The position numbers were made by a program, and so were the translations under genes. From Pseudomonadota bacterium (GTDB lineage Bacteria > Pseudomonadota > Gammaproteobacteria > Pseudomonadales > Halieaceae), in the NCBI GenBank assembly GCA_002862405.1, contig PKCZ01000145.1, forward strand, positions 1 through 54,987: a DNA stretch of 54,987 nt, given 5' to 3'. Numbering within the stretch: position 1 is the stretch's first letter; the number at the start of each line of letters is the position of its first letter. Shown in pieces: positions 1-54,987 of the stretch. The notes under the pieces were generated by a model. That model did no database searches, was not told where the DNA came from, and was given only the letters and a program-made list of their open reading frames with translations.

Positions 1-276
1 GAGGAGGAGGCGGTAAGCAGCTACACCAATTATTTAGAGTTAATTGAGAGTGGTCAGATCGAAGATGTGCCCGCACCGCAACTAGCAATCGAGTACTACA
101 ATCTCCCGCCCGAGGCCAAATTGAGCGATATGATCCAGCGTGTAAGGGCTGACGAGCAGCATCATGCCGACGTTAATCTCCGCATGGCAGGTGGACGAAC
201 GAGGGAAGAGCCAAGCGTCTCAACAGATGCAAGCCAAGCAACGAGCGCCCCAAATACTCCCGGGGCTCGAGCTTAA
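1..276 (+). CDS. aox: Alternative oxidase (di-iron, cyanide-insensitive quinol oxidase), C-terminal part, 5' truncated by window
   Basis: Frame 1 reads [65 protein letters not shown]; the LEEEAV..Y and RADE..H..VN iron-ligand motifs are typical of AOX. Confidence 0.85.
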
Positions 277-416
277 AAAATGGATTCACCGCCTTAACAT
301 AGATAGTCGTCTAGGTATTAGATACGATTGATTGAAGCGCGCCTCATCAGCATTTAGGTGGTCTTCAAATTCACACGCAGTGCAACGTAGGTACTGCCAC
401 TGATGAAGGAATATTT

Positions 417-2348
417 ATGCCGGTTATTACCCTTCCAGACGGATCCTCTCGTCAATTCGACAATGCAATCACGGTTTACGATGTCGCGGCAGACATTGGT
501 GCGGGGCTTGCGAAAGCTACCTTGGCGGGCGTCGTGGACGGTCGTGAAGTCGATGCTAGCTATTCCATCGAGAGTGATGCCGAGCTTAGAATCATCACCA
601 GTCGCGATGATCAGGCCCTTGAGATTTTACGGCACTCTACAGCACACTTACTGGCACAAGCAGTGCAACAGCTATTTCCCGGTACTCAAGTCACCATTGG
701 ACCGACTGTGGAAGACGGCTTCTATTACGACTTCGCATCTGACCATAACTTCTCGCTCGAAGATTTAGAAAAAATTGAAGCGAAAATGCAGGCGTTAGTG
801 GCCGATGACCTCCCGGTATCGCGTCTTGTCTACTCGCGCGAGCAAGCCGTTGAAATGTTTCGAGACATGGGTGAGCACTACAAGGTAGAAATCATCGAGG
901 CATTGCTTGAAGGCGAGGAAATCTCAGTGTATCAGCAGGGCGACTGGATGGACTTGTGTCGCGGACCTCATGTACCGAGCACAGGTAAGTTAGGTGCCTT
1001 TAAGTTAACCAAAGTAGCGGGTGCCTACTGGCGGGGCGATGCCAACAATCAGCAGTTGCAGCGTATTTACGGTACGGCTTGGTCCTCACCTAAAGAGCTC
1101 AAGGCATATCTGAATCGTATCGCTGAGGCAGAAAAGCGCGATCACCGAAAGATTGGCCGAAAATTGGGCTTGTTCCATTTTGCCGATGACGCACCCGGTT
1201 CAGTTTTTTGGCATCCCAAGGGTTGGACCCTGTTTCGCGAGCTATTGGAGTACATGCGCGGCCGACAGGATGCCGCAGGCTACGTTGAGGTGAATACACC
1301 AGATGTGATGGATCGCAGCCTGTGGGAGACATCGGGACACTGGTTCAACTACCGAGAGAACATGTTCTCAACTCAAACAGAGGACGAGCGCATTTTTGCG
1401 TTAAAGCCAATGAACTGCCCGGGTTCTGTATCGATGTTTGCGCAGGGTTTGAAGAGTTATCGGGATCTGCCGCTGCGCATGGCTGAGTTCGGAAAAGTCC
1501 ATAGGTATGAGCCATCAGGCGCCTTGCATGGGCTGATGCGTGTGCGTCATTTCACTCAGGACGATGCGCACATCTACTGCACTGAGGCGCAGATGGAGCA
1601 GGAATGCATCGATGTCGTTGCGCTCGTTCTGAATATCTACAAGGACTTTGGCTTTGAAGATGTTGTCATCAAGCTGTCGACGCGACCTGAAAATCGTATT
1701 GGCTCGGATGAGGTCTGGGACAAGCTTGAGGGTGCACTGAGTAATGCACTAGATGTGATGGGTTTGGATTACGTGCTCTTTCCCGGAGAGGGCGCATTTT
1801 ACGGACCTAAACTGGAGTTTGTTCTGCGCGATGCCATCGGGCGTGACTGGCAATGCGGTACCTTGCAGGTCGACATGAACTTACCGGAGCGTTTTGATAT
1901 CACCTACGTTGATGAGGACGGTAACCGGGATAAGCGTCCTGTGATGTTACATCGTGCGCTGTTTGGTTCATTGGAGCGCTTTATCGGGATTCTCATCGAG
2001 CACTTCGAGGGTAATTTCCCTGTATGGCTAGCACCCCAGCAAGCGGTGGTCGTCAACATTACCGACAAGCAGAGCAATTATGCCGAAGATGTGGTCAGCA
2101 CGCTAAAGGCGCAAGGTTTGCGTGTCGCTACCGATCTCAGGAATGAGAAAGTAGGCTTTAAGATTCGCGAAGCCGAGCTCTCTAAACTGCCCTATGTCTT
2201 GGTTGTGGGCGAGAAGGAGCGCGAGGCGGGCACGGTCGCGGTTCGAGGTCGTCACGGTGCTGACCTCGGTGTGATGTCGGTTGCCGACTTCGGCGCACAT
2301 TTGCAGACTGAAATTGCAAATAAATCAGTGGTTAACAAGACCGCTTGA
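417..2348 (+). CDS. thrS: Threonyl-tRNA synthetase
   Basis: 643-aa ORF with TGS domain and class II aaRS motifs ([46 protein letters not shown]); followed by infC-rpmI-rplT. Confidence 0.97.
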
Positions 2349-2359
2349 TTGGCATAAAT

Positions 2360-2389
2360 ACAAGGCATTAGCACCACCTAGTGCCTTGT
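2360..2389 (+). other. Intergenic stem-loop between thrS and infC (12-bp stem including one G.U, 6-nt loop)
   Basis: ACAAGGCATTAG-CACCAC-CTAGTGCCTTGT read directly. Confidence 0.6.
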
Positions 2390-2498
2390 TATCCCGCGCT
2401 GTTCACTATAAAATCGCCGCCCTATTTTGGGTGGTGAGTGCGTCTTTTACTGATTTCTTAAGCCGCGAAGCCGATACCCGTGTGTGGAGAGAGTCAGT

Positions 2499-3026
2499 AT
2501 CAAGAACGATAGCAAGAGCAAAAGAGCTCTGACGAATGAGCAGATCGAGGCACCGATGGTGCGATTGATCGACGCCGATGGCAGCCAAGTCGGTATTGTC
2601 TCGAATGCGGAGGCAATGGAAAAAGCCGACGCGGCGGGCATGGATCTAGTGATGATGGCAGACGGTGAAACACCTGTTTGCAAGATCATGGATTACGGCA
2701 AGCACGTCTTTGAAGCGAAGAAGCAAAAAGCGGCTCAGAAGAAAAAGGCAAAGCGCACACAAATTAAAGAAATGAAGTTTCGTCCGGGAACGGACGAAGG
2801 CGACTACCAGGTCAAACTTCGTAGTTTGGTCCGGTTTTTAGAAAACGGTGACAAAGCCAAGGTCACGTTGCGATACCGCGGTCGTGAGATGGCTCACCAA
2901 GAGCTCGGTATGGAAATTCTCAAGCGAGTTGAGAGTGATCTTAGCGAGTTGGGTGCTGTTGAACAGTTTCCAAAAATGGAAGGTCGTCAGCTGACGATGG
3001 TGATAGCGCCCAAGAAACGAGGATAG
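2499..3026 (+). CDS. infC: Translation initiation factor IF-3, probable ATC start codon
   Basis: IF-3 protein ([34 protein letters not shown]...); GGAGAGAG at 2486-2493 is well spaced for an ATC codon at 2499; the ORF track begins at GTG 2484, which overlaps the SD. Confidence 0.93.
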
Positions 3027-3107
3027 TGGCCCGTGAATGCCCTATTGCTCGGTTGATGAAACGCTCTGACAGGAAACTGGGAAGAGCCTTAAGCAGGAGT
3101 ATCTACG

Positions 3108-3302
3108 ATGCCAAAAGCCAAAATTCACAGTGGTGCCGCTAAGCGGTTTAAGAAGACGGCCAGTGGTTATAAGCGTAAGAGTGCTTATAAGAGCCACATC
3201 CTGACGAAAATGACGACTAAGCGTAAGCGTCAGCTCCGAGGCACATCAATGATTCATAAGTCCGACGTGGTACTTGTGGATCGTATGTTGCGCGCCAAGT
3301 AA
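3108..3302 (+). CDS. rpmI: 50S ribosomal protein L35
   Basis: [35 protein letters not shown]; gene order. Confidence 0.96.
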
Positions 3303-3328
3303 TCGTTAAGTTCTTTAGGAGATAAGAC

Positions 3329-3688
3329 ATGCCTCGTGTAAAACGTGGTGTCACGGCTCACCGTCGACACAAGAAAATTCTCAAGCAAGCAAAGGGTTAC
3401 TACGGCGCGCGTTCACGTGTATTCCGAGTGGCTAAGCAGGCTGTCACCAAAGCGGGACAGTACGCCTATCGTGACCGCCGTCAGCGCAAGCGTCAGTTCC
3501 GCGCGCTCTGGATTACGCGTATTAACGCGCAGTCACGAGCAAACGGTATGACCTACAGCAAGTTCATCAATGGTCTCAAGCGAGCTGAGATTACTCTCGA
3601 TCGTCGCGTCCTTGCTGATCTCGCTGTCCACGATAAGCCAGCATTTGCTGCAGTGGTGGAGCGTGCTAAAGCTGCACTCGCAGCTTAA
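3329..3688 (+). CDS. rplT: 50S ribosomal protein L20
   Basis: [39 protein letters not shown]; gene order. Confidence 0.97.
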
Positions 3689-3735
3689 TTGCAGTTTTCG
3701 GGCTACCGACTGCACTAATGCAGAGCGATAATCAG

Positions 3736-3759
3736 AAGGAGGCTACGGCCTCCTTTTTT
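3736..3759 (+). terminator. Rho-independent terminator/attenuator between rplT and pheS
   Basis: AAGGAGGC-TACG-GCCTCCTT followed by a T run. Confidence 0.8.
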
Positions 3760-3780
3760 GAATGAGTGGAGCGTGAGTAA

Positions 3781-4803
<1,023 letters not shown>

Positions 4804-4812
4804 GTTAGCACG

Positions 4813-7182
4813 ATGATTATTTCTGAACAGTGGCTGCGTACCTGGGTCAGTCCTCAAGTGACGACAGACGCTTTGAGTCACAAGCTGACCATGATTGGCC
4901 TAGAGGTCGACAGTATCGCAGGCGCGGCTGACGCGTTCTCGGGCGTTGTCGTTGCGCAAATCATTGCGGCTGAGCAACATCCTAATGCCGACAAGCTGCA
5001 GGTCTGTACAGTCAACGCTGGTGACGAGACCGTGCAGATTGTTTGCGGTGCACCGAATGCCCGTGCGGGCCTGGTAGCACCACTCGCCAAGGTGGGGGCG
5101 GTGTTGCCCGGCAACCTCAAGATCAAGAAAGCCAAGCTCCGCGGCGTGGAGTCTCAAGGTATGCTCTGTGCGGGCGCTGAGCTGACTATTTCTGAAGATA
5201 ACGATGGTCTTATGGAGCTTCCCGCTGATGCGCCCATTGGTGCCGATATTCGGGAGTATCTGTCGCTTGACGATCGGGTCATTGAGCTGGGCCTCACACC
5301 GAATCGAGCCGACTGCCTCAGCATTCGTGGTGTCGCTCGCGACGTGGCGGTTGCTTTTGATGAAGACCTAAATGAGCCTGCGATACCGCCTGTCGAAAGT
5401 ACGATTGCCGACACCTTCCCAGTCGCTATTGAGGCCACGGCGAAATGTCCAAGATATCTCGGTCGTGTCATCAAAAACGTTGACCTATCGCGTACCACAC
5501 CCGACTACATGCGTGAGCGTCTAGAGCGGGCTGGATTGCGATCGATTGACGCGGCAGTCGACGTCACTAACTACGTTTTATTGGAATTGGGTCAACCTCT
5601 GCATGCCTTTGACCTTGATCGACTAGCTGGCGGGATTGTTGTCCGCGAGTGTGAGCCAGGGGAGGTGTTAACACTCCTCGATAGTACTGAGCAGACGTTA
5701 CAGCCTGGAACCTTGGTAATTGCTGATCAAACAAAACCACTGGCGCTTGCGGGTATTATGGGTGGTGCGGACAGCGGTGTGAGTGAGACCACGACCAATC
5801 TATTCCTCGAGAGCGCCTTCTTCACGCCAGAACTGATGGCGGGCAGAGCGCGGTCGTATGGATTGCACACGGATGCATCTCATCGTTACGAGCGCGGTAT
5901 CGATTTTCAGCTGCAACGCGACGCTATGGAGCGCGCAACACAGTTATTCATTGACGCCGTGGGTGGCGAAGCAGGCCCCGTGACAGAAGTGGTCTCCGAT
6001 GCCGATCTGCCTGTGAACGAAGCTGTTCTTCTGAGAGAAACGCAAATTAAAAAGCTTCTCGGCATTAGTGTGGACCGTGTGGAGGTAGAGCGCATCCTAG
6101 AAGGCCTTGGCTTCTGGGTTGTTGGGCACGAGCAAGGTTGGTTGTGTACTGCCCCCAGTTGGCGCTTCGATATGGGTCTTGAAGTGGACCTCATCGAGGA
6201 GCTCGCCCGCATCATTGGGTTCGATGCCATCCCAGCGCAACCAATCAAGGCGAGCCTTATCCCGGTGGGAGTTCCCGAGACACGCCGTGCGCTCCGTATG
6301 GCCAAGAATGACCTTGTTGCACGGGGATATTTCGAAGCTGTGACTTTCAGCTTTGTCGCGCCGGAGGTACAGGCTCATTTTGATCCCGAGCTTTCACCCA
6401 TACCTTTGAAGAATCCGATATCAGCGGATCTAGCGGTCATGCGTACTAGCCTCATTCCCAGCTTGTTGAAAGCGATAGCGCATAATGCCAGTCGGCAGCA
6501 GAGCCGTGTTCGCTTGTTTGAGACGGGCCTTAAATTTATCCCGGGTAAAGGCGATGCTGAGCAGATCCCAATGCTTGCGCTCGCGGTGTCGGGATTGCGA
6601 GACACAGAGGGTTGGTCAACTGAGAAAGCGGCGGCTGACTTTTTTGATGTGAAGGGAACCGTCGAGGGCTTACTTGCGAATCTGGGTGATCGACTGACCT
6701 TTGAGGCGTCCGTTTTCCCGGGGCTTCACGACGGGCAAAGTGCGGCGATCTCAGTAGACGGTAAGCCCGTTGGACGTATCGGTGCAGTGCATCCGAGCGT
6801 GCGCAAAGCCATGGGTATTCCGGCTAACACGGTTGTTGCCGAGGTACTTCAATCGGTGGTGACTGATGTTGCCATGCCGGCATACGATGATATTTCCAAA
6901 TATCCCGAGACCCGTAGAGATCTCGCATTGGTGGCTGACAAGGATATTGCTTCAGCGGAGGTGCTCTCGACTATTCGCACCGCTGCTGGGCCCTTGCTCA
7001 CCAAATTAGATCTTTTTGACGTCTATGAGGGAACTGGCTTGGCAGAAGGTAGGAAAAGTCTGGCCATCGGTTTGACATTCCAAGATCAAAGTCGCACTCT
7101 CGATGAGTCAGAGGTATCGAGTGCCATACACCAAGTGCTTGATTCATTGAGAGAAAAACTGGGGATCGAACTGCGAAGCTAG
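4813..7182 (+). CDS. pheT: Phenylalanyl-tRNA synthetase beta subunit
   Basis: 789-aa ORF with tRNA-binding, B3/B4, B5 and anticodon-binding domains; follows pheS. Confidence 0.97.
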
Positions 7183-7189
7183 TAACAAT

Positions 7190-7489
7190 ATGTCCGCATT
7201 AACGAAATCAGAGATGGCCGATAAGCTCTTTGAGGAGTTGGGTCTCAACAAGCGCGAAGCGAAAGAGCTGGTGGAGCAGTTTTTCGAAGAGATTCGTATC
7301 TGTCTCGAAAATAACGAACAGGTGAAACTCTCGGGCTTCGGCAACTTTGACCTTCGCGATAAAGGCTCGCGTCCCGGTCGTAATCCTAAGACGGGTGAAG
7401 AGATTCCTATTTCAGCTCGACGTGTTGTTACCTTCAAGCCCGGACAGAAGCTCAAAGCCCGGGTAGAGAAGATGCAAAACGATGCTTGA
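7190..7489 (+). CDS. ihfA: Integration host factor alpha subunit
   Basis: [36 protein letters not shown]...[41 protein letters not shown]; follows pheT. Confidence 0.97.
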
Positions 7490-7841
7490 GCCCACGCACA
7501 ACAACGAGTTACCACCTATCCCGGGAAAACGCTATTTCACCATTGGTGAAGTCAGCGCCTTGTGTGCCGTAAAGCCGCATGTGCTGCGTTATTGGGAAGC
7601 CGAGTTTCCCCAGCTGAAGCCCGTCAAACGTCGCGGTAACCGACGTTATTATCAACGGGGCGATGTCGAACTAGTTCGAGCTATCCGCGGCCTGCTTTAC
7701 GAAGAGGGCTATACCATCGGTGGTGCGCGCCAGCGTCTGACCAGTGAAGACGGCCCCAACCCGGTGGCTGTCATGTCAGCGGTGAGCGATAGCCTTAAAG
7801 ATTTGCAAGCGGCAAAGTCCTTGCTTCAACGAGACGACTAA
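7482..7841 (+). CDS. MerR-family transcriptional regulator; start overlaps the ihfA end
   Basis: [53 protein letters not shown], MerR helix-turn-helix. Confidence 0.9.
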
Positions 7842-7882
7842 GATTCCCTAACGCTGCGAATACCCGTATACTTCGCGGCCTT

Positions 7883-7959
7883 CGGGGCGTAGCGCAGTCT
7901 GGTAGCGCACCACACTGGGGGTGTGGTGGTCGCAGGTTCAAATCCTGCCGTCCCGACCA
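7883..7959 (+). tRNA. tRNA-Pro, anticodon GGG
   Basis: CGGGGCG...ctGGGgg anticodon loop between CCACA/TGTGG arms, GGTTCAAATCC T-arm, 3' CCA encoded. Confidence 0.95.
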
Positions 7960-8039
7960 TCTTTTTACCTTATCTGAGCCATTTATAGCGATTTTCCTTC
8001 AACTACATGGGCGCTATGTACTGACCTAACGAAACCCGT

Positions 8040-8267
8040 ATGACAATCAATTGGGAACCAAGCGAATTCGATAAAGCGTTTTTGGTATCAGGTACGCTTT
8101 TAGTAGCCTCGGCATCGGGTCATAGCACGCTGGGATATCCAAAGCCCGTTTCTGTATCGGCAGATAATCAAAGAGACGCTAAAGCAAAAGTTCGAGCTAT
8201 GCTGTTGGCGAGGGACGGGCTGTCTGAAGAGAATGTCATAGAAGACAAGCTCGAGGTATCTGTCTAG
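8040..8267 (+). CDS. Small hypothetical protein (75 aa)
   Basis: Complete ORF downstream of the tRNA; no family recognised. Confidence 0.5.
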   Translation: MTINWEPSEFDKAFLVSGTLLVASASGHSTLGYPKPVSVSADNQRDAKAKVRAMLLARDGLSEENVIEDKLEVSV

Positions 8268-8313
8268 ATAAGTGACCAAAAACCCCGCGAGGTCTGTGAC
8301 TTATTGCAAGCGA

Positions 8314-8721
8314 TCAGAACTGTTTGACATGCTCCATGATGCGGCCTATTCGGCTTGCCCAGGCTTCTTGCCATTCAGATCGCCAATCGGCCCCTAAGTC
8401 ATTGTCCAAAACGTCGCGCATACTTTGGAACAAACTTTCGTACATGGCTGTGGTCGCAGAGTAGGCCTTAATGTGGTTTTCCAGCTCCCAAGTTAAATAA
8501 CCACCTGGCTCCAAGTGCTCATCGGAGAGAAAGAGTTCGAGCATTGATGCAGACATACGTCCCCGCATGAACTCGTCCGAGTACTCCATCAACGCCGCAG
8601 CCTCAGGATTAAGCTCGAAAAAGCGCTTATAGACTCGATGTGCCATATCACCATGGCGCTCGGCATAAAGCTCTAGCGAAACTGAAATAAGGGCGATCTC
8701 GTCCACAGTGTCCGTCATCAA
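8314..8721 (-). CDS. Globin-like protein
   Basis: 135 aa, helical, RVYKRFFELNPEAAALMEYSDEFMRGRM...LENHIKAYSA pattern of single-domain bacterial globins. Confidence 0.65.
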   Translation of the reverse strand: MMTDTVDEIALISVSLELYAERHGDMAHRVYKRFFELNPEAAALMEYSDEFMRGRMSASMLELFLSDEHLEPGGYLTWELENHIKAYSATTAMYESLFQSMRDVLDNDLGADWRSEWQEAWASRIGRIMEHVKQF

Positions 8722-8847
8722 GGACTAGTACCTAGGTGTTCTACTGGGTGATCGTTGACGCACTTTTTGGCGCGCAGTGTCCACGTGCATCGCTATGGTG
8801 ATGCGAGGGCAGTTGCATCGGCATAAACGCGCCATAGTTTGCTTCGG

Positions 8848-10266
8848 CTAACCCAGTTTTCCGATGATATCTCCGAACAGCTCTTCGTCACTTGGGAGCG
8901 TCTTTGCTTGTGCGAGCGGCTTTGAGACCCAAGTAATGTTCACCAGATGTTTCCAGTTAATGTTCTCATTGGTGGAGTTGCCGCCCCAGCTGCCACAACC
9001 AAGCGAAAAGGTTTGGCGCATGCCATTCCACAGATTGCCACTGTTGGAGGGCGCCTGAGGCTGGTTCACCATGACGCGTGATGTTTTGGTGCCACTCGCG
9101 AGGGTGATGATGTTGTCATCGCTATTGGAGTAGATGCCGCAAGAGTGACCCATGCCCTGGTATTCCTGAATGGCGTTCGTGAGCGCAACTGCCTCGTGAA
9201 TATCGGCGACTTTATAAAACGCCATTACTGCCGAGAGTTTTTCCCCAGAAAAGGGATGGTCAGGTCCCACACCCTCATACGGCACAATAATAAATTTCCG
9301 GTCTTCTGGAATGGAGAATCCCGACATTTCAGCGAGCACCTGCGGCTGTTTGACGACGGCTGCTGTATTTAGCGCACCTTCGTGCCAGAGAACTGCTGCA
9401 ATCTTGTCAGCCTCTTCGGGTGATGCGACATAACCCCCTTCGGCGATCAGGTTGCTGAGCAGCTCGTCATAGACGCTCTCAAAGACAATGACGGAGTTGT
9501 CGGCGGAGCAGGATGCTGCCAGGTCCAGCGTCTTAGAGATGCGTATTTTTTCTGCCGTGTCTAAAAGGTCGGCTGTCTCATCAACCGTGATAACTGCATT
9601 CCCAGCGCCCACGCCCAACGCGGGCGTACCACTTGAATACGCCGCCTTCACCATGCCCGGTCCACCCGTAGCAAGGATGAGGTCACATTGCTTCATCAGC
9701 GCTTCGGTTTTGCCGAGTGATGGCTGAGCCATGGTTTGCACAAGATCGGCAGGAGCCCCCATCTTTTCGAGAGCACCGCGCATTTTTTCGACAATCGTCA
9801 TGTTGATGAACTTAGCGCGTGGGTGCGGCGCAATGACAATAGCGTTACGACCCTTAACAGCATTAATGCTTTTAATCACTGGCGTTGCCTCGGGATTCGT
9901 CGAGGGCGATAGAGCGCCAATCACGCCAACTGGCTTGCAAATTTTGACGATATTGCGCTCGAGGTCCTCCTCGATCACACCGACCGATTTATCGGGGAGG
10001 ATATCCATGAGCGCCGCTCGGGTTTTCACTGATATTTTTGCGAATTTCCCGTTGTAGTCCCCTAGCTGAGTTTCATCGAGGGTTTGTTGCGCGAGTTCCT
10101 CGGCAACACCTGGTTGTGCGCAGGACCAGACCATTGCTCTAATGAGTCCATCGACTTGTTCTTGCGTGTAGTCAGCTATCGCAGCTTGAGCAACGCGTGC
10201 GCGTTCTATAAGCGCTGCAACTTCAGCTGTTTCCTCAGGCAGTACGGTCGTTTCTGGTGTGCCCAT
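8848..10266 (-). CDS. Acylating aldehyde dehydrogenase (acetaldehyde/sulfoacetaldehyde dehydrogenase-like, AdhE N-domain family)
   Basis: 472 aa; GVIGALSPSTNPEATP, TGGPGMVKAAYSSGTPALGVGAGN, catalytic AASCSADNSV. Confidence 0.85.
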   Translation of the reverse strand: MGTPETTVLPEETAEVAALIERARVAQAAIADYTQEQVDGLIRAMVWSCAQPGVAEELAQQTLDETQLGDYNGKFAKISVKTRAALMDILPDKSVGVIEEDLERNIVKICKPVGVIGALSPSTNPEATPVIKSINAVKGRNAIVIAPHPRAKFINMTIVEKMRGALEKMGAPADLVQTMAQPSLGKTEALMKQCDLILATGGPGMVKAAYSSGTPALGVGAGNAVITVDETADLLDTAEKIRISKTLDLAASCSADNSVIVFESVYDELLSNLIAEGGYVASPEEADKIAAVLWHEGALNTAAVVKQPQVLAEMSGFSIPEDRKFIIVPYEGVGPDHPFSGEKLSAVMAFYKVADIHEAVALTNAIQEYQGMGHSCGIYSNSDDNIITLASGTKTSRVMVNQPQAPSNSGNLWNGMRQTFSLGCGSWGGNSTNENINWKHLVNITWVSKPLAQAKTLPSDEELFGDIIGKLG

Positions 10267-10392
10267 GATGTTCCCCTCACGTTCTTATGTTGCGAATCAT
10301 ACGTCCTAAAACGATGGCGTGCGATGGTCATAGTGCGGACTTAGTCCTTCAGGCTGTCTCTGAACTTAATGTGTAAGGTAGTGCTTAAAAAG

Positions 10393-10518
10393 ATGAGCGA
10401 ATCCGCAAAACAATCCCTAAGTGACTTATTGCAGCGCGAGTTTGCGCTTCAACGAGTGCATCTGAGATTTTATGGCCCACGCTGGCCTCGTAGGGTGCGC
10501 GCCGTTATTTTTTGTTAG
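10393..10518 (+). CDS. Candidate small basic protein (41 aa from ATG; in-frame GTG at 10381)
   Basis: MSESAKQSLSDLLQREFALQRVHLRFYGPRWPRRVRAVIFC*, in an otherwise empty intergenic region. Confidence 0.25.
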   Translation: MSESAKQSLSDLLQREFALQRVHLRFYGPRWPRRVRAVIFC

Positions 10519-10559
10519 CTTAGTGTCATGGTATTTTGAGAAAGACGAGGGGTTTATCG

Positions 10560-11201
10560 ATGCGATACGTACTGCTGTTAATAAGCTTGCTGGTGACGAT
10601 GACGTCCTACGCAGACGATACGTCATCTATAGATAGCATCGTCAACGCCTACTACGAGGTGGTGTCAGGACCTGAAGGGTTTATCTACGATGCGGACAGA
10701 GATACCAACATTCATGCTGACGGCGCCTTGATCACCAAGGCATTTCCTGATGGAAGGTTTCAGAGACATGATCTGAGTACTGAACAGGCCATGATTTCAG
10801 TGCCCTACGACCAAGCTTTCTTTGAATATGAAGTTGATAGACGTATCGAGCGGTACGGGAACATTGCGCATGTGTGGAGTGAATTTGAGATGCGAACCTC
10901 TCCTGAGACAGAGCCATACAGTGGTGGATTCAACAGCATTTCCCTCTACTTTAAAGATGATCGATGGTGGATCTCATCCTGGTCGACGCAATATAAAGAT
11001 CCGTCTCTCAATCCTTTAAAAGCCCCTGCGGCGGAGAAACTGACAGATCTCAACACAGAGCAGTTCGCTGATGTTGTGAAAAGCATTGTGCAAGACACGC
11101 TTCAAGCCTGTGAGGTACAGGGGGGCATGCAGGGCCGTGCAAAAATGAACCTCGCCGTCGTGGGCGAGGTTAACGCTAAGTTGGTGTGTGCAGAGGAGTG
11201 A
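10560..11201 (+). CDS. Secreted hypothetical protein, possibly NTF2/SnoaL-like fold
   Basis: Signal peptide MRYVLLLISLLVTMTSYA then IDSIVNAYYEVVSGPEG...HVWSEFEMRTSPE...GFNSISLYFKDDRWWISSW. Confidence 0.7.
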   Translation: MRYVLLLISLLVTMTSYADDTSSIDSIVNAYYEVVSGPEGFIYDADRDTNIHADGALITKAFPDGRFQRHDLSTEQAMISVPYDQAFFEYEVDRRIERYGNIAHVWSEFEMRTSPETEPYSGGFNSISLYFKDDRWWISSWSTQYKDPSLNPLKAPAAEKLTDLNTEQFADVVKSIVQDTLQACEVQGGMQGRAKMNLAVVGEVNAKLVCAEE

Positions 11202-11333
11202 CCCGCTAACAGCAACTTCTGGTGCCTTTTGAAAGTAGCCAATTGATCGACTCTGGCGTTCAATCCATCTCTATCCGTTTGTCCTTAACTTGCGTATCGT
11301 TCATATCAATTCTGATGGACGGAACAATCGCTT

Positions 11334-12734
11334 ATGGCAACGCCACTCCCCAATCATCCGCAACTGCGCGGTAATTACGGGCCTATCAATTTTGAAGCTT
11401 CTTATGACGATGTTGTCATCGAGGGCACCGTACCCTCTGATTTATCAGGATCGCTGTATCGGATAGGTCCAAACCCCAAATTTGTTGAGGGGACTTACCA
11501 CTGGTTTTTTGGTGCCGGCATGGTTCACGCGTTTCACGTGGACCAGGGCAAAGTAGGTTATGTGAATCGCTGGGTAAGGACGCCAAAGTTTGAAAAAGAA
11601 ATCGAGCTAGGGCGAGGCCTCAGTCTCGACATCAATATCAATTCGGAAACGGGCCAAATTGAAAGCAATCGCCGTCATGGCGTCGCTAACACGCATATTC
11701 TGGCGCACGGTGATCATTTGGTGGCGCTTGAAGAGGGAAGTCATCCGTTCAGTATGGACCCGCATACGTTGGTGTCAGAAGGCTACGGTCACTACGCCGA
11801 TGGCATCAAAGGCGCCATGACAGCGCACCCGAAAATCGATCCAGAGAGGGGCGAGCTTCATGGTTTCGGTTACATGACCGATCATTTTGGCAGTAATACC
11901 ATGACCTACCACGTCATTGATCGAAACGGTCGGATGCTCCGGTCGGATGTTTTCGACGCCCCCTACGCGGCGATGGTTCACGATTTCATGATTACTCGTG
12001 ACTTCGTGATTTTCCCTTTGTTCCCATTGACATGCGACTTGGATCGCGTTGCCCAGTTTGGTTTTCCTTTTGCCTTCGATCGAAGTGCTGGCGCGTACAT
12101 AGGTGTGCTGAAACGTGGCGCTCCCGCGTCGAGCATTCGCTGGTTGGAAGCACCTGTCTGCTATGTCTTCCATTACCTCAATGCGTGGAACGAGGGTTCA
12201 AAAGTCACCTTCGATTCAGTCGATTTTCCTGTCGCCCCGAACTTCCCCAATGCGGATGGCAGTATTCCCGCGCACGCGGACGCACAGGGCAAGTTGACGC
12301 GCTGGACGCTAGATGTCGACACCGGCGCGATAGATCGCCAACAGACGTTGGATGTGGCTTCTGAATTTCCGCGCATTGACGATCGATTTGCTGCCTCTCG
12401 CCATCGTCATGGCTACATTGCAGCCGCTTCACAACGTGCAAAGGGTGACGGTGGCTTATTCCACGAGATTACCCATATCGATTGTGATACGGGTCATGTC
12501 AGCTCTTGGGACGCTGGTTTTGGAAACGGTGTTTCTGAACCTGTCTTTGTGGAGAAAAAAGCTGGCTCAAAAGAAGGCGAAGGATGGTTGCTGGCGACTG
12601 TGTATGACAGCAAGGCCAGCACCTCTTCCATGGTGATTCTCGACGCCCAAGCGGTCAGCGATGGGCCCGTGGCCATGGCCAAGCTGGATCATCGAATCCC
12701 CTACGGCTTCCACGGGAGCTGGCGCAATAACTGA
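11334..12734 (+). CDS. Carotenoid oxygenase family protein (RPE65/lignostilbene dioxygenase-like)
   Basis: SLYRIGPNPKFVEGTYHWFFGAGMVHAFHVDQGKVGYVNRWVRT; C-terminal RIPYGFHGSWR; conserved His environments. Confidence 0.92.
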   Translation: MATPLPNHPQLRGNYGPINFEASYDDVVIEGTVPSDLSGSLYRIGPNPKFVEGTYHWFFGAGMVHAFHVDQGKVGYVNRWVRTPKFEKEIELGRGLSLDININSETGQIESNRRHGVANTHILAHGDHLVALEEGSHPFSMDPHTLVSEGYGHYADGIKGAMTAHPKIDPERGELHGFGYMTDHFGSNTMTYHVIDRNGRMLRSDVFDAPYAAMVHDFMITRDFVIFPLFPLTCDLDRVAQFGFPFAFDRSAGAYIGVLKRGAPASSIRWLEAPVCYVFHYLNAWNEGSKVTFDSVDFPVAPNFPNADGSIPAHADAQGKLTRWTLDVDTGAIDRQQTLDVASEFPRIDDRFAASRHRHGYIAAASQRAKGDGGLFHEITHIDCDTGHVSSWDAGFGNGVSEPVFVEKKAGSKEGEGWLLATVYDSKASTSSMVILDAQAVSDGPVAMAKLDHRIPYGFHGSWRNN

Positions 12735-12881
12735 AGTTAATGAGCATCCCAGTGTTGGGTCGGTGGATGCGATTTGATTCATGACATGTCTCTTCGATTA
12801 CCTGTCGCATCTGCGCCTGAAGTGTACTTATGTACGCGATGTCATCGCTCAGTGAAGCGCTATTTCCTCGCTTTTTGAGCG

Positions 12882-12907
12882 ATACAAAAAACCGCCTCTT
12901 TTTGTAT
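12882..12907. repeat. Perfect 9-bp AT-rich inverted repeat
   Basis: ATACAAAAA-ACCGCCTC-TTTTTGTAT. Confidence 0.6.
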
Positions 12908-12989
12908 TGATTTTGTCCGGATATTGGTCTCCTTTAGCGCGAAATAGGTGTACGTAGCCTCAGAGGAAAACCATGCGGGATACCATTCG

Positions 12990-13073
12990 ATGAACGCCGA
13001 GGCGCTCGGTAACGTTCAGGTCACTTGGCCTGACGGTGAATGTATAAACCTTCCCATGTTGTGGCTACTTTGA
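12990..13073 (+). pseudogene. Possible remnant of an N-terminal DUF971/gamma-butyrobetaine hydroxylase-like domain
   Basis: MNAEALGNVQVTWPDGECINLPMLWLL*; resembles the V.W.DG....P..WLRDNC start of this family, then stops. Confidence 0.3.
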
Positions 13074-13143
13074 AAAGCTTGGCTTGGTTGCCCCGCAGGC
13101 GGCGCGACAGCACAATAGGGTCTCACTGAGGGGCGTATTCAAC

Positions 13144-14412
13144 ATGATCAGCTTTGCGCAAGCGCAAGATAAATTGCATCAGCTGTGCCGGACATGGCTG
13201 GCGACATATCCAGACGCGAGTGAACCATTAGCACTGAGTGAGTCGCTGGGGCGCTATCTTACCCAGGATGTTATTGCTGCTCTAGAACTGCCTCGATCAG
13301 ATGTTTCCGCAATGGACGGTTACGCTGTTTGCTCCCAGGATGGGGAGGGCGGCCTAACGTCACAAGTTTTCACCCTGATAGGCGAGTCACGGGCGGGAAA
13401 ACCCTACAGTGGTGGTCCGTTAGCGCCGGGAGAGTGTGTCCGAATTTTCACAGGAGCGGTGGTTCCTGAATCAGCTGACACGGTAGTTATTCAGGAAAAC
13501 GTCGAGCGTAATAGTGCGTCTGTACGAATGTTGCAGAGCACACCGTTTGGCGCAAACATACGTCGTCGTGGTGAGGAGATTGGGGCTGAATCTGTCATCG
13601 CAACTGCCGGGCAATTGATTACCCCAAACATGATCCCGCTGCTTGCCAGTCAGGGCATCGCAGAGGTGAAGGTTCGAGCAAAATTGCGTGTTGCATTTTT
13701 TGCTACGGGCGATGAGCTAAAAGCGGCGGGGGAAAGCCTGGGGGAGGGCGACATCTATGAAAGCAATTTGGCCTCCATTGCCGCTGTGCTGAGGTATTAC
13801 CCCATTGATCTCATCAATTTGGGCGTGGTCGAGGATACTCCCGAGGCGATTAAGGCTTGCCTAGCCGAAGCCAGTAATAATTCCGACGTGGTTGTCAGTA
13901 GCGGCGGTGTCTCCGTTGGCGACTATGACTATGTGCGGCAGTGTGTTGATGCCATGGGCGTGGTGTCCGACTACAAAGTGGCTATGAAACCTGGAAAACC
14001 CGTGTGTTTTGGACATATTGATGGTGCAAAAAATGGGCAGACGTTGTTCTTCGGACTACCCGGAAATGCCGTATCTTCGTTCGTCGTCCTAACCGAGCTA
14101 TATCTCCCAGTGCTGAAATATCTACTCAACGGCCAGCGGGTTACCCCCAATACGCAGCTTGAAGCCATACTCGAGACGGACCTCTCACGAAGAAGTGGGC
14201 GGCTCGAATTCCAACGCGGTTTATTGAGTCAGGATGAGGGTACTGCCGGGCGTCCCTCGTTGCGGGTTTCTGTCATGGGGAGTCAAGATTCGCACCGCGT
14301 GCTCGGGCTGGCCCGGGCGAACTGCACTATCAAGATAGCGGCAGATGTTGAGCACATTAGGGCGGGCTCCAAGGTCACGGTCTCCGTTTTTCCGTGGACC
14401 GACTTACAGTGA
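13144..14412 (+). CDS. moeA: Molybdopterin molybdenumtransferase
   Basis: MISFAQAQDKL...LPRSDVSAMDGYAV...IFTGAVVPESADTVVIQE...SSGGVSVGDYDYV...GLPGNAVSSFV. Confidence 0.95.
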   Translation: MISFAQAQDKLHQLCRTWLATYPDASEPLALSESLGRYLTQDVIAALELPRSDVSAMDGYAVCSQDGEGGLTSQVFTLIGESRAGKPYSGGPLAPGECVRIFTGAVVPESADTVVIQENVERNSASVRMLQSTPFGANIRRRGEEIGAESVIATAGQLITPNMIPLLASQGIAEVKVRAKLRVAFFATGDELKAAGESLGEGDIYESNLASIAAVLRYYPIDLINLGVVEDTPEAIKACLAEASNNSDVVVSSGGVSVGDYDYVRQCVDAMGVVSDYKVAMKPGKPVCFGHIDGAKNGQTLFFGLPGNAVSSFVVLTELYLPVLKYLLNGQRVTPNTQLEAILETDLSRRSGRLEFQRGLLSQDEGTAGRPSLRVSVMGSQDSHRVLGLARANCTIKIAADVEHIRAGSKVTVSVFPWTDLQ

Positions 14413-15035
14413 CTGATGTATCGAGTACTGTTATTGCGGCGGCGATTTTGGCAGGTGGTGACAGCCAGCGCATGGGGGAAGATAAAGCCGCTCTCGGCGA
14501 TAAGGGCGCATCGCTAATCGAGCGGCAGGTGCAGGATCTGCGGGATCTATCTCAGTCCCTGCCCATTCTCATCTGTTCGGGGTCTCGACGCTATGACGCG
14601 CTCAATACCTATGACGTGCGACATGTGTCGGATTCGCTAAATTTTACCGGTCCTTTGGGAGGCTTGGCCAAGGCGCTCGAGACGGCTGCATCCGCAGGTA
14701 TCGACGAGGGCTATGTGTTTGTGTTGCCCACTGACTCGCTCATTCCGCCAACGCATATCTATGACCGCCTCATGGCTGCTGTATCAGCTGCCAGTGAGGT
14801 CGTCCTATTGAAAGGCGAACGTTTACACCCATTGCACGGTCTATTCTCGGTGTCACTAGCCGCCAAAATGAATGATTATGTCGAATCAGGTGGTCGATCG
14901 GTCATGGGGTTCCTCGATAACCGGTCTTGGACAACTGTGACTGTGCCCGATGCATGGGAACCCTGCTTGAATTTCAATACGCCCGATGAATATGAGCGCG
15001 CGCTAGCGGCGTTCGCAGAAATGACATCTGTTTAG
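14394..15035 (+). CDS. mobA: Molybdenum cofactor guanylyltransferase
   Basis: AAILAGGDSQRMGEDKAALGDKGASLIERQ nucleotidyltransferase motif; overlaps moeA. Confidence 0.85.
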   Translation: MDRLTVTDVSSTVIAAAILAGGDSQRMGEDKAALGDKGASLIERQVQDLRDLSQSLPILICSGSRRYDALNTYDVRHVSDSLNFTGPLGGLAKALETAASAGIDEGYVFVLPTDSLIPPTHIYDRLMAAVSAASEVVLLKGERLHPLHGLFSVSLAAKMNDYVESGGRSVMGFLDNRSWTTVTVPDAWEPCLNFNTPDEYERALAAFAEMTSV

Positions 15036-15130
15036 TGCAGTTTAGGGAGCGAATCACTGAAGCAAGCACAGTTCGTTGTGGGTGCTTTTAGTGATACCGT
15101 CTCTTTAATAATGTGAGCTGTGGGTGATTA

Positions 15131-16237
15131 ATGATAAACCGACGACACTTTCTATCCGCATTTGGGACCGCAGCGCTGGCAAGCTCTGCACTACCTGCTT
15201 GGGGTCAGTACCTCATACCTGAGGGGCAGGTTCGACTGGTATTCAATGAAAATCCCTATGGACCCAGTCCTAGGGCCATCGCCGAGGTTCAAAAGATTCT
15301 GTCCCTGAGCGCGTATTATCCCGACTCGCCCTATGACTATCCGATTCGGGACGATTTGTTTGATGTTATAGCCGCCGATAATGAGCTGAGTCATGACAAT
15401 CTCTTTGTGTCCTCCGGCTCGAACGAGGGGCTTCAGGCGGCGCTGATGGCCTATGGACGGAAGGGATCTGTTCTGACGCCAGCGCTCACTTACGATGCGC
15501 ACTTGGGCTACGCGGAGGCCCTCGGGGTGACTTTATCGAGGGTCCCATTACGATCTGATTTGCAAGTCGATTTGGACGCGATGGAGGCGATGGTTGATGA
15601 GTCCGTTGCCGTTGTTTATCTCGCTAATCCAAATAATCCCACGGGCCTCCCAATTCACGCAGACCGGCTCCGAGCTTTTTGTCGGTCCGTAAGTCCCAAA
15701 GCGCTAGTGATCGTCGATGAAGCCTATAACGAGCTCACAGATGACCCTGAGCGTGACACCATGGTTGATCTCGTGCGTGAGGGTGAAAACATTTTGGTGA
15801 CCCGAACGTTCTCGAAAATCTTCGGTATGGCTGGCATGCGAGTGGGTTACGGGATGGCGAGGCCTGACATTATTGAGAACACGTTTAAGTACATCATGGC
15901 GTGGCCCAACGGAGTGGGACTCACAGCGGCATATCACAGCTACATCGATCGCGATTTTATCAAGTTCTCCCGAGACAAGATCCGCGAAGGTCGAGCTATG
16001 GTTCAAAAGACACTCGCTGATGTCGGTCTCAAGCCAGTACCATCACAAACTAACTTCGTCTTTGTAGATGCAGGTAGCGATGCAATGACTATCCGTCGGG
16101 CGATGGCGGAAGAGGGGGTGTTGATTAATGCCGGATACGAGGGATATCCCCACTACCTGCGTATTAGCATGGGCAAACTTGAGGACCTCAACACATTTGA
16201 CCACGTTTTCAAGCGCATCATGGCCCGTACTCGATAA
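15131..16237 (+). CDS. PLP-dependent aminotransferase (histidinol-phosphate aminotransferase-like) with N-terminal Tat-like signal
   Basis: MINRRHFLSAFGTAALASSALPAWGQ; NENPYGPSP; YLANPNNPTG; VTRTFSKIFGMAGMRVGYG. Confidence 0.88.
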   Translation: MINRRHFLSAFGTAALASSALPAWGQYLIPEGQVRLVFNENPYGPSPRAIAEVQKILSLSAYYPDSPYDYPIRDDLFDVIAADNELSHDNLFVSSGSNEGLQAALMAYGRKGSVLTPALTYDAHLGYAEALGVTLSRVPLRSDLQVDLDAMEAMVDESVAVVYLANPNNPTGLPIHADRLRAFCRSVSPKALVIVDEAYNELTDDPERDTMVDLVREGENILVTRTFSKIFGMAGMRVGYGMARPDIIENTFKYIMAWPNGVGLTAAYHSYIDRDFIKFSRDKIREGRAMVQKTLADVGLKPVPSQTNFVFVDAGSDAMTIRRAMAEEGVLINAGYEGYPHYLRISMGKLEDLNTFDHVFKRIMARTR

Positions 16238-16295
16238 GCCAAGCTATTACGTTTACAGGAGTTATGGGCCTGCTTTCGAGTAGGCCGAGCAACCG

Positions 16296-18017
16296 CTACC
16301 GCTCGTGAACGATTCCGCCGTTGACGACTGTCACCGCGACGGACGTTGCGTTGATGGTCTCGGCGGGTATTTCGAACAGATTCTTCTCGAGCAACACTAA
16401 GTCAGCGAGCTTCCCCTCGGTTATCGATCCTAGCGACTCCAGTTCACCCACTTGGATGGCGGTATTGCGTGTCATGGCAATAATGGCTTCAGCCAAAGAA
16501 ACAGACTGGTCGGGATTTCGAGGCGGCATGTCGGGTTCACCGGGCAAACGCCGTGTGAGGGCCGCCTCAATCAACTCTAAAGGCTTATAGGTCGATAGGT
16601 AGGCAGAGGCAGGCCAATCGGCTCCGAAGCTTTGGTTGGCGCCGGCGTCCATGATTGAACGAACGGGATAGGCGTTTTCAACTTTATACATACCAACAAA
16701 CGAGCCGATATTGAAATAGGAGGGATCGCGCGCCGCCCACTGAATTGACGTTTGAGCGGTCACATTCAGTGCTTTGAATCGCGGAATATCGTCAGGGTGC
16801 ACAAAGTCCATGTGCGCGATGGTGGCGCGAACTGATTCATTACCCGTTGTGGCTCTGGCGCTCTCAATAGCATCGAGGGACATGCGCACTGCAGCACCGC
16901 CGATGGCGTGAATGTGAATGGGGATATCCCGACTGAAGTAAGTGGTCACGTTTGCTGTTAGATTTTCCTTCGAAATCATCGGTTGCCCAAAATCCTCGTT
17001 CGTGGAGTCAACATAAGGTGTCAATAAAAAGGCTGTGTGACCCTCTGGAACACCGTCCACGGCAAGCTTAATAGCCTCGGGTCGAACCATCTCACTACTG
17101 AAGTTTTGCTCGAACTTTTTGAAACGATTTGCAATCAGATCGGCTGAGTCAGTTTCGCGAACAGAACCGAATATCCTGAGGCTAAGTTCTCCCGATTCAC
17201 TGATTGAATGCCAAATCTCATACGCCTCTTGCTCGCTCGGTGCTGCGGCCCACGCATCATAAACGCCAGTAAGGCCCGCCGCGGCAGCGCGTGGCAACCA
17301 TCTTACGAATCGCTCTTGGTAGGCTGATTTGTCGCCCGGGATAAAGGTCGCTGTAATGTGTGCGCCAGCCTTTTCTCGGCCTGTACCGAGCGGTTCATTG
17401 GTCAGTGGATCTCGCTCAAAAAAGCTAACCCCCGGATGTGGATCAGGGTAGTTAGCATCGACACCACCTTCGCGCAGAGCACGTGATGAAAACCACCTAG
17501 AATGACCATCAACCGAGCTAAGAATCACAATGCGATCACCGAAAATCTCATCCAACTGTTGTGCCGTAGGACCTGTCTTGGGGAACAGGTGGTTCTGCCA
17601 GCCCCGAGCATAGACGGGCCCCGTGCCTGGATTGGCATCTCGTATTGCTTCCAGCGCTACCTGTAATTTCTCACGCGTGTCGGCGAGACTAAGATTGACC
17701 CCAACGTCAGAGAAGGACCCCGTAAAGACGTGGGTGTGCGAATCCATAAGTCCCGATATGAGGAGTCCATCGCCAATATCGATTTTTCGGGTCTCGGGGC
17801 CGATAAATGACTTAATGCCGGCTTCATCGCCAACGTAAATGATACGTTCGCCGCGAACCGCAACGGCCGAGGCATTGGGTTGTTCGGGGTCAGATGTGAA
17901 TATGGCACCACCCGCAAAGATGAGATCGGCTGGCTCAACTGGGGGTTCGCTGTTGCAGCCCGCTAGTATAGTTGTAGCGATTAGGGTCAAAGTAACGAGC
18001 ATGATGCGCATAGTCAT
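16296..18017 (-). CDS. Amidohydrolase family lipoprotein (YtcJ-like)
   Basis: Lipobox ILAGC; DSHTHVFTG; ADWPASA; EGKLADLVLL. Confidence 0.88.
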   Translation of the reverse strand: MTMRIMLVTLTLIATTILAGCNSEPPVEPADLIFAGGAIFTSDPEQPNASAVAVRGERIIYVGDEAGIKSFIGPETRKIDIGDGLLISGLMDSHTHVFTGSFSDVGVNLSLADTREKLQVALEAIRDANPGTGPVYARGWQNHLFPKTGPTAQQLDEIFGDRIVILSSVDGHSRWFSSRALREGGVDANYPDPHPGVSFFERDPLTNEPLGTGREKAGAHITATFIPGDKSAYQERFVRWLPRAAAAGLTGVYDAWAAAPSEQEAYEIWHSISESGELSLRIFGSVRETDSADLIANRFKKFEQNFSSEMVRPEAIKLAVDGVPEGHTAFLLTPYVDSTNEDFGQPMISKENLTANVTTYFSRDIPIHIHAIGGAAVRMSLDAIESARATTGNESVRATIAHMDFVHPDDIPRFKALNVTAQTSIQWAARDPSYFNIGSFVGMYKVENAYPVRSIMDAGANQSFGADWPASAYLSTYKPLELIEAALTRRLPGEPDMPPRNPDQSVSLAEAIIAMTRNTAIQVGELESLGSITEGKLADLVLLEKNLFEIPAETINATSVAVTVVNGGIVHER

Positions 18018-18125
18018 CGTTTCCTTTTATTTCTTGTAAATGAGCGCAGTCGGTGCGGGTCAGCGGTTAACCTTTTTCGATGGTACCTCAATTATTCAGT
18101 GCACGATGGCCATCATGATGGCTTG

Positions 18126-18863
18126 TCATTCATTGATCACGATGTCGAAATACGTTTCAGGGTAAGGCTCATCGACCAGTGTAAAGTGCCACCACTCCGC
18201 GTAGTAAGGTCTGAATCCAGAAGCTGTCATTATCTCGCGGAGTAGGAACCGGTTATTGCGGGCTCCCAGATCGATCTCATCGCTCTCCGTATGAGACGTT
18301 GGATCAAAAAAGTCCCACGGCGTGCCCATATCAAGGGGCTGTCCCGTCGCAATATCCACCAGTGTTAAATCAACCGTACTCGCTCGCGAATGCCCAGATT
18401 GATTGGCGATATATCCCAGCTCTATCAGCGAGGAACGCTCGAGGCTGGGGTAATAGGCTGGTTTCGTCGGTTCGGGAGCGGTACCAGAGACCCAATCGAC
18501 GAAATCGTCAACGGCGCGCTGTGGTCGATAGCAGTCATACACTAACAGGCTGAGGTTGCGGCTCAAGGTTAGCTCTTGAGCACGACCAAGGGCCATTGAG
18601 GCAGCCTCACTCAATAGGCAGAGAGGAGCCTCGTAACCTGCAACAGGTCGTCCCATAAAGTTATTGTTACCTGCATATCGGATGTCCGTAAGTAAGCTCG
18701 GTGTACTGGCCCTCGCGTTTACAAGAAGACTTGGATCACCGCGCGCAATGATGGGCGTGAGGGTGAGTAGTAACACTGTTAGTAGCGGGCGCACGATGAA
18801 CCTGACTCGTTCGTTTATCGAGCTGTCTAGCTTGCCGCGAGAGAGTAGCTCTGCCAAGCTCAA
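18126..18863 (-). CDS. D-alanyl-D-alanine dipeptidase (VanX/DdpX-like)
   Basis: SGHSRASTVDLTLVD and EWWHFTLVDEPYP zinc peptidase motifs. Confidence 0.9.
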   Translation of the reverse strand: MSLAELLSRGKLDSSINERVRFIVRPLLTVLLLTLTPIIARGDPSLLVNARASTPSLLTDIRYAGNNNFMGRPVAGYEAPLCLLSEAASMALGRAQELTLSRNLSLLVYDCYRPQRAVDDFVDWVSGTAPEPTKPAYYPSLERSSLIELGYIANQSGHSRASTVDLTLVDIATGQPLDMGTPWDFFDPTSHTESDEIDLGARNNRFLLREIMTASGFRPYYAEWWHFTLVDEPYPETYFDIVINE

Positions 18864-18888
18864 TCACAGTTATTGGGAAATGCGCGCG

Positions 18889-19914
18889 ATGGATCGACGA
18901 TTACTCCTTCAATTGAGCCTTGCAAGCACTCTGATGGGAGTTGCGCCCAGGTTCGCATTCGCAGACGCGGTTACACGGCCGAAGCGTCTACATCCTGGCG
19001 ATACTATTGGGCTCGTTGCGCCCGCGTCCGTGACCTACGAGTCTTTGCAGCTTCAAATAGCGCTGGAGACCCTGGATGCAATGGGACTAAAGGTGAAAGT
19101 CGGTCCGCATGTGATGGACCGGTTTGGTTATCTTGCCGGTGAGGACGAAGATCGTGCCTCGGATATCAATGCGGCGTTCGCCGACCCCGAGATCGACGCT
19201 GTATTTGCACTCCGCGGTGGTTGGGGTGCGAGCCGAATACTGCCATTTTTAGATTTCGACCTTATAGCGAGGAATCCTAAGATCTTCCTTGGATACAGTG
19301 ATATCACCAGTCTCCTCAATGCCATTTACAACAAAACAGGTGTCGTCACTTTTCATGGCCCAAACGTGATGTCCCGGTGGAATGACTTTACCTATCAGGG
19401 AATGCGTGAGGTGCTGTTTGACGCTGAGTCAGTGACTTACAGCAACCCTGAAGTCATTGATGATGATCTTGTGGCTCGAAAGCACCGCATTCAAACGATC
19501 CATGCGGGCAAGGCAAAAGGGCACCTTATTGGTGGAAATTTGACCTTGATGAGTGCCCTAGTTGGAACGCCTTTCTTCCCCGATGCTAGAGGCGGCATTT
19601 TATTTCTTGAGGATGTTGGTGAGGCTATATATCGCGTCGACCGCATGATGACGCAGCTAAAGCTAAGCGGCGTACTAGACCAAGTTTCTGGTATTGTATT
19701 TGGACACTTTACCGGCGTCGAACCGAATCCTGGCCTTGGCAATTTCGCCTTGATGGACATTCTCAGGCAACACTGTGAACCACTGGGTGTGCCCTGCTAT
19801 TTTGGCGCCATGATTGGACATGTAGAGCAGCAGAGTACCGTACCCGTTGGAGCGAGGGCTATGCTGAATGCATCTTTAGGCACGCTTGAATTGCTCGAGC
19901 CTGCGGTTCGATAA
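18889..19914 (+). CDS. LD-carboxypeptidase (S66 family), exported
   Basis: RLHPGDTIGLVAPAS; RGGWGASRILPFLDFDLIARNPKIFLGYSDIT; start ATG at 18889. Confidence 0.92.
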   Translation: MDRRLLLQLSLASTLMGVAPRFAFADAVTRPKRLHPGDTIGLVAPASVTYESLQLQIALETLDAMGLKVKVGPHVMDRFGYLAGEDEDRASDINAAFADPEIDAVFALRGGWGASRILPFLDFDLIARNPKIFLGYSDITSLLNAIYNKTGVVTFHGPNVMSRWNDFTYQGMREVLFDAESVTYSNPEVIDDDLVARKHRIQTIHAGKAKGHLIGGNLTLMSALVGTPFFPDARGGILFLEDVGEAIYRVDRMMTQLKLSGVLDQVSGIVFGHFTGVEPNPGLGNFALMDILRQHCEPLGVPCYFGAMIGHVEQQSTVPVGARAMLNASLGTLELLEPAVR

Positions 19915-19966
19915 ATAATTCAGCGTAAACTAGGGAGCCCGCGTCTGCAGTAAATTTGAGGTACAC

Positions 19967-21922
19967 ATGATGTCTCGCGAGCAAATTAAACTACTCTGGT
20001 TAATGGCCGTAATCACGGTTCCTATGGGTTGCATGACGGAGCAATCGTCGGAACAGCTTGAGGCCATTGTGCCTACGAAAGAGGCCCTATCTGTGGGTAT
20101 GGCGGGTGATGAGCCGGCCGATATCAGCCGTTACCTTCTTGCAAATGGTGTCTCATCGCCGCAACTATCGCCAGACGGACAGCAAATAATTTTTCGATCG
20201 TCAATAACTGGTGTACCCCAACTTTGGACCCTGCCGATAGATGGCGGCACCCCTACTCAACTGACCTTTGGCAACGGCATTACTTTCGCCAGATGGTTGC
20301 CCGACAGTTCTGGTGTTCTCTACGGAGCTGACAATAATGGTGACGAGCAAGAGTCTTATTTATTGATTGATCGCAATGGCTCCGCTGAGCGGGAGATTTT
20401 TTCTGCAACAAATGGAGGTTTCCGATCGTTCGGCGATATCAGCGCTGACAACGACACATTTTTTTTCGCCTCTACGGAACGAACAGGACTGGACTATGAC
20501 ATCTATGAGGGATCGATTTCCTCAGGTGAGATGGAAATGGTCCTTGAGGGTAGTTACGGAAATTTTGCTCATGTGCTGTCGCCGGATGGCCGCTATCTCG
20601 TCGTTTCTGAAACCGTGGGAGAGGACTCTGACTATCTCTATTTGCTGGAGACGGCCACGGGCGAAACGCAGGTAATATCCCAACCGGAGTCTCGAGCTAA
20701 TCATAGTGATGGTGGGTTCGCGTGGTCGTCAGATGGAAAGACTTTATATTTAAGTAGTAATGCAGACCGCGAGTTCACCGCGGTGGTTGCCTACGATATT
20801 GCTAGCGCGAGGTTCGATTCGATAGTCGAGTCCGAGTTTGATTTGTCGGATGTCCGCCTGTGCGGCGAAAATGATACGTATTTGTTGTGGACTGAAAATC
20901 AAGACGGTTTTGACGTGCTTGGAGGACTCAATCTACAAACAGGTGAGTCACTAACATTCCCGGTGATCCCGGAGGGCGTCTACTCGCTCAGCTGTTCGCG
21001 GCAAACCACTACCTTAATTGTCGGGGTCAACGGTTGGCAAACCCCAGGCGATGTTTTTTCCCTCAATTTGGCTGAAGGGTCGTTCGTACATTTGGTTCGC
21101 TCTAATCTCGCGGGTATTCGAAAGGGGTCTTTGACTCGTCCAGAGAGCATTAAAATACCGGCACGAGACGGCGTTGAATTGCAGGGGCTACTTTACCTTC
21201 CAAAACAGCGCGTGCAGGCAGAGATTCCCCCAGTTATTTTCGAGGTGCATGGTGGTCCTACGGCACAATCGCGAGCAAGCTTTGATCCCGTGTCTCAATA
21301 TCACGTTGCTCGCGGTGTAGCTGTCTTCAAACCTAATGTCCGCGGTTCCACAGGATTTGGGCGCACCTACGTAAAGCTAGACGACCAGAAGCAGCGCTTA
21401 GACAGCGTTCGAGATTTGGTCGACATGCTTGAGTTTTTGAGCGTGGATGGGCGGGTTGACACGTCCCGTGCGGCGGTATCCGGTGGATCTTATGGCGGCT
21501 ATATGGTTAATGCTGTATTGGCATCGTATCCGGAGGCATTTACTGCTGGAGTAGCCCGATATGGTGTGGCCGATTGGGTAACAGCGCTAGAGGTTGCGTC
21601 ACCGGCCTTGAAAGCTTCTGACCGAATCGAGTATGGCGACATTCGTGACCCTGAGTGGAGGGAGTTCTACAAGATTAATTCGCCAATCAGACAGGCGGAT
21701 AAGATTAAAGTGCCAGTGCTTTATTCGCATGGCGAAAAGGACCCAAGGATTGATATCTATGAGACGGAAGTAATGGTGCGAACATTGCGAAAGAATGGTA
21801 TCGAGGCCCCATATATTAAGGTACCCGATGAGGGACACGGATGGCGGAAGTTATCCAATAGACTTTTCTATTACAGGTACCAAGCTCGGTTCATCGAATC
21901 ACAGTTAGGCATTACTCACTGA
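19967..21922 (+). CDS. S9 family prolyl oligopeptidase-like peptidase (lipoprotein)
   Basis: WD40-like beta-propeller repeats; GGSYGGYM serine nucleophile motif; DEGHGW. Confidence 0.93.
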   Translation: MMSREQIKLLWLMAVITVPMGCMTEQSSEQLEAIVPTKEALSVGMAGDEPADISRYLLANGVSSPQLSPDGQQIIFRSSITGVPQLWTLPIDGGTPTQLTFGNGITFARWLPDSSGVLYGADNNGDEQESYLLIDRNGSAEREIFSATNGGFRSFGDISADNDTFFFASTERTGLDYDIYEGSISSGEMEMVLEGSYGNFAHVLSPDGRYLVVSETVGEDSDYLYLLETATGETQVISQPESRANHSDGGFAWSSDGKTLYLSSNADREFTAVVAYDIASARFDSIVESEFDLSDVRLCGENDTYLLWTENQDGFDVLGGLNLQTGESLTFPVIPEGVYSLSCSRQTTTLIVGVNGWQTPGDVFSLNLAEGSFVHLVRSNLAGIRKGSLTRPESIKIPARDGVELQGLLYLPKQRVQAEIPPVIFEVHGGPTAQSRASFDPVSQYHVARGVAVFKPNVRGSTGFGRTYVKLDDQKQRLDSVRDLVDMLEFLSVDGRVDTSRAAVSGGSYGGYMVNAVLASYPEAFTAGVARYGVADWVTALEVASPALKASDRIEYGDIRDPEWREFYKINSPIRQADKIKVPVLYSHGEKDPRIDIYETEVMVRTLRKNGIEAPYIKVPDEGHGWRKLSNRLFYYRYQARFIESQLGITH

Positions 21923-22008
21923 GCGAGATACATCCACTGGTAAGTGTTACGCGCTGCTGAAGGACTCCTTAGTCGAGGTAAACTATGCAGAACACGGAGG
22001 TCATCATG

Positions 22009-22584
22009 TCCCGGATTAAACCGCTGTCACCCACGCAGCTTGCAGACTTTAAACCCATGTTTGACGTGTTGGAAAACACCATGGGATACATCCCTAATAA
22101 TCTTCTCTCAATGGCTCATTGGCCTGAATTACTGACGGCTTTTGGCGGCATTGGCGCCACGATACTGCAGTCCGGAGAACTCGATCGCGGTTTGAAACAG
22201 CTGGTGGCCATGGTAGCGAGTGCGGCGCATGGCTGTCACTACTGTCAGGCGCATACGTCACACTCCGCACACAAGCTGGGTGTATCTCAGGAAAAAGTCG
22301 AAGCGACCTTCGAGTTCGAGTCCTCATCGCTATTTAGCGATGCAGAGCGCGCCGCCTTGAAACTAGCATGGCATGCCGCACTTCAGCCCAATGCATCGAG
22401 TGATAGCGATTTTGCGTCGCTGAAGGAGCATTACTCCGATCGCGAAATCGTTGAAATAGTAAGTGTAATCGCGTTATTTGGGTTTCTGAACCGATGGAGT
22501 GACACGATGGGCTCAGAGCTAGAACCCTTGCCGCAAGCCTTTGCGGAGTCCATCAATCTTGGCGCCCGCAGGCTCGGCAGCTGA
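22009..22584 (+). CDS. Carboxymuconolactone decarboxylase/AhpD-like protein
   Basis: AAHGCHYCQAHTSHSAHKLGV CxxC...H motif. Confidence 0.85.
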   Translation, partial: SRIKPLSPTQLADFKPMFDVLENTMGYIPNNLLSMAHWPELLTAFGGIGATILQSGELDRGLKQLVAMVASAAHGCHYCQAHTSHSAHKLGVSQEKVEATFEFESSSLFSDAERAALKLAWHAALQPNASSDSDFASLKEHYSDREIVEIVSVIALFGFLNRWSDTMGSELEPLPQAFAESINLGARRLGS

Positions 22585-22684
22585 CCGGTCATCTAAGCCC
22601 AGGAATAGCGACACTCCCGCTGATAGAACGATGATAAGCTGATACAGTGCGCCGCGACATACAGATGAAGTGGTTTAAAACGTT

Positions 22685-23059
22685 ATGCAACATCCCGGTT
22701 TTGCCCAATTAGTCGGCTTTGAGGTTTTTCCAGAGAGCGATGGCACTGGAAAAGGACAGTTAACGATTACTGAACCTCATAAGAATCCCAACGGTGTGGT
22801 TCACGGCGGAGCCTTATTTACATTGGTAGACACAGTCATGGCTGCGACATTGACTCACTGTTTAAGTGAAGGTGCGATTTGCGCCACACTTCAGATATCG
22901 ATGAATTTTCTGAGGCCTGTTGTCGGTGGCGTGGTTGAATGCGAGGCCCGATTGGTAAACAAAGGTAAGCGCTTCGCCAACGTTCGCGGTGAGCTTTATG
23001 TTCAGGAGAAGCTTGTGGGGACAGCCGATGGTAACTTTGCCATCATGCAAGCCCCCTAA
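22685..23059 (+). CDS. PaaI-type hotdog thioesterase
   Basis: NPNGVVHGGALFTLVDTVMAAT. Confidence 0.9.
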   Translation: MQHPGFAQLVGFEVFPESDGTGKGQLTITEPHKNPNGVVHGGALFTLVDTVMAATLTHCLSEGAICATLQISMNFLRPVVGGVVECEARLVNKGKRFANVRGELYVQEKLVGTADGNFAIMQAP

Positions 23060-23086
23060 CTCGTTCACGAAATAGCCCTCTCGCAA

Positions 23087-23566
23087 TTACGCCTGCGCTA
23101 CCACCAAAATTCCGGGATGGAGCGAGACAACACGAACGCGGTCGCCACTGGCTAGCGATTTGTCGCCTTCCTCAAGCGCAAGTTCAACGCGCCACGAGAC
23201 GCCAGAGAATTGATGCGTGGACTGAGTCTCGCGATCTAAGAGGCTCGATAGCGCAAACTCATAACCGACAAAGTCCGAACTATGACCAGAGCGAGGAGGT
23301 TCAGCCGCCTGATATTGCTTGAGCGGTTTCCAAAGTAATACGCCCAAGATAAATGACAGCACACCCATCACGGCGAACCCAGTTAACCAATCGCCTGGTA
23401 CTACCCCTAGGTAAATGAGTAGGGCGGTAATGAGCGATCCGAGCCCGGCGAGGAAGAGCACGATAGTGCTCATGCCCAGTACGACCAGCTCTATAACGAG
23501 CGCAAGCGCGCCTATCGCAAACCAGAAGCTCGCTGGGTTTTCGCCGAAGTATTCAAGCAGTGTCAC
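23087..23566 (-). CDS. NfeD-like membrane protein
   Basis: TM segments plus C-terminal OB-like region (SGVSWRVELALEEGDKSLASGDRVRVVSLHPGILVVA); paired with SPFH gene. Confidence 0.88.
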   Translation of the reverse strand: MTLLEYFGENPASFWFAIGALALVIELVVLGMSTIVLFLAGLGSLITALLIYLGVVPGDWLTGFAVMGVLSFILGVLLWKPLKQYQAAEPPRSGHSSDFVGYEFALSSLLDRETQSTHQFSGVSWRVELALEEGDKSLASGDRVRVVSLHPGILVVAQA

Positions 23567-24509
23567 TGGTCTTTCCTTGCACCTCGTTTAATCGATTGAC
23601 GATGGTCATTGCTTCGGCCACCACATTGGATGCATTTGTCTGTGTATCGCTAAGCAGTACGACAGAAGAGTCGCGTGCGATGGCTTGCTTTGCTGTGATT
23701 GCTTGCTCTGCCAAGTCCAGTTGCACGGCCTTTTGACCGTCTTCTGTGTTCGCAGCCGCACCGACTTTGTTCAGGGCCTCAGCCTTCGCTTCTGCGACCG
23801 CAATGATCGCGTTTGCTTCACCTTCCGCCTTCAAAATCTGCTCGGATTTTTCAGCCTCAGCTGCGAGTACTCGGGCCCGTTTTTCTCCCTCGGCAACGTT
23901 GATTGACGATTGACGTTCACCCTCGGACTCGAGGATGGCCGCGCGTTTTTCTCGCTCAGCCTTCATCTGCCGTTCCATGGCATCGAGTACAGTGCGTGGT
24001 GGTTCAATATCTTTAATTTCGTAGCGGAGTACCATGACGCCCCAGGGTCCAGCTGCCTCGTTAATTTGCGAGACGATATTGTTGTTCAGCGCCTCACGCT
24101 CCTCGAAGGTTTTATCGAGCTCGATTTTTCCGATCTCACTTCGCATGGTCGTCTGCGCGAGCTGGGTAACTGCATAGACGTAGTCGTCAACACCATACGA
24201 CGCTTTGTAGGGATCGAGTACCTTCAAATACAGAACGCCATCGACAATCAGTGAGATGTTGTCTCGCGTAATCGCAGCCTGAGATGGGACGTCAACCGCC
24301 TGCTCTTTCAGGGTTCTGTTATAAGCGACCCGATCAAAGAATGGGTTAAGGAAATTAAGCCCTGCTTCCAGAGTGCGGGTGTACTTACCAAAACGTTCAA
24401 CTACAAAGGCGCGGTTTTGCGGAACAAACTTGACTGCCTTGGTTAGAACGACAATCAGCACGAGCGCAATTGCGACAGAACTTATCAAACCAAATGATAG
24501 AAACTGCAT
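23553..24509 (-). CDS. SPFH/Band 7 (stomatin-like) protein
   Basis: FVPQNRAFVVERFGKYTRTLEAGLNFLNPF...DVPSQAAITRDNI. Confidence 0.93.
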   Translation of the reverse strand: MQFLSFGLISSVAIALVLIVVLTKAVKFVPQNRAFVVERFGKYTRTLEAGLNFLNPFFDRVAYNRTLKEQAVDVPSQAAITRDNISLIVDGVLYLKVLDPYKASYGVDDYVYAVTQLAQTTMRSEIGKIELDKTFEEREALNNNIVSQINEAAGPWGVMVLRYEIKDIEPPRTVLDAMERQMKAEREKRAAILESEGERQSSINVAEGEKRARVLAAEAEKSEQILKAEGEANAIIAVAEAKAEALNKVGAAANTEDGQKAVQLDLAEQAITAKQAIARDSSVVLLSDTQTNASNVVAEAMTIVNRLNEVQGKTSDTA

Positions 24510-24525
24510 GACTACCCCCTCTTAA

Positions 24526-24541
24526 TTTAGTGTGTACTAAA
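24526..24541. promoter_or_regulatory. Inverted repeat upstream of SPFH-NfeD pair
   Basis: TTTAGT-GTGT-ACTAAA. Confidence 0.35.
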
Positions 24542-24614
24542 TAAACTAGGGTCACTGCCCCTTAAATTCAAGTGTAGGAGCTGATTTCAGAGAGGCAAAG
24601 GTTTTTTCTTAGGG

Positions 24615-25055
24615 CTATTCCATCGATCGGAACATGAGTGCGAGACGTTTCCCGCGACTCAGATTTTCGAGAAAGTCTTTAGCGTTGTCTTCGCGCGATA
24701 AGAAGTCCGAGTAACCCTGCAAAGTCTCAATGTCGACGCCGTCGAGGTTAAGAAAGCCCATCTGCCAGTCAGGAAACTCGCGCTCGTCAACTTCACCTTC
24801 AAATAAGACGTCGATAGCCGTGTGTCGCTTATCTTTTTCGATGCTGTCGAAGGTCTGTCGGACAATATCTTCTGCGCCCTCAAGTACTTGGTAAAACGAT
24901 CGATCCCGATGGAGTAAAAGCCCGGTAATGTCGCGCGATGTATTGATCCGACGAGCTTCGGTGAGGAGCTTCACCATACCAGCTGAGCCCAAGTCTAGGG
25001 TCTCGGTGCTGACATAACCCAGATGAAAGAGGTGATCACTGTTGGTTTTAGACAT
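24615..25055 (-). CDS. BLUF-domain blue-light photoreceptor
   Basis: HLGYVSTETLDLGSAGMVKLLTEARRINTSRDITGLLLHRDRSFYQVLEGAEDIVRQTFDSIEKDKRH...WQMGF, BLUF fold residues. Confidence 0.9.
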   Translation of the reverse strand: MSKTNSDHLFHLGYVSTETLDLGSAGMVKLLTEARRINTSRDITGLLLHRDRSFYQVLEGAEDIVRQTFDSIEKDKRHTAIDVLFEGEVDEREFPDWQMGFLNLDGVDIETLQGYSDFLSREDNAKDFLENLSRGKRLALMFRSME

Positions 25056-25194
25056 GCGTATGGATCTCTTGACTGCGCCTATGGTCCCCTAACTTGATTG
25101 AACTGCCAAGGTAAAATAAAGTTGACAGCTGAGATATCCAAATAGTTGGACTTTGGCTCTTTTTTTTACTATTCAAAGTCTATACGGGGGAAAT

Positions 25195-26259
25195 ATGGCA
25201 GAAGATTCAACTGCAGTTGGTATGAATAACAGCACTAAACAAGCGCTAGAAAGCCGCGCCTTAGCACCGCGATTCTACACGACCGATTGCGAGGAGATTG
25301 GATGCTACGACATTGATCCGGTTCGTGAGGAATGGGACGCCATGATGGCGGCTTTTGAGTTGGATACTAATCGGGAGCATTTCAAGCAGAATTATGAATT
25401 TGATCCTGAGACACTGGAGGCAGATCCTGAATTAAAAGCTGAGTTTCTCGATCTGCTGGTCAGCTCGATTACGGCCGAGTACTCGGGTTGTGTCTTATAT
25501 CAGGAAATCGAGAGCAAAGTAGGGGATCCTGAGATTGCAAAACTCTTCCGCTATATGGCTCGTGACGAGTCGCGGCATGCGGGGTTCATAAATCGTGCAC
25601 TGAATAAATTGGGCGTGGCCGTCGACCTGAGTGTTCTTAAGCGCGATAAAGAATATACGTACTTTCGGCCGAAATTCATTTTTTATGCGACCTACCTGTC
25701 TGAAAAGATTGGGTATGCGCGCTACATCACCATTTACCGCCATTTAGAGCGTCACCCAGAGCGCCGTTTTCATCCCATCTTTAAGTGGTTCCTAGAGTGG
25801 TGTAACGACGAGTTTGCGCATGGTGAGGCTTTTGCCCTGCTGATGCGCGCCAACCCGAAGTTGCTCACTGGATACAACAAGTTGTTCATTCGGATGTTCC
25901 TCGTATTGGTCTATACAACCATGTACGTGCGTGACCATTCACGTCCAAAGTTGTACGAGGCATTTGGTATGGATGTAACCGAGTTCGATCATACCGTTTT
26001 TGACATCACAACAGAGATTTCAAAGCAGGTGTTTCCGATGACACTGAACACGCGGGACCCTAAATTTCAGCGTGGTCTCGAGCGTTTGTTGGATTTGAAT
26101 ATTCGCCTAGATGGACTTGAAGGCGCCAGAGGTGTTGGGGCTATGCTTAAGCGTCTGACATTGCAGGTGGGCATTGGTACGACGATTCTGCGTTTATACC
26201 TGCTTCCAACAATCCCGAACCAAATGCCAAAGCAGGTGGCGATGCAACCAGCTTGGTAG
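25195..26259 (+). CDS. acsF: Mg-protoporphyrin IX monomethyl ester (oxidative) cyclase, aerobic
   Basis: FYTTDCEEIGCYDIDPVREEWDAMMAAFELDTNREHF...FLEWCNDEFAHGEAFA di-iron cyclase. Confidence 0.96.
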   Translation: MAEDSTAVGMNNSTKQALESRALAPRFYTTDCEEIGCYDIDPVREEWDAMMAAFELDTNREHFKQNYEFDPETLEADPELKAEFLDLLVSSITAEYSGCVLYQEIESKVGDPEIAKLFRYMARDESRHAGFINRALNKLGVAVDLSVLKRDKEYTYFRPKFIFYATYLSEKIGYARYITIYRHLERHPERRFHPIFKWFLEWCNDEFAHGEAFALLMRANPKLLTGYNKLFIRMFLVLVYTTMYVRDHSRPKLYEAFGMDVTEFDHTVFDITTEISKQVFPMTLNTRDPKFQRGLERLLDLNIRLDGLEGARGVGAMLKRLTLQVGIGTTILRLYLLPTIPNQMPKQVAMQPAW

Positions 26260-26272
26260 GTCTAATTTGCGT

Positions 26273-26292
26273 GCGGGTGCTTTAGCGCCCGC
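26273..26292. terminator. Stable hairpin at convergent acsF / small membrane protein ends
   Basis: GCGGGTGC-TTTA-GCGCCCGC (8 bp with one G.U); no clear T tract. Confidence 0.4.
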
Positions 26293-26551
26293 GCCAATAC
26301 TGTCTGAATTCAAAGAGGTGACATAGCCCCGCTATGGTAAGGCAGCTCAGCAGGGCTGTTGACGGTGCGTCCCAGATAGCTAGCTGAATACCGCACATAA
26401 GGAATAAGCCGGCCAACAAGTTCGGTAGAAAAGCGCTGATTGACGCGCTGTTGGCCGCGGTGTGATGCCGGCGGTACAGCACCACTATTTCAACGGCGAT
26501 AAATAAGACTATGACCGCAATCAAGGCGCCTGATTGAAGAAGAGCCGTCAT
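26282..26551 (-). CDS. Uncharacterised small membrane protein (~89 aa, 3 predicted TM) downstream of bchP
   Basis: MTALLQSGALIAVIVLFIAVEIVVLYRRHHTAANSASISAFLPNLLAGLFLMCGIQLAIWDAPSTALLSCLTIAGLCHLFEFRQYWRGR. Confidence 0.75.
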   Translation of the reverse strand: MTALLQSGALIAVIVLFIAVEIVVLYRRHHTAANSASISAFLPNLLAGLFLMCGIQLAIWDAPSTALLSCLTIAGLCHLFEFRQYWRGR

Positions 26552-26559
26552 GGTAACGA

Positions 26560-27762
26560 TCAGGCGGTTGTTTTCGACAGACCTAAGAGTTGCGCCACGT
26601 CTTTGATGAATACGCGCAGGTGCTCTTTTTTCTTCTTCTTCACCAGCTTTTTCTGTGTGTAGGCCTGCCACGTGAGTGTTTGAACGTCCTCGTCTTTACA
26701 CATTTCAACGAATTGCTCACGTCGCTTGTCGCTGTGATACCAGAAATATTGCAGTAGGCCCAAGGCGAAAAAAGTCCGGCCATGTAGCTTCATAAAGCGT
26801 TTTCGGGGTGCTCTTAAAGCGGTGGCTTTTCCCGTTACCAGGAACTCCTTGATGGCGTCAGCACTGAGGCGTCCACAGAGCATGGCGTAGTAAATGCCTT
26901 CCCCTGATGCAGGGGCCACGACACCGGCGGCATCACCAGAAACCAATAACGCTTTCCCGTCGTCCCATCGCTTCATGGGTTTCATGGGGATCGGGGCACC
27001 TTCTATCCGAATGGTTTCCGCCGTATCGAGGCCCGAGATGGCTCGTAGTTGATTGACAGACTTTTTTGCAGAGAAGTCTTTATGCGCGCTACCCACACCA
27101 ATACTGGCCGATTTTCCATGTGGGAAAACCCAAGCGTAGAAATCGGGTGATAAGCCTCCCTGGTACCAAACTTCACAGCGCTCGGGGTCGTAGTCCTCGG
27201 TTGCCGCTTCGGGTGCTTCGACAATTTCGTGGTAGGCCAGTACCCACGGGACGTCAGCGTGTTTTGGAATGCCTTGCCTTGCAACTTGTGAGCGAGCACC
27301 GTCAGCGCCCAGCACACAGCGCGCGGTGGCGGTTCTCGTCTCGGTTTCGTGGTCCTTGGAAATGTAGGTCACTCGAAGCGTGGTTTTATCGATGTACTCG
27401 ACCTTCTTGAAGGCGGCGAGCTCTAGGTCAGCACCAGCACGTTGAGCTCTCAGTCGCAGCCAAGGGTCAAATTCGTCTCTGTCCACCATGCCTACAAAGG
27501 TACCCTCGATGGGCATGTCAACTTTCTGAACCTTGGGTGAAATCATTCGCGCTGACTGGATTTCTGCTTTTAAGAGCGATCGAGGGATGTCGAACTCACC
27601 CAAAATACAGGGAGGAATCGCGCCACCACAGGGCTTAATTCTAAAAGCCCGTTCCAACAGTAGAACTTTGTGGCCAGCGAGCGCAATTTCGTGCGCTGCG
27701 GTCGCGCCCGACGGGCCGCCGCCCACAACGATCACATCGTAGTCTGTTTTTCTATCGCTCAT
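26560..27762 (-). CDS. bchP: Geranylgeranyl diphosphate/geranylgeranyl-bacteriochlorophyll reductase
   Basis: YDVIVVGGGPSGATAAHEIALAGHKVLLLERAFRIKPCGGAIPP; adjacent to bchG. Confidence 0.95.
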   Translation of the reverse strand: MSDRKTDYDVIVVGGGPSGATAAHEIALAGHKVLLLERAFRIKPCGGAIPPCILGEFDIPRSLLKAEIQSARMISPKVQKVDMPIEGTFVGMVDRDEFDPWLRLRAQRAGADLELAAFKKVEYIDKTTLRVTYISKDHETETRTATARCVLGADGARSQVARQGIPKHADVPWVLAYHEIVEAPEAATEDYDPERCEVWYQGGLSPDFYAWVFPHGKSASIGVGSAHKDFSAKKSVNQLRAISGLDTAETIRIEGAPIPMKPMKRWDDGKALLVSGDAAGVVAPASGEGIYYAMLCGRLSADAIKEFLVTGKATALRAPRKRFMKLHGRTFFALGLLQYFWYHSDKRREQFVEMCKDEDVQTLTWQAYTQKKLVKKKKKEHLRVFIKDVAQLLGLSKTTA

Positions 27763-29120
27763 GGGTTGACTCCCCCGAGTTTATTTTTGAGTGCAAAGGT
27801 GTTGTCAACGTCCGCGTCTTTCGTATCGGCGTTCACGTGTTGATCAATGTTAAATATGAGGCTGGCTGCCCATACAAATAAGGCTGCTTCTGCGAGGAAG
27901 ACGAGGCCATAGGACGCCGCTGGATTGCTCAACCAGAGCCCAGTGACATCGACTGCTACCGTACCGAGGAATCCCCCCATCGCAAATGAGATCGCCTGAG
28001 CTGCGCCCCACAAGCCCATTCGGAGTCCGTCGCGTTGCTTACGCCCTTGACCTGCGAGCATCATCATTCCGCCGATGGCCGCGACAGCAAAACTGCCGTT
28101 AGCAGCGCCTAAAACAAAGACATTGAGGTTGATTGGCCAGTTCGTACTTGTCATCCCGCCAAAAGCCAGCAAGGTCAGGGAGATGGCTGAGACAAGACAT
28201 CCGCCGCGTATCCAGAGGTGCAGGACATGGCGGGTCCGGGATTTAAACGCGTAGGTGGAAACCGCCATTGCGAACATTCCCAGCAACATACCAGCGTGTT
28301 GAGTGCCTGCCAGCGCCGTTGTCTCACCAACAGTCCATCCGAAGGTCAGTCCGACAAATGGCTCGAGAATAAGATCCTGCGCGCTGTACGCCAGCATCGA
28401 TGCGAAGACAAAAATGGTGAATCGGCGGGCATGATCCTCGCCCCACACTTCCTTGACAGCTTCCGTAAATGGGGGTTTCTTCTCTGGCTCAGTACCGCTT
28501 TTCACGGCGGGCTCAGTTGGTTTTTCAATCCCGATGATAGCAGTGAAGGTGACTACGAGGGCTATTGCCGCTGTGCCACAAACAACAGTCAGGAGCCTTG
28601 CTTCCGAGAATGGATCTAACAGTTGGCCTGTAATACCACCAGTGACTGCGAAGCCCATGATCATCATGAACCACACCAAAGAGGCGGCGGCAGGCTTTCG
28701 TTGATCGCTCACTTGCTTTGATAGAAGAACCAGAAGTGAAGTGCCTGCGGCTCCTGATCCCACGCCGATAAGAAGATAACCCAAGGCGGCAACGACGTGT
28801 CCAATCCAACCAAGCTGATTGGCCAAGGTGGCGCCATAGGCTGCGGTCATGCTTCCGATAGCCAGGATGATCATACCGCCAACGATCCATGGGGTGCGTC
28901 GACCGCCCGCGTCACTCCCATAGCCAATATAGGGCCGTGCTAGTTGTACTACGTGGTGCAATGTAATCAGGAAGCCTGGGACGGATGCCGCCAGTGCGTA
29001 CTCCACGACCATAATTCGATTAAGGGTGTTGGTCGGTAAAAAGATGAGGGCGCCGAGACAGGTTTGAATTAGCCCCAATCGAACAATAGCAAGCCACGAG
29101 AGAGTTTTTAGCTCAGCCAA
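27759..29120 (-). CDS. BCD/PucC-family MFS protein (bacteriochlorophyll-associated, Bch2-like)
   Basis: LSWLAIVRLGLIQTCLGALIFLPTNTLNRIMVVEYALAASVPGFLITLHHVVQLARP; 12 TM; between bchP and bchG. Confidence 0.92.
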   Translation of the reverse strand: MAELKTLSWLAIVRLGLIQTCLGALIFLPTNTLNRIMVVEYALAASVPGFLITLHHVVQLARPYIGYGSDAGGRRTPWIVGGMIILAIGSMTAAYGATLANQLGWIGHVVAALGYLLIGVGSGAAGTSLLVLLSKQVSDQRKPAAASLVWFMMIMGFAVTGGITGQLLDPFSEARLLTVVCGTAAIALVVTFTAIIGIEKPTEPAVKSGTEPEKKPPFTEAVKEVWGEDHARRFTIFVFASMLAYSAQDLILEPFVGLTFGWTVGETTALAGTQHAGMLLGMFAMAVSTYAFKSRTRHVLHLWIRGGCLVSAISLTLLAFGGMTSTNWPINLNVFVLGAANGSFAVAAIGGMMMLAGQGRKQRDGLRMGLWGAAQAISFAMGGFLGTVAVDVTGLWLSNPAASYGLVFLAEAALFVWAASLIFNIDQHVNADTKDADVDNTFALKNKLGGVNP

Positions 29121-30024
29121 AATGACCTCCCATTGCGAGTGCAGAGACCATCATGCCCGAGACGTATTGAGTGACGCCCACACCGTTGTACCACGGAGCA
29201 AGTTGACGCGGATTTGTCAGGAATCGAAGCATCGCTAACAGCTGGCCGCCAATCAAAACAGCAACCAGGCCAGCAGCGACAGTATGCCCCCAGGTTGCCA
29301 GTAACCAGAGGACGCCGAGCTGGGGAGTGATCATGACGAGACATGCGAATTTGGCGGCGCGCTCGGGTCCCATTTGGACCGGAAGCGTTCTAATGCCCAC
29401 CGCGATATCACCGTCGATGGCTTTAAAGTCATTCAAGGTCATGATGCCATGCGCTCCCAGACTATAAAGCGCCGCAATGATTAAAATAGAAGTGCTGGGA
29501 AGCTGACCGCCGATCACAATCGCGGCGCCCGTAATCCAGGCTAATCCCTCGTAGCTCACGGCAACGGAGAGGTTTCCCCACCACCCGTTTTGTTTTAGGC
29601 GAAGCGGGGGCGCGCTGTAGGCCCAAGCTAGAAGCAGTCCAACCGCTGTTGCGCCTGCAACCCACGGGCCGAGCACGAAACTCCAGGCCTGCGCAATGAC
29701 GCACCACACGAAAGCAAATCGAAGCGCGGCTAATTCTGAGACACGACCAGAAGGAATCGGTCTGTCCGGTTCGTTCAGTGCATCAACCTCTCGATCGTGC
29801 CAATCGTTGATGATTTGGCTCGCTCCGCAGACCAATGGGCCGGTCAGTAATATTCCGGCAAGGAAAAGCCAGGGCGCCTGGAAAGGGGTTATGCCACCCG
29901 ATACAAGACCGCACATGAGTGCCCACATGGGTGGAAACCACGTAATCGGTTTAAGGAGCTGAATGAAATCGGCGATGGACGCGCCCGATGTTGCTCCCGG
30001 GTTTACAGCCGTAGAATTGCTCAT
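29113..30024 (-). CDS. bchG: Bacteriochlorophyll synthase (ORF opens at 30063; start at MSNSTAV preferred)
   Basis: LLKPITWFPPMWALMCGLVSGG; NDWHDREVDALNEPDRPIPSGR prenyltransferase motif. Confidence 0.95.
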   Translation of the reverse strand: MSNSTAVNPGATSGASIADFIQLLKPITWFPPMWALMCGLVSGGITPFQAPWLFLAGILLTGPLVCGASQIINDWHDREVDALNEPDRPIPSGRVSELAALRFAFVWCVIAQAWSFVLGPWVAGATAVGLLLAWAYSAPPLRLKQNGWWGNLSVAVSYEGLAWITGAAIVIGGQLPSTSILIIAALYSLGAHGIMTLNDFKAIDGDIAVGIRTLPVQMGPERAAKFACLVMITPQLGVLWLLATWGHTVAAGLVAVLIGGQLLAMLRFLTNPRQLAPWYNGVGVTQYVSGMMVSALAMGGHFG

Positions 30025-30091
30025 GCCAGCATGGTGTACATGCTGGGACAAACAGTCAATCATTCATGACAATTTAATAGTAATTAAATAT

Positions 30092-31468
30092 TTACAGTAC
30101 GTCTCGATCGCCATCGACTTCGGCATCGCCTAGATCAAAGCGACGCAACTTTGTATACAAACTTTGACGGCTAAGACCGAGTAATTCGGCTGCTGAAGCG
30201 CGATTTCCACTGGTCAATTTAAGCGCGGCCTCTATACAGAGCGCTTCTATGACATCGGTCGACTCACGGACTAGTTCTTTTAAAGGTACACGACCTACGC
30301 GGCCTGTAATCTGTTCGATAGAGCGGGGCAAATGATCGTCGACGGATTGATCTGGCGTAATCCGCCTGCCAATGTCTCTTACAAAGAGCATGACACGTGT
30401 AGAGCCATTTTTACCGACCCTGGCCACCGACAATTCGATATCCACGGAGGATTCGGTTTCGGTCCTGAGAGTGGTCGAATACAAGCGTACGGATCCTTCT
30501 TGTTTGGAGTGATCCAGTACAATATTGAGATCGACGGCTGATCTGCCTATCCAGCGATCGGCCCTGCGGCCCTCAACGAGTTCTGGCGATACGATGCCGG
30601 CCATTTCTAAGAATGCATTATTGGCGGCTAAGACGATGCCTTGCTCATCCAGCTCCAAAATGCCGTCAGGTGCGTCGCTGAAAAAAGACTGAAACTCTGC
30701 ACCTGTAAGGTCGCGTTTGCTGTCATCCCTTAGCCGAATTAAGAGGCGTCCCTCGCCCGACTGGCGAAGATACGTAATCGCAATGTTTAGTTCTAAACCC
30801 GCGTCAGTATTGATCATTCCGTCTACGGTAGTAGTAACTGATCGCGCTTCCCGAGTCAGTCTATCGAGGGTGTTTCTTGCGTCATCACCGAGTCCGAGAG
30901 GAAAAGGTTTGCCCACTAGAGTGGCGCCAGCGCCAGCCAGTAATGTGGCTGCTACCGGATTTGCTTCAAGTATGCGGCCACTGGAATCGTCAACCACAAT
31001 AAACCCCTCAGAAACCATGTCTAGTAAGCGACGGTAGCGTGCCTCAAGTCGTCGTTTAGACCAGTAATCGCGTTCCATGGCGTGCTGAGCGTTCAGTAGC
31101 TGGTGTCTCAGACTCGCCTCCGGTAGTAGATCAATGGCTGCTACTTTGACATCGCCGGAATCAGCCTCTGCGCAAATCCAGCAAAGCAAGGGGACGCTGT
31201 TGCCACTGCGCGGTTCGATCGACGTATCGCACCGGACCGCTACGCCTTTATTGCGTCTTGCCTCGTCTAATCGCGACTCCAACTGAGCCCGTGAATCATC
31301 GCCCACAAGTTCGCTCAGCGGACGGCCAATCAGCTCTTCCGGTTGCAGGCTGCTTGAGGGACCGTTGACGCTGGCGTCGAGAATAATGCCGTTTTCATTG
31401 ACGAGGAATTGAAGACTTGCGAGGTGCTGAAGCAAGAGGTCGGAAGAGGGCGCTGATACGGTATTCAC
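30092..31468 (-). CDS. ppsR: PpsR/CrtJ photosynthesis transcriptional regulator (PAS domains + Fis-type HTH)
   Basis: PAS repeats, C-terminal IEALCIEAALKLTSGNRASAAELLGLSRQSLYTKLRRF. Confidence 0.93.
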   Translation of the reverse strand: MNTVSAPSSDLLLQHLASLQFLVNENGIILDASVNGPSSSLQPEELIGRPLSELVGDDSRAQLESRLDEARRNKGVAVRCDTSIEPRSGNSVPLLCWICAEADSGDVKVAAIDLLPEASLRHQLLNAQHAMERDYWSKRRLEARYRRLLDMVSEGFIVVDDSSGRILEANPVAATLLAGAGATLVGKPFPLGLGDDARNTLDRLTREARSVTTTVDGMINTDAGLELNIAITYLRQSGEGRLLIRLRDDSKRDLTGAEFQSFFSDAPDGILELDEQGIVLAANNAFLEMAGIVSPELVEGRRADRWIGRSAVDLNIVLDHSKQEGSVRLYSTTLRTETESSVDIELSVARVGKNGSTRVMLFVRDIGRRITPDQSVDDHLPRSIEQITGRVGRVPLKELVRESTDVIEALCIEAALKLTSGNRASAAELLGLSRQSLYTKLRRFDLGDAEVDGDRDVL

Positions 31469-31621
31469 TGCGAGTACTACTCCGATACTACAAAACGCGG
31501 CTCAGGCGTGACTATTGTCTTAGAAATCCGAATGTTACACAGCAGGGCAAGGGTCGTCATCATTATCTTTACACTTCCATGGTGATATATTTAATACGTC
31601 CATTTTTGAGTTCAAGATCAC

Positions 31622-31639
31622 TGTAATATTTAGTTGACA
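31622..31639. promoter_or_regulatory. Candidate PpsR/CrtJ site in the ppsR-bchF divergent region
   Basis: TGT-AATATTTAGTTG-ACA fits TGT-N12-ACA, ~80 nt upstream of bchF. Confidence 0.5.
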
Positions 31640-31719
31640 CCTATATAGCTGAACACTACCCTGCAAGTTAATAAGATGACGATAAATGTGCGTGTTGCGT
31701 ACAGAGCGGGGAAAGTGGC

Positions 31720-32250
31720 GTGAGTGATAATAAAAATGAAATAAACGGCACAGGTTTTTACACATTGGAGCAAAAGTGGCGCCGAGACGAAACAGTATGG
31801 ACGTTGGTGCAGGGCGTGCTCGCGCCGGTTCAGTTTTTGATCTTCGCAATCAGCGCAGTTTTCGTTGTGAATTTCCTGCTGAATGGGACCGGGCTATTTG
31901 CTGCCACCGTTTCGGTAGTTATAAAAACCGGCGTTCTCTACACCATCATGGTTACCGGAGCGATCTGGGAAAAGGTCGTCTTTGGTCGTTACCTCTTTGC
32001 ACCGGCGTTTTTCTGGGAAGACGTGGTGAGTATGGGTGTCATTGCGCTCCATACGCTCTATCTCGTCATGTTGTTAGCGGGCTGGGGTACACCGCAGGAG
32101 CAAATGTGGATGGCACTTGCAGCCTATGCAGCTTATGTAGTGAATGCGGTTCAATTCCTCCGCAAGTTTCAGCTAGCAAGATCATCGTCAACAGGTTCTT
32201 TAGGTGACGAATATATAATTGAAGACGTGCCCTTGGTCGCGCGCTTATGA
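31720..32250 (+). CDS. bchF: 2-vinyl bacteriochlorophyllide hydratase, GTG start
   Basis: FYTLEQKWRRDETVWTLVQGVLAPVQFLIF...YLFAPAFFWEDVVSMGVIALHTLYL; precedes bchN. Confidence 0.94.
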   Translation: MSDNKNEINGTGFYTLEQKWRRDETVWTLVQGVLAPVQFLIFAISAVFVVNFLLNGTGLFAATVSVVIKTGVLYTIMVTGAIWEKVVFGRYLFAPAFFWEDVVSMGVIALHTLYLVMLLAGWGTPQEQMWMALAAYAAYVVNAVQFLRKFQLARSSSTGSLGDEYIIEDVPLVARL

Positions 32251-33536
32251 GCTCCGTAATAGCAAGTACGGTCGGTGAACATCATCCGGGCCCTCAGAAG
32301 CAAGAGCGGGGTCAAAGAGCTGTCTTCTGCGGTCTCACATCCATTATTTGGTTACATCGCCGTATTCAGGATGCCTTCTTCCTTGTTGTGGGCTCGCGTA
32401 CTTGTGCGCACCTCATTCAATCGGCTGCGGGCGTGATGATCTTTGCGGAGCCACGTTTTGCGACCGCCATCCTGGGAGAGCGAGACCTCGCTGGTATGGC
32501 AGATTGCCATGAAGAGCTTGATCGCGTTGTGAGCGAATTGATTGCACGTCGCCCGGGTATTAATCGCCTGTTCCTTGTAGGCTCCTGTCCGTCCGAGGTG
32601 ATCAAGCTTGATCTAGAGACGGCTGCGGCCAAGTTACAAGTCAAACATGAGAATCGTGTGCGTATTTCCGCGTTTAGCGGAAGCGGCATTGAAACAACCT
32701 TTACCCAAGGTGAGGACCAGTGCCTGAAGAGCACGGTTGCCGAGTTGCCGACACTGGGAGCCTCCGAGGACAACCTCATTGTATTGGGCACGGTTTCGGA
32801 CATCGTGGAGGATCAGTTCCGGCGGTTATTCGATGACCTAGATATCAAAAATATCCACTTTTATCCCGGGCGAAAGGCGGGTGATTTACCTGCCGTGGGC
32901 AAAGGCACGCGGGTTATCGCAGCGCAACCGTTTGTTGGTGAAACGGCACGCGCCTTGATAGACCGTGATGCTGAGTTAATTAGCGCACCCTTCCCGTTGG
33001 GTGCTGAAGGGAGTAAGGCCTGGTTTGAGGCCGCTGCCGAGGCATACGGTGTCGATTCGGAGCGGACACAGCAAGTGCTTGAAATGCCGTATCAGCGCGC
33101 AAAACGTGCAGTGTCGGTTCATCGCTCAAAGCTCGAGGGAAAACGGATTCATTTCCTGCCTGATTCGCAACTTGAAATTCCCATGGCCCGTTTCCTATCA
33201 GAGGAGTGCGACCTGAGTGTCAATGAGATTGGCACCCCCTTTCATGATCAATTAGTGATGCGTGGAGAATTAGCTCGCCTGCCACAGGATGTACCCATGG
33301 TCGAGGGGCAGGATCTCGACCCGGCCTTAGCTCGTGTTCGAGCCGCGCGTCCCGACTTAACTGTCTGCGGGATGGGTATTGCCAACGCGCTGGAGTCCGA
33401 GGGGCTCCGGACTAAGTGGTCCATTGAACTTGTTTTCTCGCCCGTGCAGGGATTTGACCAGGCCGGAGATCTGGCAGGTCTTTTTGCCAAGCCATTGGCG
33501 CGCGAGGAGATACTGGAGGTCGGATCATGGAGCTGA
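32247..33536 (+). CDS. bchN: Light-independent protochlorophyllide reductase subunit N
   Basis: [60 protein letters not shown]. Confidence 0.97.
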
Positions 33537-35057
33537 CGCTTTGGACCTATGAGGGTCCTCCCCACGTGGGTGCGATCCGCATTGCTGCGTCGATGCGCGA
33601 CGTTCACCTGATGCTGCACTCACCACAGGGTGACACCTACGCTGATTTGCTGTTCACCATGATTGAGCGTGAAGGCCGACGGCCACCGGTGACCTACACG
33701 ACGTTTCAAGCGCGTGACCTAGGTTCCTCGACAGCCGAGATGGTTGTGAATTCATTGCGTGAATCTGCCGAGCGCTTCAAGCCTCAGGTATTAATGGTGG
33801 CGGATTCATGCACCGCTGAACTGATTCAAGATCAGCCGGGGGCTCTGGCTTTAGGTGCCGATCTACCAGTACCCGTGATCCCCCTGGAGATGGCCGCTTA
33901 TACGCGAAAAGAGAACTGGGGTGCGGCGGAGACGTTTTATCAATTGGTGCGGGGACTGCTGTCCCGTCAAGCCCCGCCTCCTGGCAGCGAGCGGCCACCG
34001 CGAGACGCCAATACACGACCGAGTGTGAATCTTCTTGGGCCTACTAAGCTTGGATTCAGGTGTCGTGATGACGTGGTCGAGATAGAGCGCTTGCTCAACT
34101 CAATGGGCATTGACGTCAATGTGGTTGCGCCTCTCGGCGCATCCCCACAGGACTTACAGGCCATCCCCAAGGCTGATGCCAACGTCAATCTTTGCCCTGA
34201 GGTCTCCGATTTGACTTGTAGTTGGCTTGCTCGCACATTCGGAATGCCAACGATTAGCACGATTCCAATGGGCTGGGGTGCTACGCGAGATTTTATCGCC
34301 GAGGTCGCTACCACCCTGGATATAGATATCAATGTTGACGCAGTCGGTGAATCTCGTTTGCCTTGGTATTCACGTTCTATCGACTCGACCTATCTAACCG
34401 GAAAGCGTGTGTTTGTGTTTGCTGACGGAAGCCACGCGATTGCCGCCGCACGGGTTGCTCGCGATGAAATGGGCTTTGAGGTTGTCGGTTTAGGGACCTA
34501 CAGCAGGGAGCGAGCTCGTGATGTTCGTGCGGCTGCCAAAGAATACGGGTTAGAGGCACTCATTACCGATAATTACCTTGAGGTTGAAGCTAAAGTCCAA
34601 GAGCTGCAGCCCGAGATGGTCTTGGGAACCCAGATGGAGCGACATATTGCTAAACGTCTGGGGATTCCGTGTGCTGTCATATCCACTCCCGCCCACGTCC
34701 AGGATTACCCGGCCCGATACTCGCCACAGATGGGGTTCGAGGGTGCGAATGTACTGTTCGATACCTGGGTTCACCCTCTGATCATGGGTCTCGAAGAGCA
34801 TCTCTTGCACATGTTCCGTGATGATTTTGAGTTCAACGACAGCGTTGGACCCTCCCATTTGGGAAGTGAGGGCGAGGGCGCACGAGCGCAAGACACCTCA
34901 GGGGGTCATCAAACCGATGACGGGGCCGTCGTCTGGGCGTTTGAAGCCGAGAAAGAGCTAAAAAAGATTCCATTTTTTGTCAGAGGAAAGGCTCGTCGAA
35001 ATACAGAGAGATTTGCCGTTGAGCACGGACTTACCACTATCGAAGTAGACACGCTCT

Positions 35058-35086
<29 letters not shown>
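33527..35086 (+). CDS. bchB: Light-independent protochlorophyllide reductase subunit B
   Basis: [48 protein letters not shown]. Confidence 0.97.
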
Positions 35087-39693
<4,607 letters not shown>

Positions 39694-39694
<1 letters not shown>

Positions 39695-40398
39695 TGGCTC
39701 ATGTGAACTACCAACAGCGGCGCCAACAGATCGAGCATTACTTCGATCGCACGGCCGCGGACGTCTGGGCGCGACTGACCTCAGACGAGCCTGTGAGTGG
39801 CATTCGTGAAACGGTGCGCGCGGGTCGCGAGGAAATGCGAAATACCTTGCTGAGTTGGTTGCCTGAGGACTTGTCCGGTCGGCAGGTGTTGGATGCGGGC
39901 TGTGGCACTGGCGTTATCTCCATCGAGCTTGCGAAGCGTGGTGCTGAGGTGATCGCCGTCGATTTGTCACAGTCCCTGATTGAGCTCGCAAATGAGCGTT
40001 ATTCGACGATGGACGAGTACCACCGCATTCAATTCATTGTCGGTGATATGCGGCAATTAGAAGGTGAGCGTTTCGATCATGTGCTGGCGATGGACTCCAT
40101 CATTCACTACGCAGCCCAGGATGGGCTTAGGACGCTTGAGACGCTGGCGGACAGTGTTGATGAGTCGATGGTATTCACTTTCGCACCCAAGACCCTGCCG
40201 CTCGCGGCGATGCATGCTGTCGGAAAGTTTTTCCCTCGCAGCGATCGTGCGCCCGCCATCGAGCCAATTGCTCCCGCCGTTCTTTTGAGGTCGCTCGATA
40301 AATCGTCTGAATTGAGTGATTGGAAGGTGGGTCGAGAACACAGAGTTTCAACGGGCTTTTACACGTCTCAAGCAATGGAGTTAGTCAGAGAATGCTGA
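39694..40398 (+). CDS. bchM: Mg-protoporphyrin IX methyltransferase
   Basis: VLDAGCGTGVISIELAKRGAEVIAVDLSQSLIELANERY; between bchL and lhaA. Confidence 0.95.
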
Positions 40399-41822
40399 TT
40401 TCGCGCGAGCAATTCATGGCCTTAACCGCTCGAATTAACGAGCGATATCTGCCATGGCTGAACGTTGTTCAAGGTGATCTCACCCTGTCTCGTCTCGCGC
40501 GTCTGTCTCTCTTTCAGGTATCGGTTGGCATTTGTTTTGTACTGCTGAACGGTACGCTTAATCGGATAATGGTCGTTGAGCTGGGCCGAGCCGCCTGGCT
40601 GGTGTCGGCAATGTTGGCACTGCCGCTATTGCTCGCGCCGGCGAGGGTGCTTATTGGTTATCGCTCAGATACACATCAGTCCTTCTTGGGCTACCGGCGA
40701 CTTCCGTATTTGTGGATGGGAACCATGGGGCAGTTTGGTGGACTCGCACTGATGCCCTTTGTGCTCATCCTTATGACTTCTGCCGATGCCAGTGCCTCGT
40801 GGATGGGCTTTGCCATGTCACTGGGTGCTTTGTTGCTGGTGGGTGCGGGCATGCACACGACACAGACCGCTGGCCTTGCTTTGGCCACTGATTTGGCGTC
40901 CGAAAAGACGCGCCATCAGGTCGTGACAATGCTCTATCTGATGTTGTTAGTGGGTATGGTGATTGGTGCGCTCGGATTCTCGTTGTTACTCGAGCCCTTC
41001 AGTTATTTCAGGCTCATTCAGGTCATTCAGGGGTCAGCATTGGTTGTCGCCGGTCTCAATATTGTGGCCATGTGGCAAATGGAGCCCAGAAGACCCGATC
41101 TCACGAGCTTTGAGCTATCGCGACCCAGTTTTGGGCAGTCGTGGAGAGCGCTATCCGCAAACCCCGGTGCCCACCGACTGTTAATCGCAGTGGCCTTGGG
41201 AACGCTGGGCTTCAGCATGCAGGAGATTCTACTGGAGCCCTATGGTGCTGAAGTATTGGCGATGTCTGTCAGTCAGACCACGCGGCTCACCGCCATATTC
41301 GCGGGTGGCATGTTGATCGCAATGGCGCTGTCGGCGCGCTATCTCGGTCGCGGGGGTGAATCCATACGGTTGGCTGCGTATGGCGCTGTAGTTGGCGTTT
41401 TCGCCTTTGCTGCTGTCATTATGGCCGGTGCCTTTGATTCCCTGACTTTGTTCGCTGCGGGCACGTTACTAATCGGTATTGGCAATGGCTTATTTGCCGT
41501 CGGTACGTTAACGGCTGCGATGTTGTTGGCGGGTACCGCTACTGCGGGTCTCGTGATCGGGACCTGGGGTGCCGTTCAGGCAACAGCCCTCGGCTGCGCC
41601 GTGTTCCTAGGTGGTGCGCTACGAGATATGACGGAAGCCCTGATACAGGGAGGCATGATCAGCCAGCAATTGTCAGGCCCCGCGACACCTTATGGCGCGG
41701 TTTATCACCTCGAAATAATTATCTTATTCGCCTCGCTCGTTGCACTGGGACCATTGGTGCGGCGACTAGGCAATGACAAGGACCAACCACTCACAATGAA
41801 ACTTGCTGATTTCCCAAGCTAG
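40392..41822 (+). CDS. lhaA: PucC/LhaA family light-harvesting assembly protein
   Basis: LARLSLFQVSVGICFVLLNGTLNRIMVVELGRAAWLVSAMLALPLLLAPARVLIGYRSD; start overlaps bchM stop (ATGCTGA). Confidence 0.93.
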   Translation: MLISREQFMALTARINERYLPWLNVVQGDLTLSRLARLSLFQVSVGICFVLLNGTLNRIMVVELGRAAWLVSAMLALPLLLAPARVLIGYRSDTHQSFLGYRRLPYLWMGTMGQFGGLALMPFVLILMTSADASASWMGFAMSLGALLLVGAGMHTTQTAGLALATDLASEKTRHQVVTMLYLMLLVGMVIGALGFSLLLEPFSYFRLIQVIQGSALVVAGLNIVAMWQMEPRRPDLTSFELSRPSFGQSWRALSANPGAHRLLIAVALGTLGFSMQEILLEPYGAEVLAMSVSQTTRLTAIFAGGMLIAMALSARYLGRGGESIRLAAYGAVVGVFAFAAVIMAGAFDSLTLFAAGTLLIGIGNGLFAVGTLTAAMLLAGTATAGLVIGTWGAVQATALGCAVFLGGALRDMTEALIQGGMISQQLSGPATPYGAVYHLEIIILFASLVALGPLVRRLGNDKDQPLTMKLADFPS

Positions 41823-41846
41823 AAACCACTACCAGGAGGACACACC

Positions 41847-42605
41847 ATGGGTACTGGAGAAATTTACTTAGACTTTGCAGCGATCATGTTCACCGTATTT
41901 TGCGGTGCATTCGTGTACCTCGTGCTTTATCTTCATAAAGAAGGCAAGCGCGAAGGTTTTCCATTACGTCACGACGGACCGGTTGATACCTACAGCACAG
42001 GTGTAGGTGGCCTTCCGGATTCAAAAACTTACAAACTCGCACACGGTCAGGGTGAGCGTACGGTTCCCGGACCAATGCCTGATCAATATGAGCTCAAAGC
42101 TGTGCCTACGAATGCGTACCCGGGAGCGCCACTCGAACCCACCGGAGACCCCATGGTTGATGGTGTGGGTCCAGCAGCATATTCAATCCGCCCTGAGCGC
42201 CCCGATCTTACTGTCGATGGTGCTCCCAGGATCGTGCCGCTCCGTGTCGATAGTGATCATAAGGTTCATAAAAATGATCCCGATCCTCGCGGTAAAGCAG
42301 TTTACGGCTGTGATGGTGAGCGCGGTGCAACAGTTGTTGATTTATGGGTCGATCGTGCTGAGCCACACTTCCGTTATGCAGAGCTCGATGTCGGAGACCG
42401 ACGGGTGTTGCTTCCTATGACGCTTGCTCGTGTTAAGGCCGATGGCTCTGTTCACGTTAAATCGATCCGTGGCGATCAGTTCAAGCAAGTGCCAGGTTTA
42501 GCTAATCCTGATCAGGTGACCCTGCAGGAAGAGGACAAGATCGTAGCGTTCTATGGTGGCGGCACTATGTACGCCATGCCAGGTCGCCAGGGCCCCTGGC
42601 TATGA
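41847..42605 (+). CDS. puhA: Photosynthetic reaction centre H subunit
   Basis: GKREGFPLRHD...PDLTVDGAPRIVPLRVDSDHKVHKNDPDPRGKAVYGCDGERGATVVDLWVDRAEPHFRYAEL. Confidence 0.97.
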   Translation: MGTGEIYLDFAAIMFTVFCGAFVYLVLYLHKEGKREGFPLRHDGPVDTYSTGVGGLPDSKTYKLAHGQGERTVPGPMPDQYELKAVPTNAYPGAPLEPTGDPMVDGVGPAAYSIRPERPDLTVDGAPRIVPLRVDSDHKVHKNDPDPRGKAVYGCDGERGATVVDLWVDRAEPHFRYAELDVGDRRVLLPMTLARVKADGSVHVKSIRGDQFKQVPGLANPDQVTLQEEDKIVAFYGGGTMYAMPGRQGPWL

Positions 42606-43225
42606 ACGAGTACGGGAACGAACCGATTGCCGGGCTCCCTGGGGATCTACCAGAGGGGGAATACGTCCTCTGGCAGGCATCCCCAGATTGGGAGTCGTTG
42701 GCTAAGCGCGTATTTCAGGTCTATACCGCGTCGCTGTATTTTGTGGTGTTGATTGCTGGACACGCTACCTACCGCATCGTGGATGGTGCGTCGGTATCGG
42801 TATTGACCGGCACATTGGCGTGGCAAGGTGCCTTGGCGTTGACCGTCATTGGTATTTTGGCCTTCATGGCGAAGCTTTACGCTGAGAGCACGATCTACAC
42901 CATCACTAACCGACGTTTGGTTATTCGCTCGGGTGTAGCGTTACCAATGATCGTGAATCTGCCGCTAACCAAGGTCGAATCGGCGGGATTGCGGCGTCTC
43001 CGGGATGGAACGGGAGACATCACGTTCCTGCCGTTGGAGGGTACGAAAGTTTACTGGCTCATGCTTTGGCCACACGTTCGACCTTTCAGTTACCGACGAG
43101 TGCAACCGTTGCTCAGGGGTATACACGATCCTGATTCTGTTGCACGACTGCTGGTTACCGTCATTGAGGAAATGCACGAAACGTCGAATGACGAGCTTGA
43201 AGCGACCGAGATCGCTACGGTTTAA
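42602..43225 (+). CDS. puhB: Photosynthetic complex assembly protein PuhB
   Basis: GLPGDLPEGEYVLWQASPDWESLAKRVFQV; ATGA overlap with puhA. Confidence 0.93.
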   Translation: MNEYGNEPIAGLPGDLPEGEYVLWQASPDWESLAKRVFQVYTASLYFVVLIAGHATYRIVDGASVSVLTGTLAWQGALALTVIGILAFMAKLYAESTIYTITNRRLVIRSGVALPMIVNLPLTKVESAGLRRLRDGTGDITFLPLEGTKVYWLMLWPHVRPFSYRRVQPLLRGIHDPDSVARLLVTVIEEMHETSNDELEATEIATV

Positions 43226-43230
43226 CAGAT

Positions 43231-43247
43231 GCTAGTTCACAACTAGC
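43231..43247 (+). other. Hairpin immediately 5' of puhC Shine-Dalgarno
   Basis: GCTAGTT-CAC-AACTAGC perfect 7-bp stem, 3-nt loop. Confidence 0.6.
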
Positions 43248-43259
43248 TGGGGGGATAAT

Positions 43260-43739
43260 GTGGGTTGGCCCGGATTGCTATCCGGGGTGCTTCGGCACCC
43301 TATCTTTTTACTGCTGGCGCTACTGGCGCTGGCGTGGTCTCTTATTACTGTTAATGATCAGGGGTACCAAGGCCCGCCCCAGAAGCCCGATGTGCAGATC
43401 GTTGCTAGCGTTACCTTGAAAGTCGTTGATGGTGACGCCGGAGGCGTTATGATTCTTCCGTCGGGTGCCGCTGATCCAATTGTTCAGTACGACGCGGGGG
43501 AGGGAAGTTTCTTCCGGGGCGTAATGCGAACCCTTGTGCGTGAACGCTCAGCTCGTTCCATCATCGATAAGCCCGAATTTGTTCTCGAGTTAACGTCACA
43601 AGGTGGTCTGATTTTGTTAGACGAACTCACCGGCTACTGGATAGCGATAGAGGCCTTCGGTCCAGACAATTATCGTGAGTTTCGATCGATTTTTGATAAG
43701 GCTCGAGAATCCTCGCTCGTCATGGCGGATAGAAACTAA
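43260..43739 (+). CDS. puhC: Photosynthetic complex assembly protein PuhC, GTG start
   Basis: One TM then VTLKVVDGDAGGVMILPSGAADPIVQYDAGEGSFFRGVMRTLVRER. Confidence 0.9.
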   Translation: MGWPGLLSGVLRHPIFLLLALLALAWSLITVNDQGYQGPPQKPDVQIVASVTLKVVDGDAGGVMILPSGAADPIVQYDAGEGSFFRGVMRTLVRERSARSIIDKPEFVLELTSQGGLILLDELTGYWIAIEAFGPDNYREFRSIFDKARESSLVMADRN

Positions 43740-43742
43740 GCC

Positions 43743-44531
43743 ATGTTTTGGCCTGCTATAGCCACTGCTGTGTCCTCATGGTGGCTACTTACAGGACTCG
43801 CCCTTTTGTTGGCTCATCAGTCGGGGCAACGTGCTCGCGCTGGATTTATGTTGGTTTCCATACTAGCGTTGGCTGCCTTACTCCTTGTGCCGTTTAACGC
43901 AAGTTTGGCAACTCCGATGGCAGCAGCACTAGGATTTATCCTGGGTTTGGTCATTTGGTGTTGGTTAGAAATTAGTTATTTGTTGGGATACGTGAACGGA
44001 CCCAATCATCGGCCGTGCCCACCAGAGGTTGCAGTCTGGGACCGGTTCAAGGGTGCAGTCTCCACAACGATCTATCACGAGGCTTGCGTGGTTAGCGCGG
44101 TTGCATTTCTTGCTTTGATTAGTGGTACGGAACCTAATCCCACCGCTTTCTACACGGTGACTGTCCTCTGGTTAATGCGATGGAGTGCTAAACTAAATTT
44201 GTTTTTCGGTGTCCGAGCCTTCAACGAACGCTGGTTACCAGATCACCTGAATTATCTAGTTTCCTATTTGAGAACCGACCGTTTGAGTATTTTCTTACCT
44301 CTCTCTACGGCTGCAGGGTTCTTTTTGACCTACTTAATTTTTAAAAATGCGATTCTCGTACCTGATCTCACACAGCAGCTATCGTTTTATTTGGTTGGGA
44401 GTTTGATGCTTTTGGCGTCAATTGAGCACTTATTCCTAATGTTCCCAGTAAATGAAGCTGCCTTGTGGCGCTGGGCTCGCCCAAATGAGCCTAGGTTACG
44501 GGCTGTTCGGATCGAAAAAGATGAAATCTGA
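43743..44531 (+). CDS. puhE: Photosynthetic complex assembly protein PuhE (DUF3623-like)
   Basis: WSAKLNLFFGVRAFNERWLPDHLNYLVSYLR; position after puhC. Confidence 0.9.
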   Translation: MFWPAIATAVSSWWLLTGLALLLAHQSGQRARAGFMLVSILALAALLLVPFNASLATPMAAALGFILGLVIWCWLEISYLLGYVNGPNHRPCPPEVAVWDRFKGAVSTTIYHEACVVSAVAFLALISGTEPNPTAFYTVTVLWLMRWSAKLNLFFGVRAFNERWLPDHLNYLVSYLRTDRLSIFLPLSTAAGFFLTYLIFKNAILVPDLTQQLSFYLVGSLMLLASIEHLFLMFPVNEAALWRWARPNEPRLRAVRIEKDEI

Positions 44532-44729
44532 AAGCCTCTTACGTCTCATTTTCGTCCATCTTTCCTTGACGGGGTATATTTCCAGGAATAGTGTAGACGC
44601 TTGGGAATGCCGTTTCGTGTTCCCAACTGACTGGTGCTCCTGTAGCGCTTCCGTTTGCGGTTTTCGGTCGACGAAACACTGGTGAACCCAGCCAGCGATG
44701 AACGCGGTACTGAACGGGGGGCGTTCTAC

Positions 44730-46043
44730 ATGACACGGTCGAATCAAAAGCCGCCAGGCTTAGATGACATCTTCAACCGACGTGGTAGCCCACACGCAAT
44801 AGCGGGGGAGGCTATTGCGCTGGTAGACGGAAACGCGCATCTGTCCCTCTCCAATGCATTAGGTCAAAGCAAAGCCTCAATGGCAGCGCTTTACGTCCAT
44901 ATTCCTTTTTGCCCCAGTCGCTGCCTTAGTTGCGACCACCTTACCATTGTGGAGCACGATCAGAAGGTAATGGATCGATACTTGGCTCATCTGCACGATG
45001 AGTTAGCGCTGATGGCCGGGCAGTCTCGCGTACCTTTGCAGATAAACCGAATCCATATCGGTGGTGGTTCGCCGAACTATCTTGACGATGTTCAACTCGC
45101 TAGGCTCATGGCATCCCTTCACAGCGCTTTTGATGTTACTGCTAATGCGGATATTTCGATGGAAATTAATCCTAGGAGGACGTCCCGTTCGCAACTGGAC
45201 TTAATTCGGGGTCTCGGCGTGACGCATCTGCACCTGGAGGTTCGAGATGTGGATGCTAATGTCCAGAGCGAGCTTGGAAGAACGCAGTCATTTAGTCTGT
45301 TAGAAGACGTCTTCAGTGTGGCGCGCGATTTGAAGTTTGCCACCGTTAATATGGACTTGGTCTTTGGCCTTCCGGGTCAAACGTCACAGTCGATCAAAAA
45401 CAGTGTTGCATTGATAGCTGAGTTGGCGCCGGATATGCTGGTCTGCCAACAGTACACAAGGCGACCCCAACAGTTTCCTCATCAGACGGCGCTTGACCAT
45501 GATGCCATGCCGAGTCTAGCTGAGAAGCTTGCGATATTTAATGCGGTGGTGGTGGGTCTCGAGAGCGAGGGTTACGAATGGATTGGGTTGAACGCGTTCG
45601 TGCGGCCTGGTCATGCGCTTAGCGAAGCGCAAGCGAAAGACACATTACGGTACGGCGCGTTTGGCTATAGCGAGAACGAGGTGTCTCAGGTCCTTGGCGC
45701 TGGGTTGGGTGCAGTCAGTGAAGTGGGCGACGTTGTCGCTCAGAACTTCGTTGACATTGACGCGTGGCAGATTGCTATCGGTCAAGGTCGCCTCGCAACC
45801 CAAGTACTGATTGAGACAAGCGAGTTTGAAGTTGCACGCCGTTCGGTCATGCGTCGATTAATGTGTAACGCCGAGGTACCCATATCGTCAGTTGAAGAAG
45901 CAGACGTTTTAACGCTTTTGGAGTCGCTGGAGAACCAGGGTTACACAGAACAACGTGATGCATTCGTCTATTTGACAGAGCTAGGGCGGATGGCGCTTCC
46001 GCATTTCTGGTCAGATTCTTCGCCAAGATTCCGTTGGCTTTAA
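44730..46043 (+). CDS. HemN-like radical SAM protein (oxygen-independent coproporphyrinogen III oxidase family, divergent)
   Basis: YVHIPFCPSRCLSCDH (CX3CX2C), HIGGGSPNYL, MDLVFGLPGQT; ATG at 44730. Confidence 0.85.
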   Translation: MTRSNQKPPGLDDIFNRRGSPHAIAGEAIALVDGNAHLSLSNALGQSKASMAALYVHIPFCPSRCLSCDHLTIVEHDQKVMDRYLAHLHDELALMAGQSRVPLQINRIHIGGGSPNYLDDVQLARLMASLHSAFDVTANADISMEINPRRTSRSQLDLIRGLGVTHLHLEVRDVDANVQSELGRTQSFSLLEDVFSVARDLKFATVNMDLVFGLPGQTSQSIKNSVALIAELAPDMLVCQQYTRRPQQFPHQTALDHDAMPSLAEKLAIFNAVVVGLESEGYEWIGLNAFVRPGHALSEAQAKDTLRYGAFGYSENEVSQVLGAGLGAVSEVGDVVAQNFVDIDAWQIAIGQGRLATQVLIETSEFEVARRSVMRRLMCNAEVPISSVEEADVLTLLESLENQGYTEQRDAFVYLTELGRMALPHFWSDSSPRFRWL

Positions 46044-46055
46044 TCGAGTTAAATT

Positions 46056-46628
46056 TCAGGCACTCAGGGGCAGCTGCCCGCTAAACTCATCTTTCATACG
46101 TTGCCACTCCATGGCGAACCAGGGAGTCGTCTGCACGTTCACGTCATTTAGCCATTCATCCACCGTACTGACGGAGACCCATGCGGTCGTGGCAATCTCG
46201 GTAGGGTTGAAATCTGGCTCTGGTCTGCCTGTCATTTTCCCGACGAATACGGAGCACAACTCGTGTTCGCTGCCAATATCATTAAAGACGGCGTGGTATT
46301 GAAACTTGAAGAGGAACGTTAATTGGGACTCCAAGTTGAGTTCCTCTTTGAGTCGTCGCTCGGTTGCCTGAGCCAGGGACTCCCCGCGTCTGGGGTGGCT
46401 ACAACAGGTGTTTGACCAGTACTCAGGCCATAGTGGTTTAAGCGAACTTCGTTGCTGAAGCAGCACCTCGCCGTGATCATTGAATAAGAAAATTGAAAAT
46501 GCTCTGTGCAAAACACCGTTGCCGTGATGCGCAGCTGCTTTCTCTTCAAAGCCTATGACAACATCATTGCTGTCAACGAGCATTAGCGGCTCGTTATCGA
46601 ACGATACGATGTTGGATGTATTTGCCAT
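46056..46628 (-). CDS. idi: Isopentenyl-diphosphate delta-isomerase
   Basis: LHRAFSIFLFNDHGEVLLQQRSSLKPLWPEYWSNTCCSHPRRGE Nudix-type IDI. Confidence 0.95.
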   Translation of the reverse strand: MANTSNIVSFDNEPLMLVDSNDVVIGFEEKAAAHHGNGVLHRAFSIFLFNDHGEVLLQQRSSLKPLWPEYWSNTCCSHPRRGESLAQATERRLKEELNLESQLTFLFKFQYHAVFNDIGSEHELCSVFVGKMTGRPEPDFNPTEIATTAWVSVSTVDEWLNDVNVQTTPWFAMEWQRMKDEFSGQLPLSA

Positions 46629-46668
46629 AACACCAGTTTAGAATCGTTTTGCTGTGTGCGTAAGGTAA

Positions 46669-46697
46669 TAAAAAAGACCCACTCCTTGGGGAAGGAC
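46669..46697 (-). terminator. Possible Rho-independent terminator downstream of pufBA
   Basis: Minus strand TCCTT-CCCC-AAGGA then GTGGGTCTTTTTT. Confidence 0.35.
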
Positions 46698-46818
46698 ATA
46701 TGAACTGAGCAATTCGGGTGGAGATCAGCGATCGTAGCTCTGGGGGCAGGGTGATCGCGAAGTCCCGATTGGGTTCACATCGCAGCGTCTGGGGGCAGCC
46801 GGTGCGTGGGTCGAAATC

Positions 46819-46843
46819 ATCGGGGCCCCTTGCAGGGCCCGAT
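46819..46843 (-). other. GC-rich hairpin ~12 nt after pufA stop
   Basis: ATCGGGGCCC-CTTGCA-GGGCCCGAT; near-perfect stem with a one-base bulge. Confidence 0.6.
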
Positions 46844-46855
46844 TCTAGGTGGTAC

Positions 46856-47059
46856 TTACTGCCGTGAGGGAGGGAGTGCCTCCGCCATGGCCGCAGGCGC
46901 TGCATATGGACCATCGATCCAGTTGTACTTCGCAGAACTCAAGACGACGAAGTGAATCAATAGTGCAACTGAAAACAGGAAAACACCCTGCGCTACCAGT
47001 ACTCGACGTGGATCAAAGATCTTCCAGACCTTTGAGAAGCCTTGTAACGTTTTTGCCAT
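46856..47059 (-). CDS. pufA: Light-harvesting complex 1 alpha chain
   Basis: [40 protein letters not shown]. Confidence 0.96.
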
Positions 47060-47132
47060 TTCATTTCTCCATTTGTATTGACGACAAGCCCGTTAAGCCG
47101 GACAGTCGTTTGGTTAAGGTGATAGCCTCGGA

Positions 47133-47285
47133 TTACATTCCGAACCAGGGCTGCCAAAGCCAAACAGCAGCGTGAGCGCAGCTCGCAATAAACACAAACG
47201 TCCACATCCCTAGTTCGTAAGACTTCATAAACTCGCTAGCTTCGCTATCCGTCAGCCCCGACATACCTACATTTTCATCACTCAT
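47133..47285 (-). CDS. pufB: Light-harvesting complex 1 beta chain (50 aa; not in ORF track as such)
   Basis: MSDENVGMSGLTDSEASEFMKSYELGMWTFVFIASCAHAAVWLWQPWFGM*, good RBS GGGAGG. Confidence 0.95.
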   Translation of the reverse strand: MSDENVGMSGLTDSEASEFMKSYELGMWTFVFIASCAHAAVWLWQPWFGM

Positions 47286-47312
47286 GGTTTACCTCCCATG
47301 TAGTAGTTCGCG

Positions 47313-47336
47313 ATTTGTCGCAGCTCGGTAACAAAT
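47313..47336. promoter_or_regulatory. Candidate PpsR/CrtJ operator upstream of pufBA
   Basis: ATTTGT-CGCAGCTCGGTA-ACAAAT; TGT-N12-ACA core with 6-nt dyad arms, ~28 nt upstream of pufB start. Confidence 0.55.
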
Positions 47337-47354
47337 ACCTTGATACGACGTCCT

Positions 47355-47392
47355 TCAACGGACTTTGGGTGAAAACACCGTAGCTCCGTTGA
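47355..47392 (-). other. Stem-loop in pufC-pufB spacer
   Basis: TCAACGGA ... GGTG-AAAA-CACC ... TCCGTTGA (8-bp outer stem, inner 4-bp tetraloop stem). Confidence 0.6.
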
Positions 47393-47456
47393 TCTTCCCG
47401 GAGAGACGTCTGTTTTAGCACGCTACCCTGGGAGATACGTCCACACCGTAATGTGG

Positions 47457-47485
47457 TAACGAGGGCAGAGCAGATGCCCTCGTTA
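47457..47485 (-). other. Strong intercistronic hairpin between pufC and pufB
   Basis: TAACGAGGGC-AGAGCAGAT-GCCCTCGTTA perfect 10-bp stem, no T tract. Confidence 0.75.
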
Positions 47486-47514
47486 TGTAATTCATTTACT
47501 CTCTGCCGAGTTCT

Positions 47515-48612
47515 TTATTGATATCCACCGGTTGTCATACCACCCATTTCCATGGTCTCAGGCATGTCCTCGCTTGCGTCCTCAGCGGGCGCTTCAGGCT
47601 CCGCTTGCGCGAGACGAGCAAGGTTCGGGTAGTCCTTGATCATGTTGGCGCCTAGCAGGGGCTTGTAAGCACCCTGATGGCAGGTTTCGCAGTTAACTTT
47701 CTGCGCATCACCCAGCTTTCCAAGACGGTGAGGAGGCAGCCAATCAGTAGTGGGATCAACGTACTCATTGTTCATCTCACGGACCATTCGGATACCGTGC
47801 CAGGCTGTCACGCGCTGAGGAGAGCTCTCCTCCCAGCGAGAGAAGGCGCGCGAGTTATGACAGTAGGTACAGTTGACCCCAAGAGCACTCGAGAAGTGCA
47901 TCATGAGGCTGTATCCCCATTCAGATTCCTTGAGTGATACACCGCCCTCATCCCGCAGGGCCGTGGTACCCGCATGACGCCCGTTTCTTGCGTCGAGTAA
48001 GTAAGGCGTAAATGGATCAATCGGAAGCGATGATAGTCCTGCAGCCACTGAAGCAACATTTTGCATCTGATTCTTCATGCCACCCGCGACCGTATGGCCG
48101 GGATTGATATTCCAAACGTATTCCGGCACATTCTTGCCGCGGTGGCAGGTATAACAAGTGACACCCGCGCCACCTACGTGTTGGTTCCAGTTCTGATTGG
48201 CGTTCTGAGTCATCTGGATCATTACGCGCGCTACCTTTTTGGTGTAGAGCGTGTCAGCCGCAAATCCTTCTCCTGCCACGTGGCAGTAGTTACATCCCTC
48301 CTCCGGTGAGACCCACTCGGTAATGGCCGCCATTAAGCGTGTAAACTCACCCACCGACAGGTCACCGAGAACCTGAACGTTCTGATAAACGTCTTTGGAC
48401 TTTGGCCCTCCCGCAGGAACGGCAGGAAGCGCCTCTGGCATAATGTTGTTAGCGGCGAGCTCGTCAAGGGTGCTCGGGTAATAGACACCTTCCATGCCTG
48501 TTCCTCGATAGCCCCACTGAGTTGATTCGGGTGGTGGCATTTCGCAGCCACCGAGCAGCAGCGTAATACCCAGACCAGCAGTTGCAAATAGTTTGGTCGT
48601 TAGCGTTTTCAT
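47515..48612 (-). CDS. pufC: Reaction centre tetraheme cytochrome c subunit
   Basis: Lipobox LLGGC; four CxxCH (CNYCH, CYTCH, CTYCH, CETCH). Confidence 0.97.
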
Positions 48613-49583
48613 TGTGCACCCTCAGTCAGTAGTGGATCGACGACGGTCTCGCCAATCATTGGGTAGGTGGGTACCAGACCGTGCTTTATTCCCCACAAAT
48701 ACCAGTTCTCTACAACGGTCCCTGTGAGAAGAATGCCGATACCGCCAGTGACACAGGTCAGCACGCCAAACCACCATGCCCACTTGTGGATGGATTCCAT
48801 TGAAGCGTTGAAGCCCATGGTCCACCTCCAGAAGAGGGCGCCACGTTCTGCGGCTGTGCCACGATCGGTGATTTGATCGATCTCACGATCAGCGCCATAT
48901 CGGCTCGTCGCCAAAATTGTGGCGCCGTGCATCGCAAATAAGACCGCTGATCCGTACAGGAAGAAGATGCTCCACATATGGAATGGGTTGTAGAACAGGT
49001 TTCCGTAACGTAGTGAGAACGCCGCCGTCCAGTCCAGATGAGGGAAGATCCCAAACGGTACGGCTTCAGACCAGCTTCCCATCAGCACTGGTCGGATGAA
49101 GCCTAAAACCAGGTAAAGCCAAATCGCTGCGGCAAATGCCCAGGCAATATGATTCCCCATACCGTAGTTATTAGCGAGGGCAAACGTCCGCCACCACCAA
49201 AGCATGATCGAAAGTGTTAAAAAGGCACCCGCTATCAGCCACCATCCGCCATCATTAAGTGGTGGAAAAGAGAGGCCGTACTGGGGTCCAGGAGGCTCAA
49301 GTGCCAACCAAAATAGCTGGCGAACGAACTCAGAAAGATCCCAATTTACAGAGGCGAACATATTCAGACCAATGATTACGAACGCAATGGTTCCCGAGAA
49401 CAGTGCAGCGACACCCAGAGGTCCGAGGTATATGGGTCCAATTTGAGCGTCGCCCAATTTGCCCATTAAATAGCTGTGTTTCAGAACACCCGTACGTTCA
49501 TCAAGGGTGTCTTCTACAGGGACGCCCGGGTAGTCAGGTGCTGTCACCTGAACTGTTGTAAAGATATTTTGATATTCCATCAT
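48609..49583 (-). CDS. pufM: Reaction centre M subunit
   Basis: [15 protein letters not shown]...[46 protein letters not shown]. Confidence 0.98.
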
Positions 49584-49599
49584 TATCGTGGTCCCCTTA

Positions 49600-50424
49600 T
49601 CAGTACCAGATAGGTAGCGTCAGCCACCAGTTCCACCATTCAGGCCATCCGCGGGTCCAAAATGGACCGCTGATCACAATACATACAGCACTCCAAAATG
49701 CCGCCGAAACAGCCACGAACATGCCTAGGCGGTGAATGCCCAGAGCGCCAATGGAGTAACCAATGTCGTCGCGGAAATATGTGTTCTCGTGCTCACCTGT
49801 CTTAACAGTTTCACCTTCCCTTGGGTTGGTGGCCATCAGAATCAATGATCCATGCATGGATAAAGCCAATGCCGTTGTGAAGAAGAAGGTCACCGCGAGC
49901 ATGTGTGCAGGGTTGTAGTGGAAGTGCAGGAACTGATAGCCGACGTTTGACACCCAGTCGAGGTGACTCATAATGCCGTAGGGGAAACCATGACCCCAGG
50001 CACCAAGTAACATGGGTCGAATGATGACAAGCGTCACGTAGGCCAGCACAGCGAAGGAGAAGGCGAAGGGAACATGCAAGCCCATACCGAGTTTTCTCGA
50101 TATTTCGACCTGACGCAGAATCCACGAAACAAAGGCACCCGTGGCACAAATCGTGATGATTTGCCAGAGTCCGCCCTCCTTCAACGGAGCCAAGCCCAAC
50201 CCGTAAGACAGATCAGGTGGCGCGATATTAATGCGCCAGATATTCCACGTGTCGCCTAGGGCTGCACCGTAGAAAATTAGCGCTGTTCCAGTGACGGCAA
50301 AGAATAGGGTCGTAATCCCGAAGAATCCGACATAGAACGGCCCCACCCAGAAATCGAAAAGATCTCCGCCGAGAAGGGTACCCCCCCGGACTCGATACTT
50401 TTTCTCAAAGCTCATCATCGACAT
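49600..50424 (-). CDS. pufL: Reaction centre L subunit
   Basis: [31 protein letters not shown]...[22 protein letters not shown]. Confidence 0.98.
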
Positions 50425-50509
50425 TGCATACTTCTCCCTTCAGAGCGCAGAACGCTCCTTCTTTCCAACCCGCGGTGGCTACTTGGGCTGATTTATCTAT
50501 CCCCAAGCC

Positions 50510-50527
50510 TGTGGGCCTGGAGCCACA
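50510..50527. promoter_or_regulatory. TGT-N12-ACA dyad between pufQ and pufL
   Basis: TGT-GGGCCTGGAGCC-ACA (arms TGTGG/CCACA); PpsR-like site or RNA hairpin. Confidence 0.35.
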
Positions 50528-50532
50528 CTTCG

Positions 50533-50796
50533 TTAAATCTTCATGAAGGCGTAGGGCGCTACGCTGTGCGCTGCCCGCTTAGCCTCCTGCCAACAGTTAA
50601 GTTCGTGTTGCCGCACCAACTTCACTCGCCTAATTACTGCCTGCCCCAAAAACCACAGGAAAACAGTGATAAACAGCAGACGAAACTGCAGGTGTTCCCA
50701 GACAGTTTTACGCTCTGTATGTCGCTTACTCGTGGTCATACTTCCTCCCGTCATCGGCGTTTGCCGTGCCGCATTGTCGTAGTTTTCTTGACTCAT
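50533..50796 (-). CDS. pufQ: PufQ-like protein (single TM, 87 aa)
   Basis: Position between bchZ and pufL with 4-nt overlap to bch[21 protein letters not shown] and C-terminal [14 protein letters not shown] resemble PufQ. Confidence 0.65.
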
Positions 50797-52241
50797 GCAG
50801 CGCTCCTGAGTTGCAGCTCATAGCTGGCATCTAAAACGTGCATTGAGTTAACTGCTTGGGCGTCATCGGCTCGCGCGGCTTGTTCCGACGCGTCTCGCAA
50901 CCGTTTTGCTGCTGATATCCGAACCAAAATGGGTTGTTGTTCGATAATTTGATCGAGCAGCGCCTGTGCGTCCTCTTGCCATGCGAGGCTCGCGCGAGCA
51001 GGTGTTGCGACGGTCTCATCGAGTTCGGTACCCAAAGGCAGAATATTGAACAGGGCATCGAATAGGGCGTTGCAAACTTCTTGAATGAGATAGCAAGCGC
51101 CGGCATACCCCATGAAGGGTGTGCCTGTGTGTCGTCGGATGATGGTGCCGGGCAATGAGGCAGGGATGAACATGCTTCGTCCACCCGCCTCAGCGGCATA
51201 CATACGCTCGTTATAGCCACCGAATACAATGAGGGGGCCTGTTTTGTGGATGGCGTCACGAACTTCTTTGTTGTCTGGCTTTACGCCAGCTTTACGTGAA
51301 AAGTGGAAGGCGCAAGGCAGGCCCAGGTCTTCTTCGAGGAAGTGACGTAGGCCTCTCGTGTAAGTCTCTGTTGCGACAACGCCGAAGCTGGCTGTGGCAA
51401 AGAAATCCTGTGTAACGGAGCGCCAGAGGTCCCAGACGGGCTTCAGCGTCGTCATTTTTTCTTGCGCGATAAAGGGCTCGGGATCAATGTCGAGAAGCTC
51501 ACCGAGCTTTCTGAGGAATTTTGTGGTGCTGTCGAGACCAATCGGCGCCTGAAGATAGGGCTTATCAAGGGTCTCGCATAATTTACGCCCAAATTCGCGG
51601 TACATGCAGATATTGACCGCAGCATCATCGAGTTTGGGGATTTCGTTCAGATGGCACCCCAAAGGGAAGACCATATTGACTTCTACACCGATGCCGGCAA
51701 GCAGTCTTTGTATTTCTGCTAGGTCAGACCATGTATTGAAGTAGCCGTAGGCAGGCCCAATGATATTAACCTTCTTGGTTTCGGTGTTCGCTTCAGATTT
51801 CTTCGTTTTACGCTTTTTGGTGGCTCCGTATTGCTCCCACAGCCAAACCAAGGCGCGATCAGCACTCTGCCATTGGTCTTCGTCAATGGTGCGTGGCAGG
51901 AAGCGTTTAATGTTGGTGTCTTCTGGCGTGACACCGCCGCCAATCATCTCAGCAATGGATCCAGTGACAACAACCGATGGCTTTTTAGGGTTCAGAGTGT
52001 GGTGTGCTCTACGCAGGGCACCCTCAGTGCCGTGTTGGCCGAGTTCTTCTTCGGCAAGACCCGTCACAACAATGGGTAGTTCGTGTGGTGGTAGACCGTC
52101 GGTGTAGTGAAGCACCGAGGTCACAGGCAGGTTTTCGCATCCAACGGGACCATCAATGATGACCTGCAGGCCCTTCACCGCAGTGAAGACATAAACAGAG
52201 CCCCAGTATCCCCCGGCGCGATCATGATCAAGTACTAGCAT
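50793..52241 (-). CDS. bchZ: Chlorophyllide a reductase subunit Z
   Basis: [62 protein letters not shown]. Confidence 0.97.
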
Positions 52242-53704
52242 TAGCAGGTACCTCCCACACCGGTTTTTGCGATTATTTCTGGCGTCCAGACACCGCTGGT
52301 TGGACCGTCACCGACGCCCTCAAAAAACTCCTCCATGGCAATCATGCGAGGCTGATTCGCGAGTGCGGAATTGATGACTTGTGCTACAGATCCGGCACCT
52401 GCTGCTCCCATGAGAGGGCGTGCAGAGATCAAATTGGTAAAGTATAGGCTCGGAATAGAGCGTTCTTTTGCTTTCTGAACGATCGGCGTCGTGCCGATTA
52501 CGAGATCGGGTTTGAATGCCTCCATCGCGATCAAGTCATCTTCGAGCGATGCCCTGAACTTCACTGAGACACCGTGGGCTTCTAGCCACTTAGCATCCAC
52601 AGCAGAGAACTCGGTTTTGGGACAGGCTGAGCCTACATAAGCGACTTCAGCACCACTCTCTATCAGCAACCGTGCTACCAGAAGTTCCGAGCCTTCGTAG
52701 CCCGATAGTGTAATTTTGGCGTCAATGGGGTTGTTGTCGAGCGCTGCTCGAATTGCACTTTTCTGCGTGCTAATGGCGGCTTCGATGGAAGCGCGGTCGG
52801 TACCCAGTAGTTCACCCATGGCTTCGAGCCAGGCCGCCGTACCCTCTACGCCGACTGGCGCCGAGCCAAGCAAAGGGCGTCCTGCCGCTCTGAACTGACG
52901 GGCAGTCGCGGCGTAAAATGGATGAATCATCGCAGCGGCTTTGCAATCCAGTGCTGCGTAAAGCTCACGCCACTCGCGAGTGGGGACCACTGGTCCTGCT
53001 GCGGCTCCAAGCGAGTCGAGCAGGCGATCGATGGTAATGGCGTCAACCGGGAACATTTCGCCGACCAGAGCCACCGTTGCCTTGTCCCGTTGAGACTCAG
53101 TTTGTATAGGCCGAGCAACAGGCCCTGCCTGAATTTCCGAGCGAGCGTATTCCAGCATCGCCCCCGCAAGTACATCCTTGGCTTCAGCATGCGTAGGCAC
53201 GCCGAAACCGGGGACATCAATCCCCACGATGCGCACTCCATTGATCTCCTTTGGGAGTAGATCAAGCGGCACGCCGGATGCAGTAGGAACGCAGAGATTG
53301 ATCACTATCACGGCATCGTTCGTCTCAGGCTCGGCTAAATCGTGTACGGCCTCTCGAATATCCTCGAACAGTTTGCCGGTCACTAGTGACTCGGAATCGA
53401 ATGGAACGTAGCCAACTGTTCGTTTAGCGCCATAAAAATGAGAGGTGAACGTCAGACCGTAGACACAGCAGGCTGAACCCGAAAGAACCGTCGCTGTGCG
53501 GCGCATTCGCAGGCCCACACGCAGTGATCCGAAGGCCGGACACATGCTTTGGGGCTGATCATGAGGCCCTTTAGGGTAATCCTCGGCAAACTGCGCCAAT
53601 AATTCGGTTTTACCCGACGCACTGGCAGCCGCTGCTAACTGCTCCGCTCCAGCGTGGCAGCCGAGATCCTTTGTCTCGATGATGTCGGCTTCAGACGCTG
53701 TCAT
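52241..53704 (-). CDS. bchY: Chlorophyllide a reductase subunit Y (ORF opens at 53806; start at MTASEAD preferred)
   Basis: [70 protein letters not shown]. Confidence 0.96.
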
Positions 53705-54689
53705 AGACGACCTCGAGAGACGGCTTGTTGAGTGCCTCGACATCACAAAGATCGGAAAGCGTTGCAGGCTGCAACACAACATCTCTACCCACTTCATCGC
53801 CGTCAAACAGCGACAATAGATCGTCTTGCGTCATTGGCGTGGGGCGATGGGGCGGTGATTCAGCGGCGTTTTCCGCCAGTTCGGCAAATAGAGGTCCCCA
53901 TTCACCATCGGGGTGTCCAATTATCTCGTAGCTAGCGCTTTTACGACGGATATCCTCATTAGCGGGAATTGAAGCGAGCTCAGGAATGCCCACGGCCTTA
54001 CAGAAAGCTTGCGCCTGACCCGTACCGTCGTCTTTGTTAGTGACCATACCGGCGACACCGACGTTACCTCCGAGTTTTCGGAAGTATTCGACGGCAGAAC
54101 ACACGTTGTTGGCTACGTAAAGCGATTGCAGATCATTCGAGGCGACGACAATCACTTTCTGGCACATATCGCGTGCGATCGGTAAGCCAAATCCGCCGCA
54201 TACGACGTCGCCGAGGAAGTCGAGAAGGACGTAATCGAAGTTCCAGTCATGGAAGCCGAGCTTTTCGAGTGTCTCAAAGCCGTGAATGATGCCTCGTCCG
54301 CCGCAACCTCGACCGACTTCTGGGCCGCCAAGCTCCATCGCATAGACACCGTCTCGCTTGAAGCAAACATCTTCAACACGGCACTCTTCGCCCGCCGCTT
54401 TCTTCGCAGAGGCTGTCTCAATGATGGTGGGACAGGCCTTTCCTCCGAAGAGAAGTGATGTCGTATCACTTTTCGGGTCGCAGCCAATCAGCAATACCTT
54501 TTTGCCCTGCTGGGCCATCATGTAGCTTAAATTGGCAAGGGTGAAACTCTTTCCGATTCCTCCCTTGCCGTAAATAGCAATGATCTGGGTTCCTTCAGCG
54601 TTATCTGCTGATGTGGCGAGAAGGTCTGCCCGTTCTCCGCTCGCCTCGAGCCCTGGATCGTACTCTGCCGCCGTTGCCGTTGTGCTCAT
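53691..54689 (-). CDS. bchX: Chlorophyllide a reductase iron protein subunit X
   Basis: [52 protein letters not shown] overlap with bchC. Confidence 0.97.
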   Translation of the reverse strand: MSTTATAAEYDPGLEASGERADLLATSADNAEGTQIIAIYGKGGIGKSFTLANLSYMMAQQGKKVLLIGCDPKSDTTSLLFGGKACPTIIETASAKKAAGEECRVEDVCFKRDGVYAMELGGPEVGRGCGGRGIIHGFETLEKLGFHDWNFDYVLLDFLGDVVCGGFGLPIARDMCQKVIVVASNDLQSLYVANNVCSAVEYFRKLGGNVGVAGMVTNKDDGTGQAQAFCKAVGIPELASIPANEDIRRKSASYEIIGHPDGEWGPLFAELAENAAESPPHRPTPMTQDDLLSLFDGDEVGRDVVLQPATLSDLCDVEALNKPSLEVVYDSV

Positions 54690-54987
54690 GTCGATCTCCA
54701 ATCGATGACCATTTTTAGGCAGCTACTGTCATTAAAGGCCCGGTCGTAGGCCTGCGGGGCCCGTGTCGCGGGTAAGACATCTGTTATCAACTGGGAGAAG
54801 TCCAACGTGCCATCGGACGCCAGTCGTGCTGCTTCTTTTAGGTCTTGTGGTTGCCATTCCGCACTGACTAAAAGATTGATTTCCCTCATAAATGCGGGTG
54901 GAAAGTCGAATGTGACGGCAGACGAGTAAAAGCCTGCCATCACTACTGTTGCGCCGGGTTTGCAACGAGCAATCATCTGATTCAACG
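54686..54987 (-). CDS. bchC: Bacteriochlorophyllide a dehydrogenase, C-terminal part, truncated by window edge
   Basis: GATVVMAGFYSSAVTFDFPPAFMREINLLVSAEWQPQDLKEAARL...SQLITDVLPATRAPQAYDRAFNDSSCLKMVIDW; upstream of bchX. Confidence 0.92.
   Translation of the reverse strand, partial: LNQMIARCKPGATVVMAGFYSSAVTFDFPPAFMREINLLVSAEWQPQDLKEAARLASDGTLDFSQLITDVLPATRAPQAYDRAFNDSSCLKMVIDWRST

Follow-up and report, generated by a model that had tools for sequence, protein, structure and literature searches.

Segmental stability of the puf mRNA is a textbook case of one transcript giving rise to unequal amounts of protein. In Rhodobacter, where this segmental stability has been described, RNase E processes the puf mRNA at AU-rich sites, which affects the ratio of the LH1 antenna to the reaction centre (RC) (PMC6238624; PMC10253847), and in R. 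capsulatus and R. sphaeroides a hairpin lies between pufBA and pufLM (Klug 1987; Chen 1988, as cited in PMC10253847 and PMC5927463). A known route for downstream genes is that of papBA, in which RNase E cuts just before a 5′ protective hairpin (PMC5927463), while in the cip-cel operon of Clostridium cellulolyticum stem-loops set stoichiometry through selective RNA processing and stabilisation (PMC4423207). Chromatiaceae have the order pufBA-LMC-BA, with extra copies of pufBA after pufC (PMC10609205).

In the NOR5/OM60 clade the gene order pufLMC-BA is a characteristic trait (PMC3176799), and phototrophic Halieaceae, which harvest light with bacteriochlorophyll, make up a major group among the aerobic phototrophs of the sea (PMC3666943). 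Luminiphilus syltensis has LH1 as its only light-harvesting antenna (PMC3679898), so that pufBA codes for the entire antenna. The gene order in Halieaceae is thus opposite to that of Rhodobacter, yet LH1 is still needed around each reaction centre, and a conserved RNA element at the RC/LH1 boundary makes the question of how stoichiometry is kept after a change in gene order testable through defined helices.

The puf operon and its intercistronic spacer

The window (the whole stretch of 54,987 nt analysed here) belongs to the genus Luminiphilus according to a genome search, and its named relatives include L. syltensis NOR5-1B and strain HTCC2080. Its puf operon runs on the minus strand in the order pufL-M-C, a 229-nt spacer and pufB-A (Table 1). 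Between a BchZ-like gene and pufL lies an 87-codon ORF (50533-50796, minus strand) that has a single probable membrane helix and matches nothing in Pfam or NCBIfam; in other bacteria this position is occupied by pufQ.

Table 1. Features of the puf operon and of the pufC/pufB spacer in the window
Feature	Position	Strand	Evidence or remark
pufL	50424-49600	minus	Pfam PF00124
pufM	49583-48609	minus	Pfam PF00124
pufC, RC cytochrome	48612-47515	minus	PF02276, 4e-134
pufB, LH1 beta	47285-47133	minus	PF00556, 7e-6
pufA, LH1 alpha	47059-46856	minus	PF00556, 7e-13
Structured intercistronic spacer pufC/pufB (the element)	47286-47514	minus	MFE z = -4.18; covariation; CM R1 match 274 bits
P0, 4-bp stem right after pufC stop	47498-47511	minus	Double changes in 3 of 4 pairs
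AU-rich unpaired linker 5′ of H1, candidate site of RNase E entry	47486-47497	minus	GAAUU motif
H1, 11-bp hairpin, no following U tract	47457-47485	minus	Double changes in 5 pairs
H2, CCACA...UGUGG hairpin	47441-47456	minus	Double changes in 2 pairs; 97% paired
H3, long helix, arms hold most of the direct repeats	47393-47435	minus	Double changes in 5 pairs; 94% paired
H4, compound stem-loop	47355-47392	minus	Two helices, together 7 pairs with double changes
H5, hairpin ~30 nt 5′ of start codon	47317-47349	minus	97% paired; CM R2
Start-codon hairpin CAUGG-GAGGUAAA-CCAUG, SD in loop, AUG in stem	47283-47300	minus	Nearly invariant
pufB Shine-Dalgarno (SD) GGGAGG(U)	47292-47297	minus	-11.1 kcal/mol

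A reading made from the letters of the window before any comparison with relatives (hereafter the sequence-only reading) had described this spacer as highly structured. Its placement is right, and the description is borne out by folding: the spacer has an MFE of -82.5 kcal/mol (z = -4.18), none of 200 dinucleotide shuffles is as stable, and 240 tiles of the same length from the window have a mean z of only -0.29 (s.d. 0.99, lowest -3.0). The full model consists of six helices and one further hairpin, at the start codon of pufB, arranged after the pufC stop as P0, the AU-rich linker, H1, H2, H3, H4, H5, a leader of ~16 nt and the start-codon hairpin. Three of these helices had been named from the letters, namely a perfect hairpin (H1, with all 11 pairs perfect), a CCACA/TGTGG stem (H2) and a compound stem-loop (H4), and all are present; P0, H3, H5 and the start-codon hairpin were found by folding. 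The operon lies on the minus strand, and the stems had been written as the reverse complement of the RNA, which leaves their pairing unaffected. Two direct repeats that had also been pointed out (47400-47410 and 47431-47441) do exist, but for the most part they form the two arms of H3, and relatives do not retain them as repeats; we therefore reject them as a protein-binding repeat.

Close relatives carry GGTAAAACC in the pufB leader where the window, at 47287-47291, has GGTAAACC and is one A short, which shortens the loop of the start hairpin and puts the upstream ATG out of frame. This upstream AUG, part of CAUGGG, was considered as the real start of pufB and rejected: of the three lineages of the genus introduced below, only groups 1 and 2 have it in frame, it is out of frame in the window, and in group 3 it has no reading frame of 10 codons. 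Nor does the spacer hold a conserved small ORF, as its reading frames are broken between close relatives.

The spacer is a set of conserved and covarying helices

Among 140 Halieaceae genomes pufC is present in 47, and from the loci fetched we extracted 44 pufC-pufB spacers (143-233 nt; 43 distinct), which sort into three lineages inside the genus of the window plus other genera. Strong folding is general, with z < -2 in 40 of the 43 distinct spacers (all but L029, L030 and L043) and a mean z of -3.5.

Twelve sequences from 12 related species of the window's own lineage (group 1) form alignment A1, in which the 69-pair structure is paired in 95.5% of cells and 23 pairs show double changes, in 41 cells compared with 12.2 ± 2.7 after shuffling; sliding the structure along the alignment yields only 3-11 cells. 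The sequence-only reading had proposed covariation among relatives as one check of its stems and had counted its absence as part of what would refute them; compensatory changes are indeed present in these stems alone (11 pairs in 19 cells, compared with 5.8 ± 1.7 after shuffling). Since the stems had been named before any alignment existed, this covariation is independent of a structure fitted to the alignment. Two separate Luminiphilus lineages, aligned as A2 and A3, show 24 pairs in 71 cells (25.7 shuffled) and 9 pairs in 15 cells (6.5 shuffled), respectively, each exceeding all 500 shuffles. Within variable pairs, G-U cells outnumber A-C cells on the sense strand by 52:17, 51:20 and 31:8 (134:45 in total), which points to the sense strand as the folded one and is supportive rather than independent evidence, as the structures were fitted on that strand.

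The two ends of the spacer have evolved differently. In the 5′ part the sequence evolves fast and the hairpins are retained, and outside the 3′ module most of the sequence differs between lineages while the structure persists, as expected for a mechanical role. In the 3′ module (H5 plus leader) sequence is kept as well, as CGUCG...CGRCA followed by CAUGGGAG...ACCAUG, at a nearly constant distance to the AUG in all three Luminiphilus lineages. These share the outer stem of H5, GUCGYA/UGCGRC, with an exchange of A-U and C-G between lineages. The start-codon hairpin has a loop of 8-11 nt among relatives and an invariant stem, so that covariation cannot test its pairing. Group 3 spacers (L014, L018-L025, L044-L047) hold a conserved, near-perfect central palindrome, CACTCGCGAGTG or CACTCTCGAGTG, that may form a tetraloop hairpin or serve as a protein site.

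In a search of the 140 genomes, the CM of the complete element (R1) has a single match in each of 28, all within the window's genus and located at the puf junction wherever that junction was read, and the CM of the 3′ module (R2) matches strongly only at pufB. No family of Rfam 15 reaches its gathering score in the spacer (best match E = 7, 11.9 bits compared with 40), and a riboswitch-like conserved unpaired core was not found, as outside H5 and the leader no sequence is shared between groups. There is thus hardly any room for doubt that the spacer is a set of conserved, covarying RNA helices on the sense strand, and it stands at the boundary of the RC and LH1 genes in every phototrophic Halieaceae genome with a readable junction.

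Operons without pufC retain the spacer

In five Halieaceae genomes (L116 (2220-2451), L117, L118, L119 and L120), all of them MAGs, the operon is pufLM-BA without pufC, with spacers of 179-336 nt before pufB. In the first, recognised by its match to CM R1, a spacer of 179 nt separates pufM from pufB, and no remnant of pufC is seen between the two genes. Its H5, leader and start hairpin are retained, while the 5′ part has diverged and the upstream helices are not clearly homologous. A search with reaction-centre proteins brought up the other four as pufLM-spacer-pufBA operons (spacers 283-336 nt); in L117-L119 the start-codon hairpin is absent, and the spacer of L119 has a z of -1.15. That pufBA is preceded by a long spacer whether or not pufC is present indicates that the element belongs to the RC/LH1 boundary. 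The genomes without pufC apparently fall into three or more distinct lineages, and the C-terminus of their PufM is altered or truncated; in published tables pufLMC is one unit in the phototrophic strains examined.

The pufB translation signal

In the window the pufB SD (-11.1 kcal/mol) is stronger than those of the other puf genes (-6.1 to -7.7 kcal/mol), and the same is seen across relatives, where its mean is -10.4 kcal/mol compared with -6.6 to -8.3 kcal/mol for pufL, M, C and A. It is usually the strongest of the operon, with exceptions in Congregibacter-like and some other genomes (L028, L029, L039). The arrangement CATGG-SD-CCATG is not a general motif of the photosynthesis cluster, as a second near-match in the window is a chance occurrence inside a UbiA/BchG-like coding region.

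A proposed role in favouring pufBA at the mRNA level

On balance we lean towards the reading that the spacer acts in cis as a structured mRNA element which separates the reaction-centre part from the antenna part of the puf transcript and favours pufBA at the mRNA level. What tips us towards control at this level is the combination of a structure conserved despite drifting sequence, a position at the junction of genes needed in unequal amounts and the strong pufB SD. In such a mechanism the primary pufLM(C)BA transcript would be cleaved within the spacer or shortly 5′ of it, giving a pufBA product that begins with stable hairpins near its 5′ end; these would slow renewed attack by enzymes of the RNase E type, so that the pufLM(C) part would decay faster than pufBA, and 5′ protection together with the strong SD of pufB would yield many LH1 subunits per reaction centre. 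Processing with pufBA as a stable 3′ segment, one of two routes put forward in the sequence-only reading, would fit the anatomy of the locus.

A candidate entry site for RNase E is the AU-rich linker that precedes H1 in group 1, in which GAAUU fits the RN/WUU motif and has an accessibility of 0.74 in the window; the motif is not retained in every relative, and no RNase E motif was found at one common position across all lineages. This lack of a conserved motif counts against the proposal, as do genomes such as L028, L029 and L039, in which the pufB SD is not the strongest, and the spacers with z above -2 (L029, L030, L043 and L119). Moreover, H1 lies directly 3′ of the pufC stop and might just as well shield pufLMC at its 3′ end, with the opposite effect on the ratio.

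Alternative explanations

This last point leads to the possibility that the structure is a barrier or insulator, which blocks 3′-5′ exonucleases (and so guards pufLMC after cleavage) and avoids Rho loading, with no differential effect in favour of pufBA. Such a role would account for the strong hairpin that immediately follows the pufC stop in each of the three groups, without a U tract and thus like 3′-protective hairpins (PMC5927463), and for a structure that is conserved where the sequence is not. It leaves unexplained, however, why an H5 and leader module adjoining pufB is conserved and why a lineage without pufC retained this module though its 5′ part diverged, and a short spacer would be the simplest way to escape Rho. 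We consider a mere barrier unlikely.

Equally unlikely, in our estimate, is a pufBA promoter inside the spacer, with the folds forming the 5′ UTR of its transcript and the ratio set by transcription. The spacer is long enough for a promoter, pufBA follows immediately, and unusual promoter types would lie outside the reach of our scans; the separate promoter that the sequence-only reading offered as its second route nevertheless finds no support. We found no sigma-70-like site in the spacer region of the window, and the best-scoring sites of the 43 spacers do not surpass those in shuffles (mean p 0.58) and are inconsistent in position, so that an internal sigma-70 promoter is rejected. The window does hold a PpsR-like palindrome, ATTTGT-N12-ACAAAT at 47313-47336, its sole exact occurrence of TTTGT-N12-ACAAA, but all relatives lack it, including those with near-identical sequence around it, and a PpsR/CrtJ operator (TGT-N12-ACA) upstream of pufBA is therefore rejected as private to the window.

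It is also conceivable, with still lower probability, that control is translational, with the start-codon hairpin and a longer-range pairing into the first pufB codons regulating initiation, perhaps via an RNA-binding protein or small RNA. In nearly all Halieaceae the AUG is indeed part of a stem of 5 bp whose loop holds the SD, in group 3 six extra pairs join the leader to codons 4-6, and a loop varying between 8 and 11 nt fits an RNA structure better than an operator of fixed spacing. The stem is weak, however (about -4.6 to -5.6 kcal/mol), it is missing in the pufC-less lineage L117-L119, its invariance puts it beyond a test by covariation, and CAUGGGAGG may be conserved merely as an extended SD. 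An intrinsic terminator or attenuator between pufC and pufBA can practically be dismissed, as the several G+C-rich hairpins present include none followed by a U tract, and termination would reduce pufBA, contrary to what a ring antenna needs.

Comparison with known systems

The cip-cel operon resembles the Halieaceae locus in that it codes for a multi-subunit complex and has stem-loops between its genes, and differs in organism and enzymes and in that processing sites have been mapped in cip-cel alone.

The Chromatiaceae are similar in that pufBA follows pufC after a spacer of similar size. Among six such spacers examined from Chromatiaceae and Chromatiales (L081, L085, L087-L089 and, from a Chromatiales MAG, L114:4577-4801), four fold strongly (z of -3.9, -2.4, -4.6 and -2.1, all < -2). 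CM R1 has no match in the downstream spacers of Chromatiaceae, and these bacteria differ in keeping the upstream pufBA and in having no CAUGGGAGG leader in the spacers read. The Halieaceae arrangement may descend from a downstream copy of pufBA of the Chromatiaceae kind.

With papBA the locus shares a single operon, an intercistronic structure and a downstream gene needed in excess, as well as a stable structure shortly upstream of that gene, H5 preceding the AUG by ~30 nt in each of the three groups. The papBA structure is one helix, in contrast to the several conserved here.

The comparison with the Rhodobacter hairpin, already drawn in the sequence-only reading, is apt, as in both cases structured RNA with a stable hairpin and no terminator U tract stands at the LH1/RC boundary of the puf transcript. 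In Rhodobacter, however, pufBA lies upstream and has its 3′ end guarded, whereas here pufBA lies downstream and the spacer would be at the 5′ end of its segment; the function of the Rhodobacter hairpin is proven, while that of the Halieaceae spacer we infer. If we are right, the spacer works like the Rhodobacter hairpin and papBA, yet differs from the Rhodobacter element in having pufBA on its other side. Tentatively, and with somewhat less confidence than in the role in favour of pufBA itself, we suggest that this is an undescribed family of Halieaceae intercistronic RNAs, a puf stoichiometry device that might have been rebuilt in mirror image, in which a 5′-protective multi-hairpin module and a start-codon hairpin replaced the 3′ hairpin of Rhodobacter once the antenna genes lay 3′.
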